A stretch of 52,029 nt of DNA from Capnocytophaga felis (GTDB lineage Bacteria > Bacteroidota > Bacteroidia > Flavobacteriales > Flavobacteriaceae), in NCBI RefSeq assembly GCF_009684755.1, contig NZ_BLBC01000003.1:1-52029 (forward strand), written 5' to 3'. The notes beneath the pieces are model-generated. The model did no database searches, was not told the origin of the DNA, and was given only the letters and a program-made list of their open reading frames with translations. Position numbers and translations under genes: made by a program. Of this stretch, positions 1 through 52,029 are shown piece after piece; within the stretch, counting starts at the first letter, position 1, and the number at the start of each line of letters is the position of its first letter.

Positions 1-88
1 TAAAAATTCTTGGAACTTTTAATTTTCCTATTAAAAAGTTTAGACAGGTTTTTAGTGTTTTTTTAACATCCGATTTGATAAAAATTCA

Positions 89-96
89 TATTTTTG
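89..96 (+). promoter_or_regulatory. -7 promoter element
   Basis: TATTTTTG fits the Bacteroidota -7 consensus TAnnTTTG. It overlaps a TTG at 94 that would otherwise extend the next gene, so transcription should start near 103 and the ATG at 115 is the better start. No good -33 TTTG is seen at the right spacing. Confidence 0.5.
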
Positions 97-114
97 CTTT
101 CTAAAATTCGAATT

Positions 115-981
115 ATGAACTCATTACTTACAAAAAATCCATATTTTAACACTTCTGGACTGACCTCTTCCGAAGCCAATTATGTTTGTGAACGTATCAA
201 AGAACGCTTGAAACCAATTCAAAATTTGATTACAAACATAGCAACGCATACCTCTTCTTTGGAAGGAGAGAAATTGGATAATTTCAAAAAAATAGATAAT
301 ATTGATGGAAAATTAGAAAAAATAGGAACTTTATACGCGATTTCTGCTTATTTAAGAACTGCCATCAAAGAAAAAGACAATCGTTTAAATGAAATTTCAC
401 AGAAAATATTACAAGTCCGTCAAAAAATCGAAGAAAAAGTAGAAGAAATAGACTTTGAAGCTCTTAATAAATTAAAAAATGTTACAATTGATGATTTTTT
501 AAAAACTTTATCACTGGAAGAAGTTGTAAAATACAAATCTTGTGAAGCAAAAGCTGCACATATTGGTAAATTTATCCACAATTTTGACACTTTACGTGAT
601 GAAATCATCAAAAAAGAACTGATTTCACTCAAACAAGTGGGTGAAAAAGTATTCAAAATTGTTAATACTCCATTGTACGAAATGGAAGAATTACAAGTTT
701 TGCAAGAAAAATTATTGGCACAACATCGTGAGTTTGAAAGTGAAGTCAATTTCTACAAAGCTAAATTTCGTGATTTTGAAAATCAGTCAAAATTGAATTA
801 TGAAAAGGAATTTTTACGACTTTCACAAGAACGACAAGAAAAAATCAATGAACTTGTAGTAAAACAAACTGCCGAACTAACCAAAATAAAAGAAGAAATT
901 GCAAGTTTCAGAATTGTTGTTCCAAATTTATATCAGACTGAAATTCAGGAATTAATAAAAACAGAATTAAGGTTCAAGTAA
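115..981 (+). CDS. Coiled-coil protein of unknown function
   Basis: I do not recognise this 288-residue protein. It has no signal peptide or membrane segment, so it is probably cytosolic. It is rich in Lys, Glu, Leu and Ile with long predicted helices, and roughly residues 85-125 and 195-265 look like coiled coil. An in-frame TTG at 94 exists, but a -7 promoter element overlaps it, which favours this ATG. The gene stands alone, with a convergent phosphoglycerate mutase gene beyond the intergenic RNA candidate. No enzyme motif is visible. A structural or scaffold role would be a guess. Confidence 0.75.
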   Translation: MNSLLTKNPYFNTSGLTSSEANYVCERIKERLKPIQNLITNIATHTSSLEGEKLDNFKKIDNIDGKLEKIGTLYAISAYLRTAIKEKDNRLNEISQKILQVRQKIEEKVEEIDFEALNKLKNVTIDDFLKTLSLEEVVKYKSCEAKAAHIGKFIHNFDTLRDEIIKKELISLKQVGEKVFKIVNTPLYEMEELQVLQEKLLAQHREFESEVNFYKAKFRDFENQSKLNYEKEFLRLSQERQEKINELVVKQTAELTKIKEEIASFRIVVPNLYQTEIQELIKTELRFK

Positions 982-1023
982 AAAAAGATAGTTGACCTAT
1001 AACAGACTTTTTCTGCTTGATTT

Positions 1024-1225
1024 GGAGTGATATAAAGTGGATTTTTCATTATTTGGTCACCTTTAGGTTTTTCGCTCTGCACCCAATTAACTGCTATTTT
1101 AGGCACGTGACCAATAGTGCCTCTTTTAATTAGCCTTTATTTTTGCCTTTGACTTTAAGGGTGTGGAGGTCTTCGTTTTAATCATTACCGTAACCTGCGA
1201 CCACTTTATATCATTCACTTTTTAA
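1024..1225 (+). ncRNA. Candidate structured small RNA, possibly 6S-like
   Basis: This 306-base gap holds a perfect 13-base inverted repeat (1028-1040 with 1201-1213) that would close a domain of about 185 bases. Nested inside are GCACCC 1079-1084 with GGGTGT 1159-1164, AATTAA 1085-1090 with TTAATT 1126-1131, and a hairpin AGGCAC 1101-1106 with GTGCCT 1117-1122. The hairpin loop (GTGACCAA, 1107-1114) is perfectly complementary to TTGGTCAC at 1053-1060, a possible pseudoknot. On the plus strand a weak promoter-like pair (TTGA 992-995, TTGATTTG 1017-1024) would start the RNA at the closing stem, and a T-run follows it. The closed-rod shape recalls 6S RNA, but no primary-sequence match was made. 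The strand is uncertain because the stems also form on the minus strand. Confidence 0.4.
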
Positions 1226-1232
1226 AATAAAA

Positions 1233-1267
1233 AATCCCACCAAATTTTAAAAATTTTTGGCGGGATT
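1233..1267 (-). terminator. Terminator after gpmA
   Basis: A hairpin with AATCCC/GGGATT at its base and an AT-rich upper stem is followed on the minus strand by a T-rich tract. It lies directly after the gpmA stop codon. Confidence 0.75.
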
Positions 1268-1287
1268 AAAAAACTATCCTATTTAAA

Positions 1288-2034
1288 TTATTTTGATTTC
1301 CCTTGATTAGCTACACTGTTAATTGCAGCTGCAATTGCTTCTTGATCTCCCAAATAATAGCTCTTAATAGGTTTTAAATCAGCATCTAACTCATAAACCA
1401 AAGGAACCCCTGTTGGAATATTCAATTTCAAGATTTCAGCCTCACTAAGCCCGTCCAAGTACTGAACTAATGAACGCAAGCTGTTTCCGTGGGCAGCGAT
1501 AATTACGCTTTTTCCTTGCTTGATAGCAGGAGCTATATCACTGAACCAGAAAGGTAACATTCTGTCGTAAGTATCCTTCAAGCTCTCCCCTCCTGTTTTT
1601 TCTTCTGCAGCCAAGCTACTGTAACGACGATCGTGAGAAGGATGTCTTTTATCAGTTTCTTCAATAAGTGGAGGTTTCACATCGTACGAACGTCTCCACA
1701 AAAGCACCTGATCCTCACCGTATTTCTCAGCTGTTTCGGCTTTATTCAATCCTTGTAAAGCTCCGTAACTTTTTTCATTCAAACGCCAGCTTTTATTGGT
1801 AGGCACCCACAAATCTCCCATTTCATCTAAAGCATAGTTCAATGTTTTAATAGCTCTTTTCAAAACAGAAGTAAAAGCTACATCAAACTTAAATCCTTCT
1901 TTTTTAAGGATTCTTCCTGCTTCACGAGCTTCTTCAATTCCTTGCTCAGTTAAATCTACATCTTCCCAACCTGTAAACAAATTGAGTTTATTCCACTCGC
2001 TTAATCCGTGACGCAATAATACAATTTTGTACAT
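1288..2034 (-). CDS. gpmA: 2,3-bisphosphoglycerate-dependent phosphoglycerate mutase
   Basis: This enzyme interconverts 3- and 2-phosphoglycerate in glycolysis and gluconeogenesis in the cytosol. At 248 residues it has the family's usual length. The phosphohistidine motif [10 protein letters not shown] is at residues 6-15 (His9). [17 protein letters not shown] near residue 85 carries the catalytic Glu region, and [10 protein letters not shown] near 181 carries the second His. It is a single-gene unit with a -7 element upstream (2078-2085) and a terminator just after the stop. Nothing unusual is seen. Confidence 0.96.
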
Positions 2035-2077
2035 ATTTTTATATTTTTTTAATTATTAATTATACTCTAATTCAGGA

Positions 2078-2085
2078 CAAATATA
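2078..2085 (-). promoter_or_regulatory. -7 promoter element of gpmA
   Basis: TATATTTG on the minus strand matches TAnnTTTG exactly. A TTTG lies further upstream (2109-2112), at a somewhat long spacing of 23 bases. Confidence 0.55.
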
Positions 2086-2118
2086 CAACAATTATTTCAT
2101 TCTTACATCAAATTTTCA

Positions 2119-3861
2119 TTACTCTACTTGCGAATCGTAAAACGCTCTGTAATAACCATTTTTGTTAAAAAGTTCTTCGTGCGTTCCTTCTTCTACCAAT
2201 TCGCCCTGATTCAGCATCAAAATACGGTCAGCATTTTTAGTAATTGATACTCGATGACTTACAATAATTACTGTTTTTTGTTTAAAAATTTCATTCAGAT
2301 TATGAAGTATTTTTTCTTCCGTATCTGTATCCACAGCCGAAAGACTATCATCCAGCAAATAAATTTCAGCTTCTTTGAGCAAAGCTCGAGCAATGGAAAT
2401 TCGTTGCTTCTGTCCTCCACTTAATGACACGCCACGCTCTCCCAAAACAGATTCATACTGATGTGTAAAGTCCATTATATTATGATGTACAACCGCTTTT
2501 TCTGTTGCTTCAACTATTTGTTTGTCAGTCGCTTTTGCATTCCCAAACAAAAGATTGTTTTTTATTGTATCTGAAAACAAAAATGATTCTTGCGGAACCA
2601 CTGAAATGGCTTTGCGAAGGCTTTCCAAATTCAAATCTTGAATCGGTTTTTCATCAATAAAAATTTGTCCCTTGGAAGCATCATACATTCTGGAAATCAA
2701 ATCAATAATTGTAGTTTTTCCACTTCCAGTTTTACCGATAATAGCTATCGTTTCACCTTTTTTGATGTTGAAAGAAATATTCTTAAGAGCCTCAATACCT
2801 GTATCTTGATACGTAAAACTCACATTTTCAAAGCGAATATTCCCTTCAATTATTTCCGGATTAGGATTTACATTCTGAATATCAGGAACTTCTGCCAGAA
2901 ATTCATTAATTCGCTTTTGTGAAGCTTCTGCTTGCTGCACAATGGAACTCACCCATCCCACCATTGCAACAGGCCAAGTGAGCATCATCACGTAAATACT
3001 AAATTTAACAATCACACCAATTGAGGTAATTTCTCCTAAATAATAGAGTCTTCCGCCCATAAAAATGACAAAAATCAAGCTCAATCCTATCATCAAAATC
3101 ATTGTAGGAAAAAAAATTGCTTGTATCCTTGCTAGTTTAATATTCTTTTGTCTTCCTTCTTCCGCTAAATCAGATAACTGACTATTAATCAACAATTCAT
3201 CATTATGAGCTTTAATAACTCCTATCCCAGAAAATGTTTCTTGAGAGAAAGTGGATAAATTCGATAAAAATTGTTGTACCACCAAAGTTTCTTTATTAAT
3301 CTTCCTACTCATCACGTAAATTAATACCGATAAAATCGGAAGCGGAATCAGAGTGTAAAGCGTTAACTCCACAGATGTGTAAAACATTAACGGAATTACA
3401 CATATAAAAAGTGTTATCGTTTGAACGCTGTACATAATCGCAGGACCGGCGTACATCCGCACTTTACTAACATCTTCACTAATTCGGTTCATCAAATCAC
3501 CTGTACGATTTCTCTTATAAAAAGAAAGTGAAAGTTGCTCGTATTTTAGAAAAATTTCATTTTTTAGGTCATATTCTATATATCTTGAAACATTAATTAT
3601 CAATTGTCGCATAAAAAAGGTCAGAACAGCAGAAGTAATGGTCGTTCCGATAATGATAAATGAATATTTCAGCAGAAGTTGAGTTATATTTTGGTTCTCT
3701 TGCGGTGATTTTGCATATTCTTCAATAGCAATTATTGAATTTTGTACATATTCCGGCATAAATAACGAAAATATTCTGGCAATAATTGTTATAAAAATCC
3801 CTAATATCAGATGATAACGATATTTATAAAAATATTTTCGAATATGTCGTAAATTGGGCAT
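2119..3861 (-). CDS. ABC exporter, fused membrane and ATPase domains
   Basis: This 580-residue half-transporter has an N-terminal six-helix membrane domain (about residues 15-310) and a C-terminal ATPase. The ATPase carries Walker A GKTGSGKTT (about 375), signature LSGGQKQR (about 478), Walker B IYLLDDSLSAVD (about 498) and the switch VSHR (about 533). The architecture is that of the MsbA/MdlB/YheI multidrug or lipid exporter group. It would work in the inner membrane as a dimer. No second subunit is adjacent, so it may be a homodimer. The substrate cannot be read from the sequence. It is separate from gpmA, which has its own promoter. Confidence 0.93.
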   Translation of the reverse strand: MPNLRHIRKYFYKYRYHLILGIFITIIARIFSLFMPEYVQNSIIAIEEYAKSPQENQNITQLLLKYSFIIIGTTITSAVLTFFMRQLIINVSRYIEYDLKNEIFLKYEQLSLSFYKRNRTGDLMNRISEDVSKVRMYAGPAIMYSVQTITLFICVIPLMFYTSVELTLYTLIPLPILSVLIYVMSRKINKETLVVQQFLSNLSTFSQETFSGIGVIKAHNDELLINSQLSDLAEEGRQKNIKLARIQAIFFPTMILMIGLSLIFVIFMGGRLYYLGEITSIGVIVKFSIYVMMLTWPVAMVGWVSSIVQQAEASQKRINEFLAEVPDIQNVNPNPEIIEGNIRFENVSFTYQDTGIEALKNISFNIKKGETIAIIGKTGSGKTTIIDLISRMYDASKGQIFIDEKPIQDLNLESLRKAISVVPQESFLFSDTIKNNLLFGNAKATDKQIVEATEKAVVHHNIMDFTHQYESVLGERGVSLSGGQKQRISIARALLKEAEIYLLDDSLSAVDTDTEEKILHNLNEIFKQKTVIIVSHRVSITKNADRILMLNQGELVEEGTHEELFNKNGYYRAFYDSQVE

Positions 3862-4049
3862 ACTTAAATTTTAAGGGGACAAAGATAACTATTTTTTACA
3901 AAAAACAGAAAAAATAAATTATTTACCGGAAGATAAAAAGTCGTCTTATTTGAATACTTATCAGCAAATTAATTCAAAAATATATCTTAAAATCAATCTA
4001 TCAAAATGCAAAAAAACAATAAAAACTATGCAGAATAAGAATTAATTAT

Positions 4050-4057
4050 TAATTTTG
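4050..4057 (+). promoter_or_regulatory. -7 promoter element of the exbB operon
   Basis: TAATTTTG matches TAnnTTTG exactly. A partial -33 (TATG, 4027-4030) lies 19 bases upstream. The motif overlaps the upstream TTG at 4055, so translation should start at the ATG at 4088. Confidence 0.55.
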
Positions 4058-4087
4058 CGAGATTTAAAGAAAAAACGAAAAATTATT

Positions 4088-4786
4088 ATGTTGGTATTAC
4101 AAACATCTGGTGAAGTAGCAAGTGTTGTAAGTGAAACGGCTCTTGTTGAAGAAAAAACGCTTTCAGTTATGGATATGATTCTCAATGGAGGAGCTGCGAG
4201 TACTGTTATCATAGCTGTATTATTCATTATGCTGGCTGTGGCTTTGTTTATCTATTTTGAAAGACTATTTGCCATAAAATCAGCTTCTAAAGTTGATAAA
4301 AACTTTATGATGAAAATTCGTGATGGCATTTCGGCTGGTAAGTTGGACGCAGCAAGAATGTTCTGCGTTCAATCAAATACTCCTGTGGCTCGCTTAATTG
4401 AAAAAGGAATCTCTCGAATTGGTAAACCTTTGGAAGACATCAACAAAGCGATTGAAAATGCCGGAACGTTAGAAGTTTACAAACTGGAAAAAAACACAGC
4501 AATTTTAGCTACTATCGCCGGGGCTGGACCTATGATAGGATTTTTAGGCACGGTTGTTGGTATGATTATGTCATTCCACGAAATGGCTACTGCTGGCGGG
4601 CAAGCCGAAATGGGAGCTTTAGCAAACGGTATTTACACCGCAATGGCAACGACTGTGGCTGGTTTAATTGTGGGGATTATTGCTTACATTGGCTACAACC
4701 ACTTGGTAGTTCGTACCGATAAAATCGTTCATCAAATGGAGGCTAACGCTGTTGAATTTTTGGATTTATTGAACGAACCTGCATAA
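4088..4786 (+). CDS. exbB: MotA/TolQ/ExbB proton channel family protein
   Basis: This is the inner-membrane subunit that, with ExbD, couples the proton gradient to TonB and so powers outer-membrane receptors. The 232 residues show a first membrane helix near 35-57, a cytoplasmic region, and two further helices near 140-165 and 185-210. The conserved stretch GAGPMIGFLGTVVGMI sits near residue 145. The start was placed at the ATG because the promoter overlaps an upstream TTG. It is the first gene of an ExbB-ExbD-TonB operon, with ExbD 28 bases downstream. Confidence 0.92.
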   Translation: MLVLQTSGEVASVVSETALVEEKTLSVMDMILNGGAASTVIIAVLFIMLAVALFIYFERLFAIKSASKVDKNFMMKIRDGISAGKLDAARMFCVQSNTPVARLIEKGISRIGKPLEDINKAIENAGTLEVYKLEKNTAILATIAGAGPMIGFLGTVVGMIMSFHEMATAGGQAEMGALANGIYTAMATTVAGLIVGIIAYIGYNHLVVRTDKIVHQMEANAVEFLDLLNEPA

Positions 4787-4814
4787 TACAACCTCCTAAA
4801 AACCAAATATTAAG

Positions 4815-5201
4815 ATGAAAATAAGAGGTAGAAATAAAGTTAGTCCTGAGTTCAGTATGTCATCTATGACTGACATAGTGTTCTTGTTGCTTGTATTCTT
4901 TATGATTACTGCAAATAGCCCAAATGCGTTGGACTTACTTTTACCAAAGGCTAAGGGTAAATCGACTAATACACAGAATGTTTCTGTCAGCATAAATAAA
5001 GACTTAAATTACTTTATAGATAAAAAACCCATCACTATTGAAAGTTTGGAACAAGAACTTAAAATAGCATTGCAGGGAGTTGAAAAACCTACTATCATTT
5101 TGAGAGTAGAGGAAAGCGTTCCTATTGAGAAAGCTGTCACTGTGATGGATATTGCAAATCAAAATCAGTATAAAGTAATTTTGGCTGTTCGTCCAAAATA
5201 A
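4815..5201 (+). CDS. exbD: ExbD/TolR family biopolymer transporter
   Basis: This 128-residue protein has one N-terminal membrane helix (about residues 15-35). It contains the conserved SSMTDIVFLLLVFFMI, whose Asp is the proton-carrying residue of the family. The C-terminal part (about 45-128) is periplasmic, and the ending AVRPK is typical. It partners the ExbB encoded just upstream and the TonB-like protein encoded 6 bases downstream. Confidence 0.93.
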   Translation: MKIRGRNKVSPEFSMSSMTDIVFLLLVFFMITANSPNALDLLLPKAKGKSTNTQNVSVSINKDLNYFIDKKPITIESLEQELKIALQGVEKPTIILRVEESVPIEKAVTVMDIANQNQYKVILAVRPK

Positions 5202-5207
5202 AATGAT

Positions 5208-6059
5208 ATGAGTTTAATTGACACAGAACATAAACGTAAATCACTGGCTCTCACCTCTGTTATTATGGGGCTTGTTGTGATTCTGCTATTTTTTGCGGGG
5301 ATGAGATACCTTGACCCTCCTCCTGAAAGTGGCGTGGATGTTATTTTTGGTGTTGATGTACAAGGAATGGGAGAAAGAACTCCTCCGCCAAGTGCTTCAA
5401 AACCACAACCATCTCGTTCTGAAGAAATGTCAAAACCGGAGGAAAGTACTTCTGAAAGTGCTAAAGAAAATCTTTTAGCTCAGGATAATGATGAAGAAAT
5501 TGCTGTCCCGAATGAGCCAAAAAAGAAAGAAAAAAAGAAGGAAACTCCTAAAAAAGAAAAATCGGAAAAAACTCCTAATAAACAAACAACCGAAAAACCA
5601 AAAGAAGAACCAAAACCGTCAAAAGAAGCTACTGATGCCTTATCAAGCATTTTAGGAGCTGCCAATGCAAACGGAAATTCTTCCGGAGGACAAGGTGATG
5701 ACAATGTTACTGGTTACAAAGGAAGTCCCGATGGTGACCCTTACGCAAGCAGTTATTACGGTTCCGGAGGTTCGGGAACCGGAGGCAAAGGCTGGGGACT
5801 TAAAGGACGTAGCATTGAGGCAGAAGGCAAAGTTCTGCAAGATTGTAACGAATCAGGTACAATAGTTGTACAAATTGAAGTTGATCGAAATGGAAATGTG
5901 GTAAAAGCAACTCCGGGCGTGAGAGGCTCTACCAGTCGTGAACCCTGTCTGTTAGAAGCTGCCCGAAAAACAGCTTTCAAACACAAATGGAATGCTGATT
6001 CAAAAGCTCCTGCACAACAAATAGGATTTATCGTAATTAACTTCAAATTAGGAGAATAA
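5208..6059 (+). CDS. tonB: TonB-like energy transducer
   Basis: The 283 residues comprise a cytoplasmic N-terminus, one membrane helix (about 13-34), and a long periplasmic spacer rich in Pro, Lys, Glu and Ser (about 45-150). A Gly/Ser-rich stretch (about 150-200) and a compact C-terminal domain (about 205-283) follow. The latter includes QIEVDRNGNVVKATPG, typical of flavobacterial TonB C-termini. It should bridge the periplasm and contact TonB boxes of receptors, such as the one encoded at 11838. It is the last gene of the operon and is followed by a strong terminator. Confidence 0.88.
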   Translation: MSLIDTEHKRKSLALTSVIMGLVVILLFFAGMRYLDPPPESGVDVIFGVDVQGMGERTPPPSASKPQPSRSEEMSKPEESTSESAKENLLAQDNDEEIAVPNEPKKKEKKKETPKKEKSEKTPNKQTTEKPKEEPKPSKEATDALSSILGAANANGNSSGGQGDDNVTGYKGSPDGDPYASSYYGSGGSGTGGKGWGLKGRSIEAEGKVLQDCNESGTIVVQIEVDRNGNVVKATPGVRGSTSREPCLLEAARKTAFKHKWNADSKAPAQQIGFIVINFKLGE

Positions 6060-6089
6060 TTTCTTATAAAGTGAACTAATTTTAAAATC

Positions 6090-6137
6090 AAGATAATTTA
6101 AGAATTCTAAAAAATGATTTCTTAAATTATCTTTTTG
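6090..6137 (+). terminator. Terminator of the exbB-exbD-tonB operon
   Basis: A 15-base perfect stem (6090-6104 with 6119-6133) is followed by a T-run. It separates tonB from folC. Confidence 0.75.
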
Positions 6138-6165
6138 TTATATCAACCTTTTTAATTTAACAAAA

Positions 6166-7380
6166 TTGAACTATCAAGAAACACTTTCGTGGATGTTTAA
6201 TCGCTTACCTATGTTCCAAAATCAAGGCAGGAAAGCATTGAATCACAAATTAGATAATATTCAAGCACTTACATCCGTTTTAAATCATCCTGAAAAAAAA
6301 TTTAAATCGCTACATATAGCCGGCACCAACGGAAAAGGCTCATCAAGTCATATGCTGGCTTCAGTTTTACAACAAGCGGGATATAAAGTGGGACTATACA
6401 CCTCACCACACCTTAAAGATTTTCGAGAACGCATAAAAATAAATGGCACTGAAATTCCTGAAAATAACGTAATTACATTTATAAAAAAATACAAATCTTT
6501 CTTTGAAGAGAATCAGCTGTCTTTCTTTGAAATGACTGTTGGTTTGGCTTTTGATTACTTTGCAAAAGAACAAGTGGACATTGCCGTGATTGAAGTAGGA
6601 TTGGGTGGCAGATTTGATTCTACAAATATTATAAATCCAGAAGTATCATTAATCACAAATATTTCGAAAGACCATATAGATATTTTAGGAAATACTTTGC
6701 CTGAAATAGCCATTGAAAAAGCAGGAATTATAAAGCAAAATACACCTGTGGTAATTAGTGAATACAATGAAGAAACAGCTCCTATATTTACAAAAAAAGC
6801 CAAAGAAGAAAATGCTCCCATAGTTTTTGCCTCTTCTATTTCAACGGATTTAAAAACTGATTTACAGGGAATTTATCAAGAAAAAAACATAAAGGGAGTT
6901 CTTGCTGTGTTGGATTTTTTACGAAATGACTTTTGGGAAATTTCCGATGATGATATTAAAATCGGGTTGTTAAATGTAGTGAAAAATACAGGCTTGAAAG
7001 GACGTTGGCAAACTCTCTGCGAAAAACCTAAAATAGTTTGTGATACAGGACACAACGAGGCTGGATTGTCGTATGTTATAAAACAAATTTCGCAGCAATC
7101 ATTTGATAAACTTCACATTGTGTTGGGTTTTGCAAAAGATAAAGATGTAGAAGCAGCACTTGCTATGTTTCCTAAAGATGCAAAATACTATTTCTGTAAA
7201 CCCAATATTCCACGTGGATTAGATACTCATATTTTAACTGAAATTGCAATTAAAAAAGGAATAAACGGAAAGGCTTACAATTCCGTAAAACAGGCTTTAG
7301 AAGCTGCAAAAGAAAATGCAAATTCAGAAGATTTTATCTTTGTAGGGGGAAGTACATTTGTTGTGGCAGAAATTGTTTAA
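6166..7380 (+). CDS. folC: Bifunctional folylpolyglutamate / dihydrofolate synthase
   Basis: This cytosolic Mur-ligase-family enzyme adds glutamate to dihydropteroate and folates. The 404 residues begin with LSWMFNRLPMFQNQG and carry the P-loop IAGTNGKGSSSHM (about 51-63). GLYTSPHLKDFRERI (about 76-90), EVGLGGRFDSTNI (about 142) and ITNISKDHIDILG (about 162), which holds the metal-binding His region, follow. The C-terminal domain has the CDTGHNEAG signature near 288. The start is a TTG at 6166; no ATG lies near enough. It is apparently a single gene between the tonB terminator and tRNA-Gly. Confidence 0.93.
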   Translation: MNYQETLSWMFNRLPMFQNQGRKALNHKLDNIQALTSVLNHPEKKFKSLHIAGTNGKGSSSHMLASVLQQAGYKVGLYTSPHLKDFRERIKINGTEIPENNVITFIKKYKSFFEENQLSFFEMTVGLAFDYFAKEQVDIAVIEVGLGGRFDSTNIINPEVSLITNISKDHIDILGNTLPEIAIEKAGIIKQNTPVVISEYNEETAPIFTKKAKEENAPIVFASSISTDLKTDLQGIYQEKNIKGVLAVLDFLRNDFWEISDDDIKIGLLNVVKNTGLKGRWQTLCEKPKIVCDTGHNEAGLSYVIKQISQQSFDKLHIVLGFAKDKDVEAALAMFPKDAKYYFCKPNIPRGLDTHILTEIAIKKGINGKAYNSVKQALEAAKENANSEDFIFVGGSTFVVAEIV

Positions 7381-7459
7381 TTTTTTATCAACATAAAACA
7401 CTAAAAACAAACCACTTACATTTTAACATAAAATTTTATCAAAAAAAGTTCAAAAAATA

Positions 7460-7492
7460 TTTGGAACTTTACTAAAAGTTGTATTATATTTG
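7460..7492 (+). promoter_or_regulatory. Promoter of tRNA-Gly
   Basis: TTTG (7460-7463) and TATATTTG (7485-7492) are separated by 21 bases, a good Bacteroidota -33/-7 pair. It lies just upstream of the tRNA. Confidence 0.75.
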
Positions 7493-7513
7493 CACCCGTA
7501 AAACAAAGGATAG

Positions 7514-7586
7514 GCGGGAGTAGCTCAGTTGGTAGAGCGTCAGCCTTCCAAGCTGAATGTCGCGAGTTCGAACCTCGTCTCCCGCT
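7514..7586 (+). tRNA. tRNA-Gly (anticodon UCC)
   Basis: The 73 bases fold as a full cloverleaf. The acceptor GCGGGAG pairs with CTCCCGC, the D stem is GCTC/GAGC, the anticodon stem TCAGC/GCTGA encloses loop CTTCCAA, and the T arm GCGAG/CTCGT carries TTCGAAC. The anticodon TCC reads GGA glycine codons. The 3' CCA is not encoded. Confidence 0.96.
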
Positions 7587-7588
7587 CA

Positions 7589-7618
7589 AAAAGCAACCTA
7601 AAATAGGTTGCTTTTTTT
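7589..7618 (+). terminator. Terminator after tRNA-Gly
   Basis: AAGCAACCT pairs with AGGTTGCTT and is followed by a run of T, three bases after the tRNA end. Confidence 0.85.
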
Positions 7619-7633
7619 ATTTTATTCAATTTA

Positions 7634-9532
7634 TTATTTTAACATAACATATTGATTGTATTCATTAATATATACTTTATTCATCTCCAATAAATTATAC
7701 AACTCTTCCAAAATATCTTTCTCCTCAAAATTTAAACGTAACAGCAACTCATTGGAAGACATATTTTGTTCTTTCAGTAAACTCAAAATTTGTTGTCTCA
7801 ATTCCTTAACATCTATTTCCACTTTTCGTTTTTTTGAAATACAAACAGAGCAAATGCCACAAGGAGTTTTTTCCGTTTCGCCAAAATACCGCAATAACTG
7901 AACACTTTTGCATTCCTCCGAATTTTCAATATAACGAAACATCGCTTCCTGCAAATCAATCTTATTTTTATTGTATTCCTTCAAGTTTTTAGCAATCGCA
8001 TTGATGGTACGGTCATCATCACGTGGAACTTTAAAAACTATCTCGGCATCCGTATTTTCATTCGTATATTCTATAATTTCATCTTTTTGGAGTTTTTCAA
8101 AATGAGCTATCATTTTTGCTACTTCCATTCCCGTTTTTTGAGCTATTCTTTCAATTTTTATAGGTGTGGTTTGCTCGTAAATCCCTGAAAAATTTCTCAG
8201 TAAATAAAAAACAATATCTTTTAATTCTGGCTGATTTTTCAAGTAATTAATCACTTCCGTACTTGTGGGAAGAAAACGTAACGTAATTTTATGGTGAAAA
8301 TTCTGACTTAAGGAAATAACTGATAATCTGTCAAGTAAAGAAAGTGCATTGTATGTTTTTTGAAACTGCAAATTATAACGCTTGCAAAAATCAGAAAATT
8401 GAAATCGGAAAGAAATTTCTTGTCCTTCTCCGTAAGCAACCTGAAAGTAAGCATTTAATTTTGCATATAAAAATTTCAAATACGGAACGTCTATAATTTG
8501 TTCTTTAAGCTGATTTTTAGCATTTTGTAAATCCGATTCATCATAAAGTAGCACAGCGTAGGATTTTTCACCATCACGCCCCGCCCTTCCTGCTTCCTGA
8601 AAATAATCTTCAATTGTGGCGGGAATTTCCCAGTGAATCACTGTCCTTACATCAGGTTTATCAATCCCCATCCCGAAAGCGTTTGTGGCAACCATTACCT
8701 GAACGTCATTCAGTAACCACGTACTCAATTTTTTATTCTTTTCTTCGGACGAAAGCCCTCCGTGAAAAAAAGTTGCCGAAATACCCTGTTCTTGCAAGTA
8801 TTCCGCCATTCGCACAGTTCCATTTCTGCTTCGAACATAAACGATAGAAGTTCCTTTATTTTTCTTCAGAATTTGCTCTAATCGCTGCCACTTACTGTCG
8901 GTTTTGAAAGTCATATAGGCAATATTAGGACGCTTTAAAGAAGTAGAAATAACCGTTGCTTTTTCGATGGTTAATTGCTGAAGAATATCTTCCTGAACCC
9001 TTACTGTTGCCGAAGCAGTCAAAGCCAACAGCGGGACTTCAGGGAACTGTTCCTTCAACCATTTACACTTCAAGTAGGCTGGACGAAAATCTTTCCCCCA
9101 ATGAGAAACACAATGTGCTTCATCAATAGCTATAAGATTGACATTCATCGATTTAATAAAATTCTGAACTACTTCTTGTTGCAAACGCTCGGGCGATAAA
9201 TACAGAAACTTATAATTCCCACAAATTGCATTATTGAGCAATCGTTCCAAATCCTCATACGCAATTCCTCCGGCAATGGACAAGGCTTTGATTCCTTTAC
9301 TTTTTAGGTTTTCCACTTGGTCTGTCATCAAGGCTATCAAAGGAGAAACCACAATGCAAATTCCTTCCCTTACCAAAGCCGGAACCTGAAATGCAACGGA
9401 TTTTCCTCCTCCAGTTGGCATTAAAGCCAAAACATCCTTTCCTTCTAAAACAGACTGTATTATAGCATCTTGCGGATAACGAAACGAATCGTATCCCCAA
9501 TATTTCTTGAGTATTCCGAGAGAATTTTTCAT
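7634..9532 (-). CDS. recQ: ATP-dependent DNA helicase RecQ
   Basis: This superfamily 2 helicase unwinds DNA in 3'-5' direction during recombination and repair. The 632 residues show Walker A MPTGGGKSVAFQ (about 39-50), the DEAH box (about 137), TASAT (about 172), and motif VI QEAGRAGRDG (about 317-326). The RecQ zinc cluster follows with Cys residues in ECKSVQLLRYFG and CGICSVC near 555-585. No clear HRDC domain is seen, as in shorter Bacteroidota RecQ proteins. The next upstream gene, 26 bases away, encodes a small membrane protein and reads the same way. Confidence 0.93.
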   Translation of the reverse strand: MKNSLGILKKYWGYDSFRYPQDAIIQSVLEGKDVLALMPTGGGKSVAFQVPALVREGICIVVSPLIALMTDQVENLKSKGIKALSIAGGIAYEDLERLLNNAICGNYKFLYLSPERLQQEVVQNFIKSMNVNLIAIDEAHCVSHWGKDFRPAYLKCKWLKEQFPEVPLLALTASATVRVQEDILQQLTIEKATVISTSLKRPNIAYMTFKTDSKWQRLEQILKKNKGTSIVYVRSRNGTVRMAEYLQEQGISATFFHGGLSSEEKNKKLSTWLLNDVQVMVATNAFGMGIDKPDVRTVIHWEIPATIEDYFQEAGRAGRDGEKSYAVLLYDESDLQNAKNQLKEQIIDVPYLKFLYAKLNAYFQVAYGEGQEISFRFQFSDFCKRYNLQFQKTYNALSLLDRLSVISLSQNFHHKITLRFLPTSTEVINYLKNQPELKDIVFYLLRNFSGIYEQTTPIKIERIAQKTGMEVAKMIAHFEKLQKDEIIEYTNENTDAEIVFKVPRDDDRTINAIAKNLKEYNKNKIDLQEAMFRYIENSEECKSVQLLRYFGETEKTPCGICSVCISKKRKVEIDVKELRQQILSLLKEQNMSSNELLLRLNFEEKDILEELYNLLEMNKVYINEYNQYVMLK

Positions 9533-9558
9533 ATTTTTGTAGTCGAAAGAAGAAAAAT

Positions 9559-9912
9559 TTATTGAGTCGTTACCTTTTTAACGATAACTTTTTCTTTGCA
9601 ATTTTCAACAGTTATTTCTACTTTTTTTCCTTGCAAATCGCCTTCAATAACATAAATTTTGCAAGGAACGGCTTTTACATCACTTTTAGCAAAAAGAACA
9701 TTACCTTCTGTTAAAACTTTTGTAATTTCCTCTTTAGTAGCAATAATTTCAGGAGAAATCTCCATAGTTTTGGAACGTAAATCCTTCAAAACTCTACAAT
9801 TAGGAAAATAACAAAACGCTTCGGTTTCCTTCTTTTTAAAGAAAAAAGCCACAATCACAATTCCAATGGAAAGCCCAATGGAATAATATCCAATTCTTTT
9901 TAATATTGACAT
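9559..9912 (-). CDS. Small membrane-anchored protein, DUF4258-like
   Basis: The 117 residues have one N-terminal membrane helix (about 7-25) followed by a short Lys-rich cap and a soluble domain, probably periplasmic. RVLKDLRSKT and the C-terminal beta-rich part resemble proteins annotated as DUF4258, which I recall lying beside alanine dehydrogenase in flavobacteria, as here. Two Cys residues (FCYFPNC) follow the helix. The biochemical role is unknown. It sits between ald and recQ on the same strand. Confidence 0.6.
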   Translation of the reverse strand: MSILKRIGYYSIGLSIGIVIVAFFFKKKETEAFCYFPNCRVLKDLRSKTMEISPEIIATKEEITKVLTEGNVLFAKSDVKAVPCKIYVIEGDLQGKKVEITVENCKEKVIVKKVTTQ

Positions 9913-9972
9913 TTTAGATTTCTTTCATATTTTCAACAAAGGAAAAAATAATTTCTCCTAACTGTTAAATTT

Positions 9973-11166
9973 TTAAATGAACAATAAATTAATGGGTTTG
10001 TAAGGCAGTCCAAACCATTGATAGACAGTACTATCTGTGAGAATTCCGTGATAGAAATACAATCCGTTTCTTAAGCCTTTATCTGCGTGCAAAATATTCT
10101 CGATTCCTCCCTCCTCTCCTATTTTCAATATGAAAGGCATTAAAATATTGCTAAGAGTAAATGATGAAGTTCGGGCATATCGTGAAGCAATATTCGGAAC
10201 GCAATAATGTACCACATTGTGTTTCACAAAGGTAGGATTTGCCAAAGTAGTTATTCGGCTTGTTTCAATACAACCTCCCGTATCTATGCTGGCATCAATT
10301 ATCACAGAACCTTTTTTCATCAGCTGAACCATATCTTCACTAACTACAATGGGAGAACGATTCTCGCCACGCATTGCTCCAATTAATACGTTACAACGCA
10401 TCAGAGCTTTTTTCAAAATCTTTGGCTGTAAGGTAGATGTGAAGACCGAACAACCCAAAGACTGTTTCAATTCTCGCAAATTTGCCAAAGAATTATCAAA
10501 CACTTTTACATTCACTCCCAAACCGATTGCCGATTTCACAGCCGATTTGGTTACGTCATTCGCTCCAAGAAAAACAACTTCAATAGGCGGAACCCCTGTG
10601 ATATTTCCGAAGAGAAAACCACCGCCTCCGTTTGAAGTATTGGCAATCAACTCCGAAGCGATTAACACCGAAGCAGCTCCTACAATTTCACTAACAGACT
10701 GAAGAACAGGATAATTCCCCTCTTCATCTTGAATATACTCAAAAGCTAAAGCCGTAATTTGCTTCTTTGACAAAGCTTCAAAATATTCCTTCGTTTGAGT
10801 TTTTATCTGCAAGGCAGAAATTAAAACCGATTTCGGACGGAGGTAACCTATTTCTGTTTTTGTTGGTGGTTCAACTTTCAATACGATAGGGCAAGAAAAA
10901 ACTTGTTCCGTATCATACACAATTTCTGCTCCTACCTCGCTGTAATCCTTGTCGGAAAAATTGGCATTTTCTCCCGCCCCTGATTCGATAAGAATTTTAT
11001 GTCCGTTTGCCACCAAAACCGCAACATCATCAGGAGCCAAACAAATACGCCTTTCCTGAAATGTACTTTCTTTCGGTAAGCCTATTTTCAAAGATATTTG
11101 TCTGTTAGACACTGCCAATCGCTCTTCTTGTGGCAAAAACTTTGAGATTGTGGATAATTTTGACAT
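9973..11166 (-). CDS. ald: Alanine dehydrogenase-family protein
   Basis: This 397-residue protein belongs to the alanine dehydrogenase / transhydrogenase alpha family. That family oxidises alanine to pyruvate with NAD or binds NAD(P). Recognisable blocks are KIGLPKESTFQERRICL (about 28-44), SGAGENANFSDKDY (about 62), KVEPPTKTEI (about 97) and IDASIDTGGCIETS (about 292). The segment expected to carry the nucleotide-binding GxGxxG loop reads VVFLGANDVTKSA (about 199-211), so the second and third Gly positions are altered. Dehydrogenase activity should therefore not be assumed. The gene ends 60 bases before the DUF4258-like gene. Confidence 0.82.
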   Translation of the reverse strand: MSKLSTISKFLPQEERLAVSNRQISLKIGLPKESTFQERRICLAPDDVAVLVANGHKILIESGAGENANFSDKDYSEVGAEIVYDTEQVFSCPIVLKVEPPTKTEIGYLRPKSVLISALQIKTQTKEYFEALSKKQITALAFEYIQDEEGNYPVLQSVSEIVGAASVLIASELIANTSNGGGGFLFGNITGVPPIEVVFLGANDVTKSAVKSAIGLGVNVKVFDNSLANLRELKQSLGCSVFTSTLQPKILKKALMRCNVLIGAMRGENRSPIVVSEDMVQLMKKGSVIIDASIDTGGCIETSRITTLANPTFVKHNVVHYCVPNIASRYARTSSFTLSNILMPFILKIGEEGGIENILHADKGLRNGLYFYHGILTDSTVYQWFGLPYKPINLLFI

Positions 11167-11185
11167 AAATTTATATTAAAAAACA

Positions 11186-11193
11186 CAAAGATA
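11186..11193 (-). promoter_or_regulatory. -7 promoter element of ald
   Basis: TATCTTTG on the minus strand matches TAnnTTTG. A second copy lies at 11206-11213, giving two possible start sites. Confidence 0.45.
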
Positions 11194-11318
11194 AAAAGCA
11201 AAGCACAAAGATACAATAAAGTTTTAAAAAAATAATTAAGAATATCTAATTAACAGTCACTTATAATTAAAATTGAGTTATATTTATCATTTTAACGATT
11301 TTATAACAAATAAATTAT

Positions 11319-11326
11319 TACTTTTG
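11319..11326 (+). promoter_or_regulatory. -7 promoter element of the metal-linked trio
   Basis: TACTTTTG matches the consensus. It lies only 5 bases before the ATG at 11332, so the transcript would be leaderless or nearly so. Confidence 0.5.
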
Positions 11327-11331
11327 CCCCG

Positions 11332-11745
11332 ATGATTCGGAAATTTACAAACATATTGCTGGCGATACTAATCCTGTTTTCAAATTCAGGATGGGCATTG
11401 TCGTTCCATTATTGTAAAGACGAATTAGCCTCAATTTCAATCTCTTATACAGAGATTTCGGAACAAGACAGTGATTCCTGTAGCTTAGATGGAGGATGCT
11501 GTGAAACAAAAGACGACCATTCTGATTGCTGTGATAACCAAACATTTGAATCCTCCAAGTCAGATAACACATTGGTTTCAAAGGTTTTTGAACTCAATTT
11601 GTTTTCGTTTGTCTTGTCCGAAAATTTATATAACTTCAACAATATAAGCATCTTAAAATCAAATAGAAGCATTCCTGCTTTTTATGTTGATTTAAATGCT
11701 CCTCCTCTGTACGAATTATTCTGTCAGCTTGTATTTTATGCCTAA
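11332..11745 (+). CDS. HYC_CC_PP family exported protein
   Basis: The 137 residues begin with a signal peptide (MIRKFTNILLAILILFSNSGWA), followed by the family's HYC block (FHYCKDE, about 26-32). A Cys/Asp cluster (CSLDGGCCETKDDHSDCC, about 52-70) and the ending APPLYELFCQLVF, the PP block, come next. The many Cys, His and Asp residues suggest metal binding in the periplasm. The family is small, Bacteroidota-specific and uncharacterised as far as I know. It is followed by a TonB-dependent receptor (92 bases) and an HMA protein, pointing to uptake or handling of a soft metal such as copper. That function is inferred. Confidence 0.85.
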   Translation: MIRKFTNILLAILILFSNSGWALSFHYCKDELASISISYTEISEQDSDSCSLDGGCCETKDDHSDCCDNQTFESSKSDNTLVSKVFELNLFSFVLSENLYNFNNISILKSNRSIPAFYVDLNAPPLYELFCQLVFYA

Positions 11746-11837
11746 TTAATTTTTTGATAGCTAATCTCAGGCATTCTGATTTAGAATGTCTGCAAATACG
11801 TTTGTTAAAAATTAATAACATAAAACACTGATAATAA

Positions 11838-14105
11838 ATGAATAAGCATATTTTTATAATCGGAATATTATTATTCCCTCTTTTACTTTTCTCCCAAAAA
11901 TATACAACCGGAAAAGTTGTTGATGAAAACAAAGATCCCCTTTTGGGTGCGAATGTTTACTGGAAAGGAACCACTATTGGAGTTTCCACAGATGAAAATG
12001 GTAACTTTACCATAAAAAACACAGAACAAACAAACGCTCTTGTTTTCAGCTACATAGGATATAAATCCCAAACTATCAATATAAACTCAGAGTCGAATTT
12101 AACTATTCAACTACAACCAGAAAACAATCTGGAAGAAGTAGTTGTTGCACATAATCGGGCGGCTACGGTTCGTTCAAAATACCAAGTAGCTAATTTGCAG
12201 ATAATGAGCAGTAAGGAATTATTAAAAGCGGCTTGTTGTAACCTTTCGGAAAGTTTTTCTACAAATCCGTCAATTGACGTAAATTTTTCTGATGCTGTTA
12301 CAGGAAATAAGCAAATCAAAATGTTAGGTCTTACAAGTCCATATATTTTGATGGCTGAAGAAAATATTCCTACCATTCGAGGAGCTTCACAAGCCTACGG
12401 AATGATGTTTGTTCCCGGTACGTGGATTGAAAGTATCCAAATTACCAAAGGTACGGGAAGTGTAATAAACGGGTATGAAAGTATCTCAGGACAAATCAAT
12501 TATGAAATTTTAAAACCCGCCAATGACATTCCTTTTTTCCTTAATATATTCGGCTCGCAGGATAGTCGTATGGAAATTAATGCACATTTGAATCAAAAGT
12601 TTTCCGATAAGTTAAGTTCTACACTTTTCGCCCACGGAAATATTTTGAATACAAAAAATGACCATAATAAAGACGGATTCATTGATCATCCGAAAGGTAA
12701 TCAAATAAACTTATTAAATCGATGGCAATTCATTGATAGTGAGAAAGGTTGGGTTGGATTCTTGAATCTGAACTATATGAAAGACAACCGACAAGCAGGA
12801 GAAATAAAATTTAATCCTGCAACAGATAAATTTTCTAAAAATGCTTGGGGAAGTGAAATAAATTCCGAAAGAATTGGAATTGCTAATAAAGTAGGTTACG
12901 CTTTTCCTGATGAACCACACAAAAGCATCGGGTTGCAAAATGCTTTTCATTGGCACAAACAAAATTCATATTTCGGTATGAATCAATATGATATACACCA
13001 AAAAAGCTTCTATTCGAATTTAATTTACAATTCGATTATCAGCAATATGAAAAACAAATTTGCCACTGGTATTAATTTCGTGTATGATGATTTTAATGAA
13101 TTAGTAACCAGCAATTTAAAAGATGATTTTTCACGTGTAGATAAATCCATAGGTGCTTTTTTTGAATACACGTATGATAATTTGGATAATTTCAGTTTGG
13201 TGGCAGGAATTCGTGCTGATAGCCATAATAACTTGGGGAATTTCATAACTCCACGTTTGCACTTACGTTACAATCCTTGGAAAGATGCCGTAATCAGGGC
13301 TTCTGCAGGAAGAGGAAAACGAGCAGCTAATATTTTTGCTGAAAATCAACAGTTTTTTGCTTCAAATAGAAAGATTTCAATACTCGGAAATGGCGGGAAA
13401 TTATATGGTTTGAACCCTGAAATAGCTTGGAATTACGGTGGAAGTTTTTTGCAGTCATTCAAAATATTCAACAAAAATGCAGAATTTAGCATTGATGCAT
13501 ACAGAACTCATTTTGAAAATCAATCAGTTATAGATTTAGATAATTCTCCACAACAAGTTTTGTTTTATGATTTGCAAGGAGAAAGTTTTGCAAATTCTTT
13601 TCAGGCAGAATTTAGCATTTCACCTCTAAAAGGTTTGGATTTAAAAACTGCCTATAAATATTATGACGTTCAAACACAATATACAACCGGAAAATTAGAA
13701 AAAACATTGACGCCCAAACATCGTTTTTTTGCGAACGTAGCGTACGAAACTTTTGAAAAAAATCATACTCATTGGAAATTTGATTTCACATTCAATTGGC
13801 TTGGAAAACAGCGACTTCCGTCAACTAAAAGCAATCCGGAGCAGTATCGTTTAAGTGATTATACTCCTTCATTTGCTACGATGAATTTTCAAATTACGAG
13901 AGCTTTTTCTCATCAATTTGAAATATACGTTGGAGGAGAAAATATCGGAAATTACAAGCAAGAAAACGGAATTCTATCTGCTAATGACCCATTTGGCACA
14001 TATTTTGACAGCACGATGCTGTATGCACCTACTTTCGGGCAAATGTACTATGCAGGATTGCGTTTTAAAATAAGAAATTGGAAAAATAATTCACATAAAC
14101 ACTAA
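11838..14105 (+). CDS. TonB-dependent outer-membrane receptor, metal-linked
   Basis: The 755 residues show a signal peptide (1-20), a carboxypeptidase-regulatory-like domain (about 22-105: TGKVVDENKDPLLGANVYWKG), a plug domain (about 110-230) and a 22-strand-type barrel to the end. It should import a metal or metal complex across the outer membrane using energy from the ExbB-ExbD-TonB system. SELLKAACCNLSESF, with its double Cys, lies at the start of the plug. This feature is frequent in receptors paired with HYC_CC_PP and HMA proteins, in my recollection. It lies 4 bases upstream of the HMA gene. The substrate is not proven. Confidence 0.9.
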   Translation: MNKHIFIIGILLFPLLLFSQKYTTGKVVDENKDPLLGANVYWKGTTIGVSTDENGNFTIKNTEQTNALVFSYIGYKSQTININSESNLTIQLQPENNLEEVVVAHNRAATVRSKYQVANLQIMSSKELLKAACCNLSESFSTNPSIDVNFSDAVTGNKQIKMLGLTSPYILMAEENIPTIRGASQAYGMMFVPGTWIESIQITKGTGSVINGYESISGQINYEILKPANDIPFFLNIFGSQDSRMEINAHLNQKFSDKLSSTLFAHGNILNTKNDHNKDGFIDHPKGNQINLLNRWQFIDSEKGWVGFLNLNYMKDNRQAGEIKFNPATDKFSKNAWGSEINSERIGIANKVGYAFPDEPHKSIGLQNAFHWHKQNSYFGMNQYDIHQKSFYSNLIYNSIISNMKNKFATGINFVYDDFNELVTSNLKDDFSRVDKSIGAFFEYTYDNLDNFSLVAGIRADSHNNLGNFITPRLHLRYNPWKDAVIRASAGRGKRAANIFAENQQFFASNRKISILGNGGKLYGLNPEIAWNYGGSFLQSFKIFNKNAEFSIDAYRTHFENQSVIDLDNSPQQVLFYDLQGESFANSFQAEFSISPLKGLDLKTAYKYYDVQTQYTTGKLEKTLTPKHRFFANVAYETFEKNHTHWKFDFTFNWLGKQRLPSTKSNPEQYRLSDYTPSFATMNFQITRAFSHQFEIYVGGENIGNYKQENGILSANDPFGTYFDSTMLYAPTFGQMYYAGLRFKIRNWKNNSHKH

Positions 14106-14109
14106 TAAA

Positions 14110-14463
14110 ATGAAAAAACTTTTAATTTTTATGGCAATATTTTGTTCTGTGGGACTTATTGCCGCTCAGGAAAAACCTAACAAGAATAAAAAAGCTGAAT
14201 TTGCTGTTGGAGGAAACTGCGAAATGTGCAAAAAACGTATCGAAAAAGCAGCTTATTCCGTAAAAGGCGTAAAAAGTGCCGTTTGGAATGTACAAAGCGG
14301 AAATATGCAAATCACTATTGATGAGCGTAAATGTTCTGTAAAAGATGTTCAAAAAGCCATTGCTAAAATAGGTCACGATGCAGGTGAGGAACGTGCAGAA
14401 AATAAAACGTACGAGAATTTACACCACTGTTGCCTATATGATCGATTACCGGAACAAAAATAA
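14110..14463 (+). CDS. Secreted heavy-metal-associated (HMA) domain protein
   Basis: The 117 residues have a signal peptide (1-20, ending IAAQ) and one HMA fold (about 30-95). Its metal site is GGNCEMCKKRIEKA, the GxxCxxC pattern of copper chaperones. The C-terminus adds LHHCCLYDR, a possible second metal site absent from simple HMA domains. It is probably a periplasmic metallochaperone receiving metal from the receptor encoded 4 bases upstream. Copper is the most likely ligand by family, but this is inference. Confidence 0.88.
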   Translation: MKKLLIFMAIFCSVGLIAAQEKPNKNKKAEFAVGGNCEMCKKRIEKAAYSVKGVKSAVWNVQSGNMQITIDERKCSVKDVQKAIAKIGHDAGEERAENKTYENLHHCCLYDRLPEQK

Positions 14464-14500
14464 TGTTTTACTTATAACAGAAAAAAGCAAAAAATAAAGA

Positions 14501-14546
14501 AAAAACTCAAAAGACAAGAATCTCATTCTGAATCTTTTGAGTTTTT
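14501..14546. terminator. Bidirectional terminator
   Basis: A perfect 14-base stem (14501-14514 with 14533-14546) is rich in A at one side and T at the other. It sits between the convergent HMA and DCC genes, so it can serve both. Confidence 0.75.
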
Positions 14547-14561
14547 CTACGTTAAAAATAT

Positions 14562-14951
14562 TCATAGAAACTTCTTTCTGATTTCAGGCTTTGGAATTGG
14601 ACACTCGTTTTTTATTATTTTTTTACGATTTCTGGCAATAATATCATAAAAGAAATCGGCAAGAAATGTGGGAAATATCCAAATTAAAAAACGAAAAAAG
14701 GGAAAAGTTTTACTTATTTTCAGGAAATAATACATAGCTTGTGATTTAAAAAAGAACCTCTCTCCCACCCTGACTATCACGGTTTTATCAATCATTTCTT
14801 GTAAGTTATTCTCTTTTATGATTTGTTTTCCTTTCTCGGAAGTGCTTGATACAAATCTGAAGAAATCTTTTTTGTCCGTTTTTGCTAAAAAATAAGCCAC
14901 CCGATTGCAAAAAATACAATCTCCATCAAAAATAAGAATCGGATTATTCAT
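14562..14951 (-). CDS. DCC-family thiol-disulfide oxidoreductase
   Basis: The 129 residues carry the family signature ILIFDGDCIFCNR near the N-terminus, with DxxCxxC, then a thioredoxin-like fold and a hydrophobic segment (about 75-95). Members are poorly characterised. The ATG at 14951 overlaps the stop of the upstream permease gene by 8 bases (ATGAATAA arrangement), so translation is probably coupled. An earlier in-frame ATG at 14966 is possible but gives a longer overlap. Confidence 0.85.
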   Translation of the reverse strand: MNNPILIFDGDCIFCNRVAYFLAKTDKKDFFRFVSSTSEKGKQIIKENNLQEMIDKTVIVRVGERFFFKSQAMYYFLKISKTFPFFRFLIWIFPTFLADFFYDIIARNRKKIIKNECPIPKPEIRKKFL

Positions 14952-16215
14952 AACGTAAAGCTTCAACCGGGTCTAATTTTGAGGCTTTTACAGCCGGATA
15001 TAATCCTGAAATTATTGAAACCACAAGTGCGATTAAAATTGCTACAAAAATTACCATCCAAGGAATTGTAAACTCAAATTCAGCCATTTTTGATATAAAA
15101 TAACCCAAACTTATTCCTAAAATAATTCCGGAAATAGCTCCCAATTGGGCGATAATTATCGTTTCGGTAAAAAATTGCATCGTAATCGCCTTTCTGTGAG
15201 CTCCTAAAGCTTTTCGTATTCCGATTTCTTTAGTTCGCTCAGTTACAGAAACTAACATAATATTTAAAAGTGCAATCGAAGAGCCCAAAATAGTTATTAA
15301 CCCAATTACAAAACCTGCAATGGCAATTCCTCCCGTAATATTTGCAATGCGATGCAACAAATCATCACTACGCTCTATTCCAAAATTATTTTTATCTAAA
15401 GGTCTCAAACTTCGGATGTTACGCATTATCAGGATTGCATCATCCATAACCGCGTCTATCTTTCCTTGGTCACTCACTCGTACTTTTATCTGATAATTAG
15501 GTGTTTGGGTAAGAAAAGTAGAACGTGCAATTCCCAGCGGAAGAAACACTTGTAAATCTTCATAATTTCCAAAAGTAGAACCTTTTGATTTCAAAACACC
15601 AACGATTGTGAATTTATGCCCACGAACTGAAATTACCTTCCCGATAGGGTTAATATCTTTCAAGAGAGTTTTTTGAAAATCTGCCCCTATAATGCAAACA
15701 TTGATATTGTTTTGAATGTCTAAAATATTGAAATCTCGACCAGCTTCAAGTTCTAATCCTGAATTGGTTACGTAATTTTCATCAATACCAAGTACATTTA
15801 CTTGCGGGTCGGTTTTTTGATTTTCATACTTAACTTCAACACCTGAGGCAGAAAAAACAGAAATGCTTGTTTTGGCAAAAGGATTGTTCAGTTCTTTTTT
15901 AAATGTTGATGCCTCTTGGTAAGTTATCAGGGGATTAACCTTCTCTTTAACACCGCTACCTTGTGCTCGTTGAGTGTATTCGTAACGAGAAATTGAGAAC
16001 GTGTTAGCTCCCATTTGCGAAAAATTGCCTTCAAGCGTATTGCGTAAAGCGGTAATCACACTTAAAATTCCAACCAAAGCTGTAATTCCGATAGCTATAA
16101 TCAACACAGTCAATATAGTACGTAGCAACTGACCCTTGATAGATTCAATTGCAATTTTTATATTCTCTCGGATTACAACAAATCGGATTGACATTGCGTG
16201 AGTTTTATTTTTCAA
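14944..16215 (-). CDS. MacB/FtsX-type ABC transporter permease
   Basis: The 423 residues show one N-terminal membrane helix (about 33-53) and a large periplasmic MacB-type core domain (about 60-285). Three C-terminal helices (about 295-325, 350-375, 385-410) follow, with SVTERTKEIGIRKALGA, the FtsX signature. It would work with a separate ATPase to drive lipoprotein or peptide transfer or efflux. No ATPase gene is adjacent in this window. The upstream HAD gene lies 26 bases away on the same strand. An alternative start at Met8 (16194) is possible. Confidence 0.9.
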   Translation of the reverse strand: MKNKTHAMSIRFVVIRENIKIAIESIKGQLLRTILTVLIIAIGITALVGILSVITALRNTLEGNFSQMGANTFSISRYEYTQRAQGSGVKEKVNPLITYQEASTFKKELNNPFAKTSISVFSASGVEVKYENQKTDPQVNVLGIDENYVTNSGLELEAGRDFNILDIQNNINVCIIGADFQKTLLKDINPIGKVISVRGHKFTIVGVLKSKGSTFGNYEDLQVFLPLGIARSTFLTQTPNYQIKVRVSDQGKIDAVMDDAILIMRNIRSLRPLDKNNFGIERSDDLLHRIANITGGIAIAGFVIGLITILGSSIALLNIMLVSVTERTKEIGIRKALGAHRKAITMQFFTETIIIAQLGAISGIILGISLGYFISKMAEFEFTIPWMVIFVAILIALVVSIISGLYPAVKASKLDPVEALRYE

Positions 16216-16241
16216 AAATAGAATAAAAATCTAAAATATAA

Positions 16242-17066
16242 TTACAAAATTCCTTTGAAGAAAGAAAATAAGTACTTTGCCACACCGTCTTCTTTATGGT
16301 GAAATGTAAGTCCATAAGCTATTCGTTTCACTTCTTCACGAGCATTTGCGACAGCAATTCCATAACCAACCCCTTGAATCATTTCCATATCATTATAATT
16401 ATCGCCAAAAGCCATCGCTTCTTTCAAACTATAATTGTATTTTTGATTCAAAAGTACGTTAATTCCGGTCAATTTTGATACTTTTACGTCTGCGACTTCA
16501 ATATATGTATCTTTAGCTCGGTAAATATGCAATTTTTCAGAGAAATTTTGATTCAAATAAGCAAACATTTGTTCAATTAAAGCTTGGTCGCCCATTAGCA
16601 TCAATTTATGAGCCCCAATATTTTGTTTTTTCCACTCAGCAAGAACTTCTCTATTTGGCAGAATTTCAGGTTTTGCTTTCGTATTGTTTTCCTCACGCAT
16701 TGCCCAAAAATCATATTCTGGAGCATACCACAAATCATTGTGATACAAGCTTATATGAATTTTATTATTGAATTTCTGTTCGTTATACGATACTATTTTT
16801 TCAATTAATTCAAGATTTATCTCTGTTGAGTGCAAAACTTTTCCCTCGTCCAAAACTAAAGCTCCGTTATATGCTACAACCGGCAAATGAAGAGTGTCCA
16901 ACATTTTTTGTAAGTAACTCATTTGCTTGGGCATACGTGAAGAAACCAACACAAAAGGAATTTTTTCCTTTACTTTTTTTACTTCTGAAATTGTCATCTC
17001 TGAAAGAGTTCTCTCACCATTCAAAAGCGTTCCATCTACATCTGAAAAAATAATTTTACAATCCAT
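16242..17066 (-). CDS. HAD-superfamily Cof-type phosphatase
   Basis: The 274 residues begin with IIFSDVDGTLLNGERTLSE, the catalytic motif I (first Asp nucleophile). LVSSRMP is motif II near 42, Lys motif III lies near 196, and AFGDNYNDMEMI is motif IV near 217. A mixed cap domain sits between. This group dephosphorylates sugar phosphates, flavin mononucleotide or pyridoxal phosphate in the cytosol. The exact substrate is unknown. It lies between dapB (46 bases upstream) and the permease and is probably co-transcribed with them. Confidence 0.9.
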   Translation of the reverse strand: MDCKIIFSDVDGTLLNGERTLSEMTISEVKKVKEKIPFVLVSSRMPKQMSYLQKMLDTLHLPVVAYNGALVLDEGKVLHSTEINLELIEKIVSYNEQKFNNKIHISLYHNDLWYAPEYDFWAMREENNTKAKPEILPNREVLAEWKKQNIGAHKLMLMGDQALIEQMFAYLNQNFSEKLHIYRAKDTYIEVADVKVSKLTGINVLLNQKYNYSLKEAMAFGDNYNDMEMIQGVGYGIAVANAREEVKRIAYGLTFHHKEDGVAKYLFSFFKGIL

Positions 17067-17112
17067 TATTAATCTTAAATCTCTTTATAATAACAAAATA
17101 ATTATCTAAAAA

Positions 17113-17814
17113 TCAATCTATTCCCAAAACATCTGTCATTGAAAATACACCTTTTTTGTTCAAAATCCACTCGGCTGCCAAAACAGCTCCCAAAGCAAAG
17201 CCTTCACGGCTGTGAGCTGTGTGTTTAATTTCAATGGTATCTACTTGACTTTCATAGGTTATGATATGAGTACCAGGCACATTTTCAATACGTTTTGACT
17301 CAATAGGTATTTCAGTTGTCCCTGCTTGTCCCAGTTTCCAAGCTGTTTTGTCTGAATTTGCAATAATTCCTTCTGCTAAGGTAATTGCCGTGCCACTTGG
17401 AGCATCTAACTTCTGGGTATGATGGATTTCTTCTATCGAAACTTCATAATTTTTTAGTGGAGCCATCAGCTTAGCTAACGTCTTATTCAAAGCAAAAAAT
17501 ACATTTACCCCCACACTAAAATTAGAAGCATACAAAAATGCACTTTGATGTTCCTTACAAATTTCTACTGCTTTATCATAATCTTTTAGCCAACCCGTAG
17601 TTCCCGAAATTACAGGAACTTGACTTTTAATACAACTTACAATATTGCTAAAAGCACTATCAGGCGTACTAAATTCAATCGCGACATCTGCAACAGAAAT
17701 ATCATAAGATGTTTGTGAATTATCTACCTTTAAAACTATTTCGTGACCTCGTTTCGTTGCTATTTTTTCAATGGTTTTCCCCATTTTTCCATATCCGAGT
17801 AAGGCTATTTTCAT
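17113..17814 (-). CDS. dapB: 4-hydroxy-tetrahydrodipicolinate reductase
   Basis: DapB makes tetrahydrodipicolinate for diaminopimelate and lysine. The 233 residues start at MKIALLGYGKMGK, with the GxGxxG nucleotide loop. ISGTTGW near 76, IEEIHHTQKLDAPSGTA (catalytic His pair and Lys region, about 127-143) and the C-terminal SREGFALGA follow. The longer frame from 17853 was rejected because a good promoter lies at 17843-17874, downstream of that start. LysA of the same pathway is encoded elsewhere in the window, at 28727. Confidence 0.95.
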   Translation of the reverse strand: MKIALLGYGKMGKTIEKIATKRGHEIVLKVDNSQTSYDISVADVAIEFSTPDSAFSNIVSCIKSQVPVISGTTGWLKDYDKAVEICKEHQSAFLYASNFSVGVNVFFALNKTLAKLMAPLKNYEVSIEEIHHTQKLDAPSGTAITLAEGIIANSDKTAWKLGQAGTTEIPIESKRIENVPGTHIITYESQVDTIEIKHTAHSREGFALGAVLAAEWILNKKGVFSMTDVLGID

Positions 17815-17842
17815 CTGTGAATTATTTTTTGAAATTGAGCTA

Positions 17843-17874
17843 CAAATATACATTACTTAGCTATAAAAATCAAA
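17843..17874 (-). promoter_or_regulatory. Promoter of dapB
   Basis: On the minus strand TTTG (17871-17874) and TATATTTG (17843-17850) are spaced by 20 bases. This is a full match to the Bacteroidota consensus, and it decides the dapB start. Confidence 0.8.
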
Positions 17875-17907
17875 AAAAGAGGTTCTTTTTAAGAAAAACC
17901 TCTTTTT
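17872..17907 (-). terminator. Terminator after the barrel protein gene
   Basis: AAAAAGAGGTT pairs with AACCTCTTTTT around a short loop, followed by T on the minus strand. It lies 20 bases after the stop of the outer-membrane protein gene and overlaps the dapB -33 element. Confidence 0.8.
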
Positions 17908-17926
17908 GAAAAATATATTTTAAATC

Positions 17927-18766
17927 CTAAAAATGGAAAGTGAAACCAAAATTGAATCCTATTGATGAATAAGGCGATTTATCTTGATTTGCCACAGATA
18001 CTTCATCTTCTTGCAACAAAGTGGAAAGCTTAGTTACTAAAGGTTTGGCTTTTTCTACAAGTGCTTTATGTTGTGGAGATGGAGAGGCTGATAATCTTTC
18101 CAATGTAGTATTTACATTTCCTAAAAATTCCTTTGATGAAACATTTTTACCTCCGAATGTTCCATTGAAATTATCTAATTTCAACTTATCAGGAGCAACG
18201 CTTATATTTATGTACTCACCCTCAACAAAGAAAGAAAGTTTTTCGGTAAGTTTGAATCGATACCCCAATCCTCCAATAAATCCAAAAGGCATTTTTCCGC
18301 TTGTTTTTGAAGTTACGGTTGCTTTGGCTGGCATTGAAAATGGCGTTAAATTTATATTTGTATTAATTTCTGAAGAACCACCCACTTTCGTAACACCTCC
18401 AGCACGCAAATAAATATTTTCAGTTACATTGAACACTGCCGATAATGACGCTCCAAATACACTTGATTTAGAAATTGACTCAGAAACAGGAGTTTTTGAA
18501 GTTTTAACCTCTTTTCCGTGTAAATAACCTACTGCTAATTCTGCTCCCCATCTCTTGTTAAAAAAGTATCCTCCTCTCAACTGTGTTTGGAAACCTGCTC
18601 CAAAACTTCCTTCCAAATCCGATGAAACTCCAGTCAACGCTACCTCTTCTCCAACTTTCTTTTTGTGGGCTTCAAATCCGTAGCCTCCACTTACCGAAAC
18701 ATAAGTTTGCCCATAAACTGTTGCTCCAAAAATCGCGGCTACAGCCAATAAAAAATTTCTCTTCAT
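17927..18766 (-). CDS. Outer-membrane beta-barrel protein
   Basis: The 279 residues have a signal peptide (MKRNFLLAVAAIFGATVYGQ). Alternating beta strands with Gly-rich turns follow (GGYFFNKRWGAELAVGYLHG; FGFIGGLGYRFKLTEKLSFFVEGEYI), and the last residues, IGFNFGFTFHF, are a classic C-terminal barrel strand. This is an OmpA/OprF-type small barrel with no visible peptidoglycan-binding domain. A helical, charged insert (about 210-255) may be an external loop. The function is unknown. It is a single gene closed by its own terminator. Confidence 0.85.
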   Translation of the reverse strand: MKRNFLLAVAAIFGATVYGQTYVSVSGGYGFEAHKKKVGEEVALTGVSSDLEGSFGAGFQTQLRGGYFFNKRWGAELAVGYLHGKEVKTSKTPVSESISKSSVFGASLSAVFNVTENIYLRAGGVTKVGGSSEINTNINLTPFSMPAKATVTSKTSGKMPFGFIGGLGYRFKLTEKLSFFVEGEYINISVAPDKLKLDNFNGTFGGKNVSSKEFLGNVNTTLERLSASPSPQHKALVEKAKPLVTKLSTLLQEDEVSVANQDKSPYSSIGFNFGFTFHF

Positions 18767-18829
18767 TATTTAAATGTTTATACGTTTTTGCAAACGTATA
18801 AAAAAAAACAAAATCTCCAAACAGATTTC

Positions 18830-19180
18830 TTAAAAAATACTTAAAAGCTCACTAATTTTTTCGGCAGGTCTGCCAATAACAGCTTTATCTCCCACAATAA
18901 CTATTGGTCTTTCAATAAGTTGAGGAAAATCAACCATCGCTTGAATAATTTCCTCATCAGTTAAATTTTTATGCTTAAAGTTCTCTTTCCAAATAGTTTC
19001 ATTTTTTCGAACCAAATCTAATGGAGAAATATTCAATTTTGATAAAATATCAATTATTTCTTCTTTTTTTGGAGGATTTTTCATATAATCTACAACTTCA
19101 TATTCTCTTTTTGATTCGTTAAGTAAATCCAAACCGCAACGAGACTTTGAACATCTTGGATTGTGATATATTTTTATCAT
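18830..19180 (-). CDS. ArsC/Spx-family protein (arsenate reductase-like)
   Basis: The 116 residues have the ArsC fold. The signature IYHNPRCSKSRCGLDLL has the catalytic Cys at about residue 10, and IERPIVIVGDKAVIGRP near 90 is the conserved C-terminal block. Members reduce arsenate with glutathione/glutaredoxin or act without a known substrate. No arsenic genes are nearby, so arsenate may not be the real substrate. It lies 12 bases downstream of the NlpC/P60 gene and is probably co-transcribed with it. Confidence 0.88.
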   Translation of the reverse strand: MIKIYHNPRCSKSRCGLDLLNESKREYEVVDYMKNPPKKEEIIDILSKLNISPLDLVRKNETIWKENFKHKNLTDEEIIQAMVDFPQLIERPIVIVGDKAVIGRPAEKISELLSIF

Positions 19181-19192
19181 TTTTATAGTATT

Positions 19193-19957
19193 TTAAAATA
19201 TTCTACGCATTAAACGCAGTTTATGTGTATAATTTCTAATTTCAGAATTAAATATTCCTATATGATCTAATTTATCAATGCGAACTTTTCCATAAGAATG
19301 AATAATTTGATTATTTCCCAACAAAATCCCCACGTGTATGATATTTCCTTCATCATCATCAAAAAATGCCAAATCGCCCGGAATGGTCTCTTCAATAAAG
19401 CTAACTAACTCTCCCTGTGTCGCTTGTCGCGAAACTTCTCTCAAAAGTGAAATTCCGTTAAGTTTATAAACCATCTGTACAAGACCCGAAGCATCTATTC
19501 CGAAAGGAGTTTTTCCTCCCCACAAATAAGGCACGTTCAAATATTCCAAAGCTGTTGCCACAACGCCCGAATGTTTTGGTTTTTGGTTCCTTATGCCTAC
19601 TTTTAGAAGAAAATTATGAGTGAAATCAGCCCCCTTTGGAATTTGCAGAAAAGAATTTTCGCTATTTTTTATTGATAATTTTGTTACAAAATTGTGGGCA
19701 TAACGTATCTTTTTTTTAAGAGCTTTTCTGTACTCTTTATCAGATATTTCCATAAATTGGCTATTCAAAACCCATCCTTCCGTTCCATCAAAAATCATTC
19801 GAATAAAACTCCATTCCTCCTGTTTTTCAATCACTTGTAATAAATCTCCAAACAATAATTGAGTTGTCATCTGTGCAACATCAGAAGGTTCCACTCGAAT
19901 GGGAACAACACTCAAATGACATATTCCGTAAGGTGTGTATAATATTTTCATATTCAT
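19193..19957 (-). CDS. NlpC/P60-fold protein with SH3 domain, catalytic Cys replaced
   Basis: The 254 residues have a bacterial SH3-like half (about 1-130) and an NlpC/P60 half (about 135-254), like peptidoglycan endopeptidases. The active-site block reads YLWGGKTPFGIDASGLVQM, where the family has GIDCSG. The Cys nucleophile is Ala (codon GCT). The His block IIHVGILLGNNQIIHS is present. No signal peptide is clear from the chosen start. A -7 element at 19965-19972 rules out the longer frame from 19987. It is either inactive and wall-binding, or it has a non-canonical nucleophile. Confidence 0.85.
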   Translation of the reverse strand: MNMKILYTPYGICHLSVVPIRVEPSDVAQMTTQLLFGDLLQVIEKQEEWSFIRMIFDGTEGWVLNSQFMEISDKEYRKALKKKIRYAHNFVTKLSIKNSENSFLQIPKGADFTHNFLLKVGIRNQKPKHSGVVATALEYLNVPYLWGGKTPFGIDASGLVQMVYKLNGISLLREVSRQATQGELVSFIEETIPGDLAFFDDDEGNIIHVGILLGNNQIIHSYGKVRIDKLDHIGIFNSEIRNYTHKLRLMRRIF

Positions 19958-19964
19958 TATGTTG

Positions 19965-19972
19965 CAAAAATA
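19965..19972 (-). promoter_or_regulatory. -7 promoter element of the NlpC/P60 gene
   Basis: TATTTTTG on the minus strand matches TAnnTTTG. It lies only about 8 bases before the ATG, implying a leaderless or very short-leader transcript. Confidence 0.5.
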
Positions 19973-20087
19973 AAAAATAAGGAACATAAATCAATATAAT
20001 TCCTTATTTTTCGTTTGAAATTTTTAAAAATCAGGCAATTTGTACATTTTTTGGAAACAATTACCTATTTTCTGAATTCTTAGAAAA

Positions 20088-20939
20088 TTATCTGTTTTTA
20101 ACGTGAAAAGCCACCAGTCCATCGATTGGTTTTCGCAGAACAGTTCCTAATTTCAAATTATTTTCCGTAAGTACTTCTTTGAGAATATCTTGCAGGTAGA
20201 AAGCAATACTTCCCACGAAGTTAATCGGAACTTCATATCTGGCTTCGTATTGTGAAATCCAGTGATCTACGAATAATTGCATTCCGTTTTTGATGATATT
20301 TCTGCAATATTCGTGGTTTTTATTTTCAACGATAAATTTTGCGAATGTCGCTAAATAGCTGTTAGGATTTGGCAATTTATACAAATGATTTTTTATCACA
20401 TCGGAATTCAAATCATACTGTTTTTCAAAAGTTTGAGCCAAATCTTTCGGCATTTTGTTAAAGAAATAGTCGGTTATTAAACGCTTTCCATAGAAATTTC
20501 CACTGGATTCGTCCATCAAAATATAACCTAATGAATCCACCGCCTGAACCAGTTTTTCTCCGTTCCAATAAGAGCAGTTAGCTCCCGTACCCAGAATACA
20601 AACAATGGCTTTATCGACAGGATTTGTGGTAGCGTAAACCGCAGCAAAAGTATCTTCCTTAACGTCTACTTTTGCATTTTTAAAGATAGATTTGAGCATA
20701 CGTTCCACAAAATTCCACATACGCTCAGTCCCGCAACCGGCACCGTAGAAATAGATTTCCGAAACGTCATTCTTATGGTCAGAAAGTTCTTTATTGGTTG
20801 TTACACGTTCCACAAAAACCTCCTGATCAATCACTTCCGGATTAAGCCCCAATGTTTGCGTAAGGAATAGTTTTTCTCCTTGTGAGTTTAAGGCTGTCCA
20901 GTCTGCCTTTGTTGCTCCACTATCAACAATTAAAATCAT
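20088..20939 (-). CDS. BadF/BadG-type sugar kinase, N-acetylglucosamine kinase-like
   Basis: The 283 residues have the actin-like ATPase fold. The phosphate-1 loop is ILIVDSGATKADW (about 2-14), VCILGTGANCSYWNG lies near 113, and an adenosine-binding region FVGSIAFYL lies near 243. This family phosphorylates N-acetylglucosamine or other amino sugars in the cytosol. The gene follows gapA and pfkA on the same strand, as in other Bacteroidota. It would feed recycled amino sugars into glycolysis. The exact sugar is inferred from the family. Confidence 0.85.
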   Translation of the reverse strand: MILIVDSGATKADWTALNSQGEKLFLTQTLGLNPEVIDQEVFVERVTTNKELSDHKNDVSEIYFYGAGCGTERMWNFVERMLKSIFKNAKVDVKEDTFAAVYATTNPVDKAIVCILGTGANCSYWNGEKLVQAVDSLGYILMDESSGNFYGKRLITDYFFNKMPKDLAQTFEKQYDLNSDVIKNHLYKLPNPNSYLATFAKFIVENKNHEYCRNIIKNGMQLFVDHWISQYEARYEVPINFVGSIAFYLQDILKEVLTENNLKLGTVLRKPIDGLVAFHVKNR

Positions 20940-20974
20940 ATTTTACAATTTTATATTATCAGACAACTAAAAAA

Positions 20975-21007
20975 TTAAGGCTGTCCCGATTCTTTCGGTC
21001 AGCCTTA
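20975..21007 (-). terminator. Terminator after gapA
   Basis: AAGGCTG pairs with CAGCCTT with an inner CCGA/TCGG extension, followed by TTAATTTTTT on the minus strand. It separates gapA from the kinase gene, so the kinase may depend on readthrough. Confidence 0.75.
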
Positions 21008-21017
21008 GCATTTATTA

Positions 21018-22022
<1,005 letters not shown>

Positions 22023-22094
22023 CTATTTTTTTATTTGTTATTAAATTATTTTTTATTCAAGTTTTATTATACAGAATTAAAACAGAAACAAAAG

Positions 22095-23084
22095 CTACAC
22101 GCTCATAATTTCTGCTACGCGAACCAGTTCCATATCCAATTTGCTTTCGCCTTTGATAGCTTTTTCAAGAGGAGTCAAATCAATTTTATCGTTGTTAATG
22201 CCCACCATATAATTTGATTTTCCTTCCAAAAGTGTTTCAACGGCTTTCACGCCCATACGGCTGGCAAGTACGCGGTCATAGCACGACGGAGCTCCCCCAC
22301 GTTGCATATGCCCCAAAATTGCCACCCGAATATCATATTCAGGATGTTTTTTCTCTACGTAGTCTTTTAGTTCAAAAATGTTTTTTCCTGTTTTATCACC
22401 TTCGGCAACCACAATAATGTTGGAAGTTTTTCCTTTGGCGTGCCCTTCTTCAATATCTTGTAACAATTCCTCAATGGGAGTGTCTTCCTCTGGAATTAAA
22501 ATACGCTCGGCTCCTCCGCCAATTCCTGTATTTAAAGCGATAAAGCCTGCATCGCGTCCCATTACCTCAATGAAAAACATACGGTTGTGTGAGCTTGCTG
22601 TATCACGAATTTTGTCGATAGCCTCAACGGCTGTATTCAGAGCCGTGTCGTAGCCCAACGTATGGCTGGTTCCGTATATGTCGTTGTCGATAGTTCCCGG
22701 AATTCCCATTACGGGGAAATTGTGTTCCTCATTGAAGAGCAACGCTCCTGTAAATGAACCATCTCCACCGATAACCACAAGGGCATCTACATCATTTTTT
22801 TTAAGATTTTCGTAGGCTTTTTGGCGACCTTCTTTACTTCTGAAATCCTTAGAACGTGCCGATTTTAAGAAAGTTCCTCCTTTATTGATAGTATCGCGTA
22901 CACTTCGAGCGTTGAGTTCCACAAAATCGGCTTCAATCATTCCTTGATAACCACGATACACTCCTAAAACTGCTATGTTATGATAAGCACACGTACGAAC
23001 CACCGCACGAATAGCAGCATTCATCCCGGGAGCATCTCCTCCGGAGGTTAAAACAGCTATTTTCTTAATCTTTTTTTCTGACAT
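22095..23084 (-). CDS. pfkA: ATP-dependent 6-phosphofructokinase
   Basis: The 329 residues begin with AVLTSGGDAPGMNAAIRA (ATP site). IGGDGSFTGA lies near 103, GIPGTIDNDIYGTSHTLGYDTA (split here as GIPGTIDND and LGYDTA) near 127-145, and ILGHMQRGG near 250. It commits fructose 6-phosphate to glycolysis. GGDGS with Gly at the ATP-specificity position supports ATP rather than pyrophosphate use. It heads the pfkA-gapA unit and is divergent from the sugar transporter gene. Confidence 0.97.
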   Translation of the reverse strand: MSEKKIKKIAVLTSGGDAPGMNAAIRAVVRTCAYHNIAVLGVYRGYQGMIEADFVELNARSVRDTINKGGTFLKSARSKDFRSKEGRQKAYENLKKNDVDALVVIGGDGSFTGALLFNEEHNFPVMGIPGTIDNDIYGTSHTLGYDTALNTAVEAIDKIRDTASSHNRMFFIEVMGRDAGFIALNTGIGGGAERILIPEEDTPIEELLQDIEEGHAKGKTSNIIVVAEGDKTGKNIFELKDYVEKKHPEYDIRVAILGHMQRGGAPSCYDRVLASRMGVKAVETLLEGKSNYMVGINNDKIDLTPLEKAIKGESKLDMELVRVAEIMSV

Positions 23085-23424
23085 TTATATACACATTATT
23101 TTTTTTGCGAGGTAAAATTACAATTTTTTTTTGAAATAGCTCCACTTTTTTTACTTTTTTAATCCGAATGAATATGACATCTCAGTAATCACAACACAAT
23201 TAAGGAGTTAAGAGTCTTATTAAATTGTATTTTGATTTCTTTCTTTCTAAAATGAAAAATACAAATTGCAAAAATCAGAAACTTTTTTATTATCAATAAC
23301 TTATATTTATGCATTTGGTTTAAAACATATTTTTATACGGAATTACTTTTCCTATTGACAAAAAAGTATTAATTTAGGCAGCTGAATTTTAAATATTGTT
23401 CATAACCGATTAAAATAATTTAAT
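23085..23424. other. Divergent intergenic region, no gene
   Basis: These 340 bases separate the divergent pfkA and sugar transporter genes. They are very AT-rich with several T-runs. I see no convincing full -33/-7 pair, hairpin or conserved motif. The promoters of both units should lie here. Confidence 0.5.
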
Positions 23425-24663
23425 ATGCAAACAAACAATTCTTCAAAAAGTTTTATAGTTCCGTTGGCGTTCATCGGGCTGATGTTCTTCTCCATTGGAT
23501 TTGCTTTGGGGATTAATTCGTATCTAATTCCTGTTTTAAAAGGAACTTTAGATATTTCATCTGCAGGAAGTTATATGCTTTTGGCTGCAACTTTCATTCC
23601 GTTTTTGATTTTCGGGTATCCGGCTTCGATGCTGATAAAAAAAATCGGGTATAAAAAAACAATGGCTTTTTCATTCTTGCTTTTTGCTATTGCTTTCGGG
23701 ATTTTTGCTACGGCAACTAATTTTTACATCTTTTTGGTTGCTTCTTTTGTAAGTGGAGCTGCCAACGCCTATCTGCAAGCATCGGTGAATCCTTACACAA
23801 CCATTTTAGGTCCTATTGAAAGTGCCGCAAAACGCATCAGTATAATGGGTATCTGCAACAAATTAGCTTGGCCTATCGCTCCTTTGTTTTTAGCCTTCGT
23901 TATTGGAAAAAGTATTGAGGATGTAACTCCTGCTGACCTTCAATTGCCTTTCTATATCATCGTGGGGGTGTTCCTTGCGTTGGGGGTTGTTTCGCTTATG
24001 GCTCCGCTTCCTGAGGTAAAAGCAGCCGGGGAAGACGAAGATTCTGCTGAAAGTACACTTACCGACAGCAACGGAAAGAATTCAATCACTGATTTTCCGT
24101 ATTTACTTTTAGGTGTTTTGGCTTTATTCTTCTATGTGGGAGTCGAAACCATCTCATTGGCAACAATGGTGGATTATGCAAAAGATATTGAAGAACACGG
24201 AGTAAAAATAGCTTCGTTATTCGGGCTTGAAATCGGGAAAGTAGCTGCATTTATTCCTTCTATCGGAATGATTATCGGGTACATCTGCGGTGCTTTATTC
24301 ATCCCGAAATATATTTCACAATCAGCGGCACTTAAAATCTGCTCTTTGCTGGCTATTTTCGGCACAATAGCCGTTGGGCTTGCTCCTGCTGAATATTCAA
24401 TCTACTTTATTTCATTTATGGCTTTGGGTTGCTCGCTAATGTGGCCTGCCATCTGGCCTTTGGCAATGGACGGATTGGGTAAATTCACCAAAACGGGAGC
24501 TTCTCTTTTAACTATGGCGATTGCCGGTGGAGCTGTGCTTCCGCTTATTTTCGGGTGGCTGAAAGATAGTTACGGAATGCAAAACGCTTACTGGCTTTGT
24601 CTTCCTTGTTTCGTGTTTATATTATATTATGGTATGGCAGGACACAAAGTTGGTAAAAAATAG
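23425..24663 (+). CDS. FucP-type sugar:proton symporter (major facilitator family)
   Basis: The 412 residues form about 12 membrane helices with a long central loop (about 198-218, acidic). The N-terminus (LMFFSIGFALGINSYLIPVL) and the block AANAYLQASVNPYTTILG near 112 mark the FucP/glucose-galactose porter group of the inner membrane. Its sugar could be glucose, galactose or N-acetylglucosamine. The neighbouring amino-sugar kinase, GapA and PfkA genes fit a hexose supply route. It is divergent from pfkA and has its own terminator. Confidence 0.9.
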   Translation: MQTNNSSKSFIVPLAFIGLMFFSIGFALGINSYLIPVLKGTLDISSAGSYMLLAATFIPFLIFGYPASMLIKKIGYKKTMAFSFLLFAIAFGIFATATNFYIFLVASFVSGAANAYLQASVNPYTTILGPIESAAKRISIMGICNKLAWPIAPLFLAFVIGKSIEDVTPADLQLPFYIIVGVFLALGVVSLMAPLPEVKAAGEDEDSAESTLTDSNGKNSITDFPYLLLGVLALFFYVGVETISLATMVDYAKDIEEHGVKIASLFGLEIGKVAAFIPSIGMIIGYICGALFIPKYISQSAALKICSLLAIFGTIAVGLAPAEYSIYFISFMALGCSLMWPAIWPLAMDGLGKFTKTGASLLTMAIAGGAVLPLIFGWLKDSYGMQNAYWLCLPCFVFILYYGMAGHKVGKK

Positions 24664-24686
24664 TTCGATTTTTATATCTGCAAACG

Positions 24687-24718
24687 AAAAACCGATAACT
24701 TAAGGTTATCGGTTTTTT
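24687..24718 (+). terminator. Terminator of the sugar transporter gene
   Basis: AAAACCGATAAC pairs with GTTATCGGTTTT and is followed by a T-run, 24 bases after the stop. Confidence 0.85.
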
Positions 24719-24763
24719 ATTTTCCCCTACATATAACTAGCTTATATACCTAATTCACTTCAG

Positions 24764-24906
24764 ATTGTTAAGTTTTAAAATCCTCCTTTGAAGAAAAAAG
24801 CCCACGAAAGAGGGATATTGGGGAAGGCGGAAGATGTTATGTTAAACGTAACATCCCCCTACCCCCTTCAAAAGGGGGAATTGTAGCAACAAATTATTTT
24901 AAGTTA
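24764..24906. repeat. Diverged copy of the palindromic repeat element
   Basis: It shares the segments AAGTTTTAAAATCCTCC, the ATGTTA...TAACAT hairpin, CCCCCTTCAAAAGGGGG and TTTTAAGTTxGxTATA with the two copies at 26185-26530. The middle of the element is replaced by an unrelated AT/GA-rich stretch. It abuts the end of the cysteine desulfurase gene. Confidence 0.75.
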
Positions 24907-24907
24907 G

Positions 24908-26059
24908 CTATAACGTGCTTAATACATCTACAAGGGTATCTATTTCTTGTTTTGTATTGAATTGAGAGAATGAAAATCTAAGTGAAGGTATCTTTAGTCG
25001 GTCTTCAGGGAGAAAAGCCGTCAGAACGTGCGAATTTTGCGTACTTCCGCTTTGACAGGCACTCCCTTTGGAACAGGCTATGCCCTTTAAATCAAGGTAA
25101 AACAACAATGTATCATTCTTCTGTTTTAAAGAAGGAAATCCCACGTTTATAATTGTATGCGTGCTTTGTCTTAAATCAGCAGATTTTCCGTTAAACAATG
25201 CGTCGGGAAATACTTCTTTTATCCTTTTAATAAAATATTGCTTCAATTCGGATAGATATAACGTATTTTCTTCCAAGTTTTTATACGACTGAACAAAAGC
25301 CTTTTCCATTGCTACGATGTTATGTAAAGGTTCCGTACCTCCTCGCATTCCCCGCTCCTGCTCTCCTCCGAATATGAATCCATTTAGGTCAATTCCCTTT
25401 TGGATATAAGCAAACCCAACGCCTTTAATTCCGTGAAATTTATGAGCCGAAGCCGCCATAAAATCTACCGAAAGTTCGTTTAAATTCAATCGAAAATGCC
25501 CGACAGACTGTACCATATCCGAATGAAAATAAGCTCCGTACAATTTGCAAAGTTCAGAAACCTTTTTCAGCGGAAGAATATTCCCTATTTCATTATTAAC
25601 GTGCATTAAGCTGACTAAAACCTTCTGTCGGCTTGTTTTTTGCAAAAGCTCTTCCAAATGTTTTAAATCAACATCACCTTCTTCCGTTAAACGAACATAA
25701 TGAATATCAATATGGTATTCTGTTTTTAATAATTCTGTGGTATGCAGCACCGCGTGATGCTCAATGGGCGATGTAATAATGGTTTGTACTCCCAAATCAC
25801 GAACGCAACCTCGCAAAATGAGATTATTAGCCTCCGTTCCGCCTGATGTAAATATAATTTCCGATGCTTGAACTTGCAATTCTTTGGCAATATTCTTTCT
25901 CGCACTTTCAATCAATGACTTTGCAGAACGCCCAAAACTATGTGTTGATGACGGATTTCCGTAAATATCTGAAAGTGTTTGGCTTAAAACTTCCAAAACC
26001 TCAGCAAATGGCTGAGTTGTTGAAGCATTATCGAAATATATTCTATCCTTGAGGTTCAT
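24908..26059 (-). CDS. Cysteine desulfurase family protein (NifS/IscS-like)
   Basis: This PLP enzyme removes sulfur from cysteine for iron-sulfur clusters and tRNA thiolation. The 383 residues begin with IYFDNASTTQPFAEV. TSGGTEANNLIL lies near 70, SAHKFHGIKGVGF near 201 (the Schiff-base Lys), and the catalytic loop ACSKGSACQSGS near 331 (Cys). The short loop CSKGSAC fits the group I / NifS-like aminotransferase V family. It is monocistronic, with repeat elements on both sides. Confidence 0.93.
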   Translation of the reverse strand: MNLKDRIYFDNASTTQPFAEVLEVLSQTLSDIYGNPSSTHSFGRSAKSLIESARKNIAKELQVQASEIIFTSGGTEANNLILRGCVRDLGVQTIITSPIEHHAVLHTTELLKTEYHIDIHYVRLTEEGDVDLKHLEELLQKTSRQKVLVSLMHVNNEIGNILPLKKVSELCKLYGAYFHSDMVQSVGHFRLNLNELSVDFMAASAHKFHGIKGVGFAYIQKGIDLNGFIFGGEQERGMRGGTEPLHNIVAMEKAFVQSYKNLEENTLYLSELKQYFIKRIKEVFPDALFNGKSADLRQSTHTIINVGFPSLKQKNDTLLFYLDLKGIACSKGSACQSGSTQNSHVLTAFLPEDRLKIPSLRFSFSQFNTKQEIDTLVDVLSTL

Positions 26060-26129
26060 TTAAGAGCTTTATTTTACTGCAAAGATAGTAATTTGATTTA
26101 TTAAAAAATAGGAAAGTACTAAAAACCAG

Positions 26130-26160
26130 TCTTTTTGTCAGACTGATCGTAGTCGAAGTC
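26130..26160. repeat. Degenerate REP-like half element
   Basis: TTGTCAGACTGATCGTAGTC matches, with a few substitutions, the arm of the large palindrome near 51896-51907 (GTCAGGCTGAGCGTAGTCGA on its minus strand). A partly matching inverted partner (TCAGCTTGACAAAAA) lies at 26344-26358. Together they enclose the first repeat copy. Confidence 0.6.
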
Positions 26161-26184
26161 TATATTATCATTATAAATTTAGGC

Positions 26185-26342
26185 TTCAATTATATTCAAT
26201 TTACTTTGAATTGTCGAGTTTTAAAATCCTCCTTTGAAGGAGGTGTCCGAAGGACGGAGGATGTTATATTAAAAGAAACATCCCCCTACCCCCTTCAAAA
26301 GGGGGAATCATAATAACAAACTATTTCAAGTTGGTTATATAT
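26185..26342. repeat. Palindromic repeat element, tandem copy 1
   Basis: This is the first of two near-identical copies with a 189-base period. It contains three internal hairpins: CCTCCTTTGAAGGAGG, ATGTTA...TAACAT-like, and CCCCTTCAAAAGGGG. The block GGTGTCCGAAGGACGGAGG is also palindromic. No coding frame runs through it. It is a REP-type or small non-autonomous mobile element by appearance. Confidence 0.8.
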
Positions 26343-26373
26343 TCAGCTTGACAAAAAAGACAATCGAAATAAC

Positions 26374-26530
26374 TTCAATTATATTCCATTTACTTTGAAT
26401 TATCGAGTTTTAAAATCCTCCTTTGAAGGAGGTGTCCGAAGGACGGAGGATGTTATATTAAAAAAAACATCCCCCTACCCCCTTTTAAAGGAGGAATCAT
26501 AATAACAAACTATTTTAAGTTGGTTACATA
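26374..26530. repeat. Palindromic repeat element, tandem copy 2
   Basis: This copy differs from the one at 26185 by only a handful of substitutions. With 24764 and the flanking REP-like halves it fills most of the 656-base gap between the cysteine desulfurase gene and the next gene. The remainder (26531-26715) is AT-rich and should hold the promoter of the gene at 26716; I see only an imperfect -7 (TATCTTCG, 26653-26660). Confidence 0.8.
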
Positions 26531-26715
26531 TTTATCCTAATAAAATTCATTTAACAGCTACTTTTTTCTATCTGCAGGGCGATTATTTTAAAAAAAATAC
26601 TTAATTCTGAAAATTATTTTCTTAATTATTTTTAATTTAAAACTATTTTTTGTATCTTCGGGGCATATAAAACTATCCTTAATAAATAGTGTTTAATTTT
26701 TAAATTTATAACGAT

Positions 26716-27210
26716 ATGGCAAAAGATAACTATATTAGCATTGAATTTAGTCAAGAAGAGCTTGACAAGATGGATAATCTGCTTTCACAATTGGAAGAGA
26801 TTGTAAAAGATAAGTTTATCAGTCTCACACCTGAAGAGCGTATGGAACACGCTCGCGTGGGGAACAAAACAGAAGATTGGATTTCGCGGGTAAAAATTTT
26901 TATGGGGCAATATCCTGATTTGGTACTGCAACATATTAACGTTGAGGAATTCAATCGTGATTACAAAGCACGACAAGCCTTGCTTCCGCTACTTCGCCGA
27001 TTGCAAGCCATAACCAACAGAGTAGATGATACTACGCTTTTGTTGGGTAGTGATCTTCATTACAACGGAATTACATTTTACAAAGGCGTAAAAGCAATGG
27101 CACAGATCAATGCTCCTAACGCTCAAACCATTTATGATGACCTAAAAACACGATTCGCCGGGCGACCATCAATGAGAAAGAAAGATAAAGATGAATCTGC
27201 CCCGCAATAA
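26716..27210 (+). CDS. Small acidic/basic helical protein of unknown function
   Basis: I do not recognise a named domain in these 164 residues. There is no signal peptide or membrane segment. The N-terminal part (about 10-35) is a predicted amphipathic helix, and LTPEERMEHARVGNKTEDW and LLPLLRRLQAITNRVDDT look like conserved helical blocks. The Lys-rich end (RPSMRKKDKDESAPQ) suggests a flexible tail. The frame after the stop stays open for 31 codons and encodes a heptad-like pattern that continues as a 21-base array, so the protein may once have been longer. Confidence 0.8.
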   Translation: MAKDNYISIEFSQEELDKMDNLLSQLEEIVKDKFISLTPEERMEHARVGNKTEDWISRVKIFMGQYPDLVLQHINVEEFNRDYKARQALLPLLRRLQAITNRVDDTTLLLGSDLHYNGITFYKGVKAMAQINAPNAQTIYDDLKTRFAGRPSMRKKDKDESAPQ

Positions 27211-27225
27211 AGGAGTAAAAACCAG

Positions 27226-27435
27226 CCTAAAGGGAGTTATAATGAGCTAAAGGATAGTTTTAATAAGGTTAAAGCAGTTTATAACTCGCTATCAGGTAGT
27301 TTTTAGGAGGTTAAAGGTACTTTTAATTATGAAAAAGCTAATTAAAAGTACCTTTTTTTAGATTAAAAGTAGGTTTTAGGGGATTAAAAGTAACTAAAAG
27401 ATAGTTTTAAGTAGATAAAAGATAATTTTTGAGAA
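27226..27435 (+). repeat. Array of degenerate 21-base repeats
   Basis: About nine to ten units of 21 bases follow the gene at 26716, with unit starts at 27226, 27247, 27268, 27289, 27310, 27362, 27383, 27394 and 27415. The consensus is roughly xTTAAAGGTAGTTTTAATxAG. In the frame of the upstream gene the first units read PKGSYNE, LKDSFNK, VKAVYNS, LSGSF-stop. The array is degenerate and interrupted by a hairpin. Confidence 0.75.
27313..27359 (+). terminator. Strong hairpin with T-run inside the 21-base array
   Basis: A perfect 17-base stem (27313-27329 with 27339-27355) with a 9-base loop is followed by T residues. It probably terminates the transcript of the gene at 26716 and appears to have formed from two array units in opposite orientation. 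Confidence 0.75.
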
Positions 27436-27453
27436 ATACAAATAATAATTAAT

Positions 27454-28584
27454 ATGTTAGAAGTATATACAGAATCTAGTAAAATAGCAAATGCTACAAG
27501 AAAAATAAAAGATATAAGAGAATTAAATATCTTTAAAGATACATATCGTGAAAAAACTTTATATATTAAAGGTAAATATTCTATTCCATATACTCCCAAT
27601 ACAATTGTTGATTTATCTGGATTTATTGTTGAAGAAGAATTAGATTTTTCTGATTGCATTTGTGAAGGAGAAATTGATTTTTCTGGTACGAAATTTAAAA
27701 AATTAAATCTAAAAAATGCTGTATTTAAGGCTAAAATCACATTTCATAATTGTGAGTTTGAAAATGTATCATTTGAAAATACAAGATTTGAAAATTTGGT
27801 AGATTTTTATAAATCAACTTTTCATAATGATGTTCAATTTCTTCAAGTTGATTTTATGGACAGAGCTATTTTTTCAAATGTATCTTTTAAAGGAGAAACA
27901 CAATTTAAGTATAATAAGGTCGCGAAAGATACATTTATCAGTTTTGAAAGTGCAAAATTTGAAAAAAGTTTAGATATATCACGTAGTAATTTTCATTGCA
28001 ATCTCCATTTTTGGAATATTAAGATAGAAGGAGATGAAAACATTAGTCAATATACTAATTATATTAATGATTTTAGTAATGAAAAAGTAGAACCATCAGT
28101 ATATGCTAAAATACGAGAGACCTATCGTATCATTAAAAATTCTTTTTATAAAGAAGATAATCGTATAGAGGGACTTGAATTTTATAAAAGAGAGATGGCA
28201 GTTTATGAGAAAGAATTAAAAGAAAAATCTTTTTGGCATAAAGATAGAATTATGTTGCTCCTTAACAAAAAATCTAATAATTACGGTACAAGTTGGTCAA
28301 GAGGGTTGCTTTTTACGGTTATAGTAGCATTTATATTCTATATTTTTATTTTAATTTCTCTCCACAATTCTCTTGAATGGGATATTTGTAATCTTGATGC
28401 TTGGGATAACTTCCTAAAACATTTTTTAGAGGTAATAAATGTAACTCGTTGGAAAGATATAGAACCTTTTGGTGTAGAATTAAATGGTTTTGCCTATCTC
28501 TCTTTATTTATAGGTCGTATTTTTATAGGGTATGGTTATTATCAAACTATTCAAGCCTTCCGCAAATATGGTAAATCTTCCTAA
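27454..28584 (+). CDS. Pentapeptide-repeat protein with C-terminal membrane segment
   Basis: The 376 residues start with a short helical region, then a right-handed beta-helix of pentapeptide-like repeats (about 50-185: LDFSDC, IDFSGTKF, LNLKNAVF, ITFHNCEF, VSFENTRF). A helical linker (about 205-275) and two C-terminal hydrophobic segments (about 282-302 and 345-362) follow, ending IGRIFIGYGYYQTIQAFRKYGKSS. That ending is common in membrane-anchored pentapeptide proteins and resembles part of an ion-channel module. The function is unknown. It is a single gene with its own terminator. Confidence 0.82.
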   Translation: MLEVYTESSKIANATRKIKDIRELNIFKDTYREKTLYIKGKYSIPYTPNTIVDLSGFIVEEELDFSDCICEGEIDFSGTKFKKLNLKNAVFKAKITFHNCEFENVSFENTRFENLVDFYKSTFHNDVQFLQVDFMDRAIFSNVSFKGETQFKYNKVAKDTFISFESAKFEKSLDISRSNFHCNLHFWNIKIEGDENISQYTNYINDFSNEKVEPSVYAKIRETYRIIKNSFYKEDNRIEGLEFYKREMAVYEKELKEKSFWHKDRIMLLLNKKSNNYGTSWSRGLLFTVIVAFIFYIFILISLHNSLEWDICNLDAWDNFLKHFLEVINVTRWKDIEPFGVELNGFAYLSLFIGRIFIGYGYYQTIQAFRKYGKSS

Positions 28585-28610
28585 AAAATAGCTTTTAGGT
28601 AGTATTAATA

Positions 28611-28643
28611 AAAAAATCTCTGTATTAATTACAGAGATTTTTT
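28611..28643 (+). terminator. Terminator of the pentapeptide-repeat gene
   Basis: AAAAAATCTCTGT pairs with ACAGAGATTTTTT around a short loop. It is symmetrical, so it may also serve lysA on the other strand. Confidence 0.8.
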
Positions 28644-28726
28644 GTTTGATGTAGTTTGTGATTAGCTTATTTTCAATTTTAACCGATTATATTTGGCAAA
28701 AAGGTAATTTCTTTCGGGTATGAGGT

Positions 28727-29935
28727 TTATAAAACATCTAACAAGATTTGATTTTTTACCAAATCATCAAAAGTTTCTGCTTTTCGGATAAGATGTGCTT
28801 TGTCATTGTACCAAAGTACTTCTGCCGGACGCAATCTTGAATTGTAATTGCTTGCCATAGTGTGGCAATAAGCCCCCGCATTTTTAAAGCAGAGAATATC
28901 TCCTTCTGAAATTTCGGCAATTTGTCGGTTTGAAGCAAAAGTATCTGTCTCACAGATGTATCCCACCACCGAATAAAAACGTTTTCTTCCCTCAGGGTTT
29001 GAAATATTTTCAATTTGGTGAGTTGCTCCGTAAAGCATCGGGCGTATTAAATGGTTGAAGCCTGTATCCACTCCCGCAAAAACGGTTGATGTGGTTTGTT
29101 TTACAACATTTACTTTCGCTAAGAAAAATCCTGCCTCGCTTACCAAGAATTTTCCAGGTTCAAAAGCCAAAGTTAAGTCCTTGCCATATTCTTTGCAGAA
29201 CTTCAAAAATCGTGCAGAGAGCCTTTCGCCAAATTCTTCGATGTTCGTTTGTATATCTCCCTCTTTATAAGGTACTTTAAATCCGCTCCCGAAGTCAATA
29301 AAATCCAAATCCTTGAAGTGCATTGCAGTTTCAAACAGAATTTCGGCAGCATAAAGGAATACGTCAATATCCAAAATATCGCTTCCCGTGTGGATATGGA
29401 TTCCGTTTATTTTCATTTTGGTATTTTCAACGATTCGCAAAATATGCGGAATTTGGTGTATGCTAATTCCGAATTTGCTATCAATATGTCCGACCGAAAT
29501 ATTGGCATTTCCGCCTGCCATTACGTGCGGATTAATTCGCACGCAGATAGGAATATGTGGGTATTTGCTTCCAAATTGTTCCAAAAAGGAAAGATTATCT
29601 ATGTTTACCTGAACTCCCAATGCCGAAGCCTCCTCAATTTCCTCCAATGACACTCCATTAGGCGTAAAAATAATCTGTTCGGGAGCAAAACCCGCCAATA
29701 ATCCTAATTTTACCTCCTGAATGGACACTGTATCCAGCCCACTGCCCAAGTTTTTTAACAATTTCAGAACAGAAATGTTAGATAATGCCTTTACAGCATA
29801 GTTTATTTGTAATTTCGGTACATTTTTAAAAGCCGAAGACAATCGCTCATATTGCGATACAATTTTATTTGCATCATAAACATACACAGGGCAACCAAAT
29901 TCATCGGCTATTGCAAGTAAATCTTTCGCTTTCAT
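28727..29935 (-). CDS. lysA: Diaminopimelate decarboxylase
   Basis: LysA makes lysine from meso-diaminopimelate with PLP. The 402 residues have the alanine-racemase-type barrel. YAVKALSN near 45 holds the PLP Lys, INGIHIHTGSDIL lies near 180, FIDFGSGFKVPYK near 214, FEPGKFLVSEAG near 258, and the C-terminal GDILCFKNAGAYCHTM near 345 carries the active-site Cys and Tyr. The start at 29935 is preferred because a full promoter lies at 29971-30000; the longer frame would begin inside it. It is divergent from the Mur-ligase-like gene. Confidence 0.95.
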   Translation of the reverse strand: MKAKDLLAIADEFGCPVYVYDANKIVSQYERLSSAFKNVPKLQINYAVKALSNISVLKLLKNLGSGLDTVSIQEVKLGLLAGFAPEQIIFTPNGVSLEEIEEASALGVQVNIDNLSFLEQFGSKYPHIPICVRINPHVMAGGNANISVGHIDSKFGISIHQIPHILRIVENTKMKINGIHIHTGSDILDIDVFLYAAEILFETAMHFKDLDFIDFGSGFKVPYKEGDIQTNIEEFGERLSARFLKFCKEYGKDLTLAFEPGKFLVSEAGFFLAKVNVVKQTTSTVFAGVDTGFNHLIRPMLYGATHQIENISNPEGRKRFYSVVGYICETDTFASNRQIAEISEGDILCFKNAGAYCHTMASNYNSRLRPAEVLWYNDKAHLIRKAETFDDLVKNQILLDVL

Positions 29936-29970
29936 ATCTTTTTCCTTTTTATTTGAAGAATATTGAAACA

Positions 29971-30000
29971 CAAAAGTAGGCTATCTTTTTGAAAAACAAA
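29971..30000 (-). promoter_or_regulatory. Promoter of lysA
   Basis: TTTG (29997-30000) and TACTTTTG (29971-29978) on the minus strand are 18 bases apart. It fits the consensus and fixes the lysA start. Confidence 0.75.
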
Positions 30001-30060
30001 TAGAAAATTAGAAATAACATATTTTTTAAACAAAATGTTTATTTTATAACAACTTTCTGT

Positions 30061-30092
30061 TTTGTAAAATAGATTATAAAAGATTACTTTTG
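30061..30092 (+). promoter_or_regulatory. Promoter of the Mur-ligase-like gene
   Basis: TTTG (30061-30064) and TACTTTTG (30085-30092) are spaced by 20 bases, a full match. The gene therefore appears to be transcribed despite its degenerate coding sequence. Confidence 0.75.
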
Positions 30093-30125
30093 CGGATATT
30101 TTTTTATTCTTTATAACCATTGGAA

Positions 30126-30923
30126 ATGCGAGTACATTTTATATTCAGTGAAGATATTGTATTACAGAACTTAATGTCTGAACTTTCAAAAACAGAGATA
30201 GTTACATCAAAAAATGAAGAAATAACAACTGAAATTGACCTTGTAGTTGTAAGCACAGAAATTTCAGAAACTCACCCAGATGTACTAAAAGCCAGCAATT
30301 TAGGATTAAAAACCATCTTCTATCCTGAATTTATTCACGAATATTTCAAAAATAAAACCCGCGTAGTAATAACAGGAAGCAAAGGAAAGGAAAACGTTCT
30401 TGCAATGGTGCTACATACGATGAATTTTCACGATATTCCTGTTAGTTATTTCATTGAAAATCCGATAAATGGAAAACAATTTCAAGTTATTGACAATACT
30501 GAATTCGTATTGATTGAAGGCGATGAAAATTCCATATCAAATAATAATTTTCAGGCAAAATTTCTTTCCTATCAGCCTACGGTAGCTCTGATTACAGGAA
30601 TTTCTTCAGAAGAAAATTCTGAAAAATACAGCAGTTTCATTGACAGCCTCACCAAAGGCGGAATTTTAATCTACAATGAGGAAGATTCTTTACTGAAAAA
30701 CATAGTTGAAACTTGCGAAAACCCGATTCGTAAGCTGGAATACAAAACTCCTTGTTATGAAACAGACGGGAAATCAATATTCTTACTAACCGATGAGGGT
30801 CAACTTCTATTAAAAAATATTCAATCACAAGAAGTTATAAACGTAGAAGGAGCAAAATGGGTCTGCCAAAATATGGGCATAGACGAAGTTGATTTCTATG
30901 AAGCTATGGTTTCCTTCAACTGA
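30126..30923 (+). CDS. Truncated, degenerate Mur-ligase-like protein
   Basis: The 265 residues align by eye with the first two-thirds of flavobacterial MurC/Mpl-type ligases (about 450 residues). Shared blocks include YPEFIHEYFKNKTRVVITGSKGKE, read here as YPEFIHEYFKNKTRVVI then TGSKGKE. Others are FVLIEGDE, YQPTVALITGIS, TKGGILIYNEED, NPIRKLEYKTPCYE and GAKWVCQNMGIDEVDFYEA. The ATP-loop GKT is GKE, the N-terminal GG loop (FIAIGGSA in relatives) is FIFSED, and the whole C-terminal domain is missing. It ends right after the EAMVSF block. A strong promoter precedes it. It is probably a pseudo-enzyme or a decaying paralogue; the start ATG was preferred over a TTG at 30120. Confidence 0.75.
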   Translation: MRVHFIFSEDIVLQNLMSELSKTEIVTSKNEEITTEIDLVVVSTEISETHPDVLKASNLGLKTIFYPEFIHEYFKNKTRVVITGSKGKENVLAMVLHTMNFHDIPVSYFIENPINGKQFQVIDNTEFVLIEGDENSISNNNFQAKFLSYQPTVALITGISSEENSEKYSSFIDSLTKGGILIYNEEDSLLKNIVETCENPIRKLEYKTPCYETDGKSIFLLTDEGQLLLKNIQSQEVINVEGAKWVCQNMGIDEVDFYEAMVSFN

Positions 30924-31070
30924 TTTCTTTTTCCCCAACCAAACTAAAAAAGTTACATTTTTTGTTTTCATCATTGGCATAACAATTGCAAGAGATATGT
31001 GCATATCAGTGTATAAAAATAAATAATATACTGATATACAGATATGTATTAATATAAAATAATTTTCATT

Positions 31071-31098
31071 TGTCAGAAATTTTTAATTACTTCTGACA
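31071..31098 (+). promoter_or_regulatory. Inverted repeat at the lon start codon
   Basis: TGTCAGAA (31071-31078) and TTCTGACA (31091-31098) form a perfect 8-base inverted repeat ending two bases before the lon ATG. It could be an operator or an RNA hairpin covering the ribosome entry site. The role is inferred. Confidence 0.45.
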
Positions 31099-31100
31099 TA

Positions 31101-33572
31101 ATGGCACGTATAAATAGTATAGAAATGATTATAGGAAATTTTGACAGTTTTTCGCCAGAATCCTTAGATAGTGATGCAGAATTCATCCCACTAATGACGC
31201 CCGAAGATGAGGAAGAAATACAAAATGAATCTTTGCCTCAATCCTTGCCTATTTTGCCTTTGCGAAATATGGTTTTATTTCCCGGAGTTGTAATTCCAAT
31301 CACCGCAGGGCGAGATGCTTCCGTTCGGCTAATTAATGAAGCCAACGAAGGTTCAAAAACTATCGGGGTAGTTGCCCAAATCAACGAAAATATAGAATTT
31401 CCGAAAGGTAACGATATTTACCACTTGGGTACGGTGGCTCGTATTTTACGAGTTCTGAAAATGCCTGACGGAAACGTAACTATCATCATACAAGGAAAAA
31501 AACGCTTCGAAATAGATACCATTTTAGAAGAAAAACCTTACATAACAGCTACGATCAAAGAAGTAACTGAAGCAAAACCTTTGCAGGAAGATAAGGAATT
31601 TAACGCAATTATTGATTCCATAAAAGATTTGGCTATTCAAATCATCCGTGAAAATCCTAATTTGCCGTCAGAAGCTACTTTTGCCATCAAAAATATCGAA
31701 AGTAATTCGTTTTTGATAAACTTTGTTTCGTCAAATATGAATGCTTCTGTTGAAGAAAAACAAGAAATATTACAAATAAACAATCTAAAAGACAGAGCTT
31801 TAGCAGTTCTAAAATATCTGAATGTAGAACTTCAACGATTAACGCTTCGCAATGATATTCAATCAAAAGTACGTTTTGATTTGGATAAGCAACAACGTGA
31901 TTATTTCTTGCAACAGCAAATGCGAACAATTCAAGAAGAGTTGGGAGGAGTTTCGTACGAAGCTGAAATAGATGAACTTAGAGCAAAAGCAAAAATAAAA
32001 AAATGGGATGCCAAAATCGGGGAACATTTTGAAAAAGAATTAAGTAAATTACAAAGAACAAATCCGCAAAGTCCCGATTATGGAATTCAGCGTAATTATC
32101 TGGAAGTCATTTTGGAACTTCCTTGGAATGAATTCTCAAAAGATAATTTCGACCTGAAACGAGCCCAACGAATTCTTGACCAAGACCATTACGGATTGGA
32201 AGAAGTCAAACGCCGAATCATAGAATATTTAGCCGTTTTGAAGCTACGTAACGATATGAAATCGCCTATTTTATGTTTTTACGGACCGCCGGGTGTTGGG
32301 AAAACTTCATTAGGAAAGTCTATCGCCAAAGCATTAAACCGAGAATACGTGCGTATGTCGCTCGGTGGTTTACGTGACGAGGCAGAAATACGCGGACATA
32401 GAAAAACTTACATCGGGGCGATGCCGGGGCGTATCTTGCAACTTCTCAAAAAAGCAAAAACGTCAAATCCTGTTTTTGTGTTAGATGAAATAGATAAATT
32501 AGGGAATCATCATTCGGGCGATCCTTCTTCAGCTATGTTAGAAGTTCTTGACCCTGAACAGAATAAGGAATTTTACGACAATTTCCTTGAAATGGGCTAT
32601 GACCTATCAAAAGTGATGTTTGTTGCAACAGCCAATGATTTAGGGAGCATCCAACCGGCACTTCGTGACCGTATGGAAATCATCAATGTAACGGGATATA
32701 CAATCGAGGAAAAAATTGAAATAACCAAAAGACACTTGCTTCCAAAACAAATTGAAGAACACGGATTAAAATCATCTGATATTCAATTAGGTAAAAAAGA
32801 AATAGAGCGTATCGTAGAAGGTTACACACGTGAATCAGGAGTTCGAGGACTTGAAAAACAAATAGCAAAAGTAGTTAGAAATAGAGCTAAATCCATCGCT
32901 TTGGAAGAGGATTATAACGTGAAAATTTCTCCTGATGATATAACCAAAATTTTGGGTCCCGCCCGAATGGAACGGGATAAATATGAAGATAATGGTGTTG
33001 CCGGCGTAGTTACAGGATTGGCTTGGACGAGCGTTGGTGGAGATATTCTTTTCATTGAATCCACTTTATCAAAAGGAAAAGGAACGCTTAATATAACAGG
33101 GAATTTAGGACAAGTAATGAAAGAATCTGCAACCATTGCCTTGGAGTATATTAAAGCAAATTCAGATTTTTACAATCTTGATTCTAAACTATTTGAGAAT
33201 TACAACATTCACATTCACGTTCCTGAAGGAGCTACTCCAAAAGATGGACCAAGTGCGGGAATTACAATGCTTACCTCACTAATGTCTCTGTTCACTCAAA
33301 AACGTGTCAAAAAACATTTGGCAATGACCGGAGAAATTACTCTTCGGGGTAAAGTTCTTCCTGTTGGGGGAATTAAAGAGAAAATTTTGGCAGGAAAACG
33401 AGCCGGAATAAAGGAAATTATCCTCTGTAAAGAAAATGAAAAAGATATTTTGGAAATCAAGGAAGAATATCTGAAAGGGCTTACATTCCACTATGTTACC
33501 GAAATGGATGAAGTAATAAAAATTGCACTTACCGACAAGGACGTAAAAAACAAAAAGAATTTCGATAAATAA
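31101..33572 (+). CDS. lon: ATP-dependent protease Lon
   Basis: This cytosolic AAA+ serine protease degrades misfolded and regulatory proteins. The 823 residues show the N-terminal substrate domain (about 45-245, [18 protein letters not shown]) and a helical region. Walker [14 protein letters not shown] (about 395-407), Walker [12 protein letters not shown] (about 460-470) and the protease domain follow, with Ser in [11 protein letters not shown] (about 718) and Lys in [12 protein letters not shown] (about 760). The length is usual. A second possible start (Met9) exists. A DUF4112 gene follows after 13 bases. Confidence 0.96.
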
Positions 33573-33585
33573 CAGAAATAATAAT

Positions 33586-34080
33586 TTGAATTTAGAAGAA
33601 AAGCATAAAACACGAAAAGAATTAAAAAAACTGGAAATAGAAAAAAGCGTCCATTATCAAATTATCAAAAATACAAAAAAATGGATGGATGATTATTATC
33701 TCGACGGAATTATTGGTTTAATTCCCATTGTTGGAGATATTGTAACTCAGTTTTTTAGCTATTCGTTTCTGTATGTGGCAGTTGTCAAGATAAAATCCTA
33801 CCGACTAACTATGGCTATCTTGCTTAATTCACTGATAGACATACTTGTAGGATTGATTCCGTATGCAGGGACAGTGCTTGATTTTGTGCATCGTTCTTAT
33901 AAAAATAATTTTGAACTGATTGTTGGCTTTGTAAACGATGATAAAAAAATCATTCAACAGGTCAATAAACGAGCGTTATGGACAACCATCGGAGTTGTTG
34001 CTGTACTAATATTAATCTGTTTGCTGATATGGCTTATAATAACCACTTTTTCAGGACTATACAAATGGATTTTAAATTAA
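33586..34080 (+). CDS. DUF4112 membrane protein
   Basis: The 164 residues have a charged N-terminus (about 1-35), then DYYLDGIIGLIPIVGDIVTQ, the DUF4112 hallmark. Membrane segments lie near 60-80, 85-105 and 132-155. The function of the family is unknown. The start is a TTG 13 bases after lon, so it is probably in the lon transcript. A strong terminator follows. Confidence 0.85.
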   Translation: MNLEEKHKTRKELKKLEIEKSVHYQIIKNTKKWMDDYYLDGIIGLIPIVGDIVTQFFSYSFLYVAVVKIKSYRLTMAILLNSLIDILVGLIPYAGTVLDFVHRSYKNNFELIVGFVNDDKKIIQQVNKRALWTTIGVVAVLILICLLIWLIITTFSGLYKWILN

Positions 34081-34081
34081 T

Positions 34082-34117
34082 AAAAAAGCCGAATATTTAA
34101 AAATATTCGGCTTTTTT
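34082..34117 (+). terminator. Terminator of the lon unit
   Basis: AAAAGCCGAATATTT pairs with AAATATTCGGCTTTT and runs into T residues, directly after the DUF4112 stop. Confidence 0.88.
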
Positions 34118-34271
34118 ATGCTTTTTCAACGAGCAAAATACAATCTCTTTCCAAAAAATTTTCACTACTGAATTAAGAGTAATGCTTTGAAATTGCCAGT
34201 TTTTTTATAACATACAAACATTCATTTAAAAAATAAAAAAGTAATTTTTTCGATAAGAATTCATTTTTTCG

Positions 34272-34279
34272 TAATTTTG
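34272..34279 (+). promoter_or_regulatory. -7 promoter element of the PNGase F-like gene
   Basis: TAATTTTG matches TAnnTTTG, 34 bases before the start codon. The -33 position holds TTTC (34248-34251). Confidence 0.55.
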
Positions 34280-34313
34280 ACGCTCATTTGTGATTAATTA
34301 ATTATATTTTTAT

Positions 34314-35501
34314 ATGAAAAGATTTATTTTTAGCTTATTAACTTTGTGTTTTGCCTTTTCTTCTTACGCTCAAGAGGCGACAACTGTTAAAGTTTTTGAA
34401 AATGCACTTATTAACTTTGCTGACAAAGGAGAAACTTCCTCAGGAATTATCCGCCTGCAACAAGGACGATTACTTGTTAAGAAAGTAACTGTTCCGCAAT
34501 ATCGTAAAGGTACAGACGTTTCGGTTTCTGTTACAATTCGCTCTAACGGAGACACTTGGGATAAATCAGGTTCGTGTTTCGTTTTCAAAAATGAAAATTT
34601 GATAAATGTCATTAATGTAGCACAAGGAACTAAAAAACTTCCTTCGGAAAGCGGACATAACAATGACTATCAAGGAATTAAATCAACTTCAACATATGAT
34701 TTGCCTATTGAAGTTCTTCGCTTTATGACACCTTTTGGCGTGGGACATTACAGTGACGAATCAAAATATCCGAATATGCGTTACTACCGCCCTGTTTCTG
34801 TTCCGAAATGGGAGGACAAAGTGGTTTGGACGCAAGATGTTTCTCAATTGGAATCACTGCTCACAGGAACTTTCTATATCGGAATTTGGATTGACACTTG
34901 GACAGATAAAGGGTATCTTGCTGATGTATCTTTAACATATTCAGGCAGACCTCGTCCAAAAAAAGTGGTAACTCCTTTGATTAATACAATTTATTACGTA
35001 AACGGACAGAAAATTCCTGATCTTTTTGCAAAAACAAGTCTAAAACATACTGTAAATTTAGCAAAAGACGTCAAAAATGCCGAACTTTACTACATAACTA
35101 CAGGACACGGAGGACATTCAGGGGGTGATGAATTCATAAAAATCAACAATTCTGTTTATTTTGACTCAAAAAAGGTGATTGATTTTATTCCTTGGCGTGA
35201 TGATTGTGCTTCTTTCCGTCGTTTTAATCCGTCTTCTGGAGTTTGGACAAAACAAGATACGGCAATGGCTTACAATGAAAATCGGGAACGTGTAAAGAAA
35301 GTTGTTGAAGAGCGTTTGGCTTCCTCTGATTTATCCCGCTCCAATTGGTGTCCAGGTTCTTCAGTTATGCCCAAAACTGCAAAAATTGGCAACCTGAAAA
35401 AAGGTAATCATACTTTAGAAATTGTAATTCCAGCGACATCTAATACAGGCGACCAGCAAAATCATTGGTTGGTTTCGAGCTATTTAGTTTCCGACAAATA
35501 A
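34314..35501 (+). CDS. Secreted peptide-N-glycosidase F-like enzyme
   Basis: The 395 residues have a signal peptide (1-19, ending SSYA) and the two eight-stranded domains of PNGase F. The second domain is clear, with YITTGHGGHSGGDEF near 258, IPWRDDCASFRRFNP near 290 and SDLSRSNWCPGSSVMP near 340. The N-terminal domain has VEVLRFMTPFGVGHY-like sequence (IEVLRFMTPFGVGHY, about 132-146). PNGase F removes N-glycans from glycoproteins by cutting the Asn-glycan amide. In an oral or host-associated flavobacterium it would harvest host glycans or expose proteins. It is a single gene with promoter and terminator. Confidence 0.9.
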   Translation: MKRFIFSLLTLCFAFSSYAQEATTVKVFENALINFADKGETSSGIIRLQQGRLLVKKVTVPQYRKGTDVSVSVTIRSNGDTWDKSGSCFVFKNENLINVINVAQGTKKLPSESGHNNDYQGIKSTSTYDLPIEVLRFMTPFGVGHYSDESKYPNMRYYRPVSVPKWEDKVVWTQDVSQLESLLTGTFYIGIWIDTWTDKGYLADVSLTYSGRPRPKKVVTPLINTIYYVNGQKIPDLFAKTSLKHTVNLAKDVKNAELYYITTGHGGHSGGDEFIKINNSVYFDSKKVIDFIPWRDDCASFRRFNPSSGVWTKQDTAMAYNENRERVKKVVEERLASSDLSRSNWCPGSSVMPKTAKIGNLKKGNHTLEIVIPATSNTGDQQNHWLVSSYLVSDK

Positions 35502-35510
35502 TTTTTTATC

Positions 35511-35570
35511 CGAAAGGCTGTGGTAAAGTTATTTTTTAGAAAATTTCATCACAGTCTTTCGTATTTTTTA
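35511..35570 (+). terminator. Terminator of the PNGase F-like gene
   Basis: CGAAAGGCTGTG pairs with CACAGTCTTTCG with one mismatch around a long AT loop, followed by TATTTTTT. Confidence 0.7.
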
Positions 35571-35714
35571 TGTTTTTTGCCAAAATATTGATTTTCATTC
35601 AAAAACAACAAACCCATCATTCTCTCACGGCACTAAGTTTGTTTCCATCGTGCTTAATTAAAAGATTATCAATTTTTTCTACTTGTATCCGCACCATTAC
35701 TTTGTACTTTTTGT

Positions 35715-35722
35715 TATATTTG
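35715..35722 (+). promoter_or_regulatory. -7 promoter element of the Gcr-like gene
   Basis: TATATTTG is an exact match, 22 bases before the ATG. No TTTG is found at the expected -33 spacing. Confidence 0.5.
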
Positions 35723-35744
35723 CCGGCAAAAACGAATTCCGAAT

Positions 35745-37787
35745 ATGCTAACGATAAAACGAAATTACAAATCAATAAGTGAAATTTTTGAAAAATATAT
35801 GTCCACAACTGAATATGAGGATATTGATTTCATATTTGACTTGGTTTACTATCATCGTGCAAAATACACCAAGAAAACTCCTGTTGTCAGAATTGAAGAA
35901 TTACTTTCCGAAATACGCAACGATAAAAACAAAGGAGATTTTTTGAAGCAAAAATTATACGCCACTTTCTCAAATAAAAAGAAAATCAATCTTTTAACCG
36001 ATGCAGGCTTACTCAGTAGTGTTTCGTTTTTCAAGGAACTTCGCCGAAGGCTTTCACATCAGCTTATTCCCGATCAGCCTTCGCACGACAGCATACAATA
36101 TGTTCTAAATCAGATATTTTATAAATCTTCCGATTCCGTTTGGTTACAATCCGTCCCGATGGAAAATTGGCACACTCTTTTTGATATACTTTCATTACCA
36201 ACTTTTTATGAGGATTCAAAGGATAAAGCCACTTCCAAAGAAATTCTACTATCAATGATGATTCTTTCGCAACGAATGGGTGGATTTGCTCTTCAAACCG
36301 ATGTAATGCGTATGGTTCCGGAATATTCATCACTTGAAAGTCCTTTCATTGCTATTGATGATGAACTCAACGCCATACACCGAAATATGGAAATGGCAAA
36401 CAAAGCGTATTTGGATATGGAAGAACACAAACTGGACTACAAACAACTAAACATATTGTCAGAACAATGTGAAAACTTTGTGGAACAAGCTGTTAACAAC
36501 ACTTCAAAATATGGAATTTCTTTCAGTGTAAATCAAACACTTTTGCTTATTCGTCAACAAATACGACGAATCCGAAAACTTTACAATTTCTTGTTTATCA
36601 GCAATGAAGAAGAAAAAAAAACAAAAACGATTCAGTTTTATTTAAGTTTGGTAAAAACAAATGCCAAGAAAAATAACATTCGCAAACTGATAGATGACAG
36701 CGTTTATAACATCACTTACGAAATAACAAACTACACCGGAAAAACGGGCGAACATTACATTACTTCCGGAAGCAGGGAATATTTCAGTATGTTTAAAACG
36801 GCTTTCTGGGGAGGTGTGATTGTTGGTTTTATGTGTCTGGCAAAACTGTTCCTTTCAAAATTAGATACAAGCGAATTCATTTATGCGTTGAATTACAGCT
36901 TGAACTATGCTATCGGTTTTGTTGTTATTTACTTGGCTGGAGCTACCTTAGCGACCAAACAGCCTGCTATGACGGCTTCAACAATTGCCAAAACATTGGA
37001 AAACTTGAATACCAACGACAAAAAGAAAAAAGAAAAACAATATTCTGAATTTTCGGAGTTGTTCACAAGACTTTTCCGCTCTCAATTCATTGCCTTTGCC
37101 GGAAATGTTTTGGCAGCTTTTCCCGTGAGCTTACTGCTTATTTGGGGACTTTTTTATCTGACAGGCGGGTACAATTTAGCAGAATCAAAAAGCCATAAAT
37201 TACTGGCAGAGTTAGACATACGGCAAACACCCGTTTTCCTTCATTCGTGTATTGCAGGAATATTTTTGTTCCTTTCGGGAATTATCGCAGGGAATGTGGC
37301 AAGTGTTAATAACTTTAACAATTTTTACTATCGACTTTCAGAACACCCTGTTTTGAAAAGTGTTTTAGGGAAAGAGCGTATGGTTAGAATTTCGGGCTGG
37401 ATGCAGAAAAAATGGCCTGGTATCATCTCCAATATTTGGTTCGGATTCTTTATGGGGTGTACAGGAGTCATTGGCACGTTTTTAGGCTTAGATTTGGATA
37501 TTCGTCACATTACTTTTGCAAGTGGAAGTTTGGCTTTAGGACTATTTGGAGTAGGCTTCAATGTTACTTTGAATATTCTCATTTGGACAATTTTAGGCAT
37601 CTTCATCATAGGATTCGGAAATTTCATCGTAAGTTTTTCGCTATCCCTATTCATTGCCTTACGCTCGCGTGAAGTTCCTTTTTTTGAGTTAAAAAACTTG
37701 GCAAAATCCGTTTGGGTGCGTTTCAAACAAAATCCGATGGCTTTCTTTATTCCGATAGGAAATGGAGAAACAGAGAACCAAAAATAG
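35745..37787 (+). CDS. Gcr/SpecificRecomb-family multi-pass membrane protein
   Basis: The 680 residues have a soluble helical N-terminal half (about 1-345). A membrane half follows with helices near 350-370, 385-405, 450-475, 505-525, 560-585 and 605-640. The family is annotated as site-specific recombinase Gcr, but I see no tyrosine or serine recombinase motifs. GYNLAESKSHKLLAELDIRQT and FMGCTGVIGTFLGLDLDIRHITFASGSLAL are family-like blocks (the latter split near 565-594). The name is probably misleading. It lies 48 bases upstream of the GH3 gene and may be co-transcribed with it. Confidence 0.85.
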   Translation: MLTIKRNYKSISEIFEKYMSTTEYEDIDFIFDLVYYHRAKYTKKTPVVRIEELLSEIRNDKNKGDFLKQKLYATFSNKKKINLLTDAGLLSSVSFFKELRRRLSHQLIPDQPSHDSIQYVLNQIFYKSSDSVWLQSVPMENWHTLFDILSLPTFYEDSKDKATSKEILLSMMILSQRMGGFALQTDVMRMVPEYSSLESPFIAIDDELNAIHRNMEMANKAYLDMEEHKLDYKQLNILSEQCENFVEQAVNNTSKYGISFSVNQTLLLIRQQIRRIRKLYNFLFISNEEEKKTKTIQFYLSLVKTNAKKNNIRKLIDDSVYNITYEITNYTGKTGEHYITSGSREYFSMFKTAFWGGVIVGFMCLAKLFLSKLDTSEFIYALNYSLNYAIGFVVIYLAGATLATKQPAMTASTIAKTLENLNTNDKKKKEKQYSEFSELFTRLFRSQFIAFAGNVLAAFPVSLLLIWGLFYLTGGYNLAESKSHKLLAELDIRQTPVFLHSCIAGIFLFLSGIIAGNVASVNNFNNFYYRLSEHPVLKSVLGKERMVRISGWMQKKWPGIISNIWFGFFMGCTGVIGTFLGLDLDIRHITFASGSLALGLFGVGFNVTLNILIWTILGIFIIGFGNFIVSFSLSLFIALRSREVPFFELKNLAKSVWVRFKQNPMAFFIPIGNGETENQK

Positions 37788-37835
37788 AAAATCAAAAATT
37801 TTTATCTAAATAAATTAAAGCATACTCATAAAGCA

Positions 37836-40748
37836 ATGAAATACAAAATTTTAGTATTATTTCTTATCTTTCAAAATATTTCTGCTCAGAAAATAAACCC
37901 CTTAGTAGCAAAAGACGAAAAGGAGCAACAAAAATGGGTGGAAAACACCTACAAAAATATGTCCTTAGATGAAAAAATAGGGCAATTATTTATGGTTTCT
38001 GTCTTTTCGAGCCAAATCGGTACAAAAAACACAGAATATATCAAAGAATTAATCAAAAAATATCATATAGGAGGTATCATTTTTTCAAAAGGAGGACCAA
38101 AACGTCAAGCAAAACTAACAAATGAATATCAAGCACTGTCAAAAATACCTTTATTTATGGCTATGGATGCAGAATGGGGCTTGGCAATGCGTTTGGATTC
38201 TACTTTTGCTTATCCTTGGAATATGACAATGGGAGCCGTAAAGGACAACAAACTCATTGAACGTGCCGGATTTCGCATAGGTGAACATTGCAAACAACTT
38301 GGTATGCAGTTTAATTTTGCTCCGGATATTGACATCAATACGAATCCTGCCAATCCCATTATTGGAAATCGTTCTTTCGGAGAAGACAAAGAAAATGTGG
38401 CAGCCAAAGGAATTGCATTTGCCAAGGGAATGCAATCTGCCGGTGTGTTGGGAAGTGCAAAACACTTTCCGGGACACGGAGATACTTCCAAAGATTCTCA
38501 CAAAACACTTCCATTAATTAATTTTTCTTCGGAAAGGCTGAATCAGATAGAAATGTATCCATTCAAACAACTGATTGACAATGGAGTAGCAAGCGTAATG
38601 ATAGGACATTTGAACATTCCTTCGCTGGAATCAAAAGCAGGGCTTCCTTCTTCCCTCTCCCATCACATAATCACGGATATTTTAAAAAGTAAAATGGGTT
38701 TTGAAGGTTTGGTTTATACCGATGCTTTGGGTATGAAAGGCGTATCGGAGTATTTGCCTGTGGGTGAGGTGGAAGTGGCAGCATTTATGGCCGGAAATGA
38801 CATTTTACTGATGCCCGAAAATCTCGTTAAAGGCTTCCAAGCTATAAAAAAAGCGTATCAAGACAACAAAATTACGGAGGAACGTTTGGCATATTCCGTG
38901 AAAAAAATATTGATGGCAAAATACAAGGTAGGTTTACAAAAATTTGAACCATTAAAAACAGAAAATATTTACCAAAAATTACATACCCTTGAGGATGATT
39001 TACTTTTGGAAGAAATTTTTGAGAATGCTTTGACCGTAGCTAAAAATGATGATAAGCTACTACCTATAAAGGAATTAGACAAACAAAAAATCGCTTATAT
39101 TAAATTTGGCAATGATGCCGGTTGGACATTTTACACAAATCTGCGAAAATATGCTGATGTGGCAATTATCGAACCCAAATCCACAGAACAATTACTAAAA
39201 AGCATTGAACCATACCAAACGATTATCATAGGTTTACACAAACCAAACAAAACTCCGTGGGACGCATACAAATTCACAAAAGAAGAAATTGTTCAGTTAG
39301 AAGAAATTGCCAAAAAAAAGAAAGTTATTCTTTCCGTCTTTACCCGTCCTTATGCCCTACTTGATGTGAAAAGTTTGGCAAATATTGAAAGTGTAGTGAT
39401 TTCCTATCAAAATCACAAAGTTGCTCAAGAAAAAACCGCTCAGCTTATTTTCGGAGCCATCGAAGGGAAAGGTGTTTTACCCGTTTCGGCACATCCTGAA
39501 CTTCCTGTAAATACGTCTGTTAGCACGCCAAAAATTGGGCGTTTATCCTACGGATTGCCTGAAAGTGTGGGGTTGAGTTCAAAAAAATTAAACTCTATTG
39601 ACAGTATTGCCCAAATCGTTCTCAATAAGCGAATGGCCCCGGGAATGCAAATTTTGGTGGCAAAACAGGGAAAAATCGTATATCGAAAAAATTTCGGAAC
39701 GCTTGACTATAATGAGAAAAATCCGGTGAAGGACAATTCCATTTATGACCTTGCCTCTCTTACCAAAATTTTGGTTACTCTACCCGAACTGATGAAAATA
39801 TACGCACAAGAAGGATTCAACATAAACTCCTCATTTTCAGATTTACTTCCTGAATTAAAAAATACGAATAAAGGAAACTTGAAAATGATGAACGTTTTGG
39901 CTCATTACGCTCAATTTCCTTCGTGGATTCCTTTCTATCTGAAAACACTTGATACTCAAAAAAGACCTCTGAAAGAAGTTTACAGTAATATAAAAAATGA
40001 CGATTTTTCAATTCAGGTAGCAAAAAATCTTTTCATAAAAAATGAATACATTAATTTTATCTATCAACAAATTGACAATTGTGACCTAATTAAAAAAAAG
40101 AAATATCTATATAGTGATTTGCCTTACTATTATTTTAAGAAATATATAGAAAAAAGGTCAAACACCTCCCTTTCAGAAGCAATTCAAAAAGATTTTTACC
40201 GAAGTATAGGAGCATATCACCTTACTTATTTTCCGTTGCAACATTTTCCTTTGGGAAATATTGCTCCTTCAGAGGTTGATAATTACTTTCGAAAACAAGA
40301 AATACGCGGTTACGTCCACGATCAGGGAGCGGCTATGCTTGGCGGTGTGGGCGGACACGCTGGGCTTTTCGGTAATGCAGATGATGTAGCGAAAATGATG
40401 CAAATGTTTTTACAAAAAGGATACTACGGCGGACAATGGTATTTACAACCACAAATTGTTAACTTATTCAATACGTGTATGTTTTGCAATGAAAACAACC
40501 GTAGAGGATTGGGATTTGACAAACCGCAAATTGATGGAGAAGGTCCCACCTGTGGATGTGTGCCAATGTCAAGTTTTGGTCATACGGGATTTACGGGAAC
40601 ATATGCTTGGGCTGACCCTGAAAATGAAATAGTTATAGTTTTTTTATCAAATAGAACTTTTCCTACTGCTGAAAATAACTTATTAATAAAAGAAAGCATT
40701 CGCCCTAAAATTCAGCGAATTGTTTATAATTCAATCATAACTAACTAA
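37836..40748 (+). CDS. GH3 glycosidase fused to a serine hydrolase domain
   Basis: The 970 residues have a signal peptide (1-18). A GH3 barrel of NagZ type follows (about 30-370), with AKHFPGHGDTSKDSHKTLP near 208, which carries the His/Asp catalytic dyad loop, and YTDALGMKGV near 297. A GH3 second domain (about 385-560) and a beta-lactamase-like serine hydrolase domain (about 585-965) come next, with SLTK near 640, Tyr in the YSDLPYYYF region near 770, and HTGFTGTYAW near 918. The NagZ-type loop points to beta-N-acetylglucosaminidase acting on peptidoglycan or chitin-like sugars. The fused hydrolase may act on muropeptides. This fusion is known in Bacteroidota. Confidence 0.92.
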   Translation: MKYKILVLFLIFQNISAQKINPLVAKDEKEQQKWVENTYKNMSLDEKIGQLFMVSVFSSQIGTKNTEYIKELIKKYHIGGIIFSKGGPKRQAKLTNEYQALSKIPLFMAMDAEWGLAMRLDSTFAYPWNMTMGAVKDNKLIERAGFRIGEHCKQLGMQFNFAPDIDINTNPANPIIGNRSFGEDKENVAAKGIAFAKGMQSAGVLGSAKHFPGHGDTSKDSHKTLPLINFSSERLNQIEMYPFKQLIDNGVASVMIGHLNIPSLESKAGLPSSLSHHIITDILKSKMGFEGLVYTDALGMKGVSEYLPVGEVEVAAFMAGNDILLMPENLVKGFQAIKKAYQDNKITEERLAYSVKKILMAKYKVGLQKFEPLKTENIYQKLHTLEDDLLLEEIFENALTVAKNDDKLLPIKELDKQKIAYIKFGNDAGWTFYTNLRKYADVAIIEPKSTEQLLKSIEPYQTIIIGLHKPNKTPWDAYKFTKEEIVQLEEIAKKKKVILSVFTRPYALLDVKSLANIESVVISYQNHKVAQEKTAQLIFGAIEGKGVLPVSAHPELPVNTSVSTPKIGRLSYGLPESVGLSSKKLNSIDSIAQIVLNKRMAPGMQILVAKQGKIVYRKNFGTLDYNEKNPVKDNSIYDLASLTKILVTLPELMKIYAQEGFNINSSFSDLLPELKNTNKGNLKMMNVLAHYAQFPSWIPFYLKTLDTQKRPLKEVYSNIKNDDFSIQVAKNLFIKNEYINFIYQQIDNCDLIKKKKYLYSDLPYYYFKKYIEKRSNTSLSEAIQKDFYRSIGAYHLTYFPLQHFPLGNIAPSEVDNYFRKQEIRGYVHDQGAAMLGGVGGHAGLFGNADDVAKMMQMFLQKGYYGGQWYLQPQIVNLFNTCMFCNENNRRGLGFDKPQIDGEGPTCGCVPMSSFGHTGFTGTYAWADPENEIVIVFLSNRTFPTAENNLLIKESIRPKIQRIVYNSIITN

Positions 40749-40754
40749 AGACAT

Positions 40755-40785
40755 AAAAAAATCCCTGATATTCAGGGATTTTTTA
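40755..40785. terminator. Bidirectional terminator
   Basis: AAAAAATCCCTGA pairs with TCAGGGATTTTTT. It sits between the convergent GH3 and accC genes. Confidence 0.88.
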
Positions 40786-40791
40786 TATTAT

Positions 40792-42144
40792 TTACGATTC
40801 TTGTGGCGGATTCATTTTAAAAGATTCCATAAATTTAGTCGTGTAATTACCAGCCAAATAATCAGGGTCATCCATCAACTGTAAATGGAATGGAATCGTA
40901 GTCTTTATACCTTCAACTACAAATTCATCCAAAGCTCGTTTCATTTTTGCTATTGCTTCTTCACGAGTTTGAGCCGTGGTAATAAGCTTTGCAATCATTG
41001 AATCATAATTAGGCGGAATTGTGTATCCGTCGTACACGTGTGTATCCAAACGTACTCCGTGTCCACCCGGTGCGTGGAATGTTGTGATTTTTCCCGGCGA
41101 CGGACGAAAATCATTATAAGGATCTTCCGCATTAATACGACATTCTATGGAGTGTAATTTCGGAGTATAATTTCTTCCGGAAATAGGCACTCCCGCAGCC
41201 ACCAAAATCTGCTCACGAATTAAGTCATAATCAATAACTTGCTCTGTAATGGGGTGCTCAACCTGAATACGTGTATTCATCTCCATAAAGTAGAAATTAC
41301 GGTGCTTATCTACCAAAAATTCTACAGTTCCAGCACCTTCATATTTGATATATTCAGCTGCTTTTACTGCCGCCTCTCCCATTCGTTTACGCAACTCTTC
41401 TGTCATAAATGGAGATGGTGTTTCCTCTGTTAATTTTTGGTGACGACGCTGAATTGAGCAATCTCTCTCGGAAAGATGGCAAGCTTTCCCATACTGATCT
41501 CCAACTATCTGAATTTCAATATGTCTTGGTTCTTCAATAAGCTTTTCCATATACATACCGTCATTTCCAAAAGCGGCAGCAGATTCTTGTTTTGCACTTT
41601 CTAATGCTTTTTCAAGGTCTTCCTCTTTCCAAACTGCACGCATTCCGCGTCCGCCTCCTCCTGCGGTTGCTTTAAGCATCACAGGATATCCCATCTCTTT
41701 TGCTACCTTTTTGGCGTGCTCAAGTGACTCGATTAATCCGTCCGAACCCGGCACCGTAGGCACTCCCGCAGCTTTCATTGTAGCCTTAGCTGTTGCCTTA
41801 TCTCCCATTTTTTCAATCATTTCAGGAGAAGCACCAATGAATTTTATGTCGTGTTCGGCACAAATTTTTGAAAATTTAGCATTTTCAGATAAAAATCCAT
41901 ATCCCGGATGGATTGCATCAGCATTGGTTATTTCAGCTGCAGCAATTATATTACAGATTTTCAAATATGAATCTTTACTTGCTGGAGGTCCTATACAAAC
42001 AGCTTCATCAGCGAAACGAACGTGCAAACTATCCGCATCGGCTGTTGAATATACTGCCACAGACTTAATTCCCATTTCGCGACACGTACGAATGATACGC
42101 AAAGCGATTTCACCTCGGTTGGCTATTAATATTTTTTTAAACAT
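40792..42144 (-). CDS. accC: Acetyl-CoA carboxylase, biotin carboxylase subunit
   Basis: AccC carboxylates biotin on the carrier protein using ATP and bicarbonate, the first step of fatty acid synthesis. The 450 residues begin with [34 protein letters not shown] lies near 75, the ATP loop [12 protein letters not shown] near 159, [16 protein letters not shown] near 227, and the active-site [14 protein letters not shown] near 285. It forms an operon with accB (70 bases upstream) and fabH. Confidence 0.97.
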
Positions 42145-42214
42145 AGGTCTGTTTAATTATAAATTCTAAATAAATCTAGTATATAATACTAATTCAAATC
42201 AAAAAATGTGATTT

Positions 42215-42712
42215 CTAAGCTGGTTCAACTAAGAAAAGAGGCTGGTCAAACTCAACCGGAGATGAATCATCTACCAAAACTTTCACAATTTTACCAGAGA
42301 TTTCTGATTCTATCTCATTAAATAATTTCATCGCTTCGATAATACAAATCACATCACCTTTTTTAACAGTGGTACCTACCTCAACAAATAAAGGCTTGTC
42401 TGGTGCAGGACGTCTGTAAAAAGTTCCAATCATAGGAGATTTAATAGTTACATACTTACTATCATCATTTGTTGTTGCAGGTTTTGAATCTGATGTTTCA
42501 GACACTACCGTTTGAGGCACTGTTACTGCTTGTTGTACAGGCAATTGAGGCATTGTTGTCATAGGCATCTGCTGAACAAACACTTGCTCTCTGCCACTTT
42601 CTTCCGGATTTGTTTTTATGGTGATTTTGATATCTTCCATTTCAAGCTTCACTTCACTTGCCCCTGACTTTGCAACAAATTTAATCAAATTTTGAATGTC
42701 TCTTAAATCCAT
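42215..42712 (-). CDS. accB: Acetyl-CoA carboxylase biotin carboxyl carrier protein
   Basis: The 165 residues have a helical N-terminus (DLRDIQNLIKFVAKSG) that contacts the carboxylase. A flexible Pro/Thr/Val linker (about 45-85) and the C-terminal biotinyl domain follow, with the biotin Lys in IIEAMKLFNEIE (about 128). The thumb region and ending FDQPLFLVEPA are usual. It partners AccC encoded downstream; fabH lies 47 bases upstream. Confidence 0.96.
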   Translation of the reverse strand: MDLRDIQNLIKFVAKSGASEVKLEMEDIKITIKTNPEESGREQVFVQQMPMTTMPQLPVQQAVTVPQTVVSETSDSKPATTNDDSKYVTIKSPMIGTFYRRPAPDKPLFVEVGTTVKKGDVICIIEAMKLFNEIESEISGKIVKVLVDDSSPVEFDQPLFLVEPA

Positions 42713-42759
42713 AATATTCGTTATTAGGTTGTTATCGTAATATATTTAATTGTTAAAAA

Positions 42760-43749
42760 TTAGTAAGCCCATTTCAGATATATTGCTCCCCAAGTAAATC
42801 CGCCTCCGAAAGCAGCTAAAATAATATTATCACCTTTTTTGAGCTGATTTTCATAATCTTTTAAAGCCAAAGGAATGGTAGCCGACGTTGTGTTTCCGTA
42901 TTTGTGAATATTTACCATAACTTTATCTTCCGTCAAACCAATTCGTTCTGCTGTAGCATCAATGATTCGTTTATTTGCTTGGTGTGGTGTTAACCATTGA
43001 ACGTCTTCTTTTGTTAGTTTATTACGCTCCAAAATTTCGGCAGCAACACCTGACATTCCTGAAACGGCATACTTAAAAACCGTTCTTCCGTCTTGATATA
43101 CAAAGTGTTTTTTATCTTTAATATCTTGTTCAGTTATAGGGTATACCGAACCACCCGCTTTTATGTGCAAATAGTTTCTCCCTATCCCATCGCTTCTTAA
43201 AAGTTCGTCTTGAATGCCTAAGCCCTCATAATTAGGCTCAAAGAGTGCAGCTCCGGCACCATCTCCGAATATGATACAGGTAGCTCGGTCGGTATAATCA
43301 ATAATAGATGACATTTTATCTGCACCTATTAGAAGAACTTTTTTATATTTTCCTGATTCTATGTATTTTGACGCTACGGAAACCCCATACAAAAAACTTG
43401 AGCAGGCTGCCTGTAAATCAAAAGAAAATGCATTTGTAGCTCCAATTTCAGATGCTACGTAAGGTCCTGTCAATGCCACTGGCATATCGGGTGTTGCCGT
43501 AGCAAGAATTACCAAATCTATTTCCTTGGGATCTAATCCTTTTTTATTGATAAGATCTTGAGCTGCCTTAATCGCCAAATATGATGTTCCCTGAGCTTCT
43601 TCTTTTAGAATTCTTCTTTCTTTAATACCAGTGCGTGTATAAATCCATTCATCATTGGTATCTACCATTGTCTCTAACATTGCATTTGTCAATACAAAAT
43701 CAGGCACATAACCTCCTATTGCTGTTATTGCAGCAGTTATTTTTGTCAT
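42760..43749 (-). CDS. fabH: 3-oxoacyl-ACP synthase III
   Basis: FabH starts fatty acid synthesis by condensing acetyl- or branched acyl-CoA with malonyl-ACP. The 329 residues carry the active-site Cys in LQAACSSFLYG (about 115), the His in TPHQANKRII (about 253) and the Asn in YGNTTSATIP (about 283). IKERRILKE and the start AITAIGGYVPDFVLTN are typical. It is the first gene of fabH-accB-accC here. The rpmF and DUF177 genes that often precede it in relatives are absent upstream. Confidence 0.95.
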   Translation of the reverse strand: MTKITAAITAIGGYVPDFVLTNAMLETMVDTNDEWIYTRTGIKERRILKEEAQGTSYLAIKAAQDLINKKGLDPKEIDLVILATATPDMPVALTGPYVASEIGATNAFSFDLQAACSSFLYGVSVASKYIESGKYKKVLLIGADKMSSIIDYTDRATCIIFGDGAGAALFEPNYEGLGIQDELLRSDGIGRNYLHIKAGGSVYPITEQDIKDKKHFVYQDGRTVFKYAVSGMSGVAAEILERNKLTKEDVQWLTPHQANKRIIDATAERIGLTEDKVMVNIHKYGNTTSATIPLALKDYENQLKKGDNIILAAFGGGFTWGAIYLKWAY

Positions 43750-43802
43750 AATAATGTAAAAATTGTATGATACTTATTCAAAAAGTACTGTATAAAGTCG
43801 GG

Positions 43803-43810
43803 CAAAAATA
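43803..43810 (-). promoter_or_regulatory. -7 promoter element of fabH-accB-accC
   Basis: TATTTTTG on the minus strand matches TAnnTTTG, 54 bases before the fabH ATG. The -33 position is poor. Confidence 0.5.
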
Positions 43811-44181
43811 CGCAATTATTATTTAGTTTTCTAAAAAACACCTCTTTTTATTAAACGTATTCTTCTAAAAACAATCTTTTCTCAAGAATTTTGCTCAAAA
43901 AAATATAGTAAATTCTTGTTTATAATAACTGATTTCTCAGCACCAAACGACCCGCAAAGTTATGAAAAAAACATATCATTTGCTAACAAATAATCAATTT
44001 AATTTCAAAATCCATAACTTAAACGACTCAAAAAAGAAAACCTCACAAAACATATCTGCAAGGTTTTCTTTCTTTAAAAACAATTTCAAAATAGAAAAAT
44101 CTATTTATCGAATAAAATGCATCAACATTGACCAATTAGCTCAACCATAACTTTTGTATTTGTCAATTGTTCTGTGTGATG
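43811..44181. other. Intergenic region between two leftward operons
   Basis: It holds the terminator of the exported-protein locus (44030-44071) and AT-rich sequence. A plus-strand frame of 62 codons (43962-44150) runs across that terminator hairpin, has no family resemblance and is not called as a gene. Confidence 0.6.
44030..44071 (-). terminator. Terminator of the exported-protein locus
   Basis: A perfect 11-base stem (44033-44043 with 44061-44071) with a 17-base loop is followed by T residues on the minus strand. It marks the end of the leftward locus that starts beyond the right edge. Confidence 0.75.
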
Positions 44182-45114
44182 TTACTCTTTCGGAATTACC
44201 AATTTAAATCCTTTCCCGCGAAGGACAAGACTTTCTGCCCGAATTTCTTCAACATAAAGGCGATTTGTTCCGTTTGAAATCCCGAGAAAATGCTCTCCTT
44301 CCGGATAAATTTCTGCCTGAATTTCAGCGTGTTCTCCCTGAACCAAATTTCCAACAGAAGCTATCTTCAAGGCTCGTTGTATGGTATGGGATTGCGTTTG
44401 TACTTTTCCATATGGATTAACTCCCGTTGCCATCCAAACTCCCACTCCTTTGCGTTTGACTACCATTTTGGGAGTAATTTGGCGGGAAATCGTTCGTCTT
44501 GTATTGTCGTAGTAGCCAAAAATTTGCGAATCTCCACCGGATTTGGCAATTACTTTTAACTGCTTGGTTTCAACCCCTTGTGCAGAAATCCGAACAATTG
44601 CCTCTCCCTCGTAACGGGCGAACATCTCCAAAATTTTTGTGCTTCCATTCCATTTATAGAGCAAAATTCCGTCAGGGTCATCCACTTCCAATGTAGGTTC
44701 GTCGCCTCCACCGTCTATGCTCACAAACTTGCTTTCTTCGTTAGGATAAATTTGTACTATTTCCTGACTAATACTTATATCAGGAGGAATCACATTGATT
44801 TTCAAATGAGCCTTTTTGTCGTGTGAAATTACCGTTGCAAAAGTTTCTCCCTCAAACAATCCCTTGATTTTGAGCGTATCTTGATGTACCGAGGCTTGTG
44901 CCACTCTGGAATTTTCAATATTCACGGCAAACTTTTCATTTCCACCCGAAAGCAAAATATATCGCGTGGTTTGTTTATTGACCGAAACCTCACTGAGCGA
45001 CTGCTCGTCCTGTCCGATTTTTATTTCGGGAATTGCATTTTGATTTTCTTTCTCGCACGAAGCAAAAAGCCCCAAAATGGCAATACTTATAATGGATTTG
45101 ATTATATATTTCAT
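44182..45114 (-). CDS. Lipoprotein with Ig-like repeats, last gene of the iron-capture-like locus
   Basis: The 310 residues have a lipoprotein signal ending GLFASC, then CEKENQNA. Repeated beta-sandwich-like segments (about 30-115 and 118-200) follow, with GGNEKF / GGGDEP turns like bacterial Ig or BACON modules, and a C-terminal domain (about 205-310) that I do not recognise. It is probably surface or outer-membrane attached. It follows the FN3 protein gene by 24 bases and precedes a terminator. A binding or scaffold role at the cell surface is inferred from context. Confidence 0.8.
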   Translation of the reverse strand: MKYIIKSIISIAILGLFASCEKENQNAIPEIKIGQDEQSLSEVSVNKQTTRYILLSGGNEKFAVNIENSRVAQASVHQDTLKIKGLFEGETFATVISHDKKAHLKINVIPPDISISQEIVQIYPNEESKFVSIDGGGDEPTLEVDDPDGILLYKWNGSTKILEMFARYEGEAIVRISAQGVETKQLKVIAKSGGDSQIFGYYDNTRRTISRQITPKMVVKRKGVGVWMATGVNPYGKVQTQSHTIQRALKIASVGNLVQGEHAEIQAEIYPEGEHFLGISNGTNRLYVEEIRAESLVLRGKGFKLVIPKE

Positions 45115-45138
45115 AACTAACTGATTTTATTTCATTTA

Positions 45139-46224
45139 TTATTTAACTTCCAAATCATATTCTATTTCCCATTGGCGGTCAGCAGCCTCAACTATGATGA
45201 TTTTTAATTTCTGCTTCCCTTTCTGCGGAAAGCTAAATTGGTGTCCGTTGGGTTGTACTTTTTTTCCGTTTACAAAATAAGTAATTTGGGCAGAAGTATC
45301 AGCCAAATCATTGTAAAACAAATCGATAGTCTGCGGACAAGTACCATCATCATTGAGCGTACGCAGATGCGGAACACGTCTTACGTCATTGATATCGTAC
45401 CGCATTGATTGAGTTGTTCCCGTAATATTATTAGTATACTCGGAAGTACTTCCTCCTTTTACGGCTCTTACTTTGAAAGTATAATTGGTTTTCGGCTCCA
45501 AATCTCGCACTAAAAACGAATTGGTTGCAGTACGTTGCGGAGCTTGTGTACCCACCACAACTTCCCATTGTAATCCGGGGTTAGCTTCCTTATCCCACGA
45601 AAGCAAGGCTTCCCGTTGGAAAGTCTGAACCTGAAAACGAGTTGGAACGGATAACTGTGTATTTCCTCCGCCTGAATCGTTTTTGTACACTAATGATACA
45701 TCATCAATCAAAATGTAGCCACTCTCACTAGAACGACTCATTACAAAAGCTACTCCCATTTTGGTAACTCCAATAGGTACAGTAAGTTCCACCTCTCGTT
45801 TTTTCCATTCTGTAGCATTGGGAGTTACTTTCCCTTCAGAATCTCTTTTTATGGGATTTGAGTCATTGGCACTACCATACCAACTTATTACAAGTTCCAT
45901 ATTTTCACGAGTCATTGTTCCTTTATACCAATACGTCAGCAAATAAGTTGCTCCTTCTTGAACATCAATAGCCGCCGATTTGTAATTGTTATCAATCACG
46001 TAAAATTGACTTGCATTGGCATACAACTTAGGACAATATTTCCCCGAACGTGCCTGTTCATAACCGTATTTATCATTTCTAAAAAATGACCCCCACGAAA
46101 AACTCCAATTTTTAGGTTTATCATCAGAGATATATTCTTCAAACCCACCGTTAGGGATTAAATTTTGCTGTGCTTGGGCAATCCACGAAAGTCCCAAAAG
46201 CAATGTTACAAGTATTCGTTTCAT
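45139..46224 (-). CDS. Secreted carbohydrate-binding-like and FN3 domain protein
   Basis: The 361 residues have a Sec signal peptide (about 1-18, ending AQA, no lipobox Cys). An N-terminal jelly-roll starts with NLIPNGGFEEY (about 22-185), the pattern of CBM-like or DUF642-like modules. A fibronectin type III domain (about 195-275, with LLSWDK and YTFKVRAVKGG) and a C-terminal beta domain (about 280-361) follow. It probably sits at the cell surface or in the periplasm and binds a glycan or protein. It is co-oriented between the DUF4856 gene and the last lipoprotein. Confidence 0.82.
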   Translation of the reverse strand: MKRILVTLLLGLSWIAQAQQNLIPNGGFEEYISDDKPKNWSFSWGSFFRNDKYGYEQARSGKYCPKLYANASQFYVIDNNYKSAAIDVQEGATYLLTYWYKGTMTRENMELVISWYGSANDSNPIKRDSEGKVTPNATEWKKREVELTVPIGVTKMGVAFVMSRSSESGYILIDDVSLVYKNDSGGGNTQLSVPTRFQVQTFQREALLSWDKEANPGLQWEVVVGTQAPQRTATNSFLVRDLEPKTNYTFKVRAVKGGSTSEYTNNITGTTQSMRYDINDVRRVPHLRTLNDDGTCPQTIDLFYNDLADTSAQITYFVNGKKVQPNGHQFSFPQKGKQKLKIIIVEAADRQWEIEYDLEVK

Positions 46225-46264
46225 ATTTTATTTATTGTATTTTCTGATTGCTGTTGCTTGTTAC

Positions 46265-46319
46265 TTCTCGATACATTTTTCTTCCGCTATCGCTACAGAA
46301 AAACACTCGAACTGACGAA
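46265..46319. repeat. REP-like palindrome, core type 3
   Basis: It has the same ends as the elements at 49563-50660 (TTCTCGATAC and CACTCGAACTGACGA) but a different inner stem, TTTTTCT with AGAAAAA. It lies between the DUF4856 and FN3 genes. Confidence 0.7.
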
Positions 46320-46333
46320 CTATCCTTAATTTT

Positions 46334-47503
46334 TTACCTTTTTATTTGTTCTATCGAAATACCAAAAGGTTTTCCTACCTGCTCGGCAATGTACTTTAAA
46401 GAGCCTTGCGTTTGAGCATTGGAGAAAAGACGGTCTTTATCCCATAATCCGTTTCCGAGTAGAAATTGTTGCAAAAGATGTTGTATTTGCTCCCGAGAAT
46501 AATAAGGTCCTCCTTGCGGATTTCGGGCAAATTGCAAAGCATAAACAAGCCCATAAGCTCTTGAAATAAAAGGAAATGCGTATCCGCCTCTTTCATCTAA
46601 GTTGGCAAGGGTATTTTCTCCAATTAGTATGTTCATCGTACGTATGGCAATAGCTCGTGAGAGTTCCTCCCGAATGATGTGAAGATGTTGCTTCATATCC
46701 TCGTAGCGGTATCGTTCCAATTCGATGCGTCCTTGCACAAATGCGTTAAAAATACGCACTTCACTGTTTTTGAGCAAAGGAATACCTTCGGCACGTACCA
46801 GCGGACGTAAGAAAGTATAATATCCGTACGCCAAATCCCAATGATGCTCCAATTCGGTGTAATTTCGTCCGGGCGGAAGCACAACATCTTCGTGTTTTTT
46901 TCGAAGCGTTTCATTGTTAAGAAAACTTTCGTCAAGATGATAATTCAACGCCTTGTCCAAATAAATTGCTCCAAAAATTGCATATCTGAATGCCTCTGCC
47001 ACCACGATTCCTTTTTCGTCGGCAAAAGCCAAATTCACATCACCAATGTTGTTGCCTATATAACCTGTTCGCCCTTGTCGTAGTGCCTGTCGCCGAGTGT
47101 CGGAAGGACTCTCTGTGCCATACCCTCCAATTCGGGCGGAAGTTTTGATAAAATCGGTCAAATCTTTTTGAATCGCTTCCCGATTGGCTCGATGCAATTC
47201 CGATTTGGCAACTTCTTCATTAGGCTTTAAATGGCTGTAAACCCCATCGTTATAGTACCTGAAAGCTACCTGATAATCTGCCTGATTCATTATCCTCGCT
47301 TCTTTCAAATAGCTGTTGTACAATACATCTAACGGTTCTTTAAGCAAATTGCATTCCAATAAATCCACACTGCTACTTCCATTGCGGGAGAAGCTGTATT
47401 TGTATTCGGGCGGAAGCGGTTCCAAATATGCCGATTCCACCGTTTCGCCTTTGTTACAGGCAACAAGCATTAAAAGCATTGTAAATAACGTATATCTTTG
47501 CAT
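46334..47503 (-). CDS. DUF4856 lipoprotein
   Basis: The 389 residues have a lipoprotein signal ending MLVAC, then CNKGETVES. The rest is helical with LEHHWDLAYGYY (about 218), RREAIQKDLTDFIKT-type blocks and AIRTMNILIGENTLANLDERGG (about 293). It matches my recollection of DUF4856, a helical family related in shape to imelysin-type iron-regulated proteins. In imelysins such His/Asp/Glu blocks bind metal, so iron binding is plausible. It sits centrally in the iron-capture-like locus, 50 bases after an unrelated cytosolic gene. Confidence 0.82.
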   Translation of the reverse strand: MQRYTLFTMLLMLVACNKGETVESAYLEPLPPEYKYSFSRNGSSSVDLLECNLLKEPLDVLYNSYLKEARIMNQADYQVAFRYYNDGVYSHLKPNEEVAKSELHRANREAIQKDLTDFIKTSARIGGYGTESPSDTRRQALRQGRTGYIGNNIGDVNLAFADEKGIVVAEAFRYAIFGAIYLDKALNYHLDESFLNNETLRKKHEDVVLPPGRNYTELEHHWDLAYGYYTFLRPLVRAEGIPLLKNSEVRIFNAFVQGRIELERYRYEDMKQHLHIIREELSRAIAIRTMNILIGENTLANLDERGGYAFPFISRAYGLVYALQFARNPQGGPYYSREQIQHLLQQFLLGNGLWDKDRLFSNAQTQGSLKYIAEQVGKPFGISIEQIKR

Positions 47504-47553
47504 TTCATTTTGTTTTTACTCTTTCCTTCTTTTTAAGTGAATCATATTTTGAT

Positions 47554-47934
47554 TTATATTTCATTTTGAAATGGCGACTTAGCTTTTGCCATAAACAAAA
47601 TTAGTTTTTGAGGCATTGCCAACCACGAAGTGCCATCGTTTTTTTGTTTGGTGTGCCAAACGACTTCGCCTTGAGGATATTCCCACATTGTTACATCCGT
47701 TTCAAAGCAAAAAGGCGGAATCCACAATAATTTTATCTCACCATCGCCTTCCCAGCCTGCTTCCAAAAATAATTCTTTCACTACTGAAACATAACTTTCT
47801 GCATCTTCCAAAAACTCAGATGGAGAAACCAAAAAATGCAGATTATCAATATATTCATAACTTTCAATTCTAAAATTTCTAATTTCTTCTGGCGGATAAT
47901 TTATCACCATTTTTTTATCTATCGTATAAGCCAT
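47554..47934 (-). CDS. Small cytosolic protein of unknown function
   Basis: I do not recognise a named family in these 126 residues. There is no signal peptide or membrane helix, unlike the exported proteins on both sides. Blocks that look conserved are KLLWIPPFCFETDVTMWEYP, read as KLLWIPPFCFETD and MWEYPQGEVVWHTKQ, and DGTSWLAMP. The size and composition would fit an immunity or adaptor protein, but this is speculation. It lies 18 bases downstream of the propeller-like gene, and the two look like one inserted unit. Confidence 0.72.
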   Translation of the reverse strand: MAYTIDKKMVINYPPEEIRNFRIESYEYIDNLHFLVSPSEFLEDAESYVSVVKELFLEAGWEGDGEIKLLWIPPFCFETDVTMWEYPQGEVVWHTKQKNDGTSWLAMPQKLILFMAKAKSPFQNEI

Positions 47935-47952
47935 ATTTTTTCTATTTAAAAC

Positions 47953-48882
47953 TCATATAAGAACTCCCAATAGTTTTTTATCCTCAGATTGATGTTCAAC
48001 TGCCAAAATCATTTGCTTCTCTTCAAAAAAATGAAGGATAGATGTATGTTTTGGGGAAACAAATTCATTAACAATCTTTTCTTTTTGCAAAGAAAACTGC
48101 CAAATTTTGTTTTCTCCTATCAAAAATAATGATTTTTCATCTTGTGAAAGCATTATTTCAGTGAAATAATGTTCAAAATGATGTGTTTTTTGCTGTTTTT
48201 CCTCTGAAACAATTAAAATTTGACTCAAAGGTCTGAGCGTATCAGTACTCATTGCACCTGCTTTAAATTGCCCCAACTGAAAATAAAAATTGCCCCTTTT
48301 ATCCTTTATACCGTTGTGAAAAGTTTGGGTTTCCAACACAGTTTCCAAGCTATTTTTCGGTAAATTATAGCGTTGTACAACTCCATTTTTTGAACTGAAA
48401 ATCAAATAATTCTCCGCATTTTCTTTAATGATGTTACAGCACCAATCTTTTTTAGTAACTTTCTTTTGTAACATTTTGTTTTCCAAAAAATTAAATACTG
48501 AAATCGTTTTACCAGCATAATTCATCATCACCAAATTCCCTGTATCATCTCCTTGCATAAAAGAGGTGTATTTGGGTATGCCTTTATCAAATTTTTCTTC
48601 TATTTTCAGGAATTCTCGATTGATTTTCAGTATTTTATTATCTGTTATTGCAAAAATAAACTTGCCATCTGATGAAAAATACAGACAACGTATCATACTC
48701 CTTATCAACACATTCGCCGTTTCTTTACCTGAACTAAAAGAAACTCTACGCAGTCGCATTGAGCTATACATCGAAGTCCAGCCGTCTGCCAAGTAGAACT
48801 CATCAGGTGAAAAAGGATCGGCGGTTGGTTGTAAAATGCCAACGATGCTGTTTTTAAATGTCATTTCCCAAAGTATTTTCAT
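47953..48882 (-). CDS. Beta-propeller-like cytosolic protein
   Basis: The 309 residues have no signal peptide. They show repeated short beta segments of the kind DGKFIFAITDNKILKIN, GNLVMMNYAGKTISVFN, NYLIFSSKNGVVQRYN and EKSLFLIGENKIWQFS, suggesting a degenerate six- or seven-bladed WD40-like propeller. It could be a protein-binding platform. It is inserted, with the 126-residue gene downstream, into a locus that otherwise encodes exported proteins. The function is unknown. Confidence 0.72.
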   Translation of the reverse strand: MKILWEMTFKNSIVGILQPTADPFSPDEFYLADGWTSMYSSMRLRRVSFSSGKETANVLIRSMIRCLYFSSDGKFIFAITDNKILKINREFLKIEEKFDKGIPKYTSFMQGDDTGNLVMMNYAGKTISVFNFLENKMLQKKVTKKDWCCNIIKENAENYLIFSSKNGVVQRYNLPKNSLETVLETQTFHNGIKDKRGNFYFQLGQFKAGAMSTDTLRPLSQILIVSEEKQQKTHHFEHYFTEIMLSQDEKSLFLIGENKIWQFSLQKEKIVNEFVSPKHTSILHFFEEKQMILAVEHQSEDKKLLGVLI

Positions 48883-48911
48883 ATTTCTTGTGTCGAACTT
48901 AAATTAAGAAA

Positions 48912-49505
48912 CTACGGCAAAATAATATACTCGCAATAAGGTTGCGGAATTTTGTTAGGACCTTCGCTATTTTGGTTTTGCTTTGTACCAAGAGCAGGAA
49001 CTACCACCAAGCCGTCATCGGAAACCGCCGTGATACTTGCATTCACTCCCGAACCTCTGTCGCCAACTCCATTTACAGAAAGATACATCGGGAAACCGGA
49101 TTTTACCTTATACGTGAACACAAATTCCTTGTCCTTTTCCATAATGAAATTCAACGAGTTATCAGAAGCATCGCTTCCAACGGTTTGTATCTTTTTATCC
49201 GCCGTAATGAACCGCACCACATAACGGGATTTTGTAGCGTTTCGTTCCTCTCGATACCTGCATCTGAGAGTGATTTCATATTCACGCTGATTATCAAGCG
49301 TTACCCCCGGATAACGATAATTCTGTAAAGCCTCATCGGGGTCGCACGTACGTATTCTCATATCTTCATAGACGTTTTCGGGCTTTTCGATGGGTTTAAA
49401 CGGAAATAGCTTTTCGTAATCTTCCTCCGCAGGGTCGCTGTCCTTTACATTACAGGAAAAAAATCCGAGTAAACCTGCAAACAATATGTATTTTACATTT
49501 TTCAT
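48912..49505 (-). CDS. Small surface-type lipoprotein of the iron-capture-like locus
   Basis: The 197 residues have a lipoprotein signal ending GFFSC, then CNVKDSDPAEED. The Lys-Asp pair soon after the lipidated Cys resembles the export signal reported for surface lipoproteins in Capnocytophaga. The mature part is beta-rich (REYEITLRCRYREER, SRYVVRFITADKK, KEFVFTYKV). I do not recognise the domain. It is followed, 29 bases downstream, by the propeller-like gene and preceded by repeats. Confidence 0.78.
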   Translation of the reverse strand: MKNVKYILFAGLLGFFSCNVKDSDPAEEDYEKLFPFKPIEKPENVYEDMRIRTCDPDEALQNYRYPGVTLDNQREYEITLRCRYREERNATKSRYVVRFITADKKIQTVGSDASDNSLNFIMEKDKEFVFTYKVKSGFPMYLSVNGVGDRGSGVNASITAVSDDGLVVVPALGTKQNQNSEGPNKIPQPYCEYIILP

Positions 49506-49562
49506 TTATCTAAAAATTTCTTTTTTTGATGTGATATTCAGTTTAATTTTAGATTTCAACTC

Positions 49563-49920
49563 CGTCACTTCGAGTGAATTTTATCTCCATTGCATTGCGA
49601 TAAAATTTGTATCGAGAAGTGATTTCTTATATCCTAAAAAGTTCTCGATACGATTTGCTACGTTATACTTCGCAAATCACTCGAACTGACGAGTTACATT
49701 CTGCTTTACTTTTTTTATACATTCTCCATAAATGTATTTCTTTCTTTGAATCAACAATGTATTTAACTAATTATTCTATACTCTTACTTCCGTCACTTCG
49801 AGTGAATTTTATCGCAATGCAATGGAGATAAAATTTGTATCGAGAAGCGATTTCCTATATCCTAAAAAGTTCTCGATACGATTTGCTACGGCTTCGCTTC
49901 GCAAATCACTCGAACTGACA
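49563..49920. repeat. Left direct duplication flanking the GIY-YIG gene
   Basis: It contains two pairs of REP-like palindromes (49563-49619 and 49641-49693; 49791-49847 and 49869-49920) joined by a spacer (49694-49790). Core type 1 has the inner stem GATTTGC/GCAAATC. Core type 2 has AATTTTAT/ATAAAATT. All share the end motifs CTCGATAC and TCGAGTGA or their complements. It fills most of the 447-base gap between the lipoprotein and GIY-YIG genes; 49506-49562 shows nothing else. Confidence 0.85.
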
Positions 49921-49952
49921 AGCTCAATTCTATCACTCTGTCAATACAAAAC

Positions 49953-50249
49953 CTAATTTTCTTTATTAAATTTTTTCTTAGCTAAATTAGGTAAATCTTC
50001 ATAATTTCCTTCTATCAATGCTTGTTTTTTCTTTTGTGACCATTTCTTAATTTTCTTTTCAAATTCAATAGCTTGATTTATATCCGTAAAAGTTGCATAG
50101 TAAACCAATTCTACGGGTAATCTGCTTGCCGTGTACGAATTAGGATACTTACCCGATTGATGCTCTTTTAACCTTTCACCCAAATTGGAAGTAACTCCCG
50201 TATAAAAAGTTTTATCCGAACATAATAAAATGTACACAAACGACTCCAT
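49953..50249 (-). CDS. GIY-YIG nuclease family protein
   Basis: The 98 residues form a single GIY-YIG domain of the UPF0213/URI type. FVYILLCSDKTFYTGVTSNLGERL has the GIY as VYI and the YIG as YTG (read here as FVYILLCSDK and TFYTGVTSNLGERL). A His in LKEHQSGKYPNSYTA and the Glu in EFEKKIKKWSQ follow. Such small proteins cut or nick DNA; many are of unknown role. It is flanked by near-identical direct duplications of REP-like repeats, so it is a candidate for the agent that spreads or processes them. Confidence 0.88.
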   Translation of the reverse strand: MESFVYILLCSDKTFYTGVTSNLGERLKEHQSGKYPNSYTASRLPVELVYYATFTDINQAIEFEKKIKKWSQKKKQALIEGNYEDLPNLAKKKFNKEN

Positions 50250-50305
50250 ATTTTATTTTACCAATTTTAAAAGTTCTTAAACCAACATCATTTATACCTA
50301 CTCTC

Positions 50306-50660
50306 CATCACTTCGAGTGAATTTTATAGCAATGCAATGAAGATAAAATTTGTATCGAGAAGTAATTACACTTCCAAAAGTTCTCGATACGATTTGCTAC
50401 GTTACACTTCGCAAATCACTCGAACTGACAAGCTACATTCTGCTTTACTTTTTTTATACATTCTCCATAAATGTATTTCTTTATTTGAATCAACAATGTA
50501 TTTAACTAATTATTCTATACTCTTACTTCCGTCACTTCGAGTGAATTTTATCGCAATGTAATAGAGATAAAATTTGTATCGAGAAGCGATTTCTTATATC
50601 TTAAAAAGTTCTCGATACGATTTGCTACGCTACGCTTCGCAAATCACTCGAACTGACGAG
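50306..50660. repeat. Right direct duplication flanking the GIY-YIG gene
   Basis: It is the same arrangement as 49563-49920: palindromes at 50306-50362 and 50380-50430, spacer 50431-50528, palindromes at 50529-50586 and 50608-50660. The spacer differs from the left copy at very few positions, so the duplication is recent. The rest of the 453-base gap (50250-50305, 50661-50702) shows nothing else. Confidence 0.85.
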
Positions 50661-50702
50661 TTACATTCTGCTTTACTTTTATTCTACCAATTTTCGCAAT
50701 TC

Positions 50703-51746
50703 TTACATTTCTTCATCGGTAATTTCCGCCACAAAATAGGTGGGTTCGCCATCGGGATAAAGATGTTTGCTCACATACATTTCCCGTTTAAGAATCGCGT
50801 CATACACTTTCACCAATTCGCATACAAATTTATCACCCCGACGTTCAAAATCGCGAAAAATATACTTCTCCGTATAACGAAGCCCCGTGCGGAAGGTCAG
50901 CCCCTGCTCCGTTCCCACGTATCCCGAACCCAATCCGGTGCTTTCCTTGGCTATTCGCGGATTTACAAGGTCTGGTTTTTTATTGAAACGAAACAAATAG
51001 TACCGCTTTTCGATGATTTCTCTCAGAAATTGGTTATACTGAGGCGTTCCACGTGTACTACGAACAATCATATCGCTTTGAAAGAAAATACGACTTCCTT
51101 TGCGGATTACCACCTGCGGATTTTTCATCTGTTCGAAAATCTTTCGGTTTTTGTAAGATTCCGTAAGTGCATTATCGGTTGTATTGCGAGTATCTTCCCA
51201 ATCAATTGGCGACTTCAATTTTTCAAAAACGACATACTCCCGAGCTGGTTCAATGTACGAAGCTGTTTTGAAAACCAAATTATTTTCAAAATCTCTTCCT
51301 GCGTACATAAAATCAGAGTTTCCTGAAAATCGGTCGTTTACCAAGTGATGAATGTAATTAAAGGTGGTGAAACTAAGCTGTGTAAAGGTGTTTTGCTTGA
51401 TTTCAAACTCACTTTCTTTGGTTTCCACCATTGATTTACTGTCATAATCGGCACGCATTTGCACGGTTCCTTTATCATCAAATTTCATTAGGAAATAAAA
51501 TCCGCCATAGCCGTAACGCTCACGAAACAAGGGGTCTTTTTCCAAAATTTCATCTTTGTTAGCAAACAACAGCGAATCGGTTTTCGGAAAATAAAGCACC
51601 TTCCAACCATACGGAGCTTCGGTCAGTTCTTTACGTAACGCCTTGATGTTCTGCAAATTTCTGTCAGAAGGCGATACTTCCGAAGGCTCCTCTTTCTTAC
51701 AGGAAATCATTCCCACCAAAACTATCAAAAATAAATATCTTTTCAT
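50703..51746 (-). CDS. DUF4302 surface-type lipoprotein
   Basis: The 347 residues have a lipoprotein signal ending GMISC, then CKKEEPSEVSP. Lys-Glu-Glu right after the Cys matches the surface export signal reported in Capnocytophaga. The mature start NLQNIKALRKELTEAPYGWKVLYFP and GGFYFLMKFDDKGTVQMRAD are the marks by which I recognise DUF4302 (first block read as NIKALRKELTEAPYGWKV). It ends CELVKVYDAILKREMYVSKH and so on. The biochemical role is unknown; DUF4302 genes occur in Sus-like operons. It is the first complete gene of the locus visible here. Confidence 0.85.
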   Translation of the reverse strand: MKRYLFLIVLVGMISCKKEEPSEVSPSDRNLQNIKALRKELTEAPYGWKVLYFPKTDSLLFANKDEILEKDPLFRERYGYGGFYFLMKFDDKGTVQMRADYDSKSMVETKESEFEIKQNTFTQLSFTTFNYIHHLVNDRFSGNSDFMYAGRDFENNLVFKTASYIEPAREYVVFEKLKSPIDWEDTRNTTDNALTESYKNRKIFEQMKNPQVVIRKGSRIFFQSDMIVRSTRGTPQYNQFLREIIEKRYYLFRFNKKPDLVNPRIAKESTGLGSGYVGTEQGLTFRTGLRYTEKYIFRDFERRGDKFVCELVKVYDAILKREMYVSKHLYPDGEPTYFVAEITDEEM

Positions 51747-51791
51747 TAAAACTTAACTTTAAAATTCAATAAACATTTTCAGGTTGTGTTA

Positions 51792-51944
51792 TAAAAAGTA
51801 TGATGCTGGTTTTGATTGTCAGGCTGAGCAAAGTCAGCGAAGACTTGGAGCTGAGTATGTGCATTGAAGCCCTGTAATGATAAGGCTTCGACTACGCTCA
51901 GCCTGACAAAAACACTTCTTTTTTTAAGGGCATCATACTTTTTA
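51792..51944. repeat. Large nested palindrome with 15-base perfect ends
   Basis: The outer arms TAAAAAGTATGATGC (51792-51806) and its complement (51930-51944) are perfect. Inside them GTCAGGCTGAGC (51818-51829) pairs perfectly with 51896-51907, and GAAGCC (51866-51871) with GGCTTC (51884-51889) forms the tip. The element is 153 bases long and carries no gene. It lies in the leader of the DUF4302 gene and resembles a REP/MITE-type element. Confidence 0.82.
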
Positions 51945-51986
51945 CATCACCTTCCATTTTCAAATCCTCAAAAAACGTCATACTAT

Positions 51987-52029
51987 TTATTTTTTATTCC
52001 ATACGGTCGCCTTTTTACTCCGTACCGAC
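51987..52029 (-). CDS. Possible 3' end of the next upstream gene, cut by the window edge
   Basis: At the right edge the minus strand is open in two frames. One ends SVRSKKATVWNKK-stop at 51987-51989. The other ends RYGVKRRPYGIKNK-stop at 51983-51985. One of them is likely to be the C-terminus of the gene preceding DUF4302, expected to be a SusD-like or related exported protein. Too little is visible to decide. Confidence 0.25.
   Translation of the reverse strand, partial: SVRSKKATVWNKK

Follow-up and report, generated by a model that had tools for sequence, protein, structure and literature searches.

The window (the whole stretch of Capnocytophaga felis DNA that was analysed, positions 1 to 52,029 of its contig) ends with eight genes, all located on the minus strand, as the sequence-only reading had placed them, and all open and complete. 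From right to left, these encode a 347-aa DUF4302 lipoprotein (50703-51746; Pfam PF14135, E 4.6e-45), a GIY-YIG protein (49953-50249; Pfam GIY-YIG, E 6.5e-17), a 197-aa lipoprotein (48912-49505), two proteins of 309 aa (47953-48882) and 126 aa (47554-47934) in which no signal peptide was evident by eye, a 389-aa DUF4856 lipoprotein (46334-47503; Pfam PF16148, E 1.7e-88), an exported protein with an FN3 domain (45139-46224; Pfam fn3, E 2.5e-7) and an Ig-like lipoprotein (44182-45114). The last of these matches Big_2 weakly (E 0.0042; 17.5 bits, below the cut-off of 22.8), and for the 197-aa lipoprotein neither Pfam nor NCBIfam gave a match at E values up to 0.01. The sequence around the lipid-bearing Cys of the DUF4302 lipoprotein, C-K-K-E-E, agrees with the C-X-K-(D/E)2 signal for surface export, and the structural model of this protein (pLDDT 85) is weakly lipocalin-like over residues ~30-180. 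The DUF4856 gene is present in a single copy in the whole genome.

Two segments of this region, both on the minus strand, are not found in the nearest genome, G019. The first (49538..50701) comprises the GIY-YIG gene with copies of a repeat, four in all, on both sides, and the two matches to G019 end there ~9 bp apart. The second (47522..48900) holds the genes for the 309-aa and 126-aa proteins, without homologues in the other loci scanned.

The expectation that SusC and SusD homologues would lie past the right edge was borne out when the sequence was extended: a SusD gene (53363-54874; PF14322, E 2.8e-57) and a SusC gene (56756-60118; TIGR04056, E 6e-192) are located on the same contig and strand. 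Directly after SusD comes a gene for a TIGR04549 lipoprotein of the 'zinc metallohydrolase' family (52202-53320; minus strand; E 9.5e-41) and, upstream of SusC, a FecA-like TonB receptor of 742-743 aa is encoded at 63987-66215 (minus strand), with two potassium-transport-like genes (TrkA/TrkH-like) in between. Since the contig continues with these four genes, the end reported as missing from the window is real.

This arrangement was compared with the iron capture system (ICS, PUL3) of Capnocytophaga canimorsus (Infect Immun 83:300, doi 10.1128/IAI.02042-14) as described or cited in PMC5429918, PMC4447898 and PMC5080379. Both combine a SusC/SusD pair with additional lipoproteins and a TonB receptor; the present locus differs from those descriptions in that two conserved genes, FN3 and Ig-like, follow and in that it has insertions, namely the Trk genes and some small genes. 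The published set of seven is listed as icsA, C, D, E, F, G and H (PMC5429918), and here icsF corresponds to the DUF4302 gene, icsG to the 197-aa lipoprotein, icsH to DUF4856, icsE to the metallohydrolase-family lipoprotein and icsA to the FecA-like receptor. The count of seven parts proposed from the window was right by coincidence: the FN3 and Ig-like proteins are not in the published set, and IcsA and IcsE, both encoded outside the window, belong to it.

The genes were equated with ics genes via C. cynodegmi and via gene order in genomes taken as Riemerella, so that the published locus is matched by gene order, not by named C. canimorsus sequences, of which the named loci include none. In C. 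cynodegmi, a species stated in print to carry an ICS locus (PMC4447898), the locus has the same set and order of genes, with 51-87% identity. In R. anatipestifer, icsC-H are given as B739_0103 to 0098, the name zinc metallohydrolase being attached to icsE, and are followed by genes annotated as 'carbohydrate-binding', hypothetical, 'HsdR' and FecA; all ten are reported as upregulated under iron limitation, and B739_0103 also in a fur mutant (PMC7976709). Our locus shares the icsC-H order with this list, from which it differs in the position of icsA, located elsewhere in R. anatipestifer, and in what follows: by analogy with genome G619, in which SusC, SusD, metallohydrolase, DUF4302, the ~200-aa lipoprotein and DUF4856 precede CBM_4_9, imelysin, HTTM and a TonB receptor, an imelysin, an HTTM protein and another TonB receptor would follow in R. 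anatipestifer. Because the order matches that of the published R. anatipestifer ICS, and with SusC, SusD, the metallohydrolase-family lipoprotein and the FecA-like receptor adjoining, the locus is most likely an ICS operon, another example of an already known system, in support of what the sequence-only reading had proposed. We consider it highly probable that the end of the window is the downstream half of such an operon, which would work as proposed below.

The gene order itself is widely conserved. All nine genes, in the order receptor, SusC, SusD, metallohydrolase, DUF4302, ~200-aa lipoprotein, DUF4856, FN3 and Ig-like, were present in 32 of the 44 named loci, including that of B. fragilis, and this order spans Bacteroides, Prevotella relatives, Porphyromonas and Capnocytophaga; holding nine genes in one order in so many loci makes the association more than chance. 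The ~200-aa lipoprotein has a homologue in the same place in 43 of the 44 loci (the exception, L064, lacks the gene in the stretch counted), the FN3 protein in 41 (missing in L090, L093 and L096) and the Ig-like lipoprotein in 42, the stretches of the remaining two (L065 and L103) stopping after FN3. The FN3 and Ig-like genes are conserved downstream neighbours outside the published seven, and the shared order points to them as two further candidate parts. The run DUF4302, ~200-aa lipoprotein, DUF4856 recurs in the eight loci L191-L198. Within Capnocytophaga, DUF4856 was found in 10 of 20 genomes; the trait is thus patchy, and its loss or gain is open to comparison.

The metallohydrolase-family subunit scores well above the TIGR04549 cut-off (139.7 bits against 75), and so belongs with the TIGR04549/PF15890 zinc metallohydrolase lipoproteins (PDB 4l7a, 9urd), but carries HQFAK (HQxxK) where they have HExxH. 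HExxH was found in none of the 51 ICS-locus copies and in all 37 family members fetched from other places, which suggests that IcsE is probably a non-catalytic subunit. The literature searched yielded no mention of this loss in ICS copies. With the motif missing in every ICS copy read, it becomes a testable claim that iron capture would not involve cleavage of the carrier by this subunit. A broader proposal, which we put forward tentatively and at somewhat less than even odds, is a nine-part ICS that took over a metallopeptidase lipoprotein and inactivated it, so that IcsE is now a pseudoenzyme holding the iron carrier rather than cleaving it; in this view FN3 and Ig-like are overlooked parts, and the block travels between Bacteroidales and Capnocytophaga.

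With regard to iron control, a Fur-box-like site was located at 66270-66288 of the contig, ~55 bp before the icsA start. It matches 16 of 19 bases (three mismatches) of the pattern predicted for R. anatipestifer, another consensus being quoted in PMC7976709. Allowing up to three mismatches, this pattern has 32 sites genome-wide compared with seven for its reversed form. Fur control has been reported in R. anatipestifer; here the site would be a candidate for such control.

By analogy with the published system and from general knowledge of Sus machines, the locus could operate as follows. When iron is short, Fur would leave the promoter ahead of the FecA-like receptor. SusC and SusD would form a lidded, TonB-driven channel, and the lipoproteins IcsE, F, G and H, which most likely sit on the cell surface, would hold an iron-loaded host protein (e.g., transferrin) and pass its iron on, which would then cross via IcsA and/or SusC. 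IcsE comes from a zinc-peptidase family but lacks HExxH, and would probably serve as a binding or scaffold part, so that iron would be freed without its cutting the carrier. To our knowledge, the ICS is one of the few Sus-type machines reported for iron.

A machine of the same type might serve another iron source in C. felis (haem, lactoferrin, ferritin or siderophores, for example). Among profile models, the receptor matches those for general siderophore and for haemoglobin/transferrin/lactoferrin receptors, none above cut-off. Its gene is the most divergent one relative to the sister genome, with DNA identity of 73-78% along most of its length against 88-99% in flanking windows, as would be expected of a change on the ligand side. 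The receptors encoded upstream of SusC in C. cynodegmi, C. catalasegens, G002 and G019 share 80-82% identity with it, and the C. sputigena counterpart 66%; the interval to SusC holds the Trk genes here and in G019, and one other gene in C. cynodegmi, C. catalasegens and G002. The other core parts, however, keep to the versions seen in C. cynodegmi and B. fragilis, and we regard a changed iron source as unlikely, if worth keeping in mind.

Proximity of a TonB receptor to SusCD is no proof of iron use, and two points about DUF4302 also tell against the ICS reading: the family is found in other loci too, and for one of its genes, BT3961, a change of -3.2 is listed in an iron study (PMC10434189). 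The set could instead import host glycopeptides, with SusCD working alongside binding proteins and a lipoprotein of a peptidase family. Of the 20 Capnocytophaga genomes, 18 have TIGR04549 and 18 have DUF4302, often adjacent and also where DUF4856 is absent; the partner is FN3 here and CBM-like in L191. Nevertheless, a Pfam scan of 13 genes (E 0.01) found no glycoside hydrolase, lyase or similar enzyme as a glycan PUL would carry, HExxH is lost here and kept elsewhere in the family, a FecA-like receptor and a Fur-like site are present, and the neighbours of DUF4856 in Algoriphagus (L105) are imelysin, HTTM and a TonB receptor; peptide or glycan uptake is accordingly very improbable.

The ICS genes may not all be co-transcribed, because the Trk genes part icsA from SusC and the inserts interrupt the operon. 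A decaying operon, its transcription broken by three inserts relative to G019 plus the Trk genes, would fit two weak signals: a terminator-like site where icsG ends (48946-48932, coding strand) and a sigma-70-like site ahead of icsH (47570-47541), promoter-like sites being fewer in the region than in shuffles. This reading is very improbable, as all nine genes have open reading frames of nearly full length and neither insert in the window holds a coding-strand terminator-like site or a flavobacterial promoter-like site. The sister genome also shares a 2.6-kb tract at 99% identity, perhaps through a recent exchange of functional copies.

The proposed resemblance of DUF4856 to imelysins was not found at the sequence level, hhalign against two imelysins giving a probability of 1.1%. 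Its model (pLDDT 92) is nearly all helical, and PDB searches returned no clear relative. The sole link observed between the two is that of gene neighbours in some other genomes. The Algoriphagus cluster shares DUF4856 with our locus, from which it differs in being without SusCD, and the DUF4856 proteins of such clusters are only 24-25% identical to that of C. felis. L106 has the same layout as L105, the profile scan having covered L105 alone.

The window comprises the first 52,029 bases of the 207-kb contig C3, in a Capnocytophaga genome of 2.88 Mb and 37 contigs. The eight genes described at its right end are present as open frames, all on the minus strand, and SusC and SusD, which the sequence-only reading had expected past the right edge, were both located there, on the same contig and strand, once the contig was extended rightward. 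In this extension, likewise on the minus strand, we found a 372-aa lipoprotein gene (icsE; C3 52202-53320; TIGR04549 9.5e-41, PF15890 7.9e-63), SusD (C3 53363-54874), a DUF559 gene followed by a methyltransferase gene (C3 55197-56470, i.e., 11698-12971 of stretch L001), SusC (C3 56756-60118), two genes that we presume, from our own reading of their sequences, to be TrkA-like and TrkH-like, and a FecA-like TonB receptor gene of 742-743 aa (icsA; C3 63987-66215, i.e., 3988-6216 of stretch L112). TIGR04549, DUF4856 and DUF4302 each occur in a single copy in the genome. The locus is most likely an operon for the iron capture system (ICS), a kind already known, with its downstream half in the window; PMC5429918 gives seven ICS genes together with a Riemerella gene list, and PMC4447898 states the ICS locus for C. 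cynodegmi.

DUF4856 (icsH) was detected in 10 of 20 Capnocytophaga genomes. In the nine of these ten besides the present genome, homologues of the remaining locus genes adjoin it, in rearranged order in genome G015; some of the compared stretches stop within the locus, and an FN3 homologue was not found in three C. sputigena-type genomes among these nine. A scan of named genomes yielded 46 loci, reduced to 44 by dropping two Algoriphagus loci with a distant DUF4856. Counting plus-strand hits above 90 bits, and split pieces of one gene as one, the nine-gene order receptor-SusC-SusD-metallohydrolase-DUF4302-lipoprotein-DUF4856-FN3-Ig was present in 31 of the 44, and in one more with an extra SusC. 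Of the 12 deviating loci, four have no receptor within the stretch read (L061, L062, L063, L088), FN3 is missing from three (C. sputigena, C. periodontitidis, oral taxon 338), and the remaining five (L064, L065, L083, L102, L103) show rearrangement, truncation or breakage. C. cynodegmi and C. catalasegens carry the receptor farther upstream, by one gene. Protein identities to C. cynodegmi and B. fragilis, respectively, were 81% and 67% for the receptor, 87% and 70% for SusC, 78% and 70% for SusD, 66% and 53% for the metallohydrolase (IcsE), 63% and 55% for DUF4302, 63% and 44% for the 197-aa lipoprotein, 64% and 50% for DUF4856, 51% and 33% for the FN3 protein, and 52% and 44% for the Ig protein.

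A DUF4856 profile search of family f2, which we take to be Weeksellaceae, matched 10 of 320 genomes in two genera, and loci from eight of these were read. One genome of genus g168 (G619) encodes SusC, SusD, metallohydrolase, DUF4302, a 202-aa protein, DUF4856, a CBM_4_9 protein, imelysin, HTTM and a TonB receptor, an order that corresponds one for one to B739_0103 to B739_0094 of Riemerella: the Riemerella 'carbohydrate-binding protein' is matched by CBM_4_9, the hypothetical protein by imelysin, FecA by the TonB receptor and, on our own reading, 'HsdR' by HTTM. Three further g168 loci showed the same gene sizes and order, L193 keeps the order with DUF4856 doubled, and L196 deviates downstream of FN3. 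From this gene order, we infer that g168 would be Riemerella. Imelysin, an HTTM/gamma-carboxylase-like gene and a TonB receptor were seen near DUF4856 in L191-L195 and in the Algoriphagus loci L105 and L106, the Pfam scan covering L105 and, among the f2 loci, L191 only.

The best new point is that the catalytic motif of the metallohydrolase family is absent from every ICS copy of IcsE read. In the alignment, IcsE carries HHQFAK where the solved relatives 9urd and 4l7a have HHEFAH. All 43 aligned ICS copies (this genome and 42 named; L065 and L102 are without a readable copy) share the first His and the Gln; the second His position is occupied by K in 27, R in 14, H in one and L in one, and 42 copies retain a Glu, which we take to be the third metal ligand. 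By alignment, HExxH was found in none of the eight f2 ICS loci (three HQxxK, three HHxxK, two NNxxK), and the presumed ligand Glu was kept in all eight. When 43 distinct proteins from the loci fetched, at most 30 per search, were compared together with this one (seven weak or fragmentary loci being without a row), family members from non-ICS places had HExxH in 37 of 37 cases and ICS ones HQxxK in 7 of 7, among the matches listed. IcsE-family copies are mutually related, and these motif counts are accordingly not independent.

For 31 loci, a midpoint-rooted tree was built from five concatenated proteins. It places this genome in one group (support 1.0) with its sister genome G019, a Capnocytophaga assembly, C. 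cynodegmi and C. catalasegens; that group adjoins Bacteroides and Porphyromonas levii types (support 0.935). A 22-member group with support 1.0 does not include C. sputigena, C. periodontitidis or oral taxon 338. From this tree, the cassette has probably moved between orders. Relative to G019, positions 50702-53340 are 99% identical and the remaining matched pieces 84-91%, with most of the FecA-like receptor gene at 73-78% DNA identity vs 88-99% in flanking windows. Judged by these identities, the locus is a mosaic relative to G019, and the low identity of the receptor gene may reflect either local exchange or strong divergence.

Two inserts relative to G019 were also identified. The first (47522-48900; 1.4 kb), between icsG and icsH, holds a 309-aa gene, weakly beta-propeller-like, and a 126-aa gene without a family, and was present in this genome only among the loci read. 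The second (49538-50701; 1.2 kb), between icsF and icsG, holds a GIY-YIG gene flanked by four repeat copies, an 18-base part of which occurs four times in the genome, always at this insert. Weak sequence scans revealed no terminator-like site on the coding strand inside the two inserts and no flavobacterial promoter-like site in the insert scan, and gave one weak terminator-like site at the icsG end and one weak sigma-70-like site ahead of icsH. G019 is longer by ~1.0 kb between SusD and icsE and by ~3 kb after the Ig gene, and the SusC-SusD gap is ~1.1 kb longer here. This gap is a spot with changing small genes. In C. cynodegmi, it also contains DUF559 and methyltransferase genes, with another gene in between; in G019, a different GIY-YIG gene replaces them. 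At 51816-51909, within the icsE-icsF gap, the 14-base words TTGTCAGGCTGAGC and GCTCAGCCTGACAA, mutual reverse complements ~66 bases apart, were noticed by eye.

With regard to regulation, PMC5609570 describes a predicted 19-bp R. anatipestifer Fur box, less than 100 bp from start codons, and Fur binding to promoters carrying it. PMC7976709 describes B739_0103 as upregulated in a fur mutant and its promoter as bound by Fur, and quotes a Fur consensus that differs from the 19-bp box of PMC5609570. Allowing ≤3 mismatches to the latter, we obtained 32 sites in the genome vs 7 for the reversed control; four of the 32 lie ≤500 bp before a TonB-receptor domain vs 0.24 expected, and one candidate Fur-box-like site lies ~55 bp upstream of the icsA start.

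Finally, the surface-export signal given in PMC5080379, C-X-K-(D/E)2, was compared by eye. The DUF4302 protein matched it (CKKEE); in the FN3 protein, whose start is signal-peptide-like, no cysteine was found in the first 40 residues; and a partial fit only was observed for Ig (CEKEN), DUF4856 (CNKGE), the 197-aa lipoprotein (CNVKDSD), IcsE (CSQEK) and SusD (CQGFLEKD).
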